Source: Cyanobium sp. Morenito 9A2 (GTDB lineage Bacteria; Cyanobacteriota; Cyanobacteriia; PCC-6307; Cyanobiaceae). Taken from it: a DNA stretch of 64,000 nt. The first letter of the stretch is position 1, and every line of letters begins with the position of its first letter. The notes under the pieces are model-generated. The model was not told the DNA's origin. It worked only from the letters and a program-made list of their open reading frames with translations, and did not search any database. This document shows positions 1 through 64,000 of this stretch, one piece after another. A program made the translations under genes and the position numbers. The stretch spans positions 124,001-188,000 of the forward strand of contig NZ_JAGQBJ010000001.1 in NCBI RefSeq assembly GCF_024345575.1. Direction: 5' to 3'.

Positions 1-70
1 TATAACGCACGCGCAGGGAGTCGATCAGCGCGCTCTGGCGGGCTGCTGAGTTGGTTTGAGCGGTGGCCAT
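1..70 (-). CDS. 5' end of an unidentified gene, cut by the window edge
   Basis: Only the first 23 codons are present, read leftwards from an ATG at 70 (complement of the CAT at 68-70) with no stop before the edge. The visible N-terminus begins MATAQTNSAARQSALIDSLR. It lies upstream-adjacent and co-oriented with nothing visible, and the aminotransferase stop at 103 is 33 bases away. Too short to name a family; no function is assigned. Confidence 0.4.
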   Translation of the reverse strand, partial: MATAQTNSAARQSALIDSLRVRY

Positions 71-102
71 CGGGGCAAGAGCGCGAGCTCTCAAGTTCCG
101 TA

Positions 103-1344
103 TCAACCATAACAATTCTGTCCAGGGACGCCAGTGGCCGCCGGCCCACCCGCCAGGTGGTGAAGACCGCCCACCAGCCGCGCCAAGGCCTCCTCCAGCT
201 CCGCGCCCTCCAGCACTCCGTAACTGAGCCGGAGGGCGCAGCCCCCCAACCCGAAGCTGCTGCCACTCACCACAGCCACCCGGTGCTCGCGCACCAACCG
301 CTCCATCACCGCATCCGCCGAAAGGACTGTGTCGAGCGCCAAGAGGGCGTAGAAGGCGCCCTCGGGTCGCACCAGCAGGCGCCAGGGAGCACCCGAAACC
401 TCCAGGGCCGCCAGCACCCGTTGCCGCCGCGCCGCCAACCCTTGGATGTGTGAGCGGCACCAGGCGGAGCCAGCTTCCAGGGCCGCCAGGGCCGCCACCT
501 GGGTGAGCCGCGGTGGGCTGATCAGCACCGTGTCCTGCACCTTGGCCAGATCCGCCTGCAGCGAACGCGGCACCACCGCGTAGCCCAGGCGCCAGCCCGC
601 CAGGCCAAAGGCCTTGGAGAACGAGCGCAGGGTCACCGTGTGGGCTCCGCTGCCCGGGGCGCTCCCGGGGCTCCAGTGGCTCCCCTCGCCATAGGTGAAC
701 AGGTGGTAGGCCTCATCGTGAAGATGCAACAGGCCGCGCTCGGCGCAGAGCTGGTTGATCGCCTCCAGCACCTGCCGGGGCACCACCGCGCCACTGGGGT
801 TGTTGGGGGAAACGGTGACAATCGCCCGGGTGCGCGGGCTGATCTGCGCCGCCAGGCGCTCGGGATCGAGCGACCCGCCCGGGCTCGGCACCGAAACGGG
901 CACCCCACCGGCCAGACGAACGGCCATCTCATGGTTGAAGTACCAGGGCACGGGCAGCAGCACCTCATCACCCGGATCGAGCAACACCTGCATCAGGGCG
1001 TTGAAGGCCATGTTGCTGCCGGCGGTCACCAGCAGCTCACTGCCCGAGAGATCGAAGCCGTCTTCCTCGCGCAGCTGGCGCACGAGCCGCTCCAGCAGTG
1101 GCCCATCTCCGGCCATGGGCCCGTAGGCGTCAAGGGCAGGATCGGCGTCTCCGCTCAAGCCAAAAGTCGTTCCCGAATGCGTCAGCGCCCCAGCCACCGC
1201 CTCGCGCACCTGGGGGGGTGGGCCCCAGCTCACCATCCCCTGGCCAAGCGAGAGGGTTCCGGGGGTCGCCCGGGTGAGGGCGGCCAGCGCTGGTATCACC
1301 GGGGTCTGCACGGCCCTCAGCCGCCGGGCGGGTCGGGTGCTCAT
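103..1344 (-). CDS. PLP-dependent class I/II aminotransferase
   Basis: A 413-residue cytoplasmic pyridoxal-phosphate enzyme of fold type I that transfers amino groups between an amino acid and a 2-oxo acid; the exact substrate cannot be read from the sequence. Visible family marks are the SPNNPSG segment, the HDEAYHLF segment carrying the cofactor-ring aspartate, the Schiff-base lysine motif SFSKAFGLAGWR and the substrate-carboxylate arginine region ALRLSYG near the C-terminus. The open frame extends to 1710, but the recognisable fold begins just after the ATG at 1344, and the longer version would run over the next gene, so I chose 1344. It lies 22 bases downstream of the coiled-coil gene and could share its transcript. 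Confidence 0.88.
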   Translation of the reverse strand: MSTRPARRLRAVQTPVIPALAALTRATPGTLSLGQGMVSWGPPPQVREAVAGALTHSGTTFGLSGDADPALDAYGPMAGDGPLLERLVRQLREEDGFDLSGSELLVTAGSNMAFNALMQVLLDPGDEVLLPVPWYFNHEMAVRLAGGVPVSVPSPGGSLDPERLAAQISPRTRAIVTVSPNNPSGAVVPRQVLEAINQLCAERGLLHLHDEAYHLFTYGEGSHWSPGSAPGSGAHTVTLRSFSKAFGLAGWRLGYAVVPRSLQADLAKVQDTVLISPPRLTQVAALAALEAGSAWCRSHIQGLAARRQRVLAALEVSGAPWRLLVRPEGAFYALLALDTVLSADAVMERLVREHRVAVVSGSSFGLGGCALRLSYGVLEGAELEEALARLVGGLHHLAGGPAATGVPGQNCYG

Positions 1345-1366
1345 GGCTGCATCAGGGCGGAGCCGC

Positions 1367-1858
1367 TCACAGCTGATCGAGCCCCGGTGCAGGCGCCTCA
1401 GTCGCCGGGCGGGCCGCCGCAGGACGGGGGGCAGGCGGACGGGAGGACGGGCCCCTGGCGCTCGGCGGGAGCAGGGCCGGTGGCCGATCGCCCCCCTGGC
1501 CTGATCCGTCAAGACGGCCCGGGGGCGGGCTGGATTCCAGGCGAGCCAGCTGGTCGGCAAGCTGCCGCTGCTGGCGGGCCAGTTCGCCCACCTGGCCCTC
1601 GGACTCCTCCAGGCCATGGAGCCGCTCCACCGTGGACCGAAGCTGTTGCTCAAGGGTGTTGGTGCGCTCAAGGGCGCGGGCGTTCTCCAGGGTCTGGAGC
1701 CGTTGCTCAAGCGTCCGCAGGCTTTGGTTCAGCTCCTGCACCCGCTGGAGCACCACCACAAAGAGCACCGCCAGAGTGCCGGTCAGCACCGCGCCGAGCC
1801 ACTGGATCCAGGCGCCTGCACGGCCTTCCGTTGGTTGGTTGGAGGGGGGAGACACCAT
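1367..1858 (-). CDS. Membrane-anchored coiled-coil protein
   Basis: A 163-residue protein with one transmembrane helix near residues 19-40 (AWIQWLGAVLTGTLAVLFVV), a long heptad-like stretch rich in Leu, Gln and Glu (about residues 42-110) and a Pro/Arg/Ala-rich tail that looks disordered. The layout resembles small single-pass cyanobacterial proteins of unknown function. There is no catalytic motif. It starts at an ATG at 1858, divergent from the TspO-like gene, and is followed 22 bases later by the aminotransferase. A structural or scaffolding role is only inference. Confidence 0.65.
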   Translation of the reverse strand: MVSPPSNQPTEGRAGAWIQWLGAVLTGTLAVLFVVVLQRVQELNQSLRTLEQRLQTLENARALERTNTLEQQLRSTVERLHGLEESEGQVGELARQQRQLADQLARLESSPPPGRLDGSGQGGDRPPALLPPSARGPSSRPPAPRPAAARPATEAPAPGLDQL

Positions 1859-1962
1859 GGGGATCGCATCGGTCTGGACCAGCAGGGGCAGCCCGTGGCC
1901 ACCCAGGATGCTCCAAAGGCCGTGATCACCTGATAGATAGGCCGAGCAGGAGCACCTGAGCC

Positions 1963-2427
1963 ATGTCCGCCTGGATCGTCATTCTCCTGGCCCTGATCGT
2001 CATCTACCTGGTGATTCACCCCAACCACGCTGGTTACGACTGGTATCTGGGCCTGAACCGGCCGAACTGGTTCAACATCGAAAGCAAGGTTCCGACGATC
2101 TGGCTGGGGTTGTACGTCTGCTTCTTTTTCTCAGCCCGGCTGGTGCTGGAGACGAAGGGGTCCTGGGCCCTGGCCTTCAGCTATCTGACCCTCGTGGCGC
2201 TGGCCCAGGGCGTCAGCTGGCTGACCTGCACCTCGCGGTCGCTGCACGCTGGCACGGTGCTCGGAGCCCTGGCCTGGATCTGGGCCGTGATCACGCTGCT
2301 GACGGTGGCGCCGCTCTCAGGGCTGGCCGCGCTCCTGCTGTTGCCCTACCTGATCTGGGGCGCGGTGGCGACCGTCGGTCTGCAGAGCATGCGCTCTCTG
2401 AACCCCGGCTTGCGCCGACCCCGCTAG
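1963..2427 (+). CDS. TspO/MBR-like tryptophan-rich membrane protein
   Basis: A 154-residue, five-helix membrane protein. The spacing of WYLGLNRPNW, then P-x-I-W-L-G-L-Y, and a late LLLPYLIWGAVATV segment resembles the TspO/MBR family (translocator protein relatives that bind tetrapyrroles and act in stress or light signalling in bacteria). The similarity is recognised by pattern only and the N-terminal helix is more divergent than in canonical TspO. The ATG at 1963 is preceded by an AGGAG-like ribosome site. The Nif11-domain gene follows after 27 bases, so the two are probably co-transcribed. An uncharacterised membrane protein with a coincidental match remains possible. Confidence 0.62.
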   Translation: MSAWIVILLALIVIYLVIHPNHAGYDWYLGLNRPNWFNIESKVPTIWLGLYVCFFFSARLVLETKGSWALAFSYLTLVALAQGVSWLTCTSRSLHAGTVLGALAWIWAVITLLTVAPLSGLAALLLLPYLIWGAVATVGLQSMRSLNPGLRRPR

Positions 2428-2454
2428 GACGGGAGCGACATCCCCCTGAAACCC

Positions 2455-2700
2455 TTGAGCCTCGACACGCTTGATGCCTTTCTGGCGCACGCCAGGCACA
2501 CCCCAGAGCTCCAGGAGCAGTTGAACGGCCCCCTGGAGCTGGAGGCGTTGCTGGCCCTGGCGGCCGCCTCCGGGTATGCGATCAGCGAAGCCGACGTGCT
2601 TGCCGCCCAGGAGCGAGAGGAGAGCAAGCTGAGCGACTGGGAACTGCAGGAGCGGGCCGGCACCGAGGCCCGCAAGCTGCGTTCCTTCATTCACTCCTGA
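2455..2700 (+). CDS. Stand-alone Nif11-domain small protein
   Basis: An 81-residue protein with the Nif11 pattern: S-L-x-x-L-x-x-F-L near the N-terminus, a block of short helices (about residues 24-45) ending in SGYAISEADVLAAQ, then an acidic LSDWELQERAG segment. Nif11 domains occur in nitrogen-fixation-associated proteins and as leader peptides of ribosomally made peptides. This one has no cysteines and no modifiable core after the leader-like part, so it is not an obvious prochlorosin-type precursor. The start is a TTG at 2455; no ATG is available in frame. It sits directly behind the TspO-like gene. Confidence 0.65.
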   Translation: MSLDTLDAFLAHARHTPELQEQLNGPLELEALLALAAASGYAISEADVLAAQEREESKLSDWELQERAGTEARKLRSFIHS

Positions 2701-2720
2701 GACCAGGCCGGGGACTGGGA

Positions 2721-3236
2721 TCAGGGCTCGCGGTAGATCACGCGGCCGCGATCGTCGTTACCCACATCGAGCAAGTGGGCGAACAGCAGCCGCTCGATCT
2801 CTTGGCGCACGGGTTCGATCGGCACCGGTTCCTGGTGCCAAAGATCCAGCAGGGCGTCATTGATCGTGAAACCCGCTTGGCCGCGGCGGCGGGCGAGCTC
2901 AAGCAACTGGCGGTCCAGGGGCAGCAGGGCCGGTTCCCGGCGGTTGGCTGATTGCACCAGCCGTGGCACGAGGAACAGATCCAACAGTTGCCCGAGGCCG
3001 CAGAAGCCGAAGGTGAGCAGCAGGAAAGCCCCGCTCAAAGGGCGGCGGGTGTAGAAGCGCTGAAGGCCGCACAGCCCCACAAAAGCCAGCGCCCAGAGCA
3101 GGTAGGCGGCCGTGAGGCTGCGCCGCTCCTGCCGGTGCTGGGGCGCGGGGCGAGGAGCCGCCGCCACATCGAAACGGTCGCCGGGCGCCTGGAGGCGATC
3201 GAGCCGGATCCGGCGCAGGCGGTAGCGGAGGGCCAA
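2721..3236 (-). CDS. TM2-domain membrane protein
   Basis: A 171-residue protein with the TM2 signature: two hydrophobic helices (LTAAYLLWALAFVGLCGLQRFY, then a Leu/Phe/Gly-rich helix) joined by a short turn with the G-L-x-R-F-Y-T-R-R motif, followed by GLGQLLDLF. A basic N-terminus of about 40 residues and a C-terminal soluble segment of about 70 residues with helical character (about residues 105-165) flank it. TM2 proteins are widespread and mostly uncharacterised. The start is a TTG at 3236. It converges with the Nif11 gene, with 20 bases between the stops. Confidence 0.7.
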   Translation of the reverse strand: MALRYRLRRIRLDRLQAPGDRFDVAAAPRPAPQHRQERRSLTAAYLLWALAFVGLCGLQRFYTRRPLSGAFLLLTFGFCGLGQLLDLFLVPRLVQSANRREPALLPLDRQLLELARRRGQAGFTINDALLDLWHQEPVPIEPVRQEIERLLFAHLLDVGNDDRGRVIYREP

Positions 3237-3362
3237 GGGGTGTCAGGGCCGTGGGGCCGCCTTTGATCTTGGCAACCGCTGGGCCCCTGGCGCCTGGTCT
3301 TCCGGGTGGAAAACCGTGCAGTCGATGGGCTGCTGCAGCCCACCCAGGTTTTGTAACATGAT

Positions 3363-3581
3363 GTGAAGTACTGGGGATGGGTCTCCTTGGCCGACCACAC
3401 CGACGATCCGCTGGCCCTGAGCCGCCAGTTCTCGGTGGCGCTCCACAGCCGCGCCATCGACGCCTGCACGGACCTGGACGAACTCAAGCAGGTGGCGAAG
3501 ACCCTGCTGGAGGCCTGGCAACTGCAGGCTTCCTTCAGTGCCGCCTACGGCGCCCGCCTGCTGGAACTGGAGCCCCGGTGA
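3363..3581 (+). CDS. Small conserved picocyanobacterial protein, function unknown
   Basis: A 72-residue soluble, mostly helical protein (DPLALSRQFSVALHSRAIDA, then DELKQVAKTLLEAWQLQASF). The first start is a GTG at 3363, but a TTG at 3387, giving a protein beginning with ADHTDDP, is at least as plausible because the upstream residues look unlike the rest. I recall similar ~70-residue proteins in marine Synechococcus but know no function. Its stop overlaps the start of the next gene (GTGA), which points to translational coupling with the MliC-like exported protein. Confidence 0.55.
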   Translation: MKYWGWVSLADHTDDPLALSRQFSVALHSRAIDACTDLDELKQVAKTLLEAWQLQASFSAAYGARLLELEPR

Positions 3582-4036
3582 GCAGCAGCGTCGCAGCCAA
3601 CCCCAGCTCCAGGGCAAGCGCCGGAAGCTCTGGCACCTTCTCGCGGTTCCGGGGACCGAACCACACCCTTGTCGTGGTGCTGCTCGCCCTCCTGCTGGCG
3701 ACGCTGATCGAACTTGCCTTCGCCGCTCCGGCCACCGCCCTCTCACCTGAGCACTACGTCTGCGATGGCGATCCGCTGTTGGCGCAGGTGGACAACGGGG
3801 CCGTCGATGCCCCGAACCTGCCCAACACCACCGCCGGCACCGTGCCAGGCGCGGTGGTGCTGCTGCGCTGGCGGGATCTCAATCTTCAGCTGCCGCGCAC
3901 GAACAACGCCGGGCCTCCCAGCTACACCGACGGGAAGTGGTGGTGGAGCGAGGAAGATCCCGGGCACCCCCGCTTTCTGCAGCGCCGGGGGGCCATCAGC
4001 AGCTTCGCCTGCCAACGGCCAGGGGACCACGCCTAG
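3578..4036 (+). CDS. Exported protein resembling MliC-type lysozyme inhibitors
   Basis: A 152-residue protein with a transmembrane or signal helix (about residues 27-48, TLVVVLLALLLATLIELAFA) followed by a compact domain. That domain starts YVCDGDPLLAQVDN, contains VVLLRWRDLNLQLPR and YTDGKWWWSEED, and ends with a second cysteine (SFAC). The Cys-to-Cys span, the LxLxLP strand and the Y-[ST]-D-G-x-W-x-W-S block resemble MliC/PliC inhibitors of c-type lysozyme. This is inference from motif order; no lipobox is seen. The start is the GTG at 3578, overlapping the upstream stop by four bases. It could instead be an unrelated cyanobacterial envelope protein. Confidence 0.5.
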   Translation: MSSSVAANPSSRASAGSSGTFSRFRGPNHTLVVVLLALLLATLIELAFAAPATALSPEHYVCDGDPLLAQVDNGAVDAPNLPNTTAGTVPGAVVLLRWRDLNLQLPRTNNAGPPSYTDGKWWWSEEDPGHPRFLQRRGAISSFACQRPGDHA

Positions 4037-4039
4037 CGT

Positions 4040-4489
4040 TCACGTCCGCAGGGCCTCAGGATCGGGATCCACCGGCAGTCCCCTTGCCGCCAGGGCGATG
4101 CGGCGGGCCACGAGCAGCAGGGGGTAGAGCGCCCGGGCCCGTTCAGGGTGAGCGAGCAGGGGGCCGAGCAGCTGCAGCAGCGGCGCACTGGGGCGCATCC
4201 GAGCGCAGAGCCACTGGATCGCCTCCGCACCGTGAAGGATGTGATCGCCCTGGAGCAGGACCGCCCCACGGCTGAGGTCGAAGCCCCGTTGCCTCAGCTG
4301 GCGGCGCAGCGCCTGGTCGTTGCGGCCATCGCGGATCACCAGGCCGGGCAGACCACCACGCAGCTCGCTGAGGAGGGCGAAGTGCCGGCAGAAGGGACAG
4401 CCCCCGTCAAACACCAGCTGGGGCGCCGGCGTGTCCAGGGCCCCGCCGGCCAGCAGGGTTTCCATCCCTGGAGAAGGTGCACGGTCCAT
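4040..4489 (-). CDS. DCC-family (DUF393) thiol-disulfide oxidoreductase-like protein
   Basis: A 149-residue protein whose QLVFDGGCPFCRHFA segment (about residues 24-38) is the DUF393 signature: D-G-x-C-x-x-C close to the N-terminus, resembling a thioredoxin-type CxxC. The rest (AVLLQGDHILHGAEAIQWL, then a helical C-terminus) fits the family, which is thought to act in thiol-disulfide exchange. An alternative in-frame ATG at 4465 still leaves the motif intact. It ends three bases from the stop of the MliC-like gene and is divergent from the photolyase, leaving 96 bases for both promoters. Confidence 0.8.
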   Translation of the reverse strand: MDRAPSPGMETLLAGGALDTPAPQLVFDGGCPFCRHFALLSELRGGLPGLVIRDGRNDQALRRQLRQRGFDLSRGAVLLQGDHILHGAEAIQWLCARMRPSAPLLQLLGPLLAHPERARALYPLLLVARRIALAARGLPVDPDPEALRT

Positions 4490-4585
4490 GGCCGAATCGT
4501 GGCAGGCCCAGCACCCATCCTGGCGGTGCCCCTGGCCCGGGTGTGGGCTCGCGCCGCGTCAGCGGCTGTCCCTAGCTTGCCGGCC

Positions 4586-6229
4586 ATGGCGGCGCAGGTG
4601 GTCTGGTTCAAGCGGGATCTGCGGATCCACGACCACGCGCCGCTGCGGGAGGCCGCCGGCCGCGGGCCTGTGCTGCCGCTGTATGTGGCCGAGCCCGAGC
4701 TTTGGTCGTTGCCGGATGCCTCCGGCCGCCAATGGGCGTTCTGCGCCGAAAGCCTCGCTGACCTGCGCGTTCAGCTCGCGGCCCTCGGCCTGCCCCTTGT
4801 GGTGCGCGTCGGTGGGGCGGTGGAGGTGCTGGAGGCCCTGCGCCTGCAGGGGCTGGTGGCGGGCCTCTGGAGCCACCAGGAAACCGGCAACGCCTGGAGC
4901 TACGCCCGCGACCGCCAGGTGGCCGCCTGGGCGCGGGCACGGGGGCTGAGCTGGCGGCAGCTGCCCAGCGGCGGAGTGGTGCGTGGCCTGCATGAGCGGG
5001 ACGGCTGGGCCACGCTCTGGGAGGAGCGCATGGCCCAACCGCTGCTGGAGCCGCCCGCGGCGGTCCAGGCCCAGCTGGCCCTGGCCGGGCTGGAGCCCGG
5101 CCCCCTGCCCAGTTCCGACGATCTGGGCCTGAGGCATGACCCCTGCCCGCACCGTCATCCCGGTGGCCGCCACGAGGGCCTGCGGACCTTGAACAGCTTT
5201 CTGGCTGACCGCGGTTGGGCCTACCACCGCCAGCTCTCCAGCCCACTCAGCGCCTTCGAGGCCTGCTCACGCCTCTCGCCCCATCTGGCCTATGGCACCC
5301 TCTCCCTGCGGGAGGTGGTGCAGGCCTGCCGGGCAAGGCGCCGGACGCTCGGCCAGGCCACAGATCCCGGGACCGCCTCCTGGCGCCGGGCGCTGCGGGC
5401 CTTCGAGGAGCGCTTGCACTGGCACTGCCACTTCATCCAGAAGCTTGAAAGCCAGCCGGATCTGGAGACCACCGAGGCCCACCCCGCCTACATCGGCCTG
5501 CGCCAGAGTGACCCGGCGCGGCTGGCGGCCTGGGCTGAGGGCCGCACCGGCCTGCCGTTCGTCGATGCCTGCATGCGCGCTCTGATCGCCGGCGGCTGGA
5601 TCAATTTCCGCATGCGGGCGATGCTGATGGCGGTGGCCAGTTATCACCTCTGGATTGATTGGCGCGACAGCGGAGCGGTGCTGGCCAGGCTGTTCGTTGA
5701 CTACGAGAGCGGCATCCACTGGAACCAGTGCCAGATGCAGGCGGGAACCACGGGCATCAACACCGTGCGCATCTACAACCCGATCAAACAGGGCCGCGAC
5801 CATGACCCGGACGGCCGTTTCATCCGTCGCTGGCTGCCGGAGCTCTCCGCCGTGCCCGCTGTGCATCTTCATGAAACCTGGACCATGGACGAGGTCACCC
5901 AGGAGCGAGCAGGCTGCCGGCTGGGCCAGGACTACCCCCTGCCGATCGTGGATCCGATGGAGGCGGCCCGGCAGGCGCGGGAGCGGGTCTGGGGCCTGCG
6001 CCAGGGACCGGCTTTCCGCGCCATCGCCAGCGCCATCCACGAACGCCACGGCTCGCGGCGCGGCTCCCGGCGGCGGCGGGATCGAGCCCAGACCGGCTCC
6101 CCACAGACAACGCGAGAGCGCCCAGGTCCACGCCGACAGCCCCAGGGTCACCCCGGCCAGCTCAGCCTCGACCTAGGGGGGGCCTGGGGGGATCCCCTCG
6201 CTGGTGGAGCTGAACCCCAGATCCGATAG
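4586..6229 (+). CDS. Deoxyribodipyrimidine photolyase / cryptochrome family protein
   Basis: A 547-residue FAD protein of the blue-light photolyase/cryptochrome superfamily, which uses light to split UV-induced pyrimidine dimers or to signal. It starts VVWFKRDLRIHDHAPL, the antenna-chromophore Rossmann domain (residues about 1-130). The FAD-binding helical domain contains LSPHLAYGTLSLREV, LHWHCHFIQKLE, GWINFRMRAMLMAVASYHLW and IHWNQCQMQAGTTGIN. The HCHFIQKLE form belongs to a bacterial subgroup distinct from classical E. coli PhrB, so CPD, 6-4 or signalling activity cannot be separated here. The open frame reaches 4148, but the fold begins at the ATG at 4586. The Arg-rich tail after about residue 485 looks disordered. 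Confidence 0.88.
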   Translation: MAAQVVWFKRDLRIHDHAPLREAAGRGPVLPLYVAEPELWSLPDASGRQWAFCAESLADLRVQLAALGLPLVVRVGGAVEVLEALRLQGLVAGLWSHQETGNAWSYARDRQVAAWARARGLSWRQLPSGGVVRGLHERDGWATLWEERMAQPLLEPPAAVQAQLALAGLEPGPLPSSDDLGLRHDPCPHRHPGGRHEGLRTLNSFLADRGWAYHRQLSSPLSAFEACSRLSPHLAYGTLSLREVVQACRARRRTLGQATDPGTASWRRALRAFEERLHWHCHFIQKLESQPDLETTEAHPAYIGLRQSDPARLAAWAEGRTGLPFVDACMRALIAGGWINFRMRAMLMAVASYHLWIDWRDSGAVLARLFVDYESGIHWNQCQMQAGTTGINTVRIYNPIKQGRDHDPDGRFIRRWLPELSAVPAVHLHETWTMDEVTQERAGCRLGQDYPLPIVDPMEAARQARERVWGLRQGPAFRAIASAIHERHGSRRGSRRRRDRAQTGSPQTTRERPGPRRQPQGHPGQLSLDLGGAWGDPLAGGAEPQIR

Positions 6230-7099
6230 CTGGCGCTCGAGATCAAACCGCTGGGGTGGGGCGCCGAAGTTCGCGCATCAATGGAGTCTTGGCCCCCTCT
6301 GGCGCCCGCGGGGGAGAGCCAGACTGTGGTACCAGATTCGCTCAGGGCGGCATCGATCAAGGGCTGGCCCGGTTCGGCGTGGATCCAGCGGGCCAAGCGC
6401 TCCCGTTCCCCGCCCCTGGGGAACGGGCGGTCAGGGTTCCCCTGGGGCTGCGACATCGGCCGGGGTCCCGCCGCTCCCTCCCCGGGGCAACCCCGCGCCA
6501 GAGCCTGGCCTGGAGCATTCACCCCGCGCCCTGATCAAGGCCACGGCCCGCCGCCCAGCGGCGCACCCCGCGAGATCCGGCGCCGCGATGGGGCGCCGAT
6601 CGCCAGCCAGGAAGAGATCTTGGACGTCCTGCGCGGCCGAGCACCGCATCGCCCGTGGCGCGGCTGCACCAGCCCCGCTCGGCTCCGGCGTCAGGCCACG
6701 GCGCACATCGACGAACGTCCAGGGGAGCTCCCGCCGGGTTCGGGCCAGTCGCCAGGGAGCTGGCTGCGGCGGCAGTGCTCTTCCGCCAGGGCCTGCTCTC
6801 CCCAACGCCCCGGGGGCGGAGCACGGGGATCCCCGTTGCGGCGGGGGTCCCGGCCAAGGCCTTCAGCTTTTCGTCGATCAGACTTCGCTGGAGCGCGCAG
6901 GCCATGGGCTGATCGGCCGTTGCGCCCTGAAGCACCACCGGGACCCGCCCCTCGCTCACCCCACGGCCCTTGCCCCTGGCAGGGGCTCGCGAGCACCTGC
7001 GACGTTGTTCGCAGACACAGCCCCGCTGTTCCGGGAAGGCAGCGCCAGAGCGTCCGAGCCGCTTAGCTTCCGACCTTCGCCTGGCCGTCCGCCTCCGCC
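6230..7099. pseudogene. 870-base stretch without an intact gene; possible decayed leftward gene
   Basis: No frame here gives a convincing protein. On the minus strand, protein-like pieces lie in different frames. One reads from 6959 (VVLQGATADQ and ALQRSLIDEKLKALAG), the next around 6600-6770 (RRELPWTFVDVRRGL, then AQDVQDLFLAGDRRPIAAPD) and a third around 6300-6420 (RERLARWIHAEPGQPLIDAA). That order, broken by frame changes, is what a gene with two or more frameshifts would leave. I do not recognise the family. Sequencing error or plain non-coding DNA with chance frames is the alternative; the stretch sits between the photolyase and the nitroreductase. Confidence 0.35.
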
Positions 7100-7768
7100 A
7101 TGACTGTCACCAAAGCCCCGGCCGTCTCCAGCAGTGAGCTGCTGGAGGTGCTGCGCCACCGCTACGCCACCAAAGCCTTCGATCCAAGCCGCCCCATCGC
7201 TGCCGACACCTGGTCCGCCCTGGAGCAGGCCCTGGTGCTCACCCCCTCGTCCTACGGCCTGCAGCCCTGGAAATTCCTGGTGATCACCAACCCCGAGTTG
7301 CGCGCCGAGTTGCGTCAGCACTCCTGGAACCAGTCTCAGATCACCGAGGCTTCCCACCTGGTGGTCTTCCTGGCCCAACGCACAATCGAAGCCGCCGATG
7401 TGGAACGGCTGATCAACGCCACCAGCGCCGCCCGGGGCCTGCCCACCGAATCGCTCGATTTCTACCGGGACCTGATCCTCAAGGATCTGGTGAACGGCCC
7501 GCGCAGCGCCGTGATCAACAACTGGGCGGTCAATCAGGTGTACATCGCCCTGGGTAACTTCCTCACCTCCGCCGCCCTGCTCGGTGTCGACACGACGCCG
7601 ATCGAAGGGTTTTCCCCGACCGACTATGACCGGGTCCTGGGGCTGGAGGGCACGCCTTATCACTCCGCCGTGGTGGCGGTTGCCGGTTACCGCAGCGGTG
7701 ACGACAAGTACGCAGCCCTGGCGAAAGTGCGCTATTCAGCTAATGAGCTGATTCAGCACATTGGCTGA
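7100..7768 (+). CDS. NAD(P)H-dependent nitroreductase-family oxidoreductase
   Basis: A 222-residue FMN-dependent enzyme of the NfsB/FRase I type. Family marks are HRYATKAFDP at the start (FMN phosphate contact, R-x-[ST]-x-[KR]-x-F), LTPSSYGLQPWKF, and the late GVDTTPIEGFSPTDYDRVLG with the P-I-E-G-F motif typical of NfsB-like proteins. Such enzymes reduce quinones, nitroaromatics or flavins using NAD(P)H; the natural substrate cannot be read. It starts at an ATG at 7100. The ParB-like gene begins nine bases after its stop, suggesting co-transcription. Confidence 0.88.
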   Translation: MTVTKAPAVSSSELLEVLRHRYATKAFDPSRPIAADTWSALEQALVLTPSSYGLQPWKFLVITNPELRAELRQHSWNQSQITEASHLVVFLAQRTIEAADVERLINATSAARGLPTESLDFYRDLILKDLVNGPRSAVINNWAVNQVYIALGNFLTSAALLGVDTTPIEGFSPTDYDRVLGLEGTPYHSAVVAVAGYRSGDDKYAALAKVRYSANELIQHIG

Positions 7769-7777
7769 CGCCCCTTG

Positions 7778-8440
7778 ATGGCCCTGCGCCTCCCGCCCTA
7801 CGACCCCCTGCCGCCGCCGCCGCCCCGCACCGATGCCCTGGTGGAGGTGGCGCTGGCGGATCTTCAACCCACCCAACTGTGTGTGGGTCTGGCGGAGGTC
7901 CGCAGCCGACGGGAGGACTTCCGGGCTGAGGACCGCGATCAGCGGCGGGGCTACCTCAAGGAGAAACCCGTGCCCTTGGTGCGCAGCGGCGATGGGGGCC
8001 TATGGATGGTGGATCGCCACCACCGCCTGCGGGCGCTGATCGAACTCGATCCCACCGCCAGCACCTTTGGCTATGTGGTGCTGCAGCTCAAGGAAAGCGA
8101 GCGCCAGGAGGTGCTCGCGGCCCTGCATCTGCGGGGCTGGCTTTACTTGTTCGATGGTCGGGGCCGGGGCCCCCTGGCGCCGGCCGCGCTGCCCACTCGC
8201 CTAGAGGAGTTGCAGGACGACCCCTACCGCAGCCTGGTCTGGAAGCTCAAGCGCGAGGGCGTGATCGCCCCGGCTCCTTTGATTCCTTTCCATGAATTCC
8301 GCTGGGGGGCCTGGCTGCGCAGCCGCCGGCTGCCCCCGTTCAGCTCCGAGCGACTCGACCCCGCCCTGCCGGCGGCCCGGGCCCTGGCCCGTTCCTCCTC
8401 AGCGGCTCAACTGGCCGGATGGCAGGGGACTGGGATCTGA
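7778..8440 (+). CDS. ParB-like (ParBc_2) domain protein
   Basis: A 220-residue protein matching the ParB/Srx-fold group often annotated as a putative ParB-like protein. It has LADLQPTQLCVGLAEV, an invariant lysine-containing KPVPLV strand and the WMVDRHHRLRALIEL motif (about residues 79-93), followed by a C-terminal FHEFRWGAWLRSR region. These proteins share the ParB N-terminal fold but lack a DNA-binding helix-turn-helix, so chromosome partitioning should not be assumed; several relatives are nucleotide- or phosphate-dependent enzymes. A TTG at 7775 directly precedes the ATG I chose. Its 3' end overlaps the convergent zinc-ribbon gene by 42 bases. Confidence 0.75.
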   Translation: MALRLPPYDPLPPPPPRTDALVEVALADLQPTQLCVGLAEVRSRREDFRAEDRDQRRGYLKEKPVPLVRSGDGGLWMVDRHHRLRALIELDPTASTFGYVVLQLKESERQEVLAALHLRGWLYLFDGRGRGPLAPAALPTRLEELQDDPYRSLVWKLKREGVIAPAPLIPFHEFRWGAWLRSRRLPPFSSERLDPALPAARALARSSSAAQLAGWQGTGI

Positions 8441-8722
8441 GGGCAGCGGCATCCGGGAGGGCAGGGCCGCCAGCAGCGCAGCGAGGGCCAGCACGGCCAC
8501 AAGCCAGGCCCAGGGGGGGACCCCCTGGGGGGAGCGACGGGCCAGCCGAGGGCTCCGCCGCCGCGCCATCGCTGTGGTCCGCGGGCCGCCGAGCGGAGTG
8601 CCGCAGCGTCCACAGACCATGCGACCGGCCAGGCTGCGATCCCGCCTGACCGACCAACTTCCGCATTGGGGGCAAGACACGCGACCGTCTGCGCTGACCC
8701 CACCAGTCTGAACACTCGCCAT
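8399..8722 (-). CDS. Small zinc-ribbon protein with a C-terminal membrane helix
   Basis: A 107-residue protein with two CxxC pairs near the N-terminus (CPQCGSWSVRRDRS..MVCGRCG), a typical zinc ribbon, then a basic linker and a C-terminal hydrophobic helix (PPWAWLVAVLALAALLAALP). The arrangement suggests a tail-anchored protein. The start is the ATG at 8722, immediately before the ribbon; the longer open frame antisense to the phosphoribosyltransferase is not credible. No function is known. It overlaps the 3' end of the ParB-like gene and is divergent from the phosphoribosyltransferase with 36 bases between the starts. Confidence 0.68.
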   Translation of the reverse strand: MASVQTGGVSADGRVSCPQCGSWSVRRDRSLAGRMVCGRCGTPLGGPRTTAMARRRSPRLARRSPQGVPPWAWLVAVLALAALLAALPSRMPLPSDPSPLPSGQLSR

Positions 8723-8758
8723 GCTGGGGTGAAGGTGAAGCCCCAAGGGGCCGCCGCC

Positions 8759-9436
8759 ATGGACAGCCGCCGCGCACTCTGGAGCGATCGAGCCTCGGCC
8801 GGCCGGGCCCTGGCACTGCGCCTGGGGGCCTGGAGCGATCACCCCGAAGCCGTTGTGGTGGGCTTGCCCCGGGGTGGGATGGCGGTGGCCGCCGAGGTGG
8901 CCCGGGCGCTGGACCTGCCCCTGGAGCCCTGGGCCGTGCGCAAGATCGGCCATCCTCTGAACCCGGAATGGGCGATCGGCGCCGTGGCCCCGGGCGGGGT
9001 GCTGCTCTGGGACCCGTGCGCCCGCTCTGATCTGGCCCTTGCCCCCTCGCTGGAGCTAGCGCTCGTCGGCGAGGAGCGCCGCGAGCTGGAGCGGCGTCAG
9101 AGGGTCTTCGGCGATCCTCCCGCAGCGGCACTGCAGGGGCGTCCGCTGATCGTGGTCGATGACGGGGTAGCGACGGGGCTGAGCGTGCGAGCAGCGCTGC
9201 AAGCCCTCGCCAGGCTGGGCCCCGGACGGTTGATCTTGGCGGTGCCCGTGATCGATGCGGCCCTGGCGAAGGACCTGGCGCCATTGGTGGACGAGCTGGT
9301 CGCCCTGGCGAGGGTGAGGGATCTGCGGGCGGTGGGGGAGCACTACCGCCAGTTCGAGCAACTCAGCGACGCCGATGTGCACCGCGTGCTGGAGACGGCA
9401 GGCAGACTTCAGCGACCCCGCGCCTTGCCGCCGTGA
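8759..9436 (+). CDS. Phosphoribosyltransferase-domain protein
   Basis: A 225-residue type I phosphoribosyltransferase-fold protein. The PRPP-binding signature PLIVVDDGVATGLSVRAAL lies at about residues 130-148, and the N-terminal VVVGLPRGGMAVAAEVARAL with PLEPWAVRKIGHP is typical of the stand-alone group found beside many unrelated genes. The substrate base is unknown, and some relatives are fused to hydrolase domains. It starts at an ATG at 8759. Its stop overlaps the GTG start of the YccF gene by four bases, so the two are translationally coupled. Confidence 0.85.
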   Translation: MDSRRALWSDRASAGRALALRLGAWSDHPEAVVVGLPRGGMAVAAEVARALDLPLEPWAVRKIGHPLNPEWAIGAVAPGGVLLWDPCARSDLALAPSLELALVGEERRELERRQRVFGDPPAAALQGRPLIVVDDGVATGLSVRAALQALARLGPGRLILAVPVIDAALAKDLAPLVDELVALARVRDLRAVGEHYRQFEQLSDADVHRVLETAGRLQRPRALPP

Positions 9437-9867
9437 TTCGCTCGTTGCTCAACCTGCTCTGGTTCGTGCTGGGCGGCTTTGTGATGGGGCTGGGCTGGTG
9501 GCTGGCGGGGCTGCTGGCGGCGGTCACGATCGTGGGGCTCCCCTGGGCCCGGGCCTGCTTCGTGATCGGCAGCTTCTCGTTTTTTCCCTTCGGCAAGGAG
9601 GCCGTCAGCCGCCTGGAGCTGACCGGCCGGCGCGACCTGGGCACGGGCCCGCTGGGGTTCATCGGCAACGTGATCTGGTTCCTGGTGGCCGGCCTTTGGC
9701 TGGCGATCGGTCACCTGACCTCCGCCCTGGCCTGTTTCGTGACGATCATCGGCATCCCCTTCGGCTGGCAGCACCTGAAGCTGGCGGTGATCGCCCTGGC
9801 GCCAATCGGCGTCACCGTGGTGCCCGTAGGCGCCGGTGCCCCTGCAGGGGCCCTAACCAGACCGTGA
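9433..9867 (+). CDS. YccF-family (DUF307) inner-membrane protein
   Basis: A 144-residue protein of two similar halves, each with hydrophobic helices followed by a G-[IL]-P-[FW] turn: VTIVGLPWARACF and VTIIGIPFGWQHLKLA. The N-L-x-W-F-V-L-G-G-F start and the FPFG segment match YccF, an inner-membrane family with no established function. The start is a GTG at 9433 overlapping the previous stop. Its last 56 bases overlap, tail to tail, the CPBP protease gene; the C-terminal GAGAPAGALTRP tail is probably dispensable. Confidence 0.85.
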   Translation: MIRSLLNLLWFVLGGFVMGLGWWLAGLLAAVTIVGLPWARACFVIGSFSFFPFGKEAVSRLELTGRRDLGTGPLGFIGNVIWFLVAGLWLAIGHLTSALACFVTIIGIPFGWQHLKLAVIALAPIGVTVVPVGAGAPAGALTRP

Positions 9868-12364
9868 CCACCAGCCAGTGGATCAGCAGCGGCGGCCAGA
9901 GCGAGCCGCTGAGGTTGTAGGCGGAGATGCAGACCAGCCCCAGCAGGGTGCACTGCACCAGGAACCGGGGGTTGTGGAACACCCCCCGGGCCTCGGGATA
10001 CCAGGTGCGCTCCGCCAGGGGGTGATAGATCACGAACAGCCCCAGGCCCAAGGCCCCCCAGGCGAGGGTGCCCCAGGGGCCCTCCCCCTCCAGGGGATGG
10101 GGCAACAGGGCGACGCGAAACAGCAACTCCTCCAGCAGCGCGGGCATCAGCAACCAACCAAGGGAGCGTCGCAGCAGCGGGAGCGGCGGCCCCCAGCGCA
10201 GCTGCTCATTCAGGAAACCGGAGCGGTACCCCAGGGTCAGGGCCACCAGGGCGTAGGGCACCAGGAGCAGCAGGGTCAACGCCACGGTCCACCCGCCGGT
10301 GGGGGCGAACAGGGCATCGACGATCCGGCGCAGCAGGGTGGCCACGGGGGGGAGCTGGCCCAGCAGACCGGTGGGGGCCAGGGGAGCGAGCCGCCCGTCG
10401 CCACCGGGGATCTGATTGGTGCGCACCACATGCAGCTGGGCGCCATGGGCAAGGAACAGCCGGGCCAGGTCGTCGTGGCCGCGCCGCGGCAACACCGTGC
10501 GCCAGCTCAGCAGGGTCTCGCGCAGGCCGGTATGGCGACGGAAGGCGGCACCCTGATCGCTCCCCTGGGCCGCCTGATCCACCAGGGCCCCGTTGCGCCG
10601 CCAGTCGGCGCGCATCTGGCCGAAGGGCGTGAGCAGGCCATCGAGGGAGTGGGTGAGCTGGTCCAGGGCCGCGATCCGTCTGGTCTCAGGGCTTGAAAGG
10701 GATCCTGAGCTGCGGCCAGGGCGGGGGACGGAGGCCAGCCGCTGGCGCAGGCGCTCCACGGCAATCGCCAGGGCCTGGCTGGAATCCTGCACACAGGAGA
10801 TCGCCGCCCCCACCCCGTTGAAGCCAGTGCCGTCGCCACTGCGGTAACGCGCCATCAACACCTCGGCCTGCAGTTGCAGTTCCAGCAGCAACGACAACGG
10901 CTGGGCGCCTGACCGGGGCCCCGGGCCAGTGGGCTCATCGAACAGATCCAGCTTGACCAGCAGATCCGAGAAGGGCCGGGTGCCCAGCCAACCCCGGCGC
11001 AGGTCACCGGCATAGGCGCTCCAGTCCTGGGTGCCCGCGACGATCCCGTCGGGATTGTTGGCGTAGATCTGGTGGTAGTGCAGGGCGAACTGCGGCTCGC
11101 CGGTGAACGGGTCGCGCACCACCTCCGCCTCACCGAAGGCGAAGTGACCGGTGACGGTGAAGAAGGGCACGGGCTCCGCCTGGGGGCCACCGATGCCCCC
11201 GAAGGTATGGATCACCAGGCCGTGGTCCCCCAGCCGCCAGGGAAGCGGCGCCGTCGGGGCCAGCTCCACCCGCGAGTAGCTGCCGCGTTGGAGCGAGGCG
11301 GGGGACCAGTTGTCGCGCTGCAGGTGCCTGAGGGCGGCGCCAAGGCCCCGCCGTTCCCGGTCGGTCCTGAGCTGAAAGAGGGCGCGGGGGCGCAGGGCCT
11401 GAACGGTGAACAGCCCTGTGGCATCGGGGGATCCGTAGAGGTACCAGCCCTGCGCGCCGATCGGATGGCTCGCCACACCCCGGGGGCTGGACATCCAGCG
11501 GCCATAGCGGTTGGGGGGCTGCTGGGGAATGCGCACGGTGGTGATCGGACCGCTGAACGCCCCCCGCTGGCGGTCGTAGTGCTGCACCCGGAAGCGATCG
11601 GAGGACGCACCACCGGCCGCCGCTGGCGCGGGGCCCAGGATCCGCACCAGGGCCATCCAGCGACCGGTGGTCTGGATCGGCGGCCGGCCGATGCGCAGGG
11701 AAGGGGCCTCCCCAGCTGCAGCCGCCACTTCCACCTCCTCGAGCTCCACGGTGATGTCATCGCGGGGGCGGGCCCCGGCCAGGGATTGCAGCGGCCCCAC
11801 CTGCCGGCGGCCATTGAGGCGCAGGGGCACGACGTTGCCATCGCTGCTGGCGGCGCGGGCGGCGGCATCCAGGCGGATGTCGGTGGTGACGGCGCGCACG
11901 AGCCGGCTCAGGCGGGGGTCGTCCGTCCAGCTCAACCGCAACCGCTGGCCCCGCAACGGCGCCAGCGCCGCGGGGGTTTGCTCCAGTTCGATCCAGACCC
12001 AGTCTTCACCGGGAGCGTCCGGGGCCTGGGCGAGCTCCTGCTCGCTGGGCAGGATCAGGCGACCGAGCCAGTCGGCATGGGGACGGTAGAGGGCTGGATC
12101 AGGGCGCAGGCCCAGGGGGTAGTGGGCGCTCTGGTTGAACGGAGCTCGTTCACTGAGCGCCTCACTGGAGAGCGGTGAGGGAGCGGTGGGGGTGCCGAGC
12201 TGCGGGGAAGCGGCCCCCGACGCCAGGGCGGGGCTGACCAGGGCAGCGAGTGCCAGGGCCAGGGCCAGGGACAACGCCAGCCAGGCCGAGAACCGCCGCC
12301 GCCCGATCGCCGTCCGATTCGTCGCGGGATCAGCTCCGCCCACCAGCACCACCGACCTCACCAC
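9812..12364 (-). CDS. CPBP-family intramembrane protease with a large exported N-terminal region
   Basis: An 850-residue protein. A signal-like helix (about residues 24-48, ending ALA) is followed by some 600 residues of soluble, presumably periplasmic sequence. This region contains FTVTGHFAFGEAEVVRDPFTGE and a helical block with ISCVQDSSQALAIAVERLRQ. A C-terminal group of membrane helices then carries the CPBP (CAAX protease/abortive infection) motif LLMPALLEELLFRVAL and the second FVIYHPLAERTWYP histidine region. CPBP proteases are glutamic-type membrane peptidases. The start is a GTG at 12364, overlapping the stop of the aspartic protease upstream, so the two are coupled. The family is usually 200-300 residues, so the exported part is unusual. 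Confidence 0.8.
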   Translation of the reverse strand: MVRSVVLVGGADPATNRTAIGRRRFSAWLALSLALALALAALVSPALASGAASPQLGTPTAPSPLSSEALSERAPFNQSAHYPLGLRPDPALYRPHADWLGRLILPSEQELAQAPDAPGEDWVWIELEQTPAALAPLRGQRLRLSWTDDPRLSRLVRAVTTDIRLDAAARAASSDGNVVPLRLNGRRQVGPLQSLAGARPRDDITVELEEVEVAAAAGEAPSLRIGRPPIQTTGRWMALVRILGPAPAAAGGASSDRFRVQHYDRQRGAFSGPITTVRIPQQPPNRYGRWMSSPRGVASHPIGAQGWYLYGSPDATGLFTVQALRPRALFQLRTDRERRGLGAALRHLQRDNWSPASLQRGSYSRVELAPTAPLPWRLGDHGLVIHTFGGIGGPQAEPVPFFTVTGHFAFGEAEVVRDPFTGEPQFALHYHQIYANNPDGIVAGTQDWSAYAGDLRRGWLGTRPFSDLLVKLDLFDEPTGPGPRSGAQPLSLLLELQLQAEVLMARYRSGDGTGFNGVGAAISCVQDSSQALAIAVERLRQRLASVPRPGRSSGSLSSPETRRIAALDQLTHSLDGLLTPFGQMRADWRRNGALVDQAAQGSDQGAAFRRHTGLRETLLSWRTVLPRRGHDDLARLFLAHGAQLHVVRTNQIPGGDGRLAPLAPTGLLGQLPPVATLLRRIVDALFAPTGGWTVALTLLLLVPYALVALTLGYRSGFLNEQLRWGPPLPLLRRSLGWLLMPALLEELLFRVALLPHPLEGEGPWGTLAWGALGLGLFVIYHPLAERTWYPEARGVFHNPRFLVQCTLLGLVCISAYNLSGSLWPPLLIHWLVVTVWLGPLQGHRRLRAPR

Positions 12365-13320
12365 AGGCTGAGGGTGGGGGGGTCCCGGTCGAGCCGCCAG
12401 AGCTGGCGGTGGCTGCGCAGCAGCTCCTGGCCGACGATCGCTTCCACCTGAAGTGCGGCAAAGATCGGATTCGTCGTGACGATGCCCTCGACGTTCTCCA
12501 ACCCGTGGGCCCCGGCAGGGACCGGACCCAACCCCAGCCCGGCAAAGCGTTGACGCTGCACCGGCTGCTCGCCGCAGAATCCCATCAGGCGCAGCGGTTC
12601 CCCTGGCCCGATCGGCACCAGGCGCTGGGCCAGGGCGGGGCTGAGGAACAGCCCCTCGGCGCCGGTGTCCGCCAGGGCCGCCACCGGACCCCGGGGGCTG
12701 TTGAGCTCGATCAGCGGCACCCCCCGGGCCCAGCGCAGGGGCAGGGTGCGGCGCGGGGGCGCGGGGCCGGCCAGCGCCACGGCGCCCGCCCCGAGGCGAA
12801 GGCGTTGGCCTACGGGATCGATCCAGATCGGCAGGCGCTTCAACAGCGGTACCCCCAGCACCCCATCCACTCCGGCCGGCAGGGCCGCCACCGGCAGCAC
12901 CAGGACCTCGGCCGAACGCACCGTGAGTGGATCAGCGCCGCTGCCCAGGCGCAGCTCAGGCAGGCGGGCGCGCCGGGGCCGCAGCTGGGCGCAACCTCTG
13001 CCCCCCCCGGCCAGACCAAAGGCAGCGGGCGCCATCGCCTCGGCGGTCAGACCCAGCCGCCGGGCCGCCTCTGGGGTCACCATCGACGAGGAGGCTCCCG
13101 TGTCAAGCAGCAGCCGCAGGCGGCCGCGATCGGTGTGCAGGCTCAGCACGGGGGTGTCGCCGTCTGCGGCCCGCTCCAGGGGCACGGTGGCGCCGCCTCT
13201 GGGGACGCCGCCTGCGAGGGGGTCACCCTTGAGCTGAAGCAAGGCGGCGCAAAGGGCCAGCATCGGGACCGATCCAGGCCTGGGCTGGGATCGTAGGGCG
13301 GGCCGATTGGTCGTCAGCAT
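12358..13320 (-). CDS. Retropepsin-like aspartic protease with two DTGA motifs
   Basis: A 320-residue protein with a short hydrophobic start and two catalytic-type motifs: LLLDTGASSSMV (about residue 90) and ALADTGAEGLFLS (about residue 227), followed by hydrophobic-hydrophobic-glycine strands (DGVLGVPLLKR, VEGIVTTNPIF). Two DTGA copies in one chain imply a single-chain, pepsin-like arrangement rather than the homodimer of viral proteases. Export is likely but the signal is weak; an alternative start at 13263 (MLALCAALLQLK) gives a more signal-like N-terminus. It is the first gene of the two-protease unit and overlaps the CPBP gene start by seven bases. Confidence 0.78.
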   Translation of the reverse strand: MLTTNRPALRSQPRPGSVPMLALCAALLQLKGDPLAGGVPRGGATVPLERAADGDTPVLSLHTDRGRLRLLLDTGASSSMVTPEAARRLGLTAEAMAPAAFGLAGGGRGCAQLRPRRARLPELRLGSGADPLTVRSAEVLVLPVAALPAGVDGVLGVPLLKRLPIWIDPVGQRLRLGAGAVALAGPAPPRRTLPLRWARGVPLIELNSPRGPVAALADTGAEGLFLSPALAQRLVPIGPGEPLRLMGFCGEQPVQRQRFAGLGLGPVPAGAHGLENVEGIVTTNPIFAALQVEAIVGQELLRSHRQLWRLDRDPPTLSLW

Positions 13321-13344
13321 GGGGGCCTCGATGCCCTGCCCCCG

Positions 13345-14004
13345 TTGCCCCACCACCAATGCCTTGGAGCCCACTCCGCCACGCCCTGGCGGGGGAAGAG
13401 CCTGCGGGGCTGCTTCCTTGGGGCGGCTTTGGTGATGGCGTGGCTGCCTGGGGCCTGGGCGGCCACGCCCCTGCAGGCGGTGGCGTCCGCTGCGGGCGAA
13501 CCGCAGATCTGTGTGATCGCACCGCGGGTGGAGAGCGACGCCGATGGGCGGGTGGACGGCACCGTGCCGAACGCCCGGCCCACCCTGGTGGTGGCCGATC
13601 CCCTGGCCGAGCTGCAGATCGAGCGCGGCGGAGCGCGACCCTGGCGCGCGCACATCCACGTCAGCAAGCGGGCGGGAACACCGATCCCCTGGCCCCTGGC
13701 GCCCCTGAAACCGGGGGAGCAGGCGTTGCTGCGCCTGCGCCCCCGGGGGGCAGCCGCCGGCAACTTCGCCAGCGTGCGGCTGCGGGCGGCGGCGGACCAG
13801 GAGTTGCGCTCCAGCGAGCGGTTGGTGGGCCGTCTCGGCCGCGATCCGAAGGCCTGGGAGCAGGCGGTGGATGGGGCGCTCGCCCGCCAGCAGGTGCCCC
13901 TGGCCTGGGCCCTGCTGTTCGATCCCCGTGCCCCGGTCTCCCAGGCGCTGCAGGGGCTGCGCGTCGACCTTCTCAGCCAGGGCTGTGGTCCCGGCGGGGG
14001 CTGA
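13345..14004 (+). CDS. Exported protein of unknown function
   Basis: A 219-residue protein with a signal peptide (about residues 16-40: basic KSLRG, hydrophobic CFLGAALVMAWLPG, cleavage after AWA). The mature part has a QICVIAPRVESDADG strand and a PWPLAPLKPGEQALLRLRPRG segment, and ends in a helical block with one cysteine close to the C-terminus, so a Cys-Cys bridge to the first cysteine is possible. No known domain is recognised. The start is a TTG at 13345 and is uncertain. It is divergent from the aspartic protease (24 bases) and upstream of the CopD-like gene. Confidence 0.55.
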   Translation: MPHHQCLGAHSATPWRGKSLRGCFLGAALVMAWLPGAWAATPLQAVASAAGEPQICVIAPRVESDADGRVDGTVPNARPTLVVADPLAELQIERGGARPWRAHIHVSKRAGTPIPWPLAPLKPGEQALLRLRPRGAAAGNFASVRLRAAADQELRSSERLVGRLGRDPKAWEQAVDGALARQQVPLAWALLFDPRAPVSQALQGLRVDLLSQGCGPGGG

Positions 14005-14082
14005 GGCGTGGCGGTGCTCTGGATCGGCGTCGGGGCGCTGGGCCGCAGGGCGGAGCGCGAGGATGACGGTGGAGGCCAAGCG

Positions 14083-14529
14083 ATGCTGAAGCTGCTGGTG
14101 ATCGTCCATGCCCTCGGGGCCTCGATCTGGACGGGTGGCCACCTGCTGCTGGCCCTGGGCGTGCTGCCGCCGGCTCTGAAGGCGGGCGATCCGATGCCGG
14201 TCCTGCGCTTCGAGCGCGCCTTCGAACGCTTGGGCCTGGGGGCCCTGGCGCTGCAACTGGCTACGGGCCTGGCCCTTGCTCGCCTTGACCTGGGCCGTTG
14301 GGAGGCGCTCTGGAGCTTCGATCCAGGGATCGCCCGGAGTGTTGCCCTCAAGCTGCTGTTGCTGGCCGCCACCCTGGCCCTGGCCCTGCAGGCGCGGTGG
14401 CAGCTGATCCCCCGCCTCACGGCAGCATCCCTGCCGCGGCTGGCGGTTCAGATCGTGTTGATCACCCTGCTGGCCGTGGGCTTGCTGGTCGTGGGGGCGA
14501 GTATCCGGCTTGGAGGTTTGGGACTGTGA
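14083..14529 (+). CDS. CopD-like four-helix membrane protein
   Basis: A 148-residue membrane protein starting MLKLLVIVHALGASIWTGGH, the helix with conserved His, Trp and Gly-His typical of the CopD/YcnJ copper-transport domain and related heme-binding membrane families. Four helices are visible, with a conserved-looking RFERAFERLG segment between the first and second. A GTG at 14008 would add 25 residues of low-hydrophobicity sequence with no family likeness, so I prefer the ATG at 14083. A role in copper import or redox chemistry is inference; the neighbours give no metal context. Confidence 0.7.
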   Translation: MLKLLVIVHALGASIWTGGHLLLALGVLPPALKAGDPMPVLRFERAFERLGLGALALQLATGLALARLDLGRWEALWSFDPGIARSVALKLLLLAATLALALQARWQLIPRLTAASLPRLAVQIVLITLLAVGLLVVGASIRLGGLGL

Positions 14530-14905
14530 TCACGGCGCTGCTGGTCGCTGTTCTGGCTCCCGGGCCGGGCCCCTGGAAGGCCTGACCAAGGTGGGTCCAC
14601 CGGTCCGGAAGAAGCGGCGGCGCCTTGGCCTCAGGGTGCTGGTGCCGGCTGCGCCGGGGCGCGACCGCGACGGGCGGCTCGAGGCGAGGGGGCCATGGTC
14701 GCCGGGGCGGTGCCTGCGACCCCGGCACGCTTCCACGGGGGGGCTGCTGCCGATCGGCTGAACGCCGACGCAGGCCCGGGGTTGAAGCGGGAGGCGTCCG
14801 GGCGGCAGGACAGGCGGCTGACACAACCGCTGGGGTGCCCATCGGCCCAGGGCTCACTCCTGACGTGCACATCTAAGCTCCCAGCCCCTGGCTGTTCCTG
14901 CCGCC
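14530..14905. other. 376-base gene-free stretch
   Basis: The stretch between the CopD-like stop and the persulfide dioxygenase start contains open frames on both strands, but all have proline/arginine/alanine-rich composition typical of GC-rich shadow frames. I see no hairpin followed by a T run, no tRNA-like fold and no clear promoter boxes. It presumably holds the promoter of the dioxygenase gene. Confidence 0.5.
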
Positions 14906-16054
14906 GTGGCCGTCGCTCCCCCTTTCCCGCTGAGGGCCGCCGCCGGTGGCGGTGATCTGCTCCTGCGCCAGCTGTTCGACGTCGACACCGGCACCTACAC
15001 CTACCTGCTCGCCGACGTGGGGGCCCGTGAGGGGGTGCTGATCGATCCAGTGTTCGAGCAGCACGGCCGAGATCTGGCCCTGATCGAAGAGCTGGAGATC
15101 GATCTGGTGGCCTGCCTCGACACCCACGCCCACGCCGACCACATCAGCGGCGCCTGGCTGATGCGCCAGGCCACGGGTTGTGCCATCGGTTTGGCGGCCA
15201 AGGTGCGCGCCAGCAACGTCACCCAGCCCTTGGCCGATGGCGACCGGGTGCGCTTCGGCGGCCGCCACCTGGAGGTACGCGCCACCCCGGGCCACACCGA
15301 CGGCTGTCTCAGCTACGTGCTCGACAACCTGAGCCTTGCCTTCACCGGTGATGCGTTGCTGATCCGCGGCTGCGGACGCTGTGATTTCCAGCAGGGCAAC
15401 CCCCACAACCTCTACCGCTCGATCACCGAGCAGATTTTTTCACTGCCGGAGACCTGCCTGCTCTACCCCGGCCACGACTACGCCGGCCGCTGCGTCAGCT
15501 CGGTGGCGGAGGAACGGGCCTACAACGCCCGCCTGGGGGGCGGCGCCGACGAGCGCGACTTCGTCGGTTCGATGGAGAACCTGCACCTCCCCCACCCCCA
15601 CCGCATCGCCCTGGCCCTGCCGGCGAATCTGCGCTGCGGAGAGCCCCTGGAGACGGCCAGCGGAGCGGACGACCAGGACGACTGGGCGCCGATCCGGCAC
15701 AGCTACGCCGGGTTGCCGGAGCTGATCCCTGAGTGGGTGGCCGCCCACCGCTCAGCCTTCAACCTGGTGGATGTGCGTTCAGCCGAGGAGTACGACGGCC
15801 CCGATGGCCACATTCCCGGAAGCCAGCTCATTCCCCTGCCCGATCTGGAAGCCCGCAGCGCGGAAATACGCAGCGATCGCCCGACGGTGGTGCTCTGCCA
15901 TTCCGGCAGCCGCTCGGCCCTGGCCACCCAGCAGCTGTCCAAGGCTGGCCTGCGGCAGGTGGCCAACCTGCGCGGTGGCCTGAGCCGTTGGAAGGCGGAG
16001 GGCTATCCGGTGGAGAGCGGTGCAGCGGAGTCCGCCGGTTCGCCTCAGCGGTAG
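14906..16054 (+). CDS. Persulfide dioxygenase (ETHE1-type) fused to a rhodanese domain
   Basis: A 382-residue two-domain enzyme. The metallo-beta-lactamase domain (residues about 15-235) has the metal motif LDTHAHADHISGA, the ATPGHTDGCLSYVLDN strand and the late LLYPGHDYAGR histidine, as in ETHE1-like persulfide dioxygenases that oxidise glutathione persulfide to sulfite with O2 and iron. The rhodanese domain (about 270-375) has DVRSAEEYDGPDGHIPGS and the catalytic cysteine in VVLCHSGSRSALA. Such fusions are known in bacteria and handle sulfide and persulfide detoxification. The start is a GTG at 14906. It converges with pstS and overlaps its 3' end by 10 bases. Confidence 0.88.
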   Translation: MAVAPPFPLRAAAGGGDLLLRQLFDVDTGTYTYLLADVGAREGVLIDPVFEQHGRDLALIEELEIDLVACLDTHAHADHISGAWLMRQATGCAIGLAAKVRASNVTQPLADGDRVRFGGRHLEVRATPGHTDGCLSYVLDNLSLAFTGDALLIRGCGRCDFQQGNPHNLYRSITEQIFSLPETCLLYPGHDYAGRCVSSVAEERAYNARLGGGADERDFVGSMENLHLPHPHRIALALPANLRCGEPLETASGADDQDDWAPIRHSYAGLPELIPEWVAAHRSAFNLVDVRSAEEYDGPDGHIPGSQLIPLPDLEARSAEIRSDRPTVVLCHSGSRSALATQQLSKAGLRQVANLRGGLSRWKAEGYPVESGAAESAGSPQR

Positions 16055-17133
16055 GCGGGTCGCTTGGTTTGGGCGAAGCTGCGCCGGATCGCCTCACCGA
16101 CGCTCAGGCCGATCGGAAGTTCACCGCCGAAAGAAGTGCCTGTGATCTGGCGGTAGAGCTTGGCTTCCACCACCTGATTGGTGCTGCCCGGCAGGGGAAT
16201 GAACCGTGCCTTCTCGACCAGTTGGGTGTCGTTCACCAACAGGAAACCGATGAAGCGCCGCAGCAGGTCTAGTTCCTTCAGCGCCCGATCGTTGACATAG
16301 ATGAACAGGAGTCTGGAGAGCGGTTGGTAGCTGCCATCCAGCAAGCTCTCCGGCGACGGGGCCACCGCTCCCTGACCCGCCTGAACCTTCAGGGCGCGCA
16401 AGCGCTGGGCATGGGCGGCATACCAGCCAAAACCGAGATAGCCCAGGGCATCCGGGTCCTTGGCCACACAGTTGACCACCACATTGTCGTCTTCACTGGC
16501 GGTGTAGTCGCGGCGTGAATCGGTGGCAGATCCGTTGATCGCTTTATTGAAGTAGTCGAAGGTGCCGGAATCGCTACCCGGCCCGCAGAGTCGGATCGGG
16601 CGCGCGGGCCACTGGGGGTTGACCTGATTCCAACGCAGGATGCGGCCCTGGGCGCGTCGCTGCCACAGCCGGGAGAGCTCCTGGGTGGTGATCGCCTGGG
16701 CCCAGGTGTTGCGTGGGTTCACCACCACGGTGAGGGCATCAAAGGCCAGGGGCAGCTCGAAGAAGCGCACCCCTTTCTGGTCGCAGGCCTTGAGTTCAGC
16801 GGAGCTGATCGGCCGCGACGCATTGGCCATCGGCACCCGGCCAGCGCAGAGATCACGCAGGCCGCCGCTGGTGCCTGATTCCACCAGATCAAAGCGAGAT
16901 CCCTTGCCCGCCTCCGTGCGCTGGAAGGCAGCGATGGCAGCCTGGATGATCGGATAGACCGTGCTCGAACCGGTGATGCGCACCGTGCGGGACTTGGCCT
17001 GTTGCGCTTGGGCTGGCTGAATCGGCGCGAGCGGTGCGAGCAGGGCCAAGGCTGTGGTGGCGATCAGACCCGTGGCAGCAGCGACGCGACCGGAATGGCG
17101 GCCGGGTGAGGAGGGGCGACGGAAGCGAAGCAT
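16045..17133 (-). CDS. pstS: PstS-family periplasmic phosphate-binding protein in the arsenic island
   Basis: A 362-residue exported protein. A basic N-terminus and hydrophobic segment end at QPAQAQQA (signal cleavage about residue 42). The mature part starts with the phosphate-loop pattern VRITGSSTVYPI, followed by LVESGTSGGLRDLCAG and RLCGPGSDSGTFDYFN, all phosphate-contact regions of PstS/SphX. No pstC, pstA or pstB accompanies it. The ATG at 17133 was preferred to a GTG at 17160 because the signal peptide begins normally there. Upstream lie a Pho-box-like tandem repeat and a perfect ATCAA-N6-TTGAT site, so control by both phosphate and arsenic is inferred. PstS discriminates phosphate from arsenate, which would suit the arsenic genes beside it. 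Confidence 0.85.
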   Translation of the reverse strand: MLRFRRPSSPGRHSGRVAAATGLIATTALALLAPLAPIQPAQAQQAKSRTVRITGSSTVYPIIQAAIAAFQRTEAGKGSRFDLVESGTSGGLRDLCAGRVPMANASRPISSAELKACDQKGVRFFELPLAFDALTVVVNPRNTWAQAITTQELSRLWQRRAQGRILRWNQVNPQWPARPIRLCGPGSDSGTFDYFNKAINGSATDSRRDYTASEDDNVVVNCVAKDPDALGYLGFGWYAAHAQRLRALKVQAGQGAVAPSPESLLDGSYQPLSRLLFIYVNDRALKELDLLRRFIGFLLVNDTQLVEKARFIPLPGSTNQVVEAKLYRQITGTSFGGELPIGLSVGEAIRRSFAQTKRPAYR

Positions 17134-17168
17134 GGGACGGGAGGGCACCAGCCTCCTCACCCTGATTG

Positions 17169-17184
17169 ATCAAATGCGATTGAT
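17169..17184. promoter_or_regulatory. ArsR operator upstream of pstS
   Basis: A perfect ATCAA-N6-TTGAT inverted repeat, identical in both half-sites to the two between arsR and the GAPDH gene. From memory, this is the motif reported for ArsR of Synechocystis. It lies 35 bases upstream of the pstS ATG, between that start and the Pho-box repeat, a position suited to a repressor. Confidence 0.75.
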
Positions 17185-17203
17185 GGTTTAAGGACGGTTT
17201 AAG
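17185..17203 (-). promoter_or_regulatory. Pho-box-like tandem repeat upstream of pstS
   Basis: In the pstS direction the 8-mer CTTAAACC occurs twice with an exact 11-base period (17203-17196 and 17192-17185), and a weaker third unit (4 of 8 matches) precedes it at 17214-17207. Cyanobacterial Pho boxes are tandem TTAA-containing octamers with three-base spacers, so the layout fits SphR/PhoB binding, although the bases after TTAA depart from the published consensus. It abuts the ArsR site. Confidence 0.6.
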
Positions 17204-17220
17204 TCTTGGTGAACCCTGCC

Positions 17221-18303
17221 TCAGGCCAAGCGCTGGAGGCGCCGCCGCAGCGCCAGCGAGAGGTAAACGAGGCTCACCAGCGCCGGCACCTCGATCAAGG
17301 GCCCGATCACCCCCGCCAGGGCCTGACCGGAGCTGACCCCCCAGACGCTCACACTCACAGCGATCGCCAACTCGAAGTTGTTGCCGGCGGCGGTGAAGGC
17401 GAGGGTGGCGGTTTTCTCGTAGCTCAGGCCGCTGCGCCAACCAACGGCGAATGCCACCCCCCACATGATCGCGAAGTAGAGCAGCAGGGGGATCGCGATC
17501 ACCACAACGGTCAGCGGCCGAGCCGTGATCGCCTGACCCTGCAGAGCGAACATCACCACAATCGTGAACAGCAGCCCGTAGAGGGCGAAGGGGCTGATGA
17601 ACGGAATGAAACGGCGTTCGTACCACGCCAGGCCCCTGGTGCGCAGGCCGATGCGCCGCATCAGATAGCCCACCACGAGCGGGACCCCCAGAAACAACAC
17701 CACGGCCCCGGCGATCGCCCCGATCGAGAAGCGCACCTCCTGGGTGTCAAGGCGAAGCCAGCCCGGCAGCACCTTGAGGTAGAAGCTGCCCAGCAGGGCG
17801 TAGGCCAGCACCTGCACGATCGAGTTGATCGCCACCAGCAGGGCGGCGCCCTCCCGGTCGCCCTGGGCCAGGTCAATCCAGATCAGCACCATGGCGATGC
17901 AAGGGGCGATCCCGATCAGGATCAAGCCCGTTCGGTACTCCGGTTGCTGGGGGAGAAACAACCAGGCCAGGCTGAACATCAGGGCCGGGCCCAACACCCA
18001 CACCAGCAGCAGCGAGAGCCGCAGCAGCGTGCGGGTGCCTGGGCTGAGCCTCCCGCCAGGGCAGCCCATCTCCTCGTAGCGAACCTTGGCCAGCACCGGC
18101 ACCATCATCACCAGCAAGCCCAGGGCGATCGGCAGGGAGGTCGTACCGATCCTCACCGCATCCAGCGCTCCCTGCAGGCCCGGCACCAGGCGACCAAGCA
18201 GCAAACCGCCAGCCATCGCCAGCAAAATCCAGAGCGGCAGAAAGCGATCGAGGGCCGACAACCGGGCCAGCACGGGGTCTGTATCCACGGATCGGTGGGG
18301 CAT
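17221..18303 (-). CDS. acr3: ACR3-family arsenite efflux permease
   Basis: A 360-residue, ten-helix membrane protein that expels arsenite (trivalent arsenic) using the membrane potential. It starts [20 protein letters not shown], has [21 protein letters not shown], and carries the essential helix-4 cysteine in [16 protein letters not shown] (about residue 135). [20 protein letters not shown] late in the chain is another ACR3 hallmark. Length and motifs fit the bacterial ACR3 group. It lies 24 bases downstream of arsR in the same direction and is presumably derepressed together with it. pstS follows 87 bases after its stop, with its own control region. Confidence 0.92.
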
Positions 18304-18327
18304 TTCGGTAAACAGAGGGGAGATGCT

Positions 18328-18660
18328 TCAGCCGCAGGAGGGCGCGCTGGCGCCACAGCGGCTGGCCAGATCGGCCAACCAGGAGCGCAGGGCTTCCAGG
18401 GCGACCGGCTCCAGGCGGTAGTAGATCCAGCGGCCCTCCTGGCGGTCAGCCAACAGCCCCGCCTCCTTGAGCACCTTGAGGTGAAAGGAGAGCTTGGACT
18501 GGGCCAGATCGAGCTCAGATGTGAGGTCGCAGACGCACTTCTCGCCATGGGCGAGGGCTTCGATCACACGCAAACGCAGGGGATCGGCGAGGGCCTTGAG
18601 CAGGGAACGGGCCCGGTCGGACTGGAGCGCAGGGGACGCGGCGGGCAGGGACACCGTCAT
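18328..18660 (-). CDS. arsR: ArsR/SmtB-family arsenic-responsive repressor
   Basis: A 110-residue winged-helix repressor. [20 protein letters not shown] leads into [23 protein letters not shown], the helix-turn-helix, with the metalloid-binding cysteine pair C42 and C44 exactly as in the classical ELCVCDL form. Two further cysteines (C102 and C109) close to the C-terminus could supply a third ligand. The start is the ATG at 18660. Two ATCAA-N6-TTGAT sites lie immediately upstream; the nearer one overlaps the likely ribosome site GAGGAG, so autorepression is expected. It heads the arsR-acr3 unit. Confidence 0.93.
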
Positions 18661-18662
18661 TC

Positions 18663-18696
18663 ATCAACTCCTCTTGATCAATCAAGCAGATTTGAT
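18663..18696. promoter_or_regulatory. Paired ArsR operators in the arsR / GAPDH divergent promoter
   Basis: Two perfect ATCAA-N6-TTGAT sites at 18663-18678 and 18681-18696, separated by two bases and 18 bases apart centre to centre. Their junction also forms CTTGATCAATCAAG (18673-18686). They lie in the 84-base gap between the divergent arsR and GAPDH starts and can repress both directions. The arrangement of two repeats matches my recollection of the Synechocystis ars operator. Confidence 0.82.
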
Positions 18697-18744
18697 CTAG
18701 GTTACGGCCGCTGGTCACGGCCGCCACTCCTCCGCTTTGCTTCC

Positions 18745-19818
18745 ATGCGCCTCGGCATCAACGGCTTCGGCCGCATCGGCCGCCTGGTGTTCCGTGCACT
18801 CTGGGGCCGCCCTGGAATTGAGCTGGTGCACGTCAACGACCCGGCCGGTGATGCCGCCACCGCCGCCCACCTGCTCGAATTCGACTCCGTGCATGGCCGC
18901 TGGCCCCAGGCGGTGCAGGCCGACACCGACGGCGAAGCGGATGGCTTTCGGGTGGCCGAGCTGCCGGTGAGCTGGAGCCGCCACAAGGATCCCAGCGCCG
19001 TGCCCTGGCTGGCTGCCGGCGTGGACCTGGTGCTCGAGTGCAGCGGCAAATTCAAAACACCCGAAACCCTCGAGCCCTACTTCAGTGCGGCGGGCCTGAA
19101 GCGGGTGATCGTGGCCTGCCCGGTGAAGGGGGTGATCGCCGGCGAGGAGGCACTGAACATAGTGTTCGGCATCAACCACCGGCTCTACAACCCCAGCCGC
19201 CACCGCTTGCTCACCGCCGCCTCCTGCACCACCAACTGCCTGGCACCGGTGGTGAAGGTGGTGCACGAGAGCTTCGGCATCCGCCACGGCTCGATCACCA
19301 CGCTGCACAACATCACGGGCACCCAGGTGGTGATCGACAGCTTCAAATCCGACCTGCGCCGGGCCCGCTCCGCCACCAGTTCGCTGATCCCCACCACCAC
19401 CGGATCGGCCAAGGCGATCGGCCTGATCTTCCCGGAATTGCAGGGCAAGCTCAACGGCCATGCCGTGCGGGTGCCTTTGCTCAATGCCTCGATCACCGAT
19501 GCGGTGTTCGAGCTGGAGCGCGCGGTGAGCGCGGAGGAGGTGAACGGCGCCTTTGCCGCTGCTGCCGCCGGAGCGCTGCAGGGAATCCTGGGCTACGAGG
19601 AGCGGCCGCTGGTGTCGGTCGATTACCTCAACGACAGCCGCAGCTCGATCGTCGATGCCCTCTCCACGCTGGTGACGGGCGGCACCCAGCTCAAGGTGTT
19701 CGCCTGGTACGACAACGAGTGGGGCTACAGCTGCCGCCTGGCGGATCTGGCCTGCCACGTGGCGGCGCTTGAACTTGCTGGCCCGGCGGCCGCGGCCGAA
19801 CACGGTGCCGTTGCATGA
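18745..19818 (+). CDS. ArsJ-associated glyceraldehyde-3-phosphate dehydrogenase
   Basis: A 357-residue GAPDH. It has the NAD fold [19 protein letters not shown] at about residue 31, and the catalytic cysteine C161 in [28 protein letters not shown] closes the chain. In ArsJ systems this enzyme uses arsenate in place of phosphate to form 1-arseno-3-phosphoglycerate, which ArsJ exports. The pairing here, with a four-base overlap to arsJ and divergence from arsR, argues for that role rather than glycolysis. The region around [18 protein letters not shown] differs from housekeeping GAPDHs. The open frame continues leftwards to 17206 antisense to acr3 and arsR, but the protein starts at the ATG at 18745. 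Confidence 0.9.
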
Positions 19819-21071
19819 AACAGCTCACCGGGCTGCAGCAATACGCGATCGTCACAGCCAATTACTGGGCCTTCACCCTCACAGACGGGGCGCTGCGCAT
19901 GCTCGTGGTGTTCCACTTCCACCAGCTGGGGTACACCACCCTGGAGATTGCTTTTCTGTTTCTGTTCTACGAATGCTTCGGCATTCTCACCAACCTCTAC
20001 GGCGGCTGGCTGGGGGCCCGCTTCGGGCTGCGGCTCACGCTCTGGGCGGGCACGTTGCTGCAGGTGGGGGCCCTGCTGATGCTGATTCCCGTCGCCGAAG
20101 GCTGGCCGCGCTGGTGGAGCGTGGCCTACGTGATGGTGGCCCAGGCGATCAGCGGCATCGCCAAGGACCTCAACAAGATGAGCGCCAAGAGCGCCATCAA
20201 GACCGTGGTGCCGGAAACTCCTGCTGATCCCAACAGAGGCGAAGCCCAGCTGTTCCAATGGGTGGCGATCCTCACCGGCTCCAAGAACGCCCTCAAGGGA
20301 GTGGGCTTCTTCCTGGGCGGGGTGCTGCTCGCCACGGTCGGCTTCAATGCCGCCGTGGCGGCGATGGCCGGTGGGCTGTTCCTGGCGTTTCTGGTCACCC
20401 TGGTGCTGCCCGGTGAGATCGGCCGCATGAAGGAGAAACCGGCCTTCACGGCCCTGTTCTCCAAATCGAAGGGCATCAATGGGCTCTCAACGGCCCGCTT
20501 CTTCCTGTTCGGCGCCAGAGATGTGTGGTTCGTGGTGGCCTTGCCGGTGTTCCTGCAGACCACCCTCGGTTGGCGCTACTGGGAGGCGGGCGGTTTCATG
20601 GGCCTCTGGGTGATCGGCTACGGGATCGTGCAGGGCTCCGCCCCGGCCCTGCGGCGCTGCTGGGGGCAGAGCGCTCCGCCGGGGGTGTCCGCCGTGCAGT
20701 TCTGGAGCGCCGTGCTCACGGCCATTCCGGCCCTGATCGCCGTGGCGCTCTGGCGGGAGGTGGCCCAGCCGGGGGTGGCGATCGTGGTGGGTCTGGCCGC
20801 CTTCGGCGTGGTGTTCGCGATGAATTCCTCGATCCACAGCTACATGGTGCTGGCCTACACCGACGCCGAATCGGTGAGCCTCAACGTGGGCTTCTATTAC
20901 ATGGCCAATGCCGCCGGCCGGCTGGTGGGCACCCTGCTCTCCGGTGCCCTGTTCCTGGTGGGCGGCCTGCAGGCCTGCCTGTGGTGCTCGGCGCTGCTGG
21001 TGGCTCTCTCCTGGCTCTCCAGCCTCAGACTGCCCGCCACCCGTTCAATGGTTGCTGCGTCCCATGGTTGA
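19815..21071 (+). CDS. arsJ: ArsJ organoarsenical efflux permease (MFS)
   Basis: A 418-residue major facilitator transporter with about 11-12 helices. It begins [20 protein letters not shown], then [17 protein letters not shown]-like helices and the loop [20 protein letters not shown], all recognisable from ArsJ proteins. ArsJ exports 1-arseno-3-phosphoglycerate made by the GAPDH encoded just upstream, giving arsenate resistance without arsenate reduction. The ATG overlaps the GAPDH stop (ATGA). It lies in the divergent unit controlled by the paired ArsR sites. A small two-helix protein overlaps its 3' end by eight bases. Confidence 0.9.
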
Positions 21072-21282
21072 CCTGCCTTCCCAACCCTTACCTGCCAGCT
21101 CCAACTCGATCCGTTTTCCCGTGGCCTGGCTGTTGGGTCTGGTGCTGGTGGATGGCAGCTTCCTCTGGGCCGCCGAGCGCATCAGCCAGCCCAGCTGGGG
21201 CAGTGCCGTGCTGTTGATCGCCGCGGTGATCAACGTGCCCCTCTTCCTGGGGGCCTTGCTGCTGCTACGCGCGAAGTTCTGA
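21064..21282 (+). CDS. Small two-helix membrane protein coupled to arsJ
   Basis: A 72-residue protein with a short polar N-terminus and two membrane helices (FPVAWLLGLVLVDGSFLWAA and WGSAVLLIAAVINVPLFLGA), ending in a basic RAKF. The ATG at 21064 lies inside the last codons of arsJ (eight-base overlap), which implies translational coupling. I recognise no family. Co-expression with arsJ suggests an accessory or envelope role under arsenic stress, but it may be a passenger gene. Its 3' end overlaps the convergent Nif11 gene by 18 bases. Confidence 0.6.
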   Translation: MVDLPSQPLPASSNSIRFPVAWLLGLVLVDGSFLWAAERISQPSWGSAVLLIAAVINVPLFLGALLLLRAKF

Positions 21283-21465
21283 GCGCGGCCTGATCGCCTG
21301 CCCCTCGAGGCGGGATTGGATCAGGTCTTCGCGGGTGATCCGGTACCCCAGTCGCCGGGCGGCCAAAACGAGCTCGTGGCTGCTGCGGCAATGCTTCAAG
21401 GCGCGCCGCAGGGCTCCGTCGGCCTCGGCCTCATCCACCAGCCTTTCCAGTTCTGCGCGCGCCAT
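21265..21465 (-). CDS. Second stand-alone Nif11-like small protein
   Basis: A 66-residue protein with the Nif11-type helix-turn pattern: ELERLVDEAEADGALRRALK, then SSHELVLAARRLGYRITRED and LIQSRLE. It lacks a double-glycine or any cysteine-rich core; its single cysteine is inside the domain. It starts at an ATG at 21465, 21 bases after the desaturase stop in the same direction, so it may be the last gene of that transcript. Function unknown; compare the protein at 2455-2700. Confidence 0.6.
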   Translation of the reverse strand: MARAELERLVDEAEADGALRRALKHCRSSHELVLAARRLGYRITREDLIQSRLEGQAIRPRSELRA

Positions 21466-21486
21466 GACCCTCTTTCGGGGATCAAT

Positions 21487-22734
21487 TCACCTTGCCGCGG
21501 CAGCCCCCCGCTGGCCAGCCTCTTCACGTCCCTTCATGCTTGCGAGCTCCACCACCGTGGGCGGCTCAGGAAGGTTGGAGCCCTTGAAACCGTTCGCCGC
21601 CTGTTGGCGCACCGCCTCAATCGAGGTGAGGCTGTCGGTGGCGGGATCCCAGAGGATGTACTTGAAGCAGTTCGGGATCTCGGAAAGGCGCAGGGTGTGA
21701 ACCCCTGTGAGCAGGTGGGCGTTGGCCTGGTGGGCTTCCCTGAGGCGGTAGTTGGGAATACGCGCTGAGAGGTGATGGATGTTGTGGTAGCCGATGTCCG
21801 CGGAGAACCAATTGAGCAGTGCCGGCATCTTCAGGTAGCTGGAGCCCTCAATCGCCCCTTTGAGGTAGCTCCAATCGTCGGTGCGGTGGGCGTAGGAGCC
21901 CTCGTAGTTGTGCTGCACGAAGAAGATGCAGATGAAGATCGCCGCCGAACAGGCCATCACGATCGAATAGACGCTCCAGAACAGCCCCAGGCCCAGCCAG
22001 TGGCCCATCAGGGCCCAGAGACTGAGCACACAGACGTTGTTGCCCAGCAGATCCCAGAATTCTCCGGTGGTGTACCAATGGCGGCTGCGGTAGCTCGCGA
22101 AGATCGCCGCAACGCTGCAGGAGGGATCCTCCCGGTGGCAATCCAGACCGTGGCGCACAAGCCCCACCAGGCCCAGCACCAAAGCCAGCCGTGGCTTGAT
22201 GATCAGATAGAAGAATCCCCCCGGAATCAGCATCAGCGGCTGGCGCAGGAAGGCGTAGAACCACTGGCGGCGGCGGCTCAACGCCAGAAACTGGCCTGTG
22301 GTGATCAGCGCTGATGGCCCCCGGTAAAGCTCCCAGTTGCCGTTGTGGCGGTGGTGGTAATCGTGGCCCCGCGACCAGGGGTACTGGGGGATGGCATTGA
22401 TGACCCCAAGCAGAAATCCCGCCGCGCGATTCACCTTCGGCGAGCTGAACAGCGAGGCGTGGCCGCAGTCATGCATCAACGAAAAGCAGCGCGCTGAAAG
22501 CAGCACCATCAGCACCACGATCGGCACCGACAGCCAGAGGGAGCTGCGCACGGCCGGACCGATCGCCCACCACAGCAAGCCGAACGGCACCAACGTATTG
22601 AGAAGCTGCCAGCTGGCCCACCAGTCGTTGCTGGCCATGTAGGGCCTGAGGCTGAAATCAGCTCGGCTGGGGGTGAGCTGACGGGTGTCGGTGGGCATGG
22701 GGGGCAAAGGACGCCTCGTCTGGGTGGGGGCCAT
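21487..22734 (-). CDS. Membrane fatty-acid desaturase family protein
   Basis: A 415-residue di-iron membrane enzyme that introduces double bonds into acyl chains (or acts on a related lipid). All three histidine boxes are visible: SLMHDCGHASLF, DYHHRHNGNW and DIGYHNIHHLSARIP, with membrane helices between boxes one and two and again before box three. Length and order fit acyl-lipid desaturases, but the regiospecificity cannot be assigned. Two starts are possible, ATG at 22734 (chosen) or at 22698; both keep all boxes. The in-frame extension to 23121 covers the porin 3' end and is rejected. Confidence 0.82.
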   Translation of the reverse strand: MAPTQTRRPLPPMPTDTRQLTPSRADFSLRPYMASNDWWASWQLLNTLVPFGLLWWAIGPAVRSSLWLSVPIVVLMVLLSARCFSLMHDCGHASLFSSPKVNRAAGFLLGVINAIPQYPWSRGHDYHHRHNGNWELYRGPSALITTGQFLALSRRRQWFYAFLRQPLMLIPGGFFYLIIKPRLALVLGLVGLVRHGLDCHREDPSCSVAAIFASYRSRHWYTTGEFWDLLGNNVCVLSLWALMGHWLGLGLFWSVYSIVMACSAAIFICIFFVQHNYEGSYAHRTDDWSYLKGAIEGSSYLKMPALLNWFSADIGYHNIHHLSARIPNYRLREAHQANAHLLTGVHTLRLSEIPNCFKYILWDPATDSLTSIEAVRQQAANGFKGSNLPEPPTVVELASMKGREEAGQRGAAAAR

Positions 22735-22844
22735 GGGCAAGGCAGACCGAGCGCCGTCGCCGAAGAGAAGGTTCCTTGGGCCGCCTCGACACGATGCCTG
22801 ATCCTGGACAAAGGTAACCATCCCTACGCAAGGTCGTGCTGGGT

Positions 22845-24422
22845 TCAGAACCTGATCGTGGTCTGCAACAGCACCCCCAGGTCGCTGAAGCGGCCACCGG
22901 CATTCTGGGCGCCGGCGGCGTTGCGGGTGAGCTGACCGAAGGGCCGATTCAGATAGAAGACGGCTGGGGTCACCGTGATCCTGTCGCTCATCGGCAGCGC
23001 GTACCAGAGCTCGAAAGCGAAATTGCCATCGGCCGGCCGGCCCGAGCGCAGGCCCGTGGCCTGGGTGGGTTGGCCCACGGCCGCCCCCAGGGTGTAGCCC
23101 TGGGCCAGCGCATCCTTCCACTCCAGAGCCACCGACCAGGAGCGGCTGGCGCGGACGTTGGTGAGGGCATTGAGGGGCTGGGGTGTGGGGAAGGCGTCAG
23201 CGTTCTGGCGGATCCAGCTGCTGCCCCAGCCGGCGCTGATCGAGGGGAGCCAGCCACTGCGCTGCGGTTGCCAGTAGCCACTGAGCGCGAGATTCAGACT
23301 CGATCCGGCCGTCCCACCATCACCGGCCGCCAGGATCGCGCTGCCCAGGGTGGTGCCCACATTGGCTCGGGTGCCCGCCTGGCCGCTGCGGAAGGCGGCG
23401 GCCAGGGCCCACTGGGGCGCCTGGTAACCGACCTGGGCGGTGAGGTTGGCCCCGCTGTTGCCATTGAACAGACCTCCAGCGGAAGGATTCCCGAACCCGC
23501 CCCGCTGGGCCACGTAGCTCACCGACGCCCCCCAGCGCCCCCGGCCCCTGGGCACCTCCTGGCGCCAGATCGCCGCCAGGGTGGCGCCGGTGGCCTTGTT
23601 GTAGACCGCCGGAGCTCCGTAGAACGTGAAGAACTCCAGGAGCGCCCCCCCCCGGGCGCCGTACACCGAGGGGACGATCGCCAGGGTGTCATGGTTCCGG
23701 CTCAGGGGGCCCACCAGGACAGCGAGCTCCCGGCCGACCGGAAAGCGGTAGGAGAGCCGGTCCAGCCGCATCCCGTTGGCCGCCGCCACGGCAAGGCCGC
23801 CGGCGCCGGTGACCGTGGGGCTGTAGGCCGCATCGATCTTGGAGAGCCGCACCGGGGTGCCATCGAAGGCGCTGGCGTTGAAATTGCCCGAGCGGAGCCG
23901 GCTGAAGAGAAGGTCTTTGCCGGTGAAGCTGGTGTTGAGGACCAGTCTGAGTTCGTAGTTGAAGCTGATGGCGTCGCGGGGGCTGTTGGCGGGGCTGGTG
24001 CCCGGCAGGTTGGCGGCCACATCACCCCCATAGGCGGTGCCCCCCAGCACGAACGTGCTGACGCCCGAGAGGGTCGTGGTGGGGGAGAAGGCCGTTGTCT
24101 CCAGCTGAGCCAGCCGCTTCTCCAGCGTCCTGGTCCACCCCTGCCATTGCCTCAGCTCCGGTGCGACAGCCTCCCGCTGGTGCAACGGCCCTTCCATCAG
24201 GGTGGGGGAACGCTCCAGGCAGGATTGGAGCTGGGCCGCCGCCTCCAGGCGGCTGAGGCGGGCTGGGTTCTCCAAGGGGCGCTCTCGGATCGCACCGCCG
24301 CAGCCGTGACGTTCCAGCCCATCCGCCAAGGTGGCCGCTGCCAGCGGCTCCGCCTTCGCCGCTGCTCCTGAGGTCGTCACGGCGACGGCCATGGTCAAGG
24401 CGCGTAGAGCCCGTGAAATCAC
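22845..24422 (-). CDS. Outer-membrane porin with a degenerate SLH-like N-terminus
   Basis: A 525-residue exported protein of the cyanobacterial Som/iron-uptake porin type. A signal peptide (cleavage near AAAKAEP) is followed by a short SLH-like region (LERHGCGGAIRERPLENPARL..EAAAQLQSCLE, about residues 33-72). A coiled-coil-like block (QWQGWTRTLEKRLAQLET) comes next, then about 400 residues of alternating amphipathic strands ending in phenylalanine (LLQTTIRF), the outer-membrane assembly signal. The SLH part is shorter than in typical family members. The start is a GTG at 24422. The desaturase begins 110 bases downstream, a gap with no obvious feature. Confidence 0.85.
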   Translation of the reverse strand: MISRALRALTMAVAVTTSGAAAKAEPLAAATLADGLERHGCGGAIRERPLENPARLSRLEAAAQLQSCLERSPTLMEGPLHQREAVAPELRQWQGWTRTLEKRLAQLETTAFSPTTTLSGVSTFVLGGTAYGGDVAANLPGTSPANSPRDAISFNYELRLVLNTSFTGKDLLFSRLRSGNFNASAFDGTPVRLSKIDAAYSPTVTGAGGLAVAAANGMRLDRLSYRFPVGRELAVLVGPLSRNHDTLAIVPSVYGARGGALLEFFTFYGAPAVYNKATGATLAAIWRQEVPRGRGRWGASVSYVAQRGGFGNPSAGGLFNGNSGANLTAQVGYQAPQWALAAAFRSGQAGTRANVGTTLGSAILAAGDGGTAGSSLNLALSGYWQPQRSGWLPSISAGWGSSWIRQNADAFPTPQPLNALTNVRASRSWSVALEWKDALAQGYTLGAAVGQPTQATGLRSGRPADGNFAFELWYALPMSDRITVTPAVFYLNRPFGQLTRNAAGAQNAGGRFSDLGVLLQTTIRF

Positions 24423-24576
24423 CCCAATGTTCTTGCCTGACTGGCGAACTGTTGAGGAATCACACTATGACGTGCACCTAGGAGCGTGCCCGGAAAGACG
24501 ATCCCGAGGGGTGCCACTAGCCTCAGAACGATCCCCTTGGCGCCTCCCCTCCAGGGGTTGTTCGTTACTGAAGCCC

Positions 24577-27516
24577 ATGCTCAGCCGCCTGCGCCTCCAT
24601 GTCGGTCTGTCGGCCCTGTTCGTGCCGGTGGTGTTGCTCACCGGCGTCGGCATCGCGATCAACTCCTACCAGCGCAGCAGTGACCTTCTGATCAAGGCCA
24701 ACCAGAAGTTGATGGCGGCGTCTGCGGTCAGGACCTCGGCGGAGGTGCAGCTCCTGATCGATGCCAAGGGTGTGCAGTACAACCTGGAGCGTCTGGCCGT
24801 CCTGGGCAAGGCCCGCACGCTGCCCCAACGACTCAGTTTCGTTCCCGCCCTGCGTGACGCCCTGCAAAGCACGCCGGCGGCGACCTCCTACTTGGCCGGT
24901 TACGCCAATGGCGACCGCTTCCAATTGCGTTACGTCTGGGACGACGTCGACCGCATCCTGTTCAAGGCACCCGCTGCGGCCCAGTACGTGCTGCAGACCA
25001 ACGAGCGCATAGGAGCCCGCAACGTGGCCCGGGTCTGGCTGTTCGACAACCAGCTCAAGCTCCTGAGAACTTCGCTGGCACCGGAGTTCGCGACCTACGA
25101 CCCGCGCACCCGACCCTGGTTCAAGGCCGCGATCGCCAGCCCCACACCGGTCGCCACCGAGGTCTACCGCTTCTCCACCACCGGCCGAAACGGCCTAACG
25201 CTGGCCCGCAGGGTCTCCAATGGCGAAGCTGTGATCGCAGCAGACCTGCGTCTGTCCACCCTCAGCGATGTTCTGAAACGCCAACGCATCACCCCGGGCA
25301 CCAAGTTGGCCCTGGTCACGGCCAAGGGCGGGGTGATCGCCCTCGATGATCTCGCCCAGTTGCCTGACCGCGATGCGCGCAAGCAGTTGCGCAAGGGGCT
25401 GGGCACCCTCAACCAGGTGCCGGTGCTGGTGCTGGCGCAGGTGGGAAACCAGCTGGGCCCCATGGTGGCCGAGGTCAACGCTGGCACCAAGTTGGCGGAG
25501 CGGGTCATACGCCAGGGTTCGAGCGACTGGCAGCTGGCGATCACCGCCGGGCCCGTGCTGGGCACAAGCAAGACGTACCTGGTGCTGGTGGTGCCCTCCG
25601 ATGAGCTGCTGGAGGGAGCCAAAACCCTGCGCCGGGATTCGATCCTCGCCACCCTGCTGGCGATCGCCATCGCCTTGCCGCTGGTGATCCTGATCGCCCG
25701 GCGTGTCACCGCGAGCCTGCGGCGTCTGTCGGAGGAGGCGGAGGCGGTGCGCAATTTCGATTTCTCCGATCGCCCGGCCTCCCGCTCGATCGTGAAAGAA
25801 GTGGACGACCTGTCGCTGACCATCGATGGCATGAAATCGACGATCCGACGCTTCCTCTCGGTGAGCGCGGCGATCGCCTCTGAACCCAATTTCGAGCGCC
25901 TGCTGGAGCGGATCCTGGGGGAATCGATTCTCAACACCAAGGCCAACGGTGGGGCCCTGTTCCTTCTCAATGAGCGGGGCGACAGCCTGGATTCTGTGCA
26001 GGCCATGGGGGCCGACCAACGACCCCTGAACCTTCAACCCACCCAGCTGGCCTCGGAGGCCATCGAGCGCAATTTTGCCGATGGGGGCTATGGCGTTGCC
26101 GACAATGCACTCCAGGGGACGATCAGCGACCAGGGCTCAGCCGTGGAGAGAGAGCTGGCCAAGGCTCTCAGCCTGCACAACAGTCCCTACCTGGCCGTTC
26201 CCCTGCAGAACCGGGAGAATCAGCTTCTGGGTCTGCTGGTGCTGTGGTACGACAAGGTGCCTGACACCGCCTTGGTGGCCTTCACCGAGGCGTTCTCCAG
26301 CACGGCGGAGGTCACCCTCGAGACCCGCGACCTGATTCGCGCCCAGAAGGCCCTGTTCGAGTCTTTCATCGAGCTGATCGCTAACGCGATCGACGCCAAG
26401 AGCCCCTACACCGGCGGCCATTGCTACCGGGTGCCGGAGATCACCAAGATGCTGGCCGCCGCCGCGGTCGAGGCGAAGGACGGTCCCTTCAAAGAATTCC
26501 AGCTCGATGAGGGGCAATGGGAGACCGTGCATGTGGCCGCCTGGCTGCACGATTGCGGCAAGGTCACCACACCGGAATTCGTGGTGGACAAGGCCACCAA
26601 GCTGGAGACCATCTATGACCGCATTCATGAGGTGCGCACGCGCTTCGAGGTGCTCAAGCGCGATGTGGAGCTCCACTACTGGGAACAGCTGGCAGCCGGC
26701 GGAGACGCCACCGCCCTGGCCGCCGAGCGCGACGCCGAACTCGCCCAGCTCGACGACGACTTCGCCTTCGTGGCCGAATGCAACCAGGGCGGTGAATTCA
26801 TGGCCCCCGATCGGATCGAGCGGCTCAACGCCATCGCCGCCCGCACCTGGCGGCGCACCCTCGACGATCGCCTGGGGGTCTCCACCGAGGAGCTGCTGCG
26901 CAAACAGCTGCAGCCGGCGGTGCCCGTGCCGGCGATCGAGCCCCTGCTGGCGGACAAGCCCGAACACCGCATCGAGCGCCCCGTCGGCAGCACGGCCATC
27001 GAGGCGGACAACCCGTTCGGCTTCAAAGTGGACGCCCCTGACCTGCTCTACAACCGCGGCGAGGTCTACAACCTCTCCGTCGCCCGGGGCACGCTCTCGG
27101 CCGAGGAACGCTTCAAGATTAACGAGCACATCATTCAGACGATCCGCATGCTCTCGGCCCTGCCCTTCCCGCGGCACATGAGCCAGGTGGCGGAGATCGC
27201 CGGCGGCCACCACGAAACGATGATCGGCACCGGCTACCCCAAGCGCCTCAAGCGCGAGGAGATGAGCGAGGTGGCGCGGATGATGGCGATCGCCGACATC
27301 TTCGAGGCGCTCACCGCCGTCGATCGCCCCTACAAGAAGGGCAAGACCCTGTCCCAGGCCATGAAGATCATGGGTTTCATGAAGAAGGACCAGCACATCG
27401 ATCCCGATCTGTTCGCCCTGTTCATCCGCTCCGGCGTCTACAAACGCTATGCAGAGCAATACTTGCGACCCGAGCAGATCGATGCCGTCGACGAAGAGGC
27501 GCTGCTGGCGGCCTGA
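24577..27516 (+). CDS. Cache-HAMP-GAF receptor with an expanded HD-GYP phosphodiesterase domain
   Basis: A 979-residue inner-membrane signalling protein. It has an N-terminal helix (residues 8-28), an extracytoplasmic double-Cache sensor (to about 360), a second helix, a HAMP segment (RRVTASLRRLSEEAEAVRNF), a GAF domain (about 425-570) and an HD-GYP domain. The HD motif WLHDCGKVTTP is at residue 658, but the GYP motif HHETMIGTGYP is at residue 878. The roughly 220-residue separation is far larger than in classical HD-GYP proteins, so an insertion of about 150 residues is present. The usual D in HHExxDG is replaced by I. The predicted activity is c-di-GMP hydrolysis, which the substitution may affect. 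Confidence 0.85.
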   Translation: MLSRLRLHVGLSALFVPVVLLTGVGIAINSYQRSSDLLIKANQKLMAASAVRTSAEVQLLIDAKGVQYNLERLAVLGKARTLPQRLSFVPALRDALQSTPAATSYLAGYANGDRFQLRYVWDDVDRILFKAPAAAQYVLQTNERIGARNVARVWLFDNQLKLLRTSLAPEFATYDPRTRPWFKAAIASPTPVATEVYRFSTTGRNGLTLARRVSNGEAVIAADLRLSTLSDVLKRQRITPGTKLALVTAKGGVIALDDLAQLPDRDARKQLRKGLGTLNQVPVLVLAQVGNQLGPMVAEVNAGTKLAERVIRQGSSDWQLAITAGPVLGTSKTYLVLVVPSDELLEGAKTLRRDSILATLLAIAIALPLVILIARRVTASLRRLSEEAEAVRNFDFSDRPASRSIVKEVDDLSLTIDGMKSTIRRFLSVSAAIASEPNFERLLERILGESILNTKANGGALFLLNERGDSLDSVQAMGADQRPLNLQPTQLASEAIERNFADGGYGVADNALQGTISDQGSAVERELAKALSLHNSPYLAVPLQNRENQLLGLLVLWYDKVPDTALVAFTEAFSSTAEVTLETRDLIRAQKALFESFIELIANAIDAKSPYTGGHCYRVPEITKMLAAAAVEAKDGPFKEFQLDEGQWETVHVAAWLHDCGKVTTPEFVVDKATKLETIYDRIHEVRTRFEVLKRDVELHYWEQLAAGGDATALAAERDAELAQLDDDFAFVAECNQGGEFMAPDRIERLNAIAARTWRRTLDDRLGVSTEELLRKQLQPAVPVPAIEPLLADKPEHRIERPVGSTAIEADNPFGFKVDAPDLLYNRGEVYNLSVARGTLSAEERFKINEHIIQTIRMLSALPFPRHMSQVAEIAGGHHETMIGTGYPKRLKREEMSEVARMMAIADIFEALTAVDRPYKKGKTLSQAMKIMGFMKKDQHIDPDLFALFIRSGVYKRYAEQYLRPEQIDAVDEEALLAA

Positions 27517-27520
27517 GGGC

Positions 27521-28003
27521 CTAGGCCGAGGCCCCGAGGTGATCGGGAAACAGCACCCCATCGAGATGGTCGACCTCGTGCTGCACCACTCGGGCGTGAA
27601 AGCCCTCCACCTCCCGCTCGATCAAGCGTCCCTGGCCATCGCAGCCCTGGTAGCGGATGCGCGCCCAACGACTCACCGGTGCGCGTCGATCCGGCACGCT
27701 GAGGCAACCCTCTTCGCGGCAGTCGCGCTCGGCCCCCAGGGGCGTGATCACCGGGTTGATCAGGACCGTTTCCGGAATCGGCGGTGCCTGCGGGTAACGG
27801 CGGTTGACGGTGATCCCGAAGATCACCACCCGCAGGTTCACGTCAATCTGAGGAGCCGCCAGGCCGGCGCCCTCGGCGGCCGCCATGGTGTCGCGCAGGT
27901 CGTCGATCAACGCGTCGATGGCGGCGCTGGGGAAGGCGAGGACCGGTTCGGCCAGCCGCCGCAGGCGCGGGTCACCCTCCAGCAAGATGGTGCGAACGGC
28001 CAT
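27521..28003 (-). CDS. def: Peptide deformylase
   Basis: A 160-residue metalloenzyme that removes the formyl group from new N-termini. The three family motifs are intact: EGAGLAAPQ (motif 1), EEGCLSVP with metal ligand C100, and VVQHEVDHLDG with ligands H142 and H146 and catalytic E143. Length is typical. The ATG at 28003 was chosen over an upstream one at 28030 because the domain starts right after it. It lies 36 bases downstream of the ATP-grasp gene in the same direction and stops four bases from the HD-GYP gene. Confidence 0.93.
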   Translation of the reverse strand: MAVRTILLEGDPRLRRLAEPVLAFPSAAIDALIDDLRDTMAAAEGAGLAAPQIDVNLRVVIFGITVNRRYPQAPPIPETVLINPVITPLGAERDCREEGCLSVPDRRAPVSRWARIRYQGCDGQGRLIEREVEGFHARVVQHEVDHLDGVLFPDHLGASA

Positions 28004-28039
28004 GGTTTTTGCTGGGCAGTGGGTTGTCAACGGTTGTCA

Positions 28040-29542
28040 TCAGCCGACCAGCGTGCCGGCCTGCAGCTCCTGGGCGGCCCGCACCAGCCGTTCGGTGGTG
28101 CGGGCATGGAGCTGGGCTGCCTCCTCGGGGCTGCGGCCCATGCTGGTGAGCCCCAGTTTGCCGAACTCCGAGAGGCAACCGAGCAGGTGGAAGACGCTGC
28201 CCCGTAGTTCGGCTGGGTCGTAGTTCAGGCCCGCCCCGCAGGCGATGTCGATCAGATCGATCGGCAGCAGCCCCTTCAGGCTGGGGTCACAGAAATTGTC
28301 GGTGGCCTCGTAGAAAAGCGCCTGCCCGGTGGGCGCGTGGAACAGGCCCGTGCGGGGATCCAGCCGGCCGTTGGTGGAGGAGCGCAGGGCCAGGTAGGGG
28401 TGAGTGGTGCCCCCCTGGCGCAGGTTGATTTCGATCGCCTGCAGCTCCCAGAGCCCGCCCTGGCGGCGCGCCACGAAATCGACGGCGTAGCGCCCCAGGG
28501 CCCCTTCGGCGGCCAGGGCCTCCCCCAGCACGCGGCCGTGCTGGTGCAGCTCGAGGCGGTAGGCGCCATCGGCGGGGAAACGGCAACCCAGGTAGGTCTG
28601 GCCGCCAGGCCCCCCCAGCACCTGCTCATGGCTGGAGAGCACCTCCACCGTGCCATCGGGGTGGATTGTGCCCTGCACACTCGGGGAGCGCACCTCGCCC
28701 CCTTGCAGCCAGGCCTCCACCAGTGCCCCTTGCTCCACCAGCAGCTCGCGCCACTCGGCCGCCGGCATCGGCAGATCCTCCAGGGCCTGACGCAGCAGGC
28801 GGCGACGGCCTGCTGCCGATCGCGCAGCCAGGGGAAGAGGGGCCAGATCCAGGCAGGCGTTGCCCTCGCCACTGAAGCCCTCGTTGAGTTTCACCACCAC
28901 CCGCTCCAGGGCCGGATCGGCCTCCCATAGCGCGGCGCAGGCCTCCGCCAGCGCGTCGAGATCATGGACCCGTTCGCTGCCGGGCGGATGGGGCACGCCA
29001 CAGCGGGCAAACAGACGCCGACCACCTTCTTTGCTGCCCCAGTGGGCCAGGGCCGGATCAGTGCCCAGCAGGGGGATCTGCAGCCGCTCAGAGAGTTCCA
29101 GCTCCAGCGCCGTGACCATGAAGCAACTGATCACACAGCGCTCTGGCCGCAGCGACTCGCGGATGCGCCGCAAGAGCACCGGTCGCTCCAGCAACTTGGC
29201 GGTGAGGGAGCGGCTGGAGGCATCGCTGGTGTCAAACAGCGTCAGGCGCCGGCGGGCGTGGGAGGCGGGCATGCCGGGCACCAGCTCCAGCACCGCCTCC
29301 ACCACCAGCTCCGGCAGCTGGGTGCTGCTCAGGTAGGTCATGCGCGTGGCCGGGTTGCGCAGCCGCATCAACTCGAACAGCTGGCGCTCCTCGTAGTGGT
29401 GGGCGCCGCTGACCAGGGCCAGTTCCCGGGGCTCAAACGAGAGCGACGGCACCACGAGCAGATCACTGGCCTCGTCAGCGTCCCCGCCCATGGGGGAGCG
29501 GCGCCGGAGCGTCTGCTGCAGTTCCTGGAAACTCAGGGCCAT
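28040..29542 (-). CDS. ATP-grasp ligase related to the peptide ligase PGM1
   Basis: A 500-residue ATP-grasp enzyme likely to join a carboxylate to an amine. The nucleotide-binding lysine and glycine loop are in VVVKLNEGFSGEGN (about residue 214-227), and the metal-binding acidic/asparagine strand is LQAIEINLRQGGTTHPYLAL, a form seen in PGM1 (pheganomycin) relatives. The N-terminal third (VPSLSFEPRELALVSGAHHYEERQ) resembles the same annotation group. The substrates are unknown. A cupin gene lies 30 bases upstream in the same direction and def 36 bases downstream. Most cyanobacterial copies are uncharacterised. Confidence 0.75.
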   Translation of the reverse strand: MALSFQELQQTLRRRSPMGGDADEASDLLVVPSLSFEPRELALVSGAHHYEERQLFELMRLRNPATRMTYLSSTQLPELVVEAVLELVPGMPASHARRRLTLFDTSDASSRSLTAKLLERPVLLRRIRESLRPERCVISCFMVTALELELSERLQIPLLGTDPALAHWGSKEGGRRLFARCGVPHPPGSERVHDLDALAEACAALWEADPALERVVVKLNEGFSGEGNACLDLAPLPLAARSAAGRRRLLRQALEDLPMPAAEWRELLVEQGALVEAWLQGGEVRSPSVQGTIHPDGTVEVLSSHEQVLGGPGGQTYLGCRFPADGAYRLELHQHGRVLGEALAAEGALGRYAVDFVARRQGGLWELQAIEINLRQGGTTHPYLALRSSTNGRLDPRTGLFHAPTGQALFYEATDNFCDPSLKGLLPIDLIDIACGAGLNYDPAELRGSVFHLLGCLSEFGKLGLTSMGRSPEEAAQLHARTTERLVRAAQELQAGTLVG

Positions 29543-29572
29543 CCGAGCGCCGACAGAAGGCCCGTCGCTCCA

Positions 29573-30007
29573 TCATTCCTCAGGGGCACCGCATTCGCGC
29601 AACAGTTGTCGCCATTGGTCCATCAGGGCCGCGGGCACCCGCCGGGGCAGGAAATCACGTGGGTCCGACGGGCCGTGGCGGATCACGGCATTGACCACCG
29701 TGGCCGAGCGGCGGCCGATGGTGATGGCGCCATGGGGGACCCCGGGGGGGATGCGCACCAGTGTGGGTTCGTCCTCCCGCAGGGTGATGCGCCGCAGGCG
29801 GCGCCCCTGGAGCACCACCAGGTTGAAAGCACCGCGCATCAGGATGATCTGATCGGTCTGCCTGCGGTGACAGAACAGTTCACAGGGCTGGTCGGGGGCC
29901 AGCTCGGCGATCTGGGTCTCATCGCTGGGCTGGGGCGGGCAGAAAAAGGTCCGGCCGGCGATGGTGCCCTCCAGGGGCACCACCTCGACGTGTCGGGCCA
30001 GGGCCAT
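29573..30007 (-). CDS. Cupin-fold protein paired with the ATP-grasp ligase
   Basis: A 144-residue single-domain cupin. The barrel strands are visible: ELFCHRRQTDQIILMRGAFN (first cupin motif region) and TLVRIPPGVPHGAIT with the P-G-x-P-H-G of motif 2. It resembles sugar-epimerase or isomerase-type cupins but no catalytic set can be confirmed. The start is the ATG at 30007. It is the first gene of a leftward unit with the ligase and def, divergent from the lytic transglycosylase across a 171-base gap in which I see no further gene. Confidence 0.72.
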   Translation of the reverse strand: MALARHVEVVPLEGTIAGRTFFCPPQPSDETQIAELAPDQPCELFCHRRQTDQIILMRGAFNLVVLQGRRLRRITLREDEPTLVRIPPGVPHGAITIGRRSATVVNAVIRHGPSDPRDFLPRRVPAALMDQWRQLLRECGAPEE

Positions 30008-30178
30008 GGGGTGTCCAGAAGCTGGTTGAAGATTCGCGACGATTCGACGGGGTTGTCGGTGTGTCGGCTACCGATTGTCGCTGCGGTCAGCAATTGACCA
30101 ACGCCCACCCCCCGCTGAGGGGCGCCCAGGGGAGGGCGGAGCGGATAGGTTCAATCCAGCAACGGTTCCAGGAGTCCA

Positions 30179-31195
30179 GTGCGTCGGTTTTCCCCCCTCC
30201 CCTGGCTGCTGGGCGTCAGCGGCGGCGCGCTCCTGCTGGCGCTGGCGCTCCTGCTGCGCCCTGCGCAGGGCCCCAGTGACCGGGCCGTGGCGGCAGAGCC
30301 AGCGGCCCGGGCGACCACGGCCGTCCCGGCAGCGCTTGGGCTGGCCACGGCCCCGCAGGAGAGCCCCGCCCCCTTGAGCCGTGCCTACCCCCAGCCGCCC
30401 ACCGAGCCCAGAGCCCTGGCCGCCCGGTTCAGCCAGGTGGAAGAGGCCCTGCGTTCCTCCGCCACGCCACCCGTCGACCTGCCGGCCCTGGGACACCAGG
30501 AGCAGGTGATCATCCGCCTGCTGGCCCGCCGGCCGGAGTTGGCGGTGGCGGTGCGGCGGGAGCTGCCCCAGCGCTGGTGGACCGCGCTTGACCTGCACCT
30601 GGCCGCCCGGCGGGAGTTTCTGGCCATGCAGCGGGGGCGGCCGGGTTCCACCACCGTGCCGGCCTGGCGGATCATCCCGCCCGAACCGGCCGAGGCCCTG
30701 CTCGGCTACTACCGCAAGGCCCAGGCGGCCACGGGCATCCCCTGGGAGGTGCTGGCGGCGATCAACCTGGTGGAAACCGGCATGGGCCGCATCGATGGGG
30801 TGTCGGTGGCCGATGCCCATGGCCCGATGCAGTTCCTGCCCACCACCTGGGCGGAGCGCGGCATCGGCCAAGGCGACATCCGCGACCCCCATGACGCCAT
30901 CCAGGCCGCCGCCCGTTATTTGGTGCGACGCGGTGGCCTCAAGGACATCCGCAAGGGTCTCTGGGGTTACAACAACAGCGACCACTACGTGCGCGGCGTA
31001 CTCGCCTACGCCACCTTGCTCAAACAGGATCCAGCCGCCTTCAACGGCCTCTACAACTGGGAGATCCACATCATCTCCAACGCCGGCGACCTCTGGCTGC
31101 CGGTGGGCTACGCGCAGCGCCAGCGCCTGCCCGTTCAGGCCTATCTCAAGCAGGCACCCGGAAGCGCTCCGCCCCCTGCTCAACCCCCCAGCTGA
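30179..31195 (+). CDS. Lytic transglycosylase (SLT-type, MltB-like)
   Basis: A 338-residue exported murein enzyme that cleaves the glycan backbone of peptidoglycan to 1,6-anhydromuropeptides. One N-terminal helix (LPWLLGVSGGALLLALALLL) is followed by a Pro/Ala-rich linker. The catalytic domain follows with glutamate in AAINLVETGMGRIDG (about residue 198) and the AHGPMQFLPTTWAERG motif, then YNNSDHYVRGVLAYA. The start is the GTG at 30179 with an AGGAG site nine bases upstream. The last codons and the stop form one arm of a strong hairpin that probably ends transcription. Confidence 0.85.
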   Translation: MRRFSPLPWLLGVSGGALLLALALLLRPAQGPSDRAVAAEPAARATTAVPAALGLATAPQESPAPLSRAYPQPPTEPRALAARFSQVEEALRSSATPPVDLPALGHQEQVIIRLLARRPELAVAVRRELPQRWWTALDLHLAARREFLAMQRGRPGSTTVPAWRIIPPEPAEALLGYYRKAQAATGIPWEVLAAINLVETGMGRIDGVSVADAHGPMQFLPTTWAERGIGQGDIRDPHDAIQAAARYLVRRGGLKDIRKGLWGYNNSDHYVRGVLAYATLLKQDPAAFNGLYNWEIHIISNAGDLWLPVGYAQRQRLPVQAYLKQAPGSAPPPAQPPS

Positions 31196-31212
31196 TCGGG
31201 GGGTTGAGCAGG
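31175..31212. terminator. Perfect 15-bp hairpin across the transglycosylase stop codon
   Basis: Arms CCTGCTCAACCCCCC (31175-31189) and its exact complement (31198-31212) flank an eight-base loop. The TGA stop lies in the loop region and the hairpin sits between convergent genes, so it can work in both directions. No T run follows on either strand, so it is either a weak intrinsic terminator or an mRNA-end stabiliser. Confidence 0.6.
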
Positions 31213-31223
31213 CCGATCGCCGT

Positions 31224-31760
31224 TCAGGGGCGCGGTTGCCGCCATTCCTCGATCATCGTCACGTGCCGGTAGACGCCGTCCTCGTAGAGCTGGGTGGTGC
31301 GCACCCGGTGGTCGTCCGACACCAGGGTGATGATCTCGTTGTAGTGGGTGCGCACCCCGCGCAGGCTGCGGCTGCCGCTGTAGACGAGCACGTGGTCGCT
31401 GATCGCCCAGGCGATGCCCGAAAAGGCCGTCGCCCGCTCCCCCGCCAGGGTGACCACCTCATCGGTGAGCGGAAACACCAGTCTTGAGTCGATGAACTGG
31501 CCGTGGTAGCAGGCCACGATCTGCTGGGGCGTGTCGATGCGCACGGTGTTGGTCTGCACGTAGCGGTCGTCCTCGATCGCGATCTCCACCCGCACCCGAT
31601 CGGTGTCGATGCAGTGGCCCGCTGTGTCGATGCGGCGGGCGGTGCCCTCCCAAAGCGCGCAGTGGCGGCGAAAGACGAGCGGAACCCCCCAGCGATCGAG
31701 ACTGATCGGCGGGATCGCCTCGAAACAGGGCAGGAACGGACCTGGGGAGGAAGGTGTCAT
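31224..31760 (-). CDS. Lipocalin-like (DUF3598-type) protein
   Basis: A 178-residue soluble protein of mostly beta strands. It has FRRHCALWEGTARRID, then RVRVEIAIEDDRYVQTNTVR, and ends TTQLYEDGVYRHVTMIEEW. This looks like the lipocalin-like cyanobacterial DUF3598 group, related in shape to phycobilin-lyase families, but I am not certain and assign no ligand. The start is the ATG at 31760, eight bases after the stop of the PgpH-like gene in the same direction, implying co-transcription. Confidence 0.5.
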   Translation of the reverse strand: MTPSSPGPFLPCFEAIPPISLDRWGVPLVFRRHCALWEGTARRIDTAGHCIDTDRVRVEIAIEDDRYVQTNTVRIDTPQQIVACYHGQFIDSRLVFPLTDEVVTLAGERATAFSGIAWAISDHVLVYSGSRSLRGVRTHYNEIITLVSDDHRVRTTQLYEDGVYRHVTMIEEWRQPRP

Positions 31761-31767
31761 CGCGGGC

Positions 31768-33858
31768 TCAGGCGCTGAAGGCCTTCTTGGCGGGAATGGG
31801 GTAGGGAATACGCCGGTGGCGCATGCGCTTCCAGACCCCTACAAAGGATCGAATCAGAATCTCCAACTCACCGCGGCTGAGGCCGCTGGCGGCCAGCTGT
31901 CCGTCATTCTGGCGGGCATCGACGATGCGGCGCACCATCTCGCCGGCCTGGAGCTCGGAGGTGTCCGGGGGGAGGGAGCGCAGGGCTGCCTCGCAGCCAT
32001 CGGCGAGCATCAAGATGCCCGTCTCACGGCTGCGGGGGGTGGGCCCGCGGTAGCGGAAACGGCTCTCATCGAAGTCGGGGTCCCGCTCCCTGGCCTGGTG
32101 CAGGAAGTAGCCCATCTTCAAGGTGCCCTGGTGTTCGGGGATGAAGTCCGCCAGGGGTCGGGGCAGGTGGTAGCGCCGGGCCAGCTTCAGCCCCTCATCG
32201 ACATGGGCCTGGAGAATGGCGGCGCTGGCGTAGGGGTCGTCGAGGGCCTCGTGGGGGTTGAGGCCATCGGCCTGGTTCTCGATGAACCACTGGGGGGCGT
32301 GCATCTTGCCCACGTCGTGATAGAGCGCGCCGGTGCGAATCAGGTCCACATCGGCGTGGATCGCCCGCGCCCCCTCCTCCGCCAGCCCGCAGATCATCAA
32401 GGTGTGCTCGAAGGTGCCGGGGGCCTCACACGACAACCGCCGCAGCAGCGGCAGCTCATGGTCGGCCAGTTCCAGGAGGCGCGCCCGGGTCAACAACCCG
32501 AAGAAACTCTCCACCAGGGGAGCCACCAGCAGACCGGCCATCAACAGCCCCCCCACCAGCACCGCCTCACCCAGCAGCTCCGACACACTGTTGGGCACCC
32601 CCAGGTTGCGGCCGGTGAGCACGGTGCTCTGGAGCAGCAGCCACTCCAGGATCAGGGCTCCTCCCGGCAGCAGCACCGCCAATTGCAGCAGCTGCGCCCG
32701 GCTGCGCTGGCGGCCGGCCAGGATCGCGGCCGCGGCCGCCACCACGGCGGCGATCAGCAGCCGTGTTTCGCTCAGACCCCCGTAGGGCACTGGCCAGAGC
32801 AGGCTGGCGGCCGCCAGCCACGCCAACCCCGAGGCCGTGCCCAGACCCTGGGCCACCAGCAGGGTGGGCGCCACCAACACCACCAGAGGGTTCACGGCCA
32901 CCCCCAGCCAGAGCTTGAGCGCCTGCACCACCAGCAGCATCGCCAGGGCCAACAGGGCCTGACGCGGCTCAAGACTCGCCCGCCAGCGCCGGATCATCAG
33001 AACCATCACGGCACTGACCGCAAGGGCTTCGGTGAAGTGGGCGAGCCAGGCGCGCAGCAGCGGCCGACGGTTCACCAGACCGAAGTAATCGAGCACATCG
33101 AACGACTGGGAGCTGATGGGCTCCCCCCGGCGCGTGATCTGATCCCCCTTCTTCACATGGATCAGCGGCAGACCCTGCTGGGTGAGGGCCTCCTCGATCA
33201 GCTGCTGGCTCAGGGCGGCATCGATGCGCAGGTTGGAGGCGCCCTGCAGGGTGTTGGCCAGGAGCTTGGCGCCAAGGCCTCGGGCCGGTTCCCCCAGGGG
33301 CGCCAGTTGCAGCAGGGCTGCCTGCTCCAACTGGCGACGGGCGAGGCTGGCCACCACCCCCTGGCTCAGCATGCGTTCGGTGGCTCCGTGCAGCGCCTGC
33401 TCCCAGCGGCGCCGATCTGCGGCAGGCAGAGCATTGAGCCAGAGCTGCTCCTGGGGGGTGAGCTCGATCGGGGCGAGCCTGCCTTCAGTGGCGGGAGCCA
33501 GGCGTTCGAGCTCCTTGAGCTGCCGCTCAAGCCGTTGCTGCAAGGCGAGGGACTGCCCGCGGTCCACCACTTGAACGTGGGTGCGGCTGCCGAGCTGGGC
33601 ACGGCGCTGATCGAGCGCCTCACTGTCCACCACCGTGGCGGACTTGGGGGCCCAGTTGTTCGATGGGGCGATCATGCCGGGCCGCAGATTGGGCGCCACC
33701 AGCCAGGGCCAGCTGGAGAGCACGGCCACCAGAGCGCAGACCAAAGCAACGGCCGCCAGGTCCTGGTGCCGCCAGCTGGCCAGGGCCTGGCGGGGGGTTT
33801 CCTGCCGCAGGAGCTGGCGCCAGAGCTGGTGGAGGCGACCCAAGCGGAGCACGGGCAC
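31768..33858 (-). CDS. 7TM-HD (PgpH-like) cyclic dinucleotide phosphodiesterase
   Basis: A 696-residue membrane protein. One helix (about residues 35-54) is followed by an extracytoplasmic 7TMR-HDED sensor (about 55-270), seven membrane helices (about 275-475) and a cytoplasmic HD domain with TGALYHDVGKMHAPQWF and DFIPEHQGTLKMGYF. PgpH-type proteins hydrolyse c-di-AMP to pApA. HD ligands appear intact (F-E-H-T at the first histidine, HD, then E-H). The start is a GTG at 33858. The lipocalin-like gene follows directly; folD diverges 80 bases away. Confidence 0.87.
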   Translation of the reverse strand: MPVLRLGRLHQLWRQLLRQETPRQALASWRHQDLAAVALVCALVAVLSSWPWLVAPNLRPGMIAPSNNWAPKSATVVDSEALDQRRAQLGSRTHVQVVDRGQSLALQQRLERQLKELERLAPATEGRLAPIELTPQEQLWLNALPAADRRRWEQALHGATERMLSQGVVASLARRQLEQAALLQLAPLGEPARGLGAKLLANTLQGASNLRIDAALSQQLIEEALTQQGLPLIHVKKGDQITRRGEPISSQSFDVLDYFGLVNRRPLLRAWLAHFTEALAVSAVMVLMIRRWRASLEPRQALLALAMLLVVQALKLWLGVAVNPLVVLVAPTLLVAQGLGTASGLAWLAAASLLWPVPYGGLSETRLLIAAVVAAAAAILAGRQRSRAQLLQLAVLLPGGALILEWLLLQSTVLTGRNLGVPNSVSELLGEAVLVGGLLMAGLLVAPLVESFFGLLTRARLLELADHELPLLRRLSCEAPGTFEHTLMICGLAEEGARAIHADVDLIRTGALYHDVGKMHAPQWFIENQADGLNPHEALDDPYASAAILQAHVDEGLKLARRYHLPRPLADFIPEHQGTLKMGYFLHQARERDPDFDESRFRYRGPTPRSRETGILMLADGCEAALRSLPPDTSELQAGEMVRRIVDARQNDGQLAASGLSRGELEILIRSFVGVWKRMRHRRIPYPIPAKKAFSA

Positions 33859-33938
33859 GGCCGGAGAAGGATCAAAGCTAGCCCTGGCGGCTGGCCTCGC
33901 GTTCCATGCTGGGGATCAACGCCCCTTCCCTCCCGCCC

Positions 33939-34847
33939 ATGGCCGTGCGTCTCGATGGTCGCCAACTGGCGACGGCACTGGAAGAACGGCTGAAAACGAC
34001 GATCGCCGCAGGTCTGGAGCAGGCCGGGCGGCCCCCCGGTCTGGCGGTGCTGCGGGTGGGGGACGACCCCGCCAGCGGTGTCTATGTGGCCCACAAGGAG
34101 AAGGCCTGCGCACGGGTGGGCATCACCAGCCAGGGCGCCCATCTGGCCTCGGGCACGCCAGCGGCGGAGGTGGCGGCGGTGATCGCCCGGCTCAACGCCG
34201 ATCCAAGCGTGGACGGCATCCTGCTGCAGCTGCCCCTGCCGAAGGGTCTGGAGGAAGGTCCCCTGTTGGGCTTGATCGATCCGGAAAAGGACGCGGACGG
34301 TCTGCACACGCTCAACCTGGGGCGTCTGGCCAAGGGGGAGAACGGACCCCGCAGCTGCACCCCGGCTGGGGTGATGGCGCTGTTGCGAGAGGCTGGGATC
34401 CCGCTCGCCGGTGCCCGCGCGGTGGTGGTGGGCCGCAGCCTCCTGGTGGGGCAGCCCATGGCCCTGATGCTCCAGGCGGCCGACGCCACCGTGAGCATCG
34501 CCCACTCGCGCACACGGGATCTGGCCGAGCTCACGCGGCAGGCGGACGTGCTGGTGGTGGCGGCTGGCAGGCCCTTGCTGATCGGCGCCGAGCACGTGAA
34601 ACCCGGCGCGGTGGTGGTGGATGTGGGCATCCACCGGCTGCCCCCTGATCCTGCGGCGGGGCCCGGTGCCAGGGGCCGGCTCTGCGGCGATGTGCGCTAT
34701 GGGGAGGTGGAACCCTTTGCCGCGGCCATCACCCCGGTGCCCGGTGGCGTTGGCCCGATGACCGTGACGATGTTGCTGGTGAACACGGTGGTGGCCTGGG
34801 GCCGCCGCCACGGACTTGACAATCCGTTGGCGGATCTGGTGCCCTGA
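33939..34847 (+). CDS. folD: Bifunctional methylene-THF dehydrogenase / methenyl-THF cyclohydrolase
   Basis: A 302-residue cytosolic folate enzyme that interconverts 5,10-methylene- and 10-formyl-tetrahydrofolate with NADP. It has [16 protein letters not shown] with the catalytic lysine, [13 protein letters not shown], and the [12 protein letters not shown] nucleotide motif; [18 protein letters not shown] closes the chain. The upstream in-frame ATG at 33906 would add 11 residues of no family likeness, so I prefer 33939. It heads a rightward run with crtE, the DUF212 gene and the helicase. Confidence 0.93.
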
Positions 34848-34898
34848 GGACTGAGTGCCGCCCCGCCTGAGAGAATCCGCCCCAGCGCGCAGGGACCC

Positions 34899-35801
34899 AT
34901 GACCGTGGCGGTGAGCACGAGCTTCGAATTCGCCGCCTACCTGGAGGCCGCCCGCCTGCGCGTCGAAGCGGCCCTCGACGTCTCCCTCGGCCCGGAACGG
35001 CCTGAATCGCTGCGGGAGGCGATGCGTTATTCACTGCTGGCGGGCGGCAAGCGCCTGCGGCCCATCCTGTGCCTGGCGGCCTGCGAACTGGCCGGTGGTG
35101 ACAGCGACCTGGCCCTGCCCACGGCGGTGGGCCTGGAGATGGTCCACACCATGTCGTTGATCCATGACGACCTGCCGGCCATGGACAACGACGACCTGCG
35201 CCGGGGCAGGCTCACCAACCACAAGGTGTTCGGCGAAGCCAACGCGATCCTGGCCGGCGATGCCCTGCTCACGCGGGCCTTCGAGATGGTGGCCCTGCGC
35301 AGCCCGGGGGTCCCCGCCGAGCGGCTGCTGGCGGTGGTGGGCGAGCTGTCGCTCGCCTCCGGCGCTCCGGGGCTGGTGGGGGGCCAGGTGGTGGATCTGG
35401 AGAGCGAGGGCAAGCAGGTGGATCTGGAGACCCTCGAATACATCCACCTGCACAAAACCGGCGCCCTGCTGCAGGCCTGCGTGCTCAGCGGCGCCCTGAT
35501 CGCCGGCGCCTCCGAGGAGCTGCTCACGGCCCTGCGCCGCTACGCTCGCGGCATTGGCCTGGCCTTCCAGATCATCGACGACATCCTGGATGTGACTGCC
35601 AGCAGCGAGGTGCTCGGCAAAACCGCCGGCAAGGATCTGACCGCCGACAAGACCACTTATCCCAAGTTGCTCGGCCTGGAGGAATCCCGTCAGCGGGCCG
35701 AGGCGCTGGTTGAGGAAGCCAAAACCGCCCTGGAGCCCTGGCTGGAACGTGCGCACCCCCTGCTCGCCCTGGCCGATTACATCACGAGCCGCGATCGATG
35801 A
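34899..35801 (+). CDS. crtE: Geranylgeranyl diphosphate synthase
   Basis: A 300-residue trans-prenyltransferase that builds C20 diphosphate from isopentenyl units for carotenoids, chlorophyll phytyl tails and quinones. The first aspartate-rich motif is in [17 protein letters not shown] and the second in [23 protein letters not shown] and [11 protein letters not shown] are further markers. Typical length. The stop overlaps the start of the DUF212 gene by four bases. It follows folD by 51 bases. Confidence 0.93.
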
Positions 35802-36331
35802 TCGCCCTGCTCGACAACGGCGTGCTGGTCTGGGCGCTCATCGCCTGCGGCCTGGCCCAGCTCTCCAAGTTGCTGATTGAGCTGGTGATGCACCGGCGCT
35901 GGAGGCCAGCGGTGCTGATCGAAACCGGCGGCATGCCCTCGAGTCATGCGGCCCTGATCACCGGCGCCGCCGCCGGCATCGGCTGGGAGCTGGGCTGGGG
36001 CGATCCCCTCTTCGCCCTGGCGTCCACCCTCGCCTTCATCGTGCTCTACGACGCCAGCGGCGTGCGCCGGGCCGCCGGGCAGATCGCCGCCCGCGTCAAC
36101 GATCTGCCCGATGGTCTTTGGGAGGTTCGGCCCGTGGGCGGCCTGGACCCCCTGGAGCGGGCGAACCCACCCGAGCCGATCTTCAAGCCCCTCAAGGAAA
36201 ACCTGGGCCACACACGTTTTGAAGTGCTCGCGGGCAGCCTGCTGGGCCCGGCGATCGCCCTCACGGGACTGGCCCTGGTGGGCACCCCCCTGCGGATCGC
36301 CCAGGGGTTGGGTTGGCTGCCCCTGGCCTGA
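35798..36331 (+). CDS. Divergent PAP2 (DUF212) membrane protein
   Basis: A 177-residue membrane protein related to acid phosphatase/vanadium haloperoxidases. It has [17 protein letters not shown], the [15 protein letters not shown] motif and [16 protein letters not shown], all standard for DUF212. In plants and cyanobacteria it is almost always found next to GGPP synthase or folD, as here. Lipid or prenyl phosphatase activity is inferred, not shown. The ATG at 35798 overlaps the crtE stop by four bases. Confidence 0.88.
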
Positions 36332-37794
36332 ACTCCGGCGGGGGCGTTCTCCCTCTGGGCCCCCTGACCAGCGGCCAGCGGGCGGCGGCGGAGGCTTTCG
36401 CCCTCTGGTTGGCTGCCCCGGCCGATGGCTCGCCCTTCGTGCTCAGTGGCGCCGCCGGCACCGGCAAGACCTTCCTCTCGATCGCCTTTCTGGCCCAGGC
36501 GGAGGCCGCCGGGCTCTGCTGGACCGTGGTCGCGCCCACCCACAAGGCCGTCGGAGTGGTGAAGGAGCAGCTGGAGCGGGCCGGCCTGCGACCCACCTGG
36601 TTCCCGTCGACGATCCACCGGCTGTTGCGGCTCAAGCTCAAGCGCGAACGGGACCGGGAGCGCTGCGAGGAGACCGAGCAGACCGCCGGGGCCCTGGAGC
36701 ACCTGGGGCTGGTGCTGGTTGATGAGGCCTCGATGGTGGACAGCTCGCTGCTGGAGATCACCCTGCGCTGCGCCCACCCCTTCCAGACCAAGCTGGTGTT
36801 CGTGGGCGATCCAGCCCAGTTGCCCCCCGTGGGGGAGGCCAGCAGCCCCGTGTTCGCTCTCAGCCGCCGGGCCGGCTGCGAGTTGCAGGAAGTGGTGCGT
36901 CACCAGGGGCCGGTGCTGCGGCTGGCCGACGGCCTGCGCCGGGGGCAGCTGCCCTGCCAGCTGCCCCCGTTGGGGCCGGCGCTGCTCCGCCCCGAAGGTC
37001 TGGTGGCCGTGCTCAGCAAGGGTGACTGGCTCCAGGCGGCCCAGGCGGCCCTGCGGGTTGGCGCCGACCTGGACGAACCGGATCACGCCAGGATACTTTG
37101 CTACACCAATCGCTCGCTGGAGGCGCTTGTGCCCCTGGCGCGGCGCGCCATCCACGGGGAGATGGCCGACCAGCTGCCGGTGCTGCCCGGGGAGGTGCTG
37201 ATCACGCGCTCGGCGGTGATGGCCCCCGCCTGCCGCGAGGGAGCGGAGGGGGGCGAGGAACCGGATCTGGTGCTGGGCTCCAACCGGGAGCTGGTGGTGC
37301 GGGATGTGACCCCTGAGCGCTGCGACCTGGCCGAGTTCGGGGTGGGGCGTGATCTGGGCCTCGATGGGGGGGCGCCCGTGATCGAGACGCTCGTGGTCCA
37401 GGTGGAGTCGGGAGAAACCCAGCTGGGTCTGAGGCTCCTGCCCCCCCTGGGCAGCTGGGCCCGGGCCCAGCTGGAGGCGGTGCTGAACCGCCTGCGCAGC
37501 CAGGCGCGGGAGGCGGGCCCACAGGACGGGAGGGGCCTGTGGCGCCGTTTCTTTCTGGTGCGCGATGCCTTCGCCTCCCTGGGTCCGGCGGCTGTGCTCA
37601 CCGTGCACCGCAGCCAGGGCAGCAGCTTTGGGGAGGTGTTCGTGGAGCGTGATGTGTTCTGGCCCGCCGATCCGGTGCTGCGCCGCCAGCTCGTCTACGT
37701 GGCCGTCAGCCGTGCCCGCCGGGGGGTGACGTTGATGGGGGCCAGCGGGTCGCCGGCGGAGCGGGAGCGCTGGCAGCGCTGGCTGGAGGACTAG
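36313..37794 (+). CDS. ATP-dependent RecD-like DNA helicase
   Basis: A 493-residue superfamily 1 helicase. It has Walker A GAAGTGKTFLS (about residue 46), Walker B LVLVDEASMVD, motif III VFVGDPAQLPPVGE, and the UvrD-like C-terminal motifs TVHRSQGSSFGEVF and VYVAVSRARRGV. Relatives include RecD2/Dda-type 5'-3' helicases. The first start is a TTG at 36313, overlapping the DUF212 gene by 19 bases; the true start may be a little further in, since the domain begins at PLTSGQRAAAEAF. It ends four bases inside the convergent GAP-family gene. Confidence 0.87.
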   Translation: MAAPGLNSGGGVLPLGPLTSGQRAAAEAFALWLAAPADGSPFVLSGAAGTGKTFLSIAFLAQAEAAGLCWTVVAPTHKAVGVVKEQLERAGLRPTWFPSTIHRLLRLKLKRERDRERCEETEQTAGALEHLGLVLVDEASMVDSSLLEITLRCAHPFQTKLVFVGDPAQLPPVGEASSPVFALSRRAGCELQEVVRHQGPVLRLADGLRRGQLPCQLPPLGPALLRPEGLVAVLSKGDWLQAAQAALRVGADLDEPDHARILCYTNRSLEALVPLARRAIHGEMADQLPVLPGEVLITRSAVMAPACREGAEGGEEPDLVLGSNRELVVRDVTPERCDLAEFGVGRDLGLDGGAPVIETLVVQVESGETQLGLRLLPPLGSWARAQLEAVLNRLRSQAREAGPQDGRGLWRRFFLVRDAFASLGPAAVLTVHRSQGSSFGEVFVERDVFWPADPVLRRQLVYVAVSRARRGVTLMGASGSPAERERWQRWLED

Positions 37795-38477
37795 CTCAGC
37801 CGCAAGCCCTCGATCCCCTGCCAGCCCAGGTAGCCCGCCAGCACCAGGCTCAGGCCCCCCACCACCAGATCGCCGCGGGCATAGAGCGTGTCCTTGGCCC
37901 GCTGCAACAGCGGCAGCACGCCGTCCCGCCCCACCACCACCAGGGCCAGGGGCAACAGCAGCAACAGGCTGGCCGAGAAGGTGAACACCCCCGTGGCCAA
38001 CCACTCCTGGCCGCGGCTCAGACCCGCCGCCAGCAGGCTGCCGGCGGCCTTGGCCGCCAAAAACAGATCATCGGGACTGACCACTTCGATGGCGGCCGCC
38101 GCCCCGATCAGCAGCGGCAGGGGTAGGCCCACCAGCCGGTCAAGGGTGCGCGTCCAGCCCGGCGGCCCATCGCCCTCCTCACGGCGATGCAGCAGTTCGT
38201 TAAGCCCCAGGGCCAGCAGGGCACCGGCGGCCAGCAGGTCGAGGCCCGTGCGGTGATCCGTGCCCTTGTCCATGCTCAGCAGCAGCCCATGGCCGACGGT
38301 GAGCAGCGCGGCGGTGAGCAGGGCGATGGTCACGATCCAGCCCATCACGAACCATCCCCCCCGCTGCAGGGGCCTGGGGCCCAGCAGCAGCAGCAGCAGC
38401 AGACCGATGTGAATCGGGCTGAAGCTGATGCCGGCGCCGTAGACGAACAGTTCGCCCCAGAGCTTCGGATCGATCAT
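37791..38477 (-). CDS. GAP-family (sulfolipid-1-addressing-like) membrane protein
   Basis: A 228-residue protein with six membrane helices. It has FSPIHIGLLLLLLLGPRPL at the start and AAAIEVVSPDDLFLAAKAAG in the middle, as in the GAP/Sap family of LysE-like membrane proteins, one of which helps export a mycobacterial glycolipid. The cyanobacterial substrate is unknown. It starts at an ATG at 38477, only 14 bases from the start of the divergent COQ4-like gene. Confidence 0.75.
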   Translation of the reverse strand: MIDPKLWGELFVYGAGISFSPIHIGLLLLLLLGPRPLQRGGWFVMGWIVTIALLTAALLTVGHGLLLSMDKGTDHRTGLDLLAAGALLALGLNELLHRREEGDGPPGWTRTLDRLVGLPLPLLIGAAAAIEVVSPDDLFLAAKAAGSLLAAGLSRGQEWLATGVFTFSASLLLLLPLALVVVGRDGVLPLLQRAKDTLYARGDLVVGGLSLVLAGYLGWQGIEGLRLS

Positions 38478-38491
38478 GGGGGGATGCTTCA

Positions 38492-39226
38492 GTGCCCCTA
38501 TTCCAACCCAACGCCCCCATGGCCCGGCTGAAGGAAGTGCTCAGGGCCGCCCGCAGCGCCCAGATCCTCGGGGCGATCAGCCGCAGTGGCGGCGCCCTCG
38601 ACAGCATCGCCGACCTGGTCGACAACTTTCTCGACAGCGAGGCGATGGCGCTCAGCGTCGAGCGCTTTCGCCTCCTGCCAGGAGGCGCTGAACTGCTGGC
38701 GGAGCGACCGGTGCCGGTGGTGCCCAACCTGGATGTCCTGCTGGAGTTGCCCGCCGGCAGCCTGGGGCACACCTACGCCCTGGTGATCAAGGCCCTGGGT
38801 TATGACCCGGATTTCGCCCGGCCCAGGCCGGTCGACAGCGAAGCCGGCTGGCTCACCCAGCGCATCGCTACCACCCACGATGTACACCATGTGATCAGTG
38901 GCTTCGGGCCCCTCGGGGAGGGGGAAAACGGCGTGCTGGCGATCACCGCCACCCAGATCGGTTACCCCGCTTTCGTGGTGCTCAACATCGCCGCCGGCTT
39001 CGCCAGCGTCCGCTTCCACCCCGAACGCCTGGAGCTGGTGAACCACGCGATCGCCCGGGGCTCGGCCATGGGCCTGAGCGCCGCGCCCCTGTGCGCCCAG
39101 CGCTGGGAGGAGGGCTGGGATCGCCCCGTGCACGCATGGCGCCGTCAACTGGGAGTCAGTGATCCGGTGATTACCGAGAGCTACAGCCTCGCCCACCGCC
39201 TTCCGGAGCTGGGCATCGACTGCTGA
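38492..39226 (+). CDS. COQ4-family protein
   Basis: A 244-residue alpha-helical protein of the COQ4 family. Eukaryotic COQ4 binds metal and acts in ubiquinone synthesis. The family metal site H-D-x-x-H-(x11)-E is fully present in HDVHHVISGFGPLGEGE. LGYDPDFARPRPVD and ITATQIGYPAFVVLN are further conserved segments. Cyanobacteria make plastoquinone rather than ubiquinone, so the substrate is open. The start could be the GTG at 38492 or the ATG at 38519. The 3' end overlaps cobB by 46 bases. Confidence 0.8.
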   Translation: MPLFQPNAPMARLKEVLRAARSAQILGAISRSGGALDSIADLVDNFLDSEAMALSVERFRLLPGGAELLAERPVPVVPNLDVLLELPAGSLGHTYALVIKALGYDPDFARPRPVDSEAGWLTQRIATTHDVHHVISGFGPLGEGENGVLAITATQIGYPAFVVLNIAAGFASVRFHPERLELVNHAIARGSAMGLSAAPLCAQRWEEGWDRPVHAWRRQLGVSDPVITESYSLAHRLPELGIDC

Positions 39227-40686
39227 GCGCGGGCGGCGGCTGCCAGCCGGGCGGGAAGCGCCGGGCAGCCGGCCCAGTGGAGGTGCAGCCAACTGGCGTG
39301 CAGCCGGGGCGTGCCCCAACCCTCGAGGCGGCGGGGGGAGCCCCAGCCCTCCAGTTCCCAGAGGGGCTTCAGGGCCGTTTCCCCCGCTCCAGCCTGCCCC
39401 CCCGGCGCAGCCAGCGGAGCGCCCCCGGCGTCCCGCAACTCCCAACGGTGAAACTCGTGGCCGCGGAGGCGTTCGCCGCGCCGCACCAGGAGACCATCGC
39501 CGCGAGCGCTGGCCTCGCGGTAGCCCAGATCGAGGGGCCCCCGGCGGGCCCTGAAGGGCAGCACCCCGGCCATGGCGTGGCCGGCTCCCACTGGATCCTC
39601 CAGGTGGGAGCCCAGCAGCAGCAGGCCACCGCATTCGGCATAGATCGGCAGCCCAGCAGCGGCGGCGGCCCTGAGCGCTCCCAGGCTGCGGCGGCAGGCG
39701 GCGAGCTCGGCGGCGTGCAGCTCCGGATAGCCCCCGGGCAGGATCAAGGCCTGGGTGCCGCTGGGCAGGGGCTCATCCGCCAGGGGGCTCCAGAGCCGCA
39801 CCTGGAGCCCCACCGCCTCCAGCAACTCAAGCGCCTCCGGGTAACGGAAGTGGAAGGCCCCGTCACTGGCCATCGCCACCGGCACCGGCGCGCGCCCATG
39901 GGGCGCTTCAGGGGCTGGATCTGTGGCAGAGGCCGCCTGCGACTCCAAATCGTGACGCCCCGGTTGCAGGCACCAGCGAATGGGATCGACCGTGCCGGCG
40001 GCCGGGGGCGGCGGTGCCTCCAGCAGGGGCCAGAGCCGCTCCAGATCCAGGTGCTGTTCCGCGAGGGCGGCCCAGCCCTCCAGGCGTTCGTCCAGATCCA
40101 AGAGCTCGTGGGCGGGCAGCAGCCCCAGGTGGCGTGAGGGCAGGCAGAGGGATTCGTGGCGGGGCAGCACCCCCAGCAGGGGGACGGCGATGGAAGCGAG
40201 CGCTTCCGCCAGCAGTGCCTGGTGCCGCGGGGTGCTGACCCCGTTGAGGACCACCCCCGCCATGGCCACGGCCGGGTCGTGGTCACGGAAGCCGCGCACC
40301 AGCGCCGCCACCGAACCCGCCTGGCGGCTGGCCTCCACCACCAGCACCACGGGCAGCTGCAGCTGCACGGCCACGGCGGCGGAGCTGCCGGCGCTGCTGG
40401 GGCCGCGGCCATCGAACAGCCCCATCACCCCCTCCACCAGGGCCAGCTCGGCCTGGCTGCCATAGCCCTCGAAGCATCGGTGCACCCAGGCCTCGCCGCA
40501 GAGCAGGGGGTCAAGGTTGCGGCAGCTGCGGCCACTCACCCGGGCGAGCAGCTGGGGGTCCAGGAAGTCAGGGCCCACCTTGAAGGTCTGAATCGATTGG
40601 CCACGGCGGCGGGCCAGGGCCGCCAGGGCCAGGCTGAGGAGGGTCTTGCCGCTACCGCTGGTGGGAGCCGCGATCAGACAGGCCAT
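39181..40686 (-). CDS. cobB: Cobyrinic acid a,c-diamide synthase
   Basis: A 501-residue ATP- and glutamine-dependent amidase of cobalamin (pseudo-B12) synthesis. The N-terminal ATPase domain has APTSGSGKTLLSLALA, KVGPDFLDPQLL and LVEGVMGLFDG. The C-terminal glutaminase domain has ALILPGGYPELHA with the catalytic cysteine in YAECGGLLLLG and the late HEFHRW segment. CbiA versus CobB variants cannot be told apart. Start at ATG 40686, 20 bases after the opcA stop. Confidence 0.92.
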   Translation of the reverse strand: MACLIAAPTSGSGKTLLSLALAALARRRGQSIQTFKVGPDFLDPQLLARVSGRSCRNLDPLLCGEAWVHRCFEGYGSQAELALVEGVMGLFDGRGPSSAGSSAAVAVQLQLPVVLVVEASRQAGSVAALVRGFRDHDPAVAMAGVVLNGVSTPRHQALLAEALASIAVPLLGVLPRHESLCLPSRHLGLLPAHELLDLDERLEGWAALAEQHLDLERLWPLLEAPPPPAAGTVDPIRWCLQPGRHDLESQAASATDPAPEAPHGRAPVPVAMASDGAFHFRYPEALELLEAVGLQVRLWSPLADEPLPSGTQALILPGGYPELHAAELAACRRSLGALRAAAAAGLPIYAECGGLLLLGSHLEDPVGAGHAMAGVLPFRARRGPLDLGYREASARGDGLLVRRGERLRGHEFHRWELRDAGGAPLAAPGGQAGAGETALKPLWELEGWGSPRRLEGWGTPRLHASWLHLHWAGCPALPARLAAAARAQQSMPSSGRRWARL

Positions 40687-40706
40687 GGCCGCGGCTCAGC
40701 AAGCCC

Positions 40707-42017
40707 TCACTGCGGCAGCAGCTTGGCAGCCAGAGGCGCCGCCGCCGCCAGCAGCGGGTTGGTGGTGTCGTGGCCGCCCCCGAGCAACCGCGCCATCTCC
40801 ATCTCCTCGCTCTCGTTCGGCAGGGGCACCAGCTCCTCCACCAGCTGCATCGTCGCCACCCCGCCGGACTCCAGGCGCATGCACCCCCCCGATTCGGAGC
40901 AGAGGATCACGCACAGGGGCGGCTGGCCTTCAGGGGCGCAGATCAAACGCAGTCCCACCAGGGCTCCGGGATGGGCCTTGGGCGCCCCCACCGGCACGGG
41001 CATCATCCGCAGCTGCACGCTGTCGCCATCGGTGCGCTGGAACTCGGCGCCGACACCATCGCCCTCCGGGTTCCCCGTGGGGATCAAGTAGCTGCTCTGG
41101 AAATGCCAGCCGAGCCGGTCGGCGATCCAGGCCGCCAGCAGCAGCCCCTTGACCGGGTGGTTGCCCTCCACGTCGATGTCCAGTTGGACCACCCGGCTGA
41201 GCGCCCCCTGACGGCTCGGGGGATCGAACACCATCGCCAGGGATTCCCGCCAGCTGCGCAGCCGTAGCCAGTTGAGATCGTTGACCGACTGGCCGGTCTC
41301 GATCCGCTCCACCAACAGATCGAGGCAGCGGCGGGGGGTTCCGATCGAACTGTCCACCACCAGGCGCCGGGGGGGGGTGGCCAACCCCTCCAGCAGCTCC
41401 GGCGATTCATCGAGGGAGCCGTTCCACCACACCCAGCAGGGCAGGTCGTCGGGGATCAGGGGCTGAAGCATGGCCAGCCCCTTGCCCACCGCCCCCATGC
41501 CGCCGCGCAGCACCAGCACATCGCCGCAGGCCTCACCTCGGCTGCCGTGTTGCTCTTCCGGCAGGGGGCAGTAGGCCGCCACCAGGGTCTCCAGAGGGGC
41601 ATCGGCCGCCAGGGTGGGGGCCAGGGTGATCAGGCGCCGGGGCTGGTGGGCACTGATCGCACGGTCCACGAACTGCCCGCGCAGATCCTCCGTGGAGTGG
41701 TGGCCGGGCAGGGAGCCCAGGGCCCAGGTGAGTTCCGGGGCGGAGGGGGCGGTGAAGGGAGGCAGACCACACGCCCCCACGGCGGCCCGGGCGGCCTCCA
41801 GGACCTCGTCGCTGAGCAGGCCGCTGATCGGGCCATCCAGTCGCCCGATGCGAATCAGTTGCTGCTCCAGCCAGGAGGGTTCCCAGACCACCAGGGTGAA
41901 GGTGACGGCCCCTCCACCGGCCTCGGCCAGCTCCTTGCTCCAGAGGCTGTCGAGGTAGCTGGGCACATCCTGCGGCGGCAGTTCAAGCGGAGCCTGGAGG
42001 GTGAGCTGGGGGGCCAT
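40707..42017 (-). CDS. opcA: Glucose-6-phosphate dehydrogenase assembly protein OpcA
   Basis: A 436-residue cytosolic protein that activates and helps redox control of glucose-6-phosphate dehydrogenase in cyanobacteria. The DDLPCWVWWNGSLDESPELL block and RRLVVDSSIGTPRRCLDLL, followed by WLRLRSWRESLAMVFDPP, are recognisable OpcA segments. It lies 76 bases downstream of zwf in the same direction, the standard cyanobacterial arrangement, and would be expressed with it at night. Confidence 0.93.
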   Translation of the reverse strand: MAPQLTLQAPLELPPQDVPSYLDSLWSKELAEAGGGAVTFTLVVWEPSWLEQQLIRIGRLDGPISGLLSDEVLEAARAAVGACGLPPFTAPSAPELTWALGSLPGHHSTEDLRGQFVDRAISAHQPRRLITLAPTLAADAPLETLVAAYCPLPEEQHGSRGEACGDVLVLRGGMGAVGKGLAMLQPLIPDDLPCWVWWNGSLDESPELLEGLATPPRRLVVDSSIGTPRRCLDLLVERIETGQSVNDLNWLRLRSWRESLAMVFDPPSRQGALSRVVQLDIDVEGNHPVKGLLLAAWIADRLGWHFQSSYLIPTGNPEGDGVGAEFQRTDGDSVQLRMMPVPVGAPKAHPGALVGLRLICAPEGQPPLCVILCSESGGCMRLESGGVATMQLVEELVPLPNESEEMEMARLLGGGHDTTNPLLAAAAPLAAKLLPQ

Positions 42018-42093
42018 GGCGGAAGAAAGCGAAGGGCGGCAGAGCCGGTCGGGCGGGATCAGGGGCTAGGGGCTGGTGCTCAGGCGCCCGTCC

Positions 42094-43617
42094 CTAGGGG
42101 CGACGCCACATCAGGCCGTCGTCGGCGAGCAGGTTGTCGGCGGCGCCGGGCCCCCAGGTGCCGGCCTCATAGGTGTGGATCGGCAGCAGGGCCGGGTTGT
42201 CCTCGATCAGCTCCAGCAGTGGGGTGTAGAGGCGCCAGGCCGCCTCCACCTCATCGCCGCGGGTGAACAGGGTGGGATCCCCCAGCATCGCGTCCGCCAA
42301 CAGGCGCACATAGCCCTCATCGGAGGGCTCCCCAAAGGATTCGTCGTAGGAAAACTGCATGTCGACCGGGCGGCTGCGCATGCCCGAACCCGGCGCCTTG
42401 ACTTCGAAGAGGAACTCCGCCCCTTCATCGGGCTGAATGCGCAGGATCAACTGGTTGGCCGTCGGACTGCCTCCGGCGGCATCGAACAGGTGCACGGGTG
42501 CCTCGCGGAAGGTGAGGACCACTTCGCTCGTCCGTTTCGGCAGCCGCTTGCCCGTGCGCAGATAGAAGGGGACCCCCTGCCAGCGCCAGTTGTCGATGAA
42601 GAGCTTCATGGCCACATAGGTTTCCGTGGTGCTCTGGGGATTCACGCCCGGTTCCTCCCGGTACCCGACCACGGGGTTCACGGCGCTGCCGCCGCGGCCG
42701 TACTGGGCGCGCACGCAGCACTTCCAGGGTTCCTCCTCATTCGCCAGGCGGGCGGCCTGCAGCACCTTCGCTTTCTCGTTGCGGATCGCCTCGGGGTCAA
42801 AGCGTCCCGGGGCTTCCATGGTGGTGAGGGCGAGCATCTGGGTGAGGTGGTTCTGCACCATGTCCCGCAGGGCGCCGGAATCCTCGTAGTACCCGGCCCG
42901 CTCCTCCACCCCCACGGTTTCAGCCGCGGTGATCTGGACGTTGGCAATGAAATTGCGGTTCCAGATCGGCTCGAAGATCGTGTTAGCGAAGCGCAGCACC
43001 AGGATGTTCTGGACCGTTTCCTTGCCCAGGTAGTGGTCGATGCGGAAGACCTGGTTCTCCTGGCCGGCGGCCTGCACCACCCGGTTGAGTTGCTGGGCGC
43101 TGCCGTAGTCGCGGCCAAAGGGCTTTTCGATCACGACCCGGCTGCGGGTGGGGTCCTTGAGCAGGCCGGCGGCCGCCAGGGAGCGGCAACCGCTGCCGTA
43201 GAAGGCCGGCGACACCGAGAGATAAAAGGTGCGGTTGCCTCGGGTGGCGCGCTGGCGGTCGATGACCTCCAGGCGGGTGCCGAGCCGCACCACATCGGCC
43301 GGCTGCTCCAGATCGACCGGTTCGTAGAACAGGCAGCCTTCGAACTGGGCCCAGGCGCTCTGGTGCTGCTCAATCTCATCGGCGAGAGCCTCGGCCATGC
43401 GCCGACGGAACTCCTCATCGCTCCAGGGGCGCCGGGCACACCCGAGGATGGCGAACTCGCTGGGCAGCCGCCGCTGGCGGAACAGCTCGAAGAGCGCCGG
43501 GATCAGCTTGCGGTGGGTGAGGTCACCACTGGCCCCGAAGATCACAAGGCACTGGGGAGCGATCACGCGCTCCTGGCGCAGGCCGACCCGCAAGGGATTC
43601 GTGTGGCTGACGGTCAT
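42094..43617 (-). CDS. zwf: Glucose-6-phosphate 1-dehydrogenase
   Basis: A 507-residue NADP enzyme, first step of the oxidative pentose phosphate pathway. It has FGASGDLTHRKLIPAL for NADP, the substrate site FRIDHYLGKETVQN, and IEKPFGRDYGSAQQL. The start at 43617 (MTVSHTNPLRVGLRQER) was preferred to 43662 because the family begins there. The petH terminator lies in the 204-base gap upstream, so zwf has its own promoter there; I could not pick boxes with confidence. Confidence 0.95.
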   Translation of the reverse strand: MTVSHTNPLRVGLRQERVIAPQCLVIFGASGDLTHRKLIPALFELFRQRRLPSEFAILGCARRPWSDEEFRRRMAEALADEIEQHQSAWAQFEGCLFYEPVDLEQPADVVRLGTRLEVIDRQRATRGNRTFYLSVSPAFYGSGCRSLAAAGLLKDPTRSRVVIEKPFGRDYGSAQQLNRVVQAAGQENQVFRIDHYLGKETVQNILVLRFANTIFEPIWNRNFIANVQITAAETVGVEERAGYYEDSGALRDMVQNHLTQMLALTTMEAPGRFDPEAIRNEKAKVLQAARLANEEEPWKCCVRAQYGRGGSAVNPVVGYREEPGVNPQSTTETYVAMKLFIDNWRWQGVPFYLRTGKRLPKRTSEVVLTFREAPVHLFDAAGGSPTANQLILRIQPDEGAEFLFEVKAPGSGMRSRPVDMQFSYDESFGEPSDEGYVRLLADAMLGDPTLFTRGDEVEAAWRLYTPLLELIEDNPALLPIHTYEAGTWGPGAADNLLADDGLMWRRP

Positions 43618-43773
43618 GGGCGCGGGATCGCTGGAAGCGTGCCCCTGGTTTAACCACGACAAGCCGGCTCACACCGCCGACCAGGGCCCAAATCCGCCTT
43701 TGTGTGGAATCCGCCAAACGCCAGCGCCGCCCTGGAGCCGACCGCCACCCTGCGGCGAGGCCGCCAAAGCCAT

Positions 43774-43797
43774 GAAAAAGCCCGCCAAAGGCGGGCT
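43774..43797 (-). terminator. Intrinsic terminator of petH
   Basis: In the petH direction the sequence is AGCCCGCC, TTT loop, GGCGGGCT, followed by TTTT. A compact eight-base-pair GC stem and T run starting 25 bases after the petH stop is a textbook rho-independent terminator. Confidence 0.88.
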
Positions 43798-43821
43798 GAA
43801 GCTGCCGAGCTCAGGACGACC

Positions 43822-45012
<1,191 letters not shown>

Positions 45013-45194
45013 TCAGGATGGTTGGGGGCGATCATAGGGAACACCTCCCCACTGGAGTTTCACGGGCTCACCCAGGGTCAACCGGATGCGCAGAGGCGCA
45101 CTTTTTCGACCCATCAGGGCTAGGTTGGCCGCTTGAACTCGCCCGCCCCGCAGAACCCCACTTGGCGCAGCTTCCGATTTTGTTCTAGCGCGAT

Positions 45195-45737
45195 GTGAAC
45201 TCACTCCCTGACACGCCGCTTCAGCAGATCGACAGCGACATTTGCCCCCTGGACACCATCCAGCAGGAAATGGAGCGGCTGCCCCAGGGCACCAGGCGGC
45301 TGGCCGTCCTGCTGCGCCTGAGCCTCGATCCCGAGCTGCTCTGGTCAGTGCTCACGGACTACAACAACCTCAGCCGCTTCATCCCCAACCTGGCCTCCAG
45401 CCGCCAGTTGTGGCGTAAGGGCGCCGTGGTGGCCCTCGAGCAGGTGGGGTCGCAGCAGTTCTGTGGCCTCAGCTTCAGTGCCCGGGTGGAGCTCGAACTC
45501 ACCGAGGAACCAAGCAGCGGACGCCTGTGTTTCCGTATGACCTGCGGCGATTTCAGGCGTTTTGAAGGCATCTGGCGGATCGATCGCGATGCTTCCGCCA
45601 CCCGCCTTTTCTACGAATTGACGGTGCAGGGGCGACCTGGAATGCCGATTGGCATCATTGAAAAACGGCTTCGGGACGACCTGGCCGCCAATCTGCGCGC
45701 CGTGCAGCAGGAGGCCCTTCGCAGGGCGAATCCATGA
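45195..45737 (+). CDS. SRPBCC (START-like) ligand-binding protein
   Basis: A 180-residue soluble protein of the polyketide-cyclase/COQ10-like SRPBCC fold. It has LLWSVLTDYNNLSRFIPNLA early, LELTEEPSSGRLCFRM in the sheet, and IGIIEKRLRDDLAANLRAVQQEA as the long C-terminal helix. Such cyanobacterial proteins bind hydrophobic ligands; no specific one is indicated. The start is a GTG at 45195. It is divergent from petH; the 194-base gap carries the promoters of both but no gene. Confidence 0.8.
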   Translation: MNSLPDTPLQQIDSDICPLDTIQQEMERLPQGTRRLAVLLRLSLDPELLWSVLTDYNNLSRFIPNLASSRQLWRKGAVVALEQVGSQQFCGLSFSARVELELTEEPSSGRLCFRMTCGDFRRFEGIWRIDRDASATRLFYELTVQGRPGMPIGIIEKRLRDDLAANLRAVQQEALRRANP

Positions 45738-45812
45738 AGGCTCAGTTCCGTAAGCTCCAGGGAACAGCTCGTGACGTAAAAGCAGTGGATTAACAATCTC
45801 TCGATTCAGAGG

Positions 45813-45880
45813 TTCATTCAACGCCTGAATGAATTGTGAATCATTTTACCTTTAGACGTGAATCAAGGCGTCTGAATGAA
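45813..45880. repeat. AT-rich inverted and direct repeats 3' of tRNA-Glu
   Basis: A perfect inverted repeat TTCATTCA / TGAATGAA (45813-45820 and 45826-45833) is followed by a second copy of CTGAATGAAT ending at 45881; TGAATCA also occurs twice (near 45837 and 45859). The stretch is much richer in A and T than its surroundings and lies just past the tRNA 3' end on its coding strand, so it may contribute to termination or processing. Confidence 0.45.
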
Positions 45881-45953
45881 TACCCCCAAGGGGATTCGAA
45901 CCCCTGTCGCCTCCGTGAAAGGGAGGTGTCCTAGGCCTCTAGACGATGGGGGC
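45881..45953 (-). tRNA. tRNA-Glu (anticodon UUC)
   Basis: A 73-base cloverleaf. The acceptor stem GCCCCCA pairs with TGGGGGT plus discriminator A. The anticodon arm is CTCCC-TTTCACG-type with anticodon TTC, and the T arm AGGGGTTCGAATCCCCT has the GTTCGAATC signature. The CCA end is not encoded. In cyanobacteria this glutamyl-tRNA also feeds tetrapyrrole (heme and chlorophyll) synthesis. Confidence 0.95.
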
Positions 45954-45999
45954 GAGGCCACGAACCGCACAAATGGGAGTGCGCTCCGATGGATGGAAA

Positions 46000-47229
46000 C
46001 TACGGGGCCGAGAGGCCCTTCGTCAAGGCGGGGTCTTCCCTGTCGCCCCTGGCTGGGCCCGCCCCACCGGGGCCGGGCTCAGCCACGCTCCCCTGGCCGC
46101 TCCAGACCGGCACGGTGAAGTGGAAACAGGCCCCTTGACCGACTTCAGAGACCACCCAGATGCGGCCACCATGGACCTCGGTGATGCGCCGGCACACCGA
46201 CAGACCGACCCCGTAACCCGGCGTCGTGCTGGAGGTCTGGGGCAGGCGCACCCGGTCCAGGAAGATCCGCTGCTGCTCCTCCCTGGGTACCCCTGGACCG
46301 CTGTCACAGAGGCTCACCTGCAGCCAGGGCCCACGGGCCTGACCCATGGAGAGCCGCACCCGACCACCCTCGGGCGTGAACTTGAAGGCGTTCTCAAGCA
46401 GGTTCAGCAGCACCTGTCGCATGCGTCGCTGGTCGGCGTAGATGTCGGGCAGTTCGAGGGGGATGTCGGTGATCAATTCCAGATCCCGCCCCAGCCAATG
46501 TTTGTCGAGCTCGAGGATGGCTTCGGCCGCCACAGGGCCCAGGGCCAGACGCTGGGGGTTGAACAGCGCCTCCCAGCGTGTGGTGCCCACCTCCAGCAGA
46601 TCCTTGGAGAGCACCTCGATGTCCGTCAGGCGCCGGGCCAGCAAGTCATGGAAGCGCTCGCTGCTGATCTGGCCCAGGTTCAGGCTCTGAAGCGCAAGCT
46701 TGGCAACGGTGAGCGGAGTGCGCAGTTCGTGGGCGACCATGCGCAACTGGCGGTCCTGCACATGCAGGCGCTCGATCAGGGTTTCGTTCTCCTGACGCAG
46801 CACGAGCAGCTGATCTTCGAGCTGGAGTTCCCGTTTGCTGCGGCTGCCATCCAACTCGGCTGGCCGCAGGCTCATGCCCAGGCCGCTCACCACCTCCCGT
46901 TGCTGCCAACGGGGCAACCAGCCCCGCACCTGCTGCAGCAAGGTGTTGCCGGCGAACACCTGGCGGGGGCTGGGCTCCAGTTTCACCACGGCCGGGGTGG
47001 CCACGAGGCGGTATTGCTCAAGCAGCTCCGGGCGCTTGGCGGGATGGGCAATGTCGAGATCGACCTCGAAGCCGCAGTCCTCGTTTTCGAGCAGGTTGAG
47101 CAGGCCGCGCACATCGGGGGTGGCCAGATGCTGGGGCGCGGCCACCAGCAGCAGCTTCAGGACCTGTCGCTGGGGTGGCCGCGGCTCACGCAGCGTTGAA
47201 ATGGCGTCGGGATCCCCCGCTGCAGGCAC
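46000..47229 (-). CDS. sasA: Circadian clock output histidine kinase SasA
   Basis: A 409-residue soluble kinase that reads the KaiC state and phosphorylates RpaA. The N-terminal KaiB-like thioredoxin-type domain (about residues 20-108, with DVDLDIAHPAKRPELLEQYRL-like strands) binds KaiC. A coiled linker follows, then the phospho-acceptor H167 in RMVAHELRTPLTVAKLAL and the ATPase motifs LLENAFKFTPEGG, DSGPGVPREEQQRIF and GYGVGLSVCRRI. The start is a GTG at 47229. It lies 46 bases from tRNA-Glu in the same direction. Confidence 0.93.
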   Translation of the reverse strand: MPAAGDPDAISTLREPRPPQRQVLKLLLVAAPQHLATPDVRGLLNLLENEDCGFEVDLDIAHPAKRPELLEQYRLVATPAVVKLEPSPRQVFAGNTLLQQVRGWLPRWQQREVVSGLGMSLRPAELDGSRSKRELQLEDQLLVLRQENETLIERLHVQDRQLRMVAHELRTPLTVAKLALQSLNLGQISSERFHDLLARRLTDIEVLSKDLLEVGTTRWEALFNPQRLALGPVAAEAILELDKHWLGRDLELITDIPLELPDIYADQRRMRQVLLNLLENAFKFTPEGGRVRLSMGQARGPWLQVSLCDSGPGVPREEQQRIFLDRVRLPQTSSTTPGYGVGLSVCRRITEVHGGRIWVVSEVGQGACFHFTVPVWSGQGSVAEPGPGGAGPARGDREDPALTKGLSAP

Positions 47230-47329
47230 GTGGGCGCAGGTGGAATGTGAAGACCACCCTATGGGTTCTCAGATGCTTGGCCATCGGTGGCTATGACCAC
47301 TGTGACCAACGTCGGCTCGAGGGCCTCCC

Positions 47330-47866
47330 ATGACCCTTTCCGTCGATGGGACGGGACCGCCCCGTTTTCAGCTCGACAACGGCCTGCGCCGTTGGTTCGA
47401 GCGCAACCTCGGGCTCTGGCGATCACGGCGCCTCTATTTCTTTGCCGACGAGGCGCCGCTGCAGCTGGACATGCTGCTGCGGGTGGAGCGCTTCGCCGAG
47501 GCGAACGAAGGGGAGGCGCGCTATCGCATGAGCTGGTGGACCGAGCAGGGCTACGACTTCTTCACCCACAAGCCCGACATGCCCCGAGCGGGAAGCATGG
47601 AGGCCTCCCTCTGCGGGCATCAGCTGCAGCGGACGAGCAGTTTCTTGGCGAACACCCCGGTCTGCACCAGGATCCGGCAGGTGGATGAGCACCAGCTCAG
47701 CTTCGCGACCCACCAGGGGGAGCTGAGTGTTCTTGAGCACATCCGGCTGGTGGACCAGGACCGCTTCCGCGCGCGATCGATCTACACATGGCGCCAGGGG
47801 GATCTTGAGGTCAGTGAAATGCACCACGAGATCCGACTGGAAGCGGCGGGAGTCCCGCTGCTCTGA
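47330..47866 (+). CDS. Lipocalin-like protein, possibly CpcS/CpeS-related
   Basis: A 178-residue soluble, strand-rich protein. It has WFERNLGLWRSRRLYFFADE near the N-terminus, then MEASLCGHQLQRTSSFLANT, and RARSIYTWRQGDLEVSEMHHEIR. Strand order and the W-x-S-x-R start resemble phycobilin-lyase-type lipocalins, but I cannot confirm the family. The organism has phycobilisomes (CpcD-linked petH), which makes a bilin role plausible. It starts at an ATG at 47330, divergent from sasA. Confidence 0.45.
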   Translation: MTLSVDGTGPPRFQLDNGLRRWFERNLGLWRSRRLYFFADEAPLQLDMLLRVERFAEANEGEARYRMSWWTEQGYDFFTHKPDMPRAGSMEASLCGHQLQRTSSFLANTPVCTRIRQVDEHQLSFATHQGELSVLEHIRLVDQDRFRARSIYTWRQGDLEVSEMHHEIRLEAAGVPLL

Positions 47867-47892
47867 TCCGTCCCCACCAAAGAACGACCAGC

Positions 47893-48396
47893 GTGGCGTC
47901 CCAGGGCACGGACAACGGGGAGGCGGTGGTTCACCATGGCTGTGATTTGCGTCTGTCGAGCTTGCGCACCTTCTTCCGCTGGAGCTGCCCCCTGCTGGTG
48001 GCGCCGCTGCTGCTTCTCCCCATCGTCCTGCTGCCCACCTCTGCCCTGGCGGCGCCGGCGACGGACGCTGACATGACCCTTTATTCCCGTCTGGCGTCCA
48101 TCAATGTCTGCATCGCCCGGGCAGGAGGTGTCGAATTCGACAAGGCCGTGGCGATCGCCGGTGAAACCATCGCCCAGGTGCTCATGGGCCAGCACGGTGG
48201 AGTGATCCAGCAGGTAGGGGCCAAGCCCCTGTCCATCGACGAGCTGCGCAAGGGCTCCACCAACTCCGCCGTGATCGGCGCCGTGGAGATCTGTCCCAAG
48301 GAGGTTCCTGCTGATGTCGTCAAAAAGGTTCAGGACGTGATCAAGCAGCAATCCGGTGGCAAGGCGCCTGGCGCCGCGCCTGCCCCAGCCAAGTAG
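47893..48396 (+). CDS. Exported conserved protein of unknown function
   Basis: A 167-residue protein. A hydrophobic segment (CPLLVAPLLLLPIVLLPTSA) ends in ALAAPA, a clear signal cleavage site at about residue 53. The mature part (TDADMTLYSRLASINVCIAR, GETIAQVLMGQHGGVIQQVG and STNSAVIGAVEICPKEVP) is helical with two cysteines that could pair. I recall related proteins across picocyanobacteria but no function. The GTG at 47893 makes a long polar leader; a TTG 54 or 69 bases further in is a likelier start. Confidence 0.6.
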   Translation: MASQGTDNGEAVVHHGCDLRLSSLRTFFRWSCPLLVAPLLLLPIVLLPTSALAAPATDADMTLYSRLASINVCIARAGGVEFDKAVAIAGETIAQVLMGQHGGVIQQVGAKPLSIDELRKGSTNSAVIGAVEICPKEVPADVVKKVQDVIKQQSGGKAPGAAPAPAK

Positions 48397-48477
48397 CTCC
48401 CCAGCCCGAAGGGGTTCCCCCGCAGGGCCCCTGAGCGACCGTGGGGGAGCCTGGTCATGGGCCAGTCTCATCTTGAC

Positions 48478-48501
48478 GCAACTGTCACATGTGCCAGTTG
48501 C
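48478..48501. promoter_or_regulatory. 24-base near-perfect palindrome upstream of the glycine-zipper gene
   Basis: GCAACTG and CAGTTGC arms flank the self-complementary core CACATGTG, with a single mismatched pair. It lies 70 bases upstream of the ATG at 48572 and overlaps a TTGACG hexamer (48473-48478) that looks like a -35 box. A dimeric regulator's operator is the likely reading. Confidence 0.5.
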
Positions 48502-48571
48502 TGTTGGGTCAGATCGGTCGGGTTGTCTAGGTGCATCCCCCCCCGGGGATGTCCATCCGCCCCCCGATCCC

Positions 48572-49189
48572 ATGAGCAACCTTCAACGCTCCAAAGGCGT
48601 GATCCTTCTCGCCGGCGGCCTGGCCGGCGCGGCCCTGCTAGTCCCCGCCGCGGCCCTTGCCCAGAGCCGTCCGGTGATCGTCGAACGCACAACCACCACG
48701 GTGCAGTACCGGGAGGATGGCTTCGGGGGCTATCGCCAGCCCACTTACCTGCCGGCCCCGGTTCGCCAGGTCTACGCGGCCCCCTTGGGCGCCAGAACCT
48801 ATGGCGAGGTCTATCGCCCCACCTACCAGGCCAGCTATCAACCCGTCTACGGCCAACCCGTCTACGGGCAGCCCCGCTACCTGCCTCAGGGCTACGTCCA
48901 GCCTGGCTACCGCCAGGTCTACAGCCAGCCCACCTACGGCCAATCCAGCTACGGGCCCCAGGGCTACGGGGGACCGGCCGTAGCCAACGGCCCCCTGACG
49001 GTGGCCGATGCCCAACAGCTGCAGCAGAGCTGCCAGATCGGGCGCCTGGTGGGAGGACTGGTGGGCGGCGGTCTGGGCTACGCGGCCTCCCGTCAGGACG
49101 GCCGCGCCTGGGCAGTCCCCCTCGGCGCCCTCCTGGGCACCCAGGTGGGCTGCAACACAGCCGTTGGCAAGGGTCCCACTCTCTGGTGA
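48572..49189 (+). CDS. Exported Tyr/Gln/Pro-repeat protein with a glycine-zipper C-terminus
   Basis: A 205-residue protein. A signal peptide (hydrophobic GVILLAGGLAGAALLVPAAA, cleavage after ALA) is followed by a low-complexity region of QPxYGQ-type repeats (about residues 80-145, e.g. QPVYGQPVYGQPRYLPQG). A C-terminal glycine-zipper segment, IGRLVGGLVGGGLGYAASRQ, and a final cysteine region resemble the Rickettsia 17-kDa/glycine-zipper 2TM family. Outer-membrane or periplasmic location is inferred. The start is the ATG at 48572, preceded by the palindrome described separately. Confidence 0.65.
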   Translation: MSNLQRSKGVILLAGGLAGAALLVPAAALAQSRPVIVERTTTTVQYREDGFGGYRQPTYLPAPVRQVYAAPLGARTYGEVYRPTYQASYQPVYGQPVYGQPRYLPQGYVQPGYRQVYSQPTYGQSSYGPQGYGGPAVANGPLTVADAQQLQQSCQIGRLVGGLVGGGLGYAASRQDGRAWAVPLGALLGTQVGCNTAVGKGPTLW

Positions 49190-49262
49190 GCCCGGCCGGG
49201 TGGCCGATCGGCAGGGGGGAGGTCGGAGCGGCAGGATCGAAGCACCGCTGTTCCGCTTCCCC

Positions 49263-51989
49263 ATGTCTGTCGTGCGGCTCGCTGACTACCGCCCGGCCCC
49301 GATCCACATCGAGCGCACTGACCTGAGCGTGCGGATCTTTGCCGATCACACCCTGGTGGAGACGCAGCTCCAGATCACCCCCTTGGCGGCGGAACCCCTC
49401 CAGTTGCAGGGCGTGGAGCTGGAACTCCTGGAACTCTCCATCGACGGCCTCGCCCTGGGGGAGGGGGCCTACCGGCTGGGGGCCGAGGGCCTCACCATCC
49501 TTGAGCCCCCCGGCGAGCCTTTTCTGCTGCGCTCACTGGTGCGGATTCACCCGGAGACCAACACCACCCTTGAAGGGCTCTATGTGAGCGGCGGGATGGT
49601 CACCAGCCAGTGCGAGGCCGTTGGCTTCCGCCGCATCACCTTCCACCCTGACCGCCCCGATCTGCTCAGCCGCTTCCGGGTGCGCATCGAGGCGGAGCGC
49701 GAGAGCTACCCAGTGCTGCTCTCCAACGGAAATCCCCTGGGGAGTGGTGCCCTTCCCCCTGATCCACTCACGGGGGTGGAGCGCCACTACGCCGTCTGGG
49801 ACGACCCCTTCCCCAAGCCCTCCTATTTGTTTGCCCTGGTGGCGGGCCAGTTGGAGGAAGTGGGCGGCCCCTTCACCACAGCGAGTGGCCGGCCGGTGCA
49901 GTTGCGCTTGCACGTGGAGCCCGGTGATGCCCCCTTCACCGCCCACGCCCTGGACTCGCTGCGGCGTGCGATGGAATGGGATGAGCGTGTCTATGGGCTC
50001 GAATACGACCTCGATCAGTACAACATCGTCGCCGTACGCCACTTCAACATGGGGGCGATGGAGAACAAGAGCCTCAACATCTTCAACTCCAAGTTGGTGC
50101 TTGCCGATGCTGCCACTGCCACCGATGGCGAACTGGAGCGGATCGAAAGTGTGATCGCCCACGAATACTTCCACAACTGGACCGGCAACCGCATCACCTG
50201 CCGAGACTGGTTTCAGCTTTCGCTCAAGGAAGGTCTCACCGTTTTCCGTGATCAAACCTTCACGGCGGATCTGCATGCCGATGCGCTCAAGCGCATCGAG
50301 GATGTGTCCATGCTGCGCAACACCCAATTCCGGGAAGACGCGGGGCCCACGGCCCACCCGGTGCAGCCCGATCACTACCAGGCAATCGATAACTTCTACA
50401 CCACCACGATCTACGAAAAGGGATCTGAAGTGATTCGAATGCTGCACACATTGCTGGGGAAGAGCACCTTCCACCGCGGCATCGATCTCTACGTGAAGCG
50501 CCACGACGGCACCGCCGCCACCTGCGACGACTTCGTGCAGGCCCTGGAGGATGCGGCCCTCGAAGCCGCCTCCAGCGCGGCCAACAGTCCAGCGGCCTTC
50601 GCCTTCGCCCAGTTCCGCCTCTGGTACCACCAGGCGGGGACCCCCGTCCTCCGGCTGGAACGCCACTGGGAGCCGAGCAGCGGCACCCTCTCGCTCACGG
50701 CGCGCCAGCACACCCCGCCCACCCCCGGTCAGGTTGACAAGCAGCCCCTGGTGCTGCCCCTGGTGCTGGGGCTGGTGGACCAGGCGGGCGAGTCACTGCC
50801 CGTGCGCATGGTTGGGGAAAGTGAGCAGGAGGCCGCAGCCCATGTCCTCGAACCCCGCTGGGGGCAACAGAGCCGGCTCCTGGTGGTGGATCAGGCCGAG
50901 CAGCGCTTCGTGGTCACGGGATTGGAGCCCCAGCCCCTCCCCCCAGCACTCTCGCTGCTGCGTCGGTTCTCAGCCCCGGTGCGGCTGGAGATCGAGCGTT
51001 CCAGCGAAGAACTGCTGCACCTGCTGGCCCACGACAGCGAGCCGGTGGCCCGCTGGGACGCGGGTCAGGTGCTGCTGCGGCAGGCCCTGCTCGCACGCGC
51101 CTCCAGCAGCCCCGACGAAGCCCTTGAATCGGGCCTGGTGGCCGGTTTCGAGCGGATCCTGCGGGATGGCCGCCTGTCGGAGGCCAACCGCAGCGTGTTG
51201 CTGGCCCTGCCGGGCTTACCCGAACTGGAAGCTGAGGCCACCGAACCGGACCCGCCGGCTCTGTTTGCCGCCCAGCTGGCCCTGCAGCGGCGTTTCGGCA
51301 GCGAGCTGGCGGTCCCCCTCCAGCAGGCCCTTGAGCGCACGGCGCCCCAATGGGGCCTGCCCTGGCCTGCTGGCGCCGGAGACCGAATGCTCACGGGCAC
51401 GGCCTGGAGCTGGCGCGCGGCCTGCGGCGATGGGGCGGTGATCGCCGCCGCCGCCGCTGCGGTGGAGGGCCCTTCGATGACCCTGGCCCGCGCCGGCCTG
51501 CGTGCCCTGCAGCCCCTGACCCATCCCGCCCGGGAGGCCGCTCTGGCGGCCTTCTACGAACGCTGGAATGACAAGCCCGTGATCCTCGATGCCTGGTTCG
51601 CCCTAGAGGCCTCGGCCCCGCTTGCCGATGGCCTGGAGCGGGTCCAACGGCTGCTGGAGCATCCCCGTTTCGACCCGGCCGCCCCCAATTCCGTCCGTGC
51701 GGTGCTGGGGGGCCTGGCCGGCAACCCGCCGGTGTTCCATGCCGCTGATGGCAGCGGCTACCGCTTCATGGCCGAGCGCATCGCCGAACTCGACCGGCGC
51801 AACCCGATCACCGCCTCTCGCCTCGCCAAGGTGTTCAGCCGCTGGCAGAGCTATGGGGCCTCCCGCGGCGAGGCCCAGCGGGCCGCCCTGGAGCAACTGA
51901 ATGCCGCACGCCTCTCCACCAACACCCGCGAGGTGGTGGAGCAGTGCCTCGGCACTCCGGGCTCGGCACTCAGCGCCTCCCTGGCCTGA
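49263..51989 (+). CDS. pepN: Aminopeptidase N (M1 family)
   Basis: A 908-residue zinc metallopeptidase that removes N-terminal residues from peptides. The substrate motif GAMEN is at 264-268 and the zinc motif HEYFH at 300-304 with the second glutamate at 323 (HExxH-x18-E), followed by KEGLTVFRDQTF; Y-E-K-G-S-E-V-I-R completes the active site. Length and C-terminal helical repeats fit the bacterial PepN group. The open frame extends upstream to 49008 but the protein starts at the ATG at 49263. It overlaps the convergent glycosidase by 20 bases. Confidence 0.93.
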   Translation: MSVVRLADYRPAPIHIERTDLSVRIFADHTLVETQLQITPLAAEPLQLQGVELELLELSIDGLALGEGAYRLGAEGLTILEPPGEPFLLRSLVRIHPETNTTLEGLYVSGGMVTSQCEAVGFRRITFHPDRPDLLSRFRVRIEAERESYPVLLSNGNPLGSGALPPDPLTGVERHYAVWDDPFPKPSYLFALVAGQLEEVGGPFTTASGRPVQLRLHVEPGDAPFTAHALDSLRRAMEWDERVYGLEYDLDQYNIVAVRHFNMGAMENKSLNIFNSKLVLADAATATDGELERIESVIAHEYFHNWTGNRITCRDWFQLSLKEGLTVFRDQTFTADLHADALKRIEDVSMLRNTQFREDAGPTAHPVQPDHYQAIDNFYTTTIYEKGSEVIRMLHTLLGKSTFHRGIDLYVKRHDGTAATCDDFVQALEDAALEAASSAANSPAAFAFAQFRLWYHQAGTPVLRLERHWEPSSGTLSLTARQHTPPTPGQVDKQPLVLPLVLGLVDQAGESLPVRMVGESEQEAAAHVLEPRWGQQSRLLVVDQAEQRFVVTGLEPQPLPPALSLLRRFSAPVRLEIERSSEELLHLLAHDSEPVARWDAGQVLLRQALLARASSSPDEALESGLVAGFERILRDGRLSEANRSVLLALPGLPELEAEATEPDPPALFAAQLALQRRFGSELAVPLQQALERTAPQWGLPWPAGAGDRMLTGTAWSWRAACGDGAVIAAAAAAVEGPSMTLARAGLRALQPLTHPAREAALAAFYERWNDKPVILDAWFALEASAPLADGLERVQRLLEHPRFDPAAPNSVRAVLGGLAGNPPVFHAADGSGYRFMAERIAELDRRNPITASRLAKVFSRWQSYGASRGEAQRAALEQLNAARLSTNTREVVEQCLGTPGSALSASLA

Positions 51990-53205
51990 GATTGCCGCGG
52001 CTGGGGAAGGGATCTGGAAAGAGGCTGCCATGCAACTGGCGGAAGGCCTGCTGACGTGCCGGGCCGCCCTCTGGACCGGCGTACTGGCCCCAGAGCCCTT
52101 CCCAATAGAAATAAATGACACCGTGGCCCCGCTGGGCCGCCAGCCGCACCTTTTCTGTCAGCACCGGCATCGGGGTGGTACGGCCGCCGAAACCGGCCAG
52201 CAGACCGATCTCCACGGGAATCCCCCACTGGCGTGCCTTAACCAGCGCAGGCTGGTCTAGGTCCTTGAGGAAGCCCTTGACCGAGTAGGCGTAGTTCTGG
52301 ACCACCAGTTCATCGATCAACCCTCCGAGCGACCAGATCTCCCAGTCCTGGAGCCACTGGTTGTAGGCAAAGCGGAAGGGACCGGGCGAGAGGCTGATGC
52401 CGGCCCCCCCCTGGCGGTTCTTGAGTTCGCTGCGCAGCTCCCGCAACAGACTCGTGAGCTGATGGCGGCGCCAGGTCATCCAGTGGCGGTTGGTGAAATC
52501 CCCGGGTGGCTGGCGGCCTGTGTCCTTCGTATACGAAGCCCGAGTGAAGGGGTCGTAGCCCAGCTCCACCGGCCAGGCGAAGTGGTCATCGAGCTGGATT
52601 GCATCGACGCCGCAGCGGCGCACGATCTCGCTGATCAGGCCGATGAACCGCTGGCGCACGCCGGGATGGGCGGGATTGAGCCAGACCCGCAGATCCTTCA
52701 TGGGCGAGCTGCGCATGTTGGCCCCGTGCATGGCGTAGGTGGTGGTGCCATCGCTGCGCTGCAGCACCCACTCCGGGTGCTGGATCACCACCTCGGCGTC
52801 GGCCGGCTCCATCAGGCCGTACTCGAACCAGGGGATCACCTTCAGGCCCCTGCGATGGGCGGCACGGGTGAGGCGGCAGATCGGATCAAGGTTGGGGGCG
52901 CTCTGCTTCAGGACCGGTTCCATCGGCGCCCAGCGGCTGCGATGGAAGGTGGCGCCGCGGCTCCAGACGTTGGGATAAAGGGTGGTGAAGCCAGCAGCGG
53001 CGAGCTCATCCACAGCCCGATCAAGCCGTTGGCCGTCGTAATAAAGGGGACTGGGGCTGTTGGTGAGCCAGACCCCGACGCTGCGGCTGGCCGCCTGCGC
53101 CGATGGACCCAGGCCCACGGCCTGCAGGCCCGCCACCAGAACAGCACTGAGAGCGGCGGGCAGGGCCCGCTTCAGGCGCACGGGCCAAGGGAGCTGCGCT
53201 CTCAA
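51970..53205 (-). CDS. Exported GHL10-type glycoside hydrolase-like protein
   Basis: A 411-residue protein. The signal peptide (ALPAALSAVLVAGLQAVGLG, cleavage near AQAAS) is followed by a TIM-barrel domain of the GHL10/DUF187 group. GVWLTNSPSPLYYDGQRLD opens it, GLKVIPWFEYGLM and CGVDAIQLDDHFAWPVELGY (likely catalytic acids) follow, and FAYNQWLQDWEIWS comes late. The substrate is unknown; relatives act on bacterial polysaccharides. The start is a TTG at 53205 and is not certain. Confidence 0.8.
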   Translation of the reverse strand: MRAQLPWPVRLKRALPAALSAVLVAGLQAVGLGPSAQAASRSVGVWLTNSPSPLYYDGQRLDRAVDELAAAGFTTLYPNVWSRGATFHRSRWAPMEPVLKQSAPNLDPICRLTRAAHRRGLKVIPWFEYGLMEPADAEVVIQHPEWVLQRSDGTTTYAMHGANMRSSPMKDLRVWLNPAHPGVRQRFIGLISEIVRRCGVDAIQLDDHFAWPVELGYDPFTRASYTKDTGRQPPGDFTNRHWMTWRRHQLTSLLRELRSELKNRQGGAGISLSPGPFRFAYNQWLQDWEIWSLGGLIDELVVQNYAYSVKGFLKDLDQPALVKARQWGIPVEIGLLAGFGGRTTPMPVLTEKVRLAAQRGHGVIYFYWEGLWGQYAGPEGGPARQQAFRQLHGSLFPDPFPSRGNLRPGRR

Positions 53206-53271
53206 GGGTGACGGTGGAGCAAAGGGAGCAGGTCAGCCTCTGGCTTGAAGCCGCTGGTCATCGTCGCGCGC

Positions 53272-54267
53272 TCATCGGAACATCGAGCTGACCGAGCTCT
53301 CCTCGTGGATGCGCCAGATCGCCTCCCCCAGCATGTTCGCCACCGAGAGCACCTGCAGTTGGGGGAAGCGCCGGTCGGGCTCCAGGGGAATGCTGTTGGT
53401 GACGATCACCTCCTCGAACAGCCCGGGCTCCGAGAGCAACTCACTCGCCGGCGGGGAGAACACCGGATGGGTGGCGCAGGCCAGCACCCGCTGGGCGCCC
53501 CGCTGCCGCAACAGCCTGGCCCCCTGGCAGATGGTGCCGCCGGTGTCGATCATGTCGTCGATCAGCACGGCGGTCTTTCCGGCCACATCACCGATCACCG
53601 TGAGGCTTTCGGCCACGTTGTGGCCGGAGCGGCGCTTGTCGATGATCGCCAGGGGCGCGTCGTTCATCTTCTTGGCGAAGGCCCGGGCCCGGGCCACCCC
53701 GCCCACATCCGGGGAAACGACCACCACCTCCCCCAGGTTGCGGCCAGCCAGGTAATCCACGAGCACCGGCGAGCCGTAGATGTGATCACAGGGGATGTCG
53801 AAGTACCCCTGGATCTGGGAGGAGTGCAGGTCCATGGCCAGCACCCGATCGACGCCGGATTTGACCAGCAGGTTGGCCACCAGCTTGGCCGTGATCGATT
53901 CGCGGCCGGCGGTCTTGCGGTCGGCGCGCGCGTAGCCGTAGTAGGGCACCACAGCGGTGATCTGGCGGGCGGAGGCACGGCGGCAGGCGTCCACCATGAT
54001 CAGCAGCTCCATCAGATGGTCGTTCACCGGCGCGCAGGTGGGCTGGATCAGGAACACATCGCAGCCTCGGATCGACTCCTGGATCTGCAGGTAAAGCTCC
54101 CCGTCGGCGAAGCGCTTGATCACCCGCGGGCCATCGGGCACACCGAGGTAATTGGCGATCTCCCGCGCCAGGGCGGGATTGGAGGTGCCACTGAACAGCC
54201 GCAGCCGGCGGGTGTCGTGGGGTGCGCTCTCGTGTTCCACCCGTGCAGCGGTCAAGAAACTTGTCAC
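53272..54267 (-). CDS. prs: Ribose-phosphate pyrophosphokinase
   Basis: A 331-residue cytosolic enzyme that makes PRPP from ribose 5-phosphate and ATP for nucleotides, histidine and tryptophan. It has LFSGTSNPALAREIANYLG, VVPYYGYARADRK, the metal/PRPP histidine motif AMDLHSSQIQGYFDIP and the PRPP loop VLIDDMIDTGGTI. The start is a GTG at 54267. Its promoter lies in the 67-base gap shared with the divergent unknown gene. Confidence 0.95.
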   Translation of the reverse strand: MTSFLTAARVEHESAPHDTRRLRLFSGTSNPALAREIANYLGVPDGPRVIKRFADGELYLQIQESIRGCDVFLIQPTCAPVNDHLMELLIMVDACRRASARQITAVVPYYGYARADRKTAGRESITAKLVANLLVKSGVDRVLAMDLHSSQIQGYFDIPCDHIYGSPVLVDYLAGRNLGEVVVVSPDVGGVARARAFAKKMNDAPLAIIDKRRSGHNVAESLTVIGDVAGKTAVLIDDMIDTGGTICQGARLLRQRGAQRVLACATHPVFSPPASELLSEPGLFEEVIVTNSIPLEPDRRFPQLQVLSVANMLGEAIWRIHEESSVSSMFR

Positions 54268-54334
54268 GGCGGGCGTGAGCGCAGGGGCTGATTGCCGATG
54301 GTAGAAGCCATCCGGTCAGCGCGAAGATGCCCCC

Positions 54335-54955
54335 ATGACCGTTTTGCCTCCGCCCCCCGCTCCGCCCCTCCGCCTGGTGCTGGCGAACGTGGTGGGGAGC
54401 GCTGGATGGGGCGACCCAGGCGAAACCAACGCTTCCAGCCGCCGGCCCTGGGTCGAGGCGGTGGCAGCGGAGCTGGCGGCACGGCTGGCGCTGACCTGTC
54501 TGGTCTTCCCCAGGGGCGACGACCCCGTGGCGCGCCTGGCGGCACTCCAGGCCCAGGACGGCCCCTGGCTCGCGCCCCTGCCCGATGATCCCGGGGCCTG
54601 GCTGGGGCCCGCGGGCCGCTGGGCGGAGTTGCTGGGGGCCTTCCGCCAACCCACTGTTCTGCTGGTGCCCGGCCCATGGGCCCAGCAGGGCCTGGCCGCC
54701 GCCAGCACCGCCCTGCTGGTGGGCGCGGGGGTGCCCCTGGTGGGGCTGATCCAGTGGGGGGCCACCTGGGATCCGGAGCGTCGCCGAGCCGAGGGTCTCC
54801 CCTGGCTGGGCTGGGTGGAGGCTCAGGAGGATGGCCGGCTGATCGATCCGGTCCTTGATCCCCTCCCGGACCTGGCCCGAGCCCTGCAAGCGCGTTGGCG
54901 AGCCCTTGATCAGTGGGGGGGCCAGAGCGGCAGCGCGGCGTCGGGGCTGAGCTGA
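54335..54955 (+). CDS. Conserved-looking soluble protein, function unknown
   Basis: A 206-residue protein starting at an ATG at 54335. Alternating strands and helices are visible (LRLVLANVVGSAGWG, ALTCLVFPRGDDPVARLAAL, TVLLVPGPWAQQGLAAAST, VPLVGLIQWGATWDPERR), which resembles an alpha/beta fold, but no nucleotide or metal motif is evident. The codon use matches its neighbours, so I take it as real. Its last 46 bases overlap the convergent LCP-family gene. Confidence 0.6.
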   Translation: MTVLPPPPAPPLRLVLANVVGSAGWGDPGETNASSRRPWVEAVAAELAARLALTCLVFPRGDDPVARLAALQAQDGPWLAPLPDDPGAWLGPAGRWAELLGAFRQPTVLLVPGPWAQQGLAAASTALLVGAGVPLVGLIQWGATWDPERRRAEGLPWLGWVEAQEDGRLIDPVLDPLPDLARALQARWRALDQWGGQSGSAASGLS

Positions 54956-55917
54956 CGCAGGGGCTGCTGGGGCTGGGCCGGGGCCTCCAGGGGCAGGCTG
55001 GCGAAACGCATCGACTGGGGCTGCGCCAGGACACCCGCCAGCAGCGTGAGCGCCTCGGCCTCGCTGAGATTGGTCTCGACGCCACGGCGCAGCTTGCGAA
55101 CCAGATCGGGAAGCCGGGCGAGCTGGCTGGGCTCGGTCACCTGTTGCTGCAGGCCGGTGATCACCTGCTGCTGGCGCTTCCGCCGGGCGGCCTCACCGCC
55201 AGCCTCTTCACGAAAACGCACCAACTGCTCCACCTGGGCACCATTGAGCAGCTGCAACCCGGCCTGCAGGTCAATCGTGTACTTCTGCGCCTTGTCGGCA
55301 TACCGCATCGTGCGCTCCGGACTGAGTTCCAGGCTGCCCAGTCCATCCACCAATTGCCGCAAGGCCCCGCGGCTCAGCACCAGATAGCGCTCGGGCTGAC
55401 CTTGATCGAGGCCCACCAGCTCAGAGACCACCGTGGCCGTCAGGGCCACACCCCCCTGCCGGTAGACCGCCCCCAGGGGGATTGCTGATCTCTGGCCCGG
55501 TAACTTCACCGCCAGCTCAGTGGGCAGACCCAGCACCTGCACCGGCCCCTTCGGATCGATGCGCACCAGCAGCAGGGCATCGCTGTTGGGTGCTCCAGGG
55601 GGGGCGGCGCCATTGCTGGTGGTGCCCAGACGGTCGGCGTCGCTGCCAATCACCAAGAGGGTGACTGGACGATCGGGCAAGGGGGCGAGGGTGGCTGACG
55701 CACCGGCCTGATCCCGTGCGGCCGGATCGGCGGCGGGCCAGAGCAGCCCCAGCGCGCTCGCTCCGATCACCAGAGCGCCGATCCCGACAGCCCACTGACC
55801 CACCAACCGCCAGCGGTTCCGGGGCCGCGGCGCCCTAGGGGCCTTGTTCCGGCGCGTTGTCCCGGCCTTCGGGGAGGCCCCGCCCGGGGCCGATGGGGAT
55901 TCCCCATTGGGGACCAT
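54910..55917 (-). CDS. LytR-CpsA-Psr (LCP) family protein
   Basis: A 335-residue single-pass protein. A basic, Pro-rich cytoplasmic start is followed by a membrane helix (WAVGIGALVIGASALGLLWP, about residues 40-60) and an extracytoplasmic LCP domain with VTLLVIGSDADRLG, NSDALLLVRIDPKGPVQVLG and DLQAGLQLLNGAQVEQLVRF. LCP enzymes move undecaprenyl-linked glycopolymers onto peptidoglycan. In cyanobacteria the acceptor is unclear. The conserved R-D-A/F-R-E core is present in part. Start at ATG 55917, not the GTG further out at 55956. Confidence 0.85.
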   Translation of the reverse strand: MVPNGESPSAPGGASPKAGTTRRNKAPRAPRPRNRWRLVGQWAVGIGALVIGASALGLLWPAADPAARDQAGASATLAPLPDRPVTLLVIGSDADRLGTTSNGAAPPGAPNSDALLLVRIDPKGPVQVLGLPTELAVKLPGQRSAIPLGAVYRQGGVALTATVVSELVGLDQGQPERYLVLSRGALRQLVDGLGSLELSPERTMRYADKAQKYTIDLQAGLQLLNGAQVEQLVRFREEAGGEAARRKRQQQVITGLQQQVTEPSQLARLPDLVRKLRRGVETNLSEAEALTLLAGVLAQPQSMRFASLPLEAPAQPQQPLRQLSPDAALPLWPPH

Positions 55918-56000
55918 GGGCCTGGCGCAGTGAACGATTCCCCCACTTTGCTGCACCGGGTCGTCTGGGACTGTCCGGCCTTGAGGCTCCGGCTTATAAG

Positions 56001-57245
56001 TTGTGCCCTGCGGAGGCGCCCACCGCCAGAACTTCCTTGACCTCAGCCCCCCGGTCCCCGGCCCCCCACGAACGAGCTCGGCCCCTGGCCAAGGGCAGCA
56101 CCTACCCCGCCAAGGACCTCTGCAGCCAGTGCGGGCTCTGCGACAGCCGCTGGGTGGCCTATGTGCGCCGGGCCTGCGCCTTTTTGAACCAGCGCTTTGA
56201 GGCGATGGAAACGGCGGCCCATGGCCGCAGCCGGGACCTGGCCAACGAAGACGAGCTCTACTTCGGCGTCAGCCAGCGCATGGTGACGGCACGGTTGCGG
56301 CCAGCGATCGAGGGAGCCCAGTGGACCGGCATCGTCTCGCGCATCGGTGTGCGCGCCCTGGAAACCGGCCTGGTGGATGCGGTGCTCTGCGTGCAGCAAA
56401 GCCCCGATGACCGCTTCACCCCCCTGCCGGTGCTGGCCCGCACCCCCGAGCAGGTGCTGGCGGCGCGGGTGAACAAGCCCACCCTCTCGCCCAATCTGGA
56501 GGTGCTTGAGCAGCTCCCCGGCAGTGGCATCCGGCGGCTTTTGGCCATCGGCGTGGGCTGCCAGGTGCAGGCCCTGCGCGCCGTCCAGGACACCCTCCCC
56601 CTGGAGCAGCTCTATGTGCTCGGGCTGCCCTGCGTGGACAACGTCAGCCGCGCCGGGCTGCAGACCTTTCTGGAGAGCGCCAGCGATTCGCCGGCCACGG
56701 TGGTGCACTACGAGTTCATGCAGGACTTCCGCATCCACTTCCGCCACAGCGATGGCCGCGAGGAAACCGTGCCTTTCTTCGGCCTCGACACCCCCAAGCT
56801 CAAGAATGTCTTCGCCCCCAGCTGCCTGAGCTGCTTTGACTACGTCAACGGCGGCGCCGATCTGGTGGTGGGGTACATGGGCGCCAGCTTCGGCCGCCAG
56901 TGGCTGACGGTGCGCAACCCCCTTGGTCAGGAGCTGCTGGATCTGGTGGAGGCGGAACTGGATCTGGCCCCGGTGAGCAGCCGTGGGGATCGCCGCGCCG
57001 CGGTGCAGCAGGGCATCGACGCCTACGACAAGGCGATCAAGCTGCCCCGTTGGCTGGCGGAGCTGGTGGGTTTCATCGTGCAGCGGGTGGGACCCCAGGG
57101 GCTGGAGTACGGCCGCTTCTCGATCGATTCCCACTTCACGCGCAACGCCCTCTGGGTGCGCCGGCACCATCCCGAGAAAGCCGAGGATCACATCCCTGCC
57201 TTCGCCAAGGCGATCGTGGCCCGTTACCGCCTGCCCAGCCTGTGA
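56001..57245 (+). CDS. bciB: Divinyl chlorophyllide a 8-vinyl-reductase, BciB type
   Basis: A 414-residue (from the chosen start) iron-sulfur flavoprotein of the FrhB family that uses ferredoxin to reduce the 8-vinyl group in chlorophyll synthesis. The first cysteine set DLCSQCGLCDSRW, GVGCQVQALRAV, the second set FAPSCLSCFDYVNGGADLV and VVGYMGASFGRQW are as in cyanobacterial BciB (slr1923 type). The start is uncertain: a TTG at 56001 follows a TATAAG-like box, and the frame is open from 55857. The stop overlaps malQ by four bases. Confidence 0.88.
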   Translation: MCPAEAPTARTSLTSAPRSPAPHERARPLAKGSTYPAKDLCSQCGLCDSRWVAYVRRACAFLNQRFEAMETAAHGRSRDLANEDELYFGVSQRMVTARLRPAIEGAQWTGIVSRIGVRALETGLVDAVLCVQQSPDDRFTPLPVLARTPEQVLAARVNKPTLSPNLEVLEQLPGSGIRRLLAIGVGCQVQALRAVQDTLPLEQLYVLGLPCVDNVSRAGLQTFLESASDSPATVVHYEFMQDFRIHFRHSDGREETVPFFGLDTPKLKNVFAPSCLSCFDYVNGGADLVVGYMGASFGRQWLTVRNPLGQELLDLVEAELDLAPVSSRGDRRAAVQQGIDAYDKAIKLPRWLAELVGFIVQRVGPQGLEYGRFSIDSHFTRNALWVRRHHPEKAEDHIPAFAKAIVARYRLPSL

Positions 57246-58771
57246 GCAGCGCCATCCAACCCTCTGGGGGACGCCGCTGCGGCGTGCTGCTCCACCCCAC
57301 CGCCCTGCCCCACACCCCCGGTTGCGGAACCCTCGGGGCCAAGGCCCACCGCTGGGTGGAGTTGTTGGCGGCCCACCGGGTGGGGGCCTGGCAGCTGCTG
57401 CCCCTGGCCCCCACCGACGGCACAGGCTCCCCCTACAGCTCCCCCAGCGGCTTCGCCCTCAACCCCTGGCTGCTGGACGGGGAACTCCTGGCCAGCGAGG
57501 GGTTCATCGCCGCCGATGGCCCCACCCGGCTGCCGGCGGCGGAGACGGAGCGCCTGGATCTGGAGAGGGCCCCCCGCCGGGCGGAAGCCCTGGCGGAGCA
57601 GTTGCTGGAGCACTGGCCCACCCAGGCAGCCGAGCGCCAGGCGGAGTTCGAGCACTGGCGGCGCGCGCAGGCCCACTGGCTGATCGACCACGGGCGCTTC
57701 ATGGTGTTGCGCCGCCTGCATGGCCAGGCACCCTGGTGGACCTGGCCGGCCTCCCTGGCGCGGCGCCGCCCCTGGGCCCTGGCCCGCTTCGATCGGCAGC
57801 AGCGGCAGGCGTTGCTGCAGGAGGCCCTGGTGCAGTGGCAGCTGGACCGGCAATGGCAACAACTCCACCGCCATGCCCAGCGCCATGGCGTCGAGATCAT
57901 CGGCGATCTGCCCTTCTACGTCGCCCACGACAGCGCCGATGTCTGGAGCCACCGCCGGCTGTTCTCGGTGCGATCCGATGGCCAGCTGAGAGAGCAGAGC
58001 GGCGTTCCTCCCGATTACTTCTCCGCCACCGGCCAGCTCTGGGGCACGCCCGTCTACCGCTGGCTCTGGCATCGCCTCAGCCGTTTTCAATGGTGGATGC
58101 GGCGGCTGGAGCGTCAGCTCGAGCTGGTGGACGGGCTACGGCTCGACCACTTCCGCGCCCTGGAGGCCTACTGGAGCGTGCCGGGTACGGACAGCACGGC
58201 TGAGGGCGGCCAATGGAAACCATCCCCAGGCCAGGCCCTGCTGGAGCGGCTGCGCCGGCGCCAGGGGGGCCGTGTGCCCCTGATCGCCGAAGACCTCGGC
58301 GTGATCACCCCAGCGGTGGAAGCGCTGCGGGATCGCTTCGCCCTGCCGGGGATGAAAATCCTGCAGTTCGCCTTCGATGGCAACCCGGACAACCCCTACC
58401 TGCCCGCCAACTACCAGGGCAGCAACTGGGTCGTCTACACCGGCACCCACGACAATGCCACCTGCCTGGGCTGGTGGCAGCAGCTCACGGACAACCAACG
58501 CCATCAGGTGCAGACCGTCCTGGGGGAAGAAGTGCAGGCTCCGGGTTGGCAGCTGTTGCAATTGGCCCTGGCCTCTGCGGCCGATCTGGCCGTCGTGCCG
58601 CTCCAGGACCTGCTGCTGCTGGACGATGGGGCGCGTTTCAACACCCCGGGCACCACGGCCGGCAACTGGCAGTGGCGGCTTGAAGGGCCCATGGAGGCCT
58701 TGGAGGGTCCGCTTCAGGGCCTCGAAGGATTCGCTGCCTCCACGGGGCGGTCGGGCGCCGGCAAGGGGTAG
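57242..58771 (+). CDS. malQ: 4-alpha-glucanotransferase
   Basis: A 509-residue GH77 enzyme that rearranges alpha-1,4-glucans during glycogen use. It has GSPYSSPSGFALNPWLL, IIGDLPFYVAHDSADVW, the nucleophile region VDGLRLDHFRALEAYW, acid/base AEDLGVITPAVEALRDRF and VYTGTHDNATCLGWW. Length fits bacterial MalQ. The GTG at 57242 overlaps the bciB stop (GTGA). Its 3' end overlaps the convergent RodZ-like gene by 58 bases; the variable tail after GNWQWRLEG falls there. Confidence 0.93.
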   Translation: MSSAIQPSGGRRCGVLLHPTALPHTPGCGTLGAKAHRWVELLAAHRVGAWQLLPLAPTDGTGSPYSSPSGFALNPWLLDGELLASEGFIAADGPTRLPAAETERLDLERAPRRAEALAEQLLEHWPTQAAERQAEFEHWRRAQAHWLIDHGRFMVLRRLHGQAPWWTWPASLARRRPWALARFDRQQRQALLQEALVQWQLDRQWQQLHRHAQRHGVEIIGDLPFYVAHDSADVWSHRRLFSVRSDGQLREQSGVPPDYFSATGQLWGTPVYRWLWHRLSRFQWWMRRLERQLELVDGLRLDHFRALEAYWSVPGTDSTAEGGQWKPSPGQALLERLRRRQGGRVPLIAEDLGVITPAVEALRDRFALPGMKILQFAFDGNPDNPYLPANYQGSNWVVYTGTHDNATCLGWWQQLTDNQRHQVQTVLGEEVQAPGWQLLQLALASAADLAVVPLQDLLLLDDGARFNTPGTTAGNWQWRLEGPMEALEGPLQGLEGFAASTGRSGAGKG

Positions 58772-59649
58772 CGGTACTGGCCCGGCTGCTTCCGCAGGGG
58801 GGCCAGGGGCTGACCATCCCAGAACACCGCCGGGGCCGTCGGGGCTGGGGAGAGCTGCAGGTCGAACGGCGGCAACAGCTGCACCACCACTTCGCCGCTG
58901 GCACCGCTGAGCTGACTGCGTTCGCCCGAAGCGCTGCTGAGCAGCACGCGGCTGGGCTGGGCGAGCTGCAGGCGCAGCACCCCGGCCTGGGGAGACCGGG
59001 GACCCAGCTGGGCCAGGGCTGACTGCCCCTGGCCCAGCTCTGCCTGGCCCAGGGGGCGCAGGCCGGGCTGGATCTGCAGCAACAGGCCGCCGGGGTCGCC
59101 GCTGCGGGCCTGTTCCGCTGGGGCCAGGGGGGGGATCGGTCGCAGGCTGAGCATCTGGGCGGTGGCCAACTGCTGCTGCTGCAGGTTGAGGCCATAGATC
59201 AGCCCCAGGGTGATCACCCCGTAGAGCACCGTGCCCTGCCACGTGGTGAAGACATCGATCGAACCGGGTGTGAAGCGGCCGAGCAAGACCATGCGCCGCC
59301 GCCCCTCCTGCTCCACTTCGTCGGGAGGCAAGGCCACCTGAAGGCTGCCGCGGGGAAGCTCCAGGTGCTCCTCAATCAGCGGCAGCATCGTCCGCAGGTA
59401 AGTGGATTCGGGCAGGCGGTCCCGCCATCCCCGTTCGATCGCCTCCAGCACCGGTGTGCTGATGCGGGTTTCCAGGGCCAGCTGGCGCAGGTTCAAGCCC
59501 CGCTCCTCCCGCCGCTGGCGCAGCACACGGCCGGCCTGCAGGAGCGGGTCTTCGCGCAGGGCCGCGGCGCTCACCCCCTGGGGCCGCTCACGGCCCAGCC
59601 AGCGCCGCAGCAGTCGGGGGAAGGGCGAGTTCGGCGCGGGCCGGGGCAT
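58714..59649 (-). CDS. RodZ-like helix-turn-helix membrane protein
   Basis: A 311-residue protein. An N-terminal helix-turn-helix (GRVLRQRREERGLNLRQLAL, ETRISTPVLEAIERGWRDRL and STYLRTMLPLI, about residues 40-100) is followed by a membrane helix (TVLYGVITLGLIYGLNL) and a C-terminal strand-rich region ending in a Pro-rich tail. This is the RodZ/HTH_25 layout; RodZ links MreB to the cell wall and shape. Cyanobacterial copies are little studied. Start at ATG 59649, 49 bases after the pseudouridine synthase stop. Confidence 0.75.
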   Translation of the reverse strand: MPRPAPNSPFPRLLRRWLGRERPQGVSAAALREDPLLQAGRVLRQRREERGLNLRQLALETRISTPVLEAIERGWRDRLPESTYLRTMLPLIEEHLELPRGSLQVALPPDEVEQEGRRRMVLLGRFTPGSIDVFTTWQGTVLYGVITLGLIYGLNLQQQQLATAQMLSLRPIPPLAPAEQARSGDPGGLLLQIQPGLRPLGQAELGQGQSALAQLGPRSPQAGVLRLQLAQPSRVLLSSASGERSQLSGASGEVVVQLLPPFDLQLSPAPTAPAVFWDGQPLAPLRKQPGQYRYPLPAPDRPVEAANPSRP

Positions 59650-59698
59650 GGTGATCAGGGGACGGCGATCAGGGGCGGGCGAGCCGGGTGCGGGCAAC

Positions 59699-60451
59699 TC
59701 AGCCCCGCGGCTCCGGGCCCGCCCATTCTTCCGGGTCGACCCCACGCCAGCGCCCCTCCGGCAAATCCCCCAGGGCAATCGGTCCGATGGCGATGCGGAT
59801 CAGATCCAGCACGCGATGGCCGAGAAGTTCTGCGGTGCGCCGGATCTGACGGTTGCGCCCCTCACCCATCTCCAGCTTCAGCAGGGTGCGATCGGGCCGT
59901 TGCTCGCACACATCGACCCCCACCGCCTGGCTCGGCTCGCCATCGAGGGGCACCCCCCGGCGCCAACGCTCCAGAGCCGCGGCAGTCAGCTGGCCCTCGA
60001 CCCAGACGCGGTAGGTCTTGCGGTGCCCGTAACGGGGGTGGGTGAGCCGCAGGGTGAGTTCCCCATCGGTGCTCAGCAGCAGGGCGCCACGGCTCTGCAC
60101 ATCCAGACGCCCCACCGGATGGAGGCCCGTGCCCCGGGCGAGCTCTGACGGCAGCAGATCGAGCACCGTGGGGCGCCCCTCGGGGTCGAAGCAACTGCTG
60201 ACCACGCCCCGGGGCTTGTGCAACAGCACGGTGAAGGCAGGGCTCCTGGCCGCCACGGGACGGCCATCGAGCTCCACGTGATCCCAGCGGGGATCGGCGC
60301 GATCCCCCAGCTGGGCGACTCGGCCGTTGACGCGCACACGACCCTGGAGCAGCAGGACCTCGGCCTGGCGACGGGAGCAGAGGCCCGCTCCGGCCAGCAG
60401 CTTCTGCAGCCGCTGGGGCTGGACTTTGGACGGAGCGGGGTCGTCGGCCAT
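59699..60451 (-). CDS. RsuA/RluB-family pseudouridine synthase
   Basis: A 250-residue RNA-modifying enzyme. An N-terminal S4 RNA-binding domain (RLQKLLAGAGLCSRRQAEVL, residues about 14-60) is followed by the catalytic domain with the aspartate motif HPVGRLDVQSRGALLLSTDG and MGEGRNRQIRRTAELLGH. Members modify 16S or 23S rRNA; which one cannot be decided. It begins three bases after the stop of the histidine kinase in the same direction. Confidence 0.9.
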   Translation of the reverse strand: MADDPAPSKVQPQRLQKLLAGAGLCSRRQAEVLLLQGRVRVNGRVAQLGDRADPRWDHVELDGRPVAARSPAFTVLLHKPRGVVSSCFDPEGRPTVLDLLPSELARGTGLHPVGRLDVQSRGALLLSTDGELTLRLTHPRYGHRKTYRVWVEGQLTAAALERWRRGVPLDGEPSQAVGVDVCEQRPDRTLLKLEMGEGRNRQIRRTAELLGHRVLDLIRIAIGPIALGDLPEGRWRGVDPEEWAGPEPRG

Positions 60452-60454
60452 GGC

Positions 60455-61576
60455 TCAGCCGCCGCGGGGGAGCAGGAGATCCATCACAGCACCCCCCTCC
60501 GCATGGTTACGACCCTGCACCCGTCCGCCGTGGGTGACGGCGATCTGTTGCACGATCGCCAGACCCAAGCCGCTACCGCCCCGCTGGCTGCGCTCCCTCG
60601 AGGGATCACCCCGGTAGAAGCGCTCGAACATGCGTCGCTCGTCCTCCTCGCTGAGTCCACCGCCGTGGTCGCGCACACTTAGCAGCCACCAGTTGCCGCT
60701 GGGCTGCACGCTCACCTCCACGGCGGCCGCATCGGGGCTGTGGCGAAGGGCGTTGTCGAGCAGGTTGAGAAGGGCCCTGTGCAGCCTTGAGCCATCCCCC
60801 CGCAGCGCGGCAGCCGCCGGGGCGCTCAGCTGCAAGCTGATCTCCCGGCGCTCGGCCAGGGGGGCGAGGCTGGCCCAGGCGGCCGTCACCAGCTCTGAGA
60901 GATCCAGGCTGGTGTAACGCCCCCCCTCCCGGTGCAGGGTGTTCTCCAGGCGCGAGAGCTCCAGCAGATCGTTCACCAGCAGCTGCAGGCGGTCCAGCTC
61001 CCGCTGCAGCCGTTGCACCAGCACACCGTTGCGGCCCTCCAACTGGCCGGCCAGGCTGTCCCCCACCAGGCGCAGGGCGGTCAGGGGTGTGCGCAGCTCA
61101 TGGGCCACGTCGCTGACCCAGCGCTCCTGCTGCTCCAGCTGGGCCTCCAGGGAACGGCGGCTCTGGAGCAGCACACCCACCCAGCCGTCTTGACCTGGCA
61201 GAGCATGGGCTTCCAGCGGTTCGCCCCCCTTCATCCAGTCGACGCGCTGGGGACGCCCCAGGCGGCGGGCGTCGAGCACCACCTCCAGCAGCTCCGGAAT
61301 CTCCATGGCGTCGGCCAGGGGCACGCCGCGGCGCAGGCGGTCACTGGGTTGCTGCAGCAGCCGCCGGGCCCGGGGATTGACGTACTGAATCGTGGTGAGC
61401 GGATCGAGCACCAACCACCCCTGGGGGGCGGCGTCAATCCAGTCGAGCACCTGGGAGGGCGGCAGGGGCCGCGGACCCTGGTGCTCGGAGCCGCTGCCGC
61501 GGAGACGCCAGGGGAGCAGCCTGGCCAGCAGCCAACCCAGCCCCAGGCCAACGGCCAGGGTCAGGGGGTCAGCCAC
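60455..61576 (-). CDS. phoR: Sensor histidine kinase, PhoR/SphS-like
   Basis: A 373-residue kinase with one N-terminal membrane helix (ADPLTLAVGLGLGWLLARLL), a PAS domain (about 43-140) and the phospho-acceptor H159 in WVSDVAHELRTPLTALRLVG, followed by LLNLLDNALRHSPD and GGSGLGLAIVQQIA. One short anchor, PAS and HisKA/HATPase with no sensor loop is the PhoR/SphS architecture. The GTG at 61576 overlaps the response-regulator stop by eight bases. Phosphate sensing is inferred from architecture and partner. Confidence 0.8.
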   Translation of the reverse strand: MADPLTLAVGLGLGWLLARLLPWRLRGSGSEHQGPRPLPPSQVLDWIDAAPQGWLVLDPLTTIQYVNPRARRLLQQPSDRLRRGVPLADAMEIPELLEVVLDARRLGRPQRVDWMKGGEPLEAHALPGQDGWVGVLLQSRRSLEAQLEQQERWVSDVAHELRTPLTALRLVGDSLAGQLEGRNGVLVQRLQRELDRLQLLVNDLLELSRLENTLHREGGRYTSLDLSELVTAAWASLAPLAERREISLQLSAPAAAALRGDGSRLHRALLNLLDNALRHSPDAAAVEVSVQPSGNWWLLSVRDHGGGLSEEDERRMFERFYRGDPSRERSQRGGSGLGLAIVQQIAVTHGGRVQGRNHAEGGAVMDLLLPRGG

Positions 61577-62291
61577 CGATGTCGAAGCGGTAGCCGAAGC
61601 CCCGCACGGTGAGGATGTGGCGGGGGGCGGAGGGGTTGATCTCCAGCTTTTCGCGCAGCCAGCGGATGTGCACGTCCACGGTCTTGCTGTCGCCCATGAA
61701 ATCAAGTCCCCAGATGCGCTCCAGCAACTTGTCGCGGCTCCAGACCTGGCGCGGATGGCGCATGAACAACTCCAACAGCCGGTACTCCTTGGGGGAGAGG
61801 TTGAGGGCGACCCCGTCGCGGGTGACCCGGCATTCATCGGGGAAGAGGCGAATCGGCCCGTGTTCGAGCACCCGCTGGAGGGCCGGGGCCTCAGCGACTC
61901 CAGGCTCCACCTGGGAGCGACGCAGCAGGGCGCGACAGCGGGCCACACACTCACGGATGCCGAAGGGTTTGATCAAGTAGTCGTCAGCCCCCACCTCCAG
62001 ACCGAGCACCCGGTCGGTTTCACTGTCCCGGGCGCTCACCACCAGAATCGGGGTGCGGTCGTTGCGTTGGCGCAGCTGGCGGCAGAGCTCCAAGCCGCCA
62101 AGACCCGGAAGCATCAGATCAAGCACGATCAGATCAAAGCGGGGGGCGCCAGTGGGCGCTTGGATCTGCTCGAGGGCCTGGCGGCCGTTGGCACAGACCG
62201 CCACATCGAAGCCCTCCAGCTCCAGGGCCTCAGCGATGGTTTCACGGATGGTGTCGTCGTCCTCGACCACCATCAGTCGCGGAGCGCTCAC
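61569..62291 (-). CDS. phoB: OmpR-family response regulator, PhoB/SphR-like
   Basis: A 240-residue regulator. The receiver domain has VVEDDDTIRETIAEALELEG, acceptor D58 in DLIVLDLMLPGLGG, and GADDYLIKPFGIRE. The winged-helix DNA-binding domain has LSPKEYRLLELFMRHPRQVW, VDVHIRWLREKLEINP and ILTVRGFGYRFD. The sequence resembles cyanobacterial SphR/PhoB as I remember it. The start is a GTG at 62291. It heads the unit phoB-phoR-pseudouridine synthase-RodZ-like and could act on the Pho box at 17185-17203. Confidence 0.78.
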   Translation of the reverse strand: MSAPRLMVVEDDDTIRETIAEALELEGFDVAVCANGRQALEQIQAPTGAPRFDLIVLDLMLPGLGGLELCRQLRQRNDRTPILVVSARDSETDRVLGLEVGADDYLIKPFGIRECVARCRALLRRSQVEPGVAEAPALQRVLEHGPIRLFPDECRVTRDGVALNLSPKEYRLLELFMRHPRQVWSRDKLLERIWGLDFMGDSKTVDVHIRWLREKLEINPSAPRHILTVRGFGYRFDIGG

Positions 62292-62427
62292 GGCAAGGGG
62301 GCTGGCTGTTTGGAGCCATTCTCCTGGCTGATGACGGTGATGACCGACACCAATGGAACCGGGCTTGGAGTCAGCCCTTTGTTTGGTGGTAATTTACGAA
62401 ACCTAAAGGGTTCCTTATTCCCCGCCC

Positions 62428-63417
62428 ATGCCCTCCGTCCCGATCGCTTCGGCCGATGGCGCTGCCTACCTGGGCGGTTGCACTGATCTGGTCCGTTCCT
62501 ACCTGCGCGACATCGGCCGGGTGCCGTTGCTCAGCCACGAGCAGGAGATCACCCTGGGCCGTCAGGTCCAGGACCTGATGGCCCTCGAGGAGCTGGCGGA
62601 AGAATTCGAGATGCGCCATGGCGCCAAGCCGACGGAGGCGGAATGGGCCGCCCTCGCCAGCTTGGAGCCCCCGGCGCTCAAGCGCAAGCTCGCCAGCGGT
62701 CGCCGCGCCAAGGAGCGGATGGTGGCCGCCAACCTGCGCCTGGTGGTGAGCGTCGCCAAGAAGTACACCAAGCGGAACATGGAGCTGCTGGACCTGATCC
62801 AGGAGGGCACCATCGGCCTGGTGCGGGGCGTGGAGAAGTTCGATCCCACCCGCGGCTACAAGTTCTCCACCTACGCCTACTGGTGGATCCGCCAGGGCAT
62901 CACCCGTGCCATTGCTGAGAAAAGCCGCACGATCCGGCTGCCGATCCACATCACCGAAACCCTCAACAAGCTCAAGAAGGGCCAGCGGGAACTCAGTCAG
63001 GAGCTGGGCCGCACCCCCACCGTCAGTGAACTGGCCGTGGCCGTCGAGCTGCCGGAGGAGGAGGTGAAGGATCTGCTCTGCCGGGCCCGGGCGCCGGTGA
63101 GTCTGGAGATGAAGGTGGGCGATGGCGATGACACCGAGCTGCTTGATCTGCTCCAGGGCGACGCCCAGCTGCCCGAGGAGGCCGTGGATGGGGAGTGCCT
63201 GCGGGGGGACATGCGGGCGCTGCTGGAGCAGCTGCCGGAGATCCAGGGGCGGGTGCTCAAGATGCGCTACGGCATCGATGTGGAAGAACCCATGAGCCTC
63301 ACCTCGATCGCGCGCACCCTGGGCATGAGCCGCGACAAGACCCGCAACCTGGAGCGTCGTGGGTTGGAGGCGATTCGCTCGCGTTCGCGCCAGCTGGAGG
63401 GCTACCTGGTGGTTTGA
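62428..63417 (+). CDS. Group 2 RNA polymerase sigma factor
   Basis: A 329-residue sigma-70 factor of the non-essential cyanobacterial group 2. Region 1.2 is [20 protein letters not shown]; regions 2.1-2.4 include [40 protein letters not shown] and [15 protein letters not shown]; region 4.2 includes [20 protein letters not shown]. It lacks the long region 1.1 of the principal sigma factor. SigB/C/D-type subgrouping needs alignment. The start is the ATG at 62428. It overlaps the convergent M48 gene by 16 bases. Confidence 0.9.
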
Positions 63418-64000
63418 GGGGCTGGCGGTGTCAACCGCGCTCCGTGCCATTCCGCCCCCAGATCAAGGGCGCTCAAGGCCCGTCGCCCGCGCAGGTTTCG
63501 GCGACCCCAGTAGCGACGTTCTGCAGGATGGCCCCGCCACCAGGCCTCGGCAGCCTGGCTGAACTCCGCTTGGCGGATCGCCAGGGGCGGATGGGAGCTG
63601 ATGTAATCGCGCAGCAGATCAGCGTGGTCGTCGGCACGGCTGGATTGTGAGCCCTCGGAGCGTTCGAGGGAAGCGAAGCTGGCGCCGCTGCCCCGGGGGT
63701 CGTAGGGGCTGTAGCGGAGCAGGGTGAAGGCGTAGACGTCGGCTTCGTGCTCGGCGGCCTTGCTGTAGTTGTGCTGGACGAGGATTCGAAGGGCCAGATC
63801 AGCCAGTTGCCCCAGCGTTTCACTGCCCCGCTTGCGGGCCAGCAACTGGAAGCGCACGGTGTCAAAACAGTGGCCCAGTTCGATGTGGCCGGCCTCGTGG
63901 GCCAACACGCTCACCAGCTCCGCCTCGGAACCAAGGGTGTTCAGCAACCCTCTGTTGACCAGGATCACACCGCCCGGAAGCGCCATGGCGTTGGCGGACT
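63402..64000 (-). CDS. M48-family metalloprotease, N-terminus cut by the window edge
   Basis: At least 199 codons of a zinc peptidase. The SANAMALPGGVILVNRGLL strand precedes LVSVLAHEAGHIELGHCFDT, which holds the HExxH zinc motif; the third ligand is in AAEHEADVYAFTLL. The C-terminal YISSHPPLAIRQAEFSQA segment is typical of soluble M48/YcaL-like proteins. The ATG at 63986 is internal (the N-A-M-A-L-P-G-G motif runs through it), so the gene continues beyond 64000. It is convergent with the sigma-factor gene. Confidence 0.85.
   Translation of the reverse strand, partial: SANAMALPGGVILVNRGLLNTLGSEAELVSVLAHEAGHIELGHCFDTVRFQLLARKRGSETLGQLADLALRILVQHNYSKAAEHEADVYAFTLLRYSPYDPRGSGASFASLERSEGSQSSRADDHADLLRDYISSHPPLAIRQAEFSQAAEAWWRGHPAERRYWGRRNLRGRRALSALDLGAEWHGARLTPPAPQTTR

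Follow-up and report, generated by a model that had tools for sequence, protein, structure and literature searches.

The arsenic-resistance cluster described here lies in a 64,000-nucleotide stretch of DNA from Cyanobium sp. Morenito 9A2 (below, "the window" always means the whole of that stretch), and the coordinates of its parts are collected in Table 1. On the minus strand arsR, acr3 and pstS follow one another, while on the plus strand the gene for the ArsJ-associated GAPDH adjoins arsJ to make up an arsenate detoxification cluster, both of these genes scoring over their curated cut-offs. On reading its sequence, the arsR product contains a CVC motif, which we take to have an As(III)-binding role. 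The first-pass annotation of this DNA, made from the letters alone, called the pstS gene solitary, and rightly: it starts with an ATG at 17133 and is flanked by acr3 and by a gene for a metallo-beta-lactamase/rhodanese fusion, with no pstCAB adjoining. The fusion gene (14906-16054) is convergent with pstS, and this neighbourhood is kept in the nearest relative found (G051). Two further PstS genes elsewhere in the genome belong to another family (TIGR00975), and a search of the genome at E 1e-30 found no second PstS of the TIGR02136 type. A search of the 87-nt gap upstream of pstS gave no terminator-like site; since arsR, acr3 and pstS also share one strand, read-through could give an arsenic-inducible pstS even without a composite promoter.

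Table 1. Genes and promoter features of the window discussed in the text.
Feature	Position	Strand	Basis or remark
pstS	16045..17133	-	TIGR02136-type phosphate-binding protein; subfamily-level score over curated cut-off
Probable -10 hexamer CAGGGT	17159..17164	-	20 nt past last octamer; presumed
Predicted ArsR-type operator ATCAA-N6-TTGAT (ATCAAATGCGATTGAT), pstS promoter	17169..17184		exact match
Proximal Pho octamer CTTAAACC, touching operator	17185..17192	-	exact match; kept in relatives
Distal Pho octamer CTTAAACC, 11-bp period	17196..17203	-	exact match
Third, degenerate octamer GTTCACCA, same 11-bp register	17207..17214	-	sequence reading; presumed
acr3, arsenite efflux transporter	17221..18303	-	TIGR00832, over cut-off
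arsR, repressor	18328..18660	-	NF033788 (subfamily), over cut-off
ArsR-type operator between arsR and gapdh	18663..18678		form match
Second ArsR-type operator between arsR and gapdh	18681..18696		form match
ArsJ-associated GAPDH gene (gapdh)	18745..19818	+	NF033735, over cut-off
arsJ, organoarsenical efflux MFS	19815..21071	+	NF033734, over cut-off
PhoR/SphS-like kinase beside regulator	60464..61468	-	best families PnpS and PhoR, below cut-off
PhoB/SphR-like response regulator, candidate activator	61584..62369	-	TIGR02154, below cut-off

The feature of main concern is the element in the pstS promoter, where a pair of octamers, CTTAAACC-GTC-CTTAAACC on the minus strand from 17203 to 17185, abuts the predicted operator with zero gap. 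Much of this anatomy had been claimed in the first-pass annotation, namely that the site is a perfect ATCAA-N6-TTGAT, identical in form to both sites in the arsR-gapdh intergenic stretch, that it abuts two exact repeats with an 11-base period, and that the operator is the nearer of the two to the pstS start with the octamers farther out; exact matching and the coordinates of Table 1 bear out each of these points. The two exact octamers are joined by a presumed, degenerate third, where a full SphR box would have three repeats or more. The operator is likely to be of the ArsR type because it has the same form as the footprinted Synechocystis ArsR site, DNase I footprints of that protein being described as covering two repeats of ATCAA(N)6TTGAT (Lopez-Maury 2003, as cited in PMC4585019). 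Similarly, the octamers are likely to be a SphR/PhoB box because they resemble in form the SphR box of cyanobacteria, for which Su et al. (2007, PMC1906773) give CTTAACCT octamers in tandem, 3 bp apart; those of the window are likewise tandem 8-bp TTAA octamers separated by 3 bp.

Chance expectation was assessed for each part separately. Operators with at most one mismatch were expected 0.31 times in the 64-kb window and found three times, a count reached in 1 of 100 shuffles. For an octamer pair with up to three mismatches the expectation was 0.05; the window has one, and 5 of 100 shuffles produced one. The 3.1-Mb genome as a whole has just three copies of the operator form, each of them in the ars cluster (backward control, one place), and the strict pair TTAAMC-N5-TTAAMC occurs once, at the pstS promoter (backward control, none). 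Scans of other genomes for the joint pattern gave a match in 45 of 400 genomes of the family, with two backward-control matches among those listed, and in 40 of 339 genomes of the class (49 matches against 31 for the backward control, by hand count); a looser pattern was matched in 52 of 291 genomes of the phylum, at 60 places among the matches listed against 32 for the control, again counted by hand. As many as 64 of the 72 loci obtained from the joint-pattern scans contained none of six window proteins, implying that most matches in AT-rich genomes are due to chance or to other promoters. In the class the joint pattern as such is barely enriched, and it is only its placement that is informative: within 30 loci from the class scan, seven matches lie no more than about 350 bp upstream of pstS and two lie upstream of gapdh-arsJ. 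One match, in genus g25, was discounted, as on inspection by eye it points at a dnaK-like gene and the pst genes are on the opposite side.

Conservation was examined most closely in the window's family (Cyanobium/Synechococcus), where a PstS search of 151 genomes was positive in 74 and gave 79 matches; one of these is the window's own, 10 were left out and L161 had no usable row, and 68 pstS genes were scored. A pstS gene was counted as ars-adjacent if no more than 700 bp separated it from an ars gene, and operators were accepted with 0-1 mismatch. On this basis the operator is present at all 15 ars-adjacent pstS genes and at 5 of the 53 others (Fisher p = 3.5e-11, a value that ignores shared descent and, as the rows do share descent, overstates the association). 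All 15 ars-adjacent pstS promoters, and 18 of the 20 that bear the operator, have a TTAA 6-7 nt ahead of it; these are the fair counts to quote, given that the "joint" label of these 18 promoters is itself defined by the position of the TTAA. In the family loci every one of the 21 gapdh promoters and 19 of the 20 arsR promoters have an operator too, and a TTAA at that distance occurs at 0 of 21 and 0 of 20 respectively (at many loci the two share a single intergenic stretch). The first-pass annotation had proposed, as a check, that the paired site should be sought in relatives, and it is indeed kept there, at fixed spacing, at every ars-adjacent pstS.

Alignment of 15 family promoters (three near-copies dropped), all preselected as having no more than one operator mismatch, shows nine of the ten arm positions to be invariant and the tenth to be A, T or G, with the N6 carrying 0.03-0.60 bits; the octamer and a downstream TCAGG-like stretch are also conserved. 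In several relatives (L101, L111, L113) the distal octamer is degenerate. Three of the five non-adjacent operator-bearing promoters (L115, L119, L123) have the fused element at pstS with no ars gene in the stretch examined and arsR elsewhere in the genome, and L206, from a MAG of Synechococcus UW140 that shares its PstS clade with L142, has an operator without an adjacent octamer. These data bear on the idea that only the Pho box is functional, the palindrome being a chance match or the site of some other SmtB-type repressor. Such an explanation could draw on the operator matches at 5 of 53 non-adjacent family pstS genes, among which L148 and L159 have operators unjoined to an octamer that may be fortuitous; however, the confinement of all three operators of the genome to the ars cluster, the presence of one at every ars-adjacent pstS and the near-invariance of its arms make us regard it as very hard to credit.

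The layout of the ars-adjacent loci matters for the question of read-through. In 10 of the 15 cases pstS either comes first or converges on arsJ or acr3, so that it is not downstream of arsR or acr3 on one strand and would need a promoter of its own. This argues against the proposal that ArsR bound before pstS serves mainly as a roadblock to transcripts reading through from arsR and acr3; the collinear layout of the window, L094, L097, L100 and L142 would suit that proposal, which we nevertheless consider highly improbable. L094 (G051:C3) and L097 (G051:C1) both come from the nearest relative, which has two ars clusters, each with a joint promoter; in one of them no acr3 was found and pstS directly follows arsR.

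Beyond the family, a sample of 100 loci (L331-L430) from other members of the class, with 111 pstS genes, the strongest among the matches listed, was scored. An alternative count of 141 genes was set aside because it mixed in 27 hand-picked loci (30 genes), many of which had been selected because ars genes or operators were present; four of the 27 are Synechococcus/Cyanobium. In the sample 33 of the 37 ars-adjacent pstS genes have the operator, as do 11 of 15 lying farther away and 8 of 59 with no ars genes in the stretch. Automatic Pho scoring yielded ten joint promoters outside the family, of which four were kept as clear, with 4-5 nt between the octamer and the operator that follows it: L218 (a Xenococcaceae MAG), L253 (a Coleofasciculus MAG), L345 and L352. 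The remaining six (L240, L267, L268, L274, L376, L405) were discarded for their weak Pho match. A fifth outside-family joint promoter, L288, has a Pho pair, TTGACA and operator together. Two loci, L341 (G661:C1) and L335 (G670:C1), contain runs of several closely spaced pstS genes of the TIGR02136 type (their genomes gave five and four matches, respectively, among those listed).

As to how such promoters might work, their geometry is the most direct guide. Among the alignable family promoters, 14 of the 17 joint ones and 37 of the 46 others have a [TC]ANNNT starting 19-20 nt past the last octamer, so that joint and Pho-only promoters appear to be built on one common core, with the predicted operator filling the gap. 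Outside the family, 28 of the 52 pstS promoters that bear the operator have a TTGACA (0-1 mismatch) 0-3 nt ahead of it; not one of the 18 joint family promoters does (p = 1.6e-5). Of 33 matches of this TTGACA type (hand-picked loci included), 32 have their best TATAAT-like hexamer 16-18 nt downstream, which places the operator in the spacer. The best reading of these patterns is that the Pho box fills the -35 position and that the predicted ArsR site plugs the spacer before the -10. A Pho box in the -35 place would favour AND over OR logic. In the first-pass annotation the promoter was proposed to be an AND/OR integrator: its two-site anatomy stands, supported by the conserved pairing, while the choice that it left undecided now leans towards AND on the strength of the 0 of 18 for TTGACA.

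The alternative that most needs weighing is an OR or additive promoter, in which both sites are real and the -10 alone suffices, so that loss of ArsR would induce pstS without SphR. This is how the TTGACA-type pstS promoters common in other cyanobacteria would be expected to behave, L288 has all three elements in one promoter, and in Agrobacterium the ArsR1 control of pstS1 is reported to be phosphate-independent, and hence not of AND type (PMC7965956). For the joint promoters of the family, however, the lack of a TTGACA -35 speaks against it, and we consider it unlikely. No sigma-70-like pair was found in 17000-18800 either, which says little, as the same scan missed the arsR and gapdh promoters too.

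Similar elements occur at some gapdh-arsJ promoters. In 9 of the 21 in the family (L101, L105, L107, L111, L127, L133, L141, L152 and L158) a Pho pair ends 1-2 nt before the operator, and in the other 12, which look like a stronger type, a TANNNT directly follows it; the window's own gapdh promoter is of this latter kind, with two operators. In L077 (1498-1575), and also in L092, both g18 genomes, a CTTAAATA-tag-CTTAAATA pair between arsR and gapdh is followed, after roughly 15 nt, by two operators of the ArsR type and a TATAAT-like hexamer; this is possibly the joint element with another spacing in small-genome relatives.

A quick PstS tree of 106 of the 209 rows gives some idea of the history. 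On it the joint state calls for 8 changes, at least 5 of these being forced by well-supported branches, and for 4 within the family, it being understood that change counts on the tree cannot separate gain from loss. Phylogenetically independent pairs link ars adjacency with the operator mostly in one direction, far from significance (7 pairs overall, median p 0.25; 3 pairs for the family only, p 0.5). The window's group (the window, L094, L097 and L100) is nested among pstS genes that have octamers and no operator, suggesting that the operator was gained there, while the joint genes outside the family are mostly found among operator-bearing ones, which suggests that in their case it was the Pho box that was gained. 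Whether composite AND promoters arose several times, by addition of the operator in the family and of the Pho box elsewhere, and in part of the family also at gapdh-arsJ, is a matter on which we are nearly evenly divided, doubt having a slight edge.

The same nesting could be read in another way, the octamers being relics of a Pho-only ancestor and pstS being regulated by arsenic alone, partly through read-through. Besides the octamers without operator in the nearest PstS relatives, degenerate distal octamers in some joint promoters and the collinear arsR-acr3-pstS of the window agree with this. What makes it rather improbable in our view is that the proximal octamer and its spacing are kept at all 15 ars-adjacent pstS genes, that the window has two exact octamers, and that Pho pairs recur both in the nine gapdh-arsJ promoters and, joined to the operator, at the four clear pstS loci outside the family.

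We think it likely, then, that the element is the composite promoter of an arsenic-regulon pstS, with a SphR/PhoB box serving as -35, ArsR in the spacer and AND logic. The repressor would be encoded by the neighbouring arsR. A candidate for the activator is the response regulator encoded at 61584-62369, which narrowly leads the 21 TIGR02154 matches of the genome and shares 63% with a PhoB-like gene near the joint pstS of L113; the kinase gene beside it shares 53% with a kinase gene of that same locus, and both genes of the pair are under every cut-off. In L113 itself (G098:C1, locus 6052-10184) the joint-promoter pstS, arsR and a PhoB-like/PhoR-like pair stand in a one-strand row, linking both presumed regulators to their shared pstS target.

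Under this scheme phosphorylated SphR/PhoB would bind the tandem TTAA octamers in the -35 place and recruit RNA polymerase to a weak -10 some 20 nt downstream, while ArsR bound to the ATCAA-N6-TTGAT in the spacer would block the polymerase sterically. Arsenate would be converted in the cell to As(III), which would release ArsR, so that pstS would most probably be transcribed strongly under phosphate shortage with arsenic present in the cell, to the presumed advantage of phosphate over arsenate uptake.

Arsenate enters cells through phosphate transporters, with the greatest harm to be expected when phosphate is scarce, and such scarcity is common for small cyanobacteria. A promoter answering to two signals would show how cells settle the conflict between arsenate and phosphate at a single site; it would explain why pstS is placed in ars clusters, and could provide a natural arsenic-AND-phosphate sensor. 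The cyanobacterium of the window and its relatives can thus probably couple phosphate capture to arsenic danger, and if gapdh-arsJ promoters in part of the family are composite as well, arsenate defence would there itself be conditional on phosphate shortage.

The first-pass annotation knew of no description of such a joint element, and a search of the open-licence literature likewise found no earlier account of a fused ArsR/Pho element; there are nonetheless precedents for its parts. The Synechocystis arsBHC operator has the same ATCAA-N6-TTGAT form as that of the window, there as two direct repeats before arsBHC (PMC4585019), and the five genes that Synechocystis ArsR is reported to control include no pstS in the account given in PMC4010505. 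The Pho-box paper of Su et al. does not use the words arsenic or arsenate in its main text, and its statement that four picocyanobacteria have no conserved tandem boxes counts against our preferred explanation. For Nodularia under phosphorus limitation, RNA-seq is reported to show a weak response of ars-linked SphX/PstS (log2 0.75 and 1.21; PMC9846622). Halomonas HAL1 resembles the present case in having a PhoB box on an arsenic gene, and differs in that the gene concerned is an arsenite oxidase gene, aioBA, with no ArsR operator mentioned in the description available (PMC4563254, described in PMC7533571). Closer is Agrobacterium tumefaciens 5A, where ArsR1 represses pstS1 and phoB1 (Kang 2012, 2016; PMC7965956, PMC7533571, PMC4415409): there too a pstS close to ars genes is the target of an arsenic repressor and also of PhoB, whereas the motifs differ and are mostly placed at least 100-150 nt upstream, the controlled unit is a pst/pho/phn operon with phoB divergent to pstS rather than a lone pstS, and the organism is an alphaproteobacterium. 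Arsenic co-regulation of ars-linked cyanobacterial PstS was proposed by Huertas et al. (2014, PMC4284471) for the same neighbourhood as in the window (PstS, Gap3, MFS, ArsB, ArsR), with no pstS operator, Pho box or composite promoter described in the portion of that article dealing with it. Control of pstS by ArsR in Agrobacterium, and the proposal of an arsenic-regulated pstS in cyanobacteria, are thus already in print, and what is new here is the fused, spacing-locked ArsR/Pho element.
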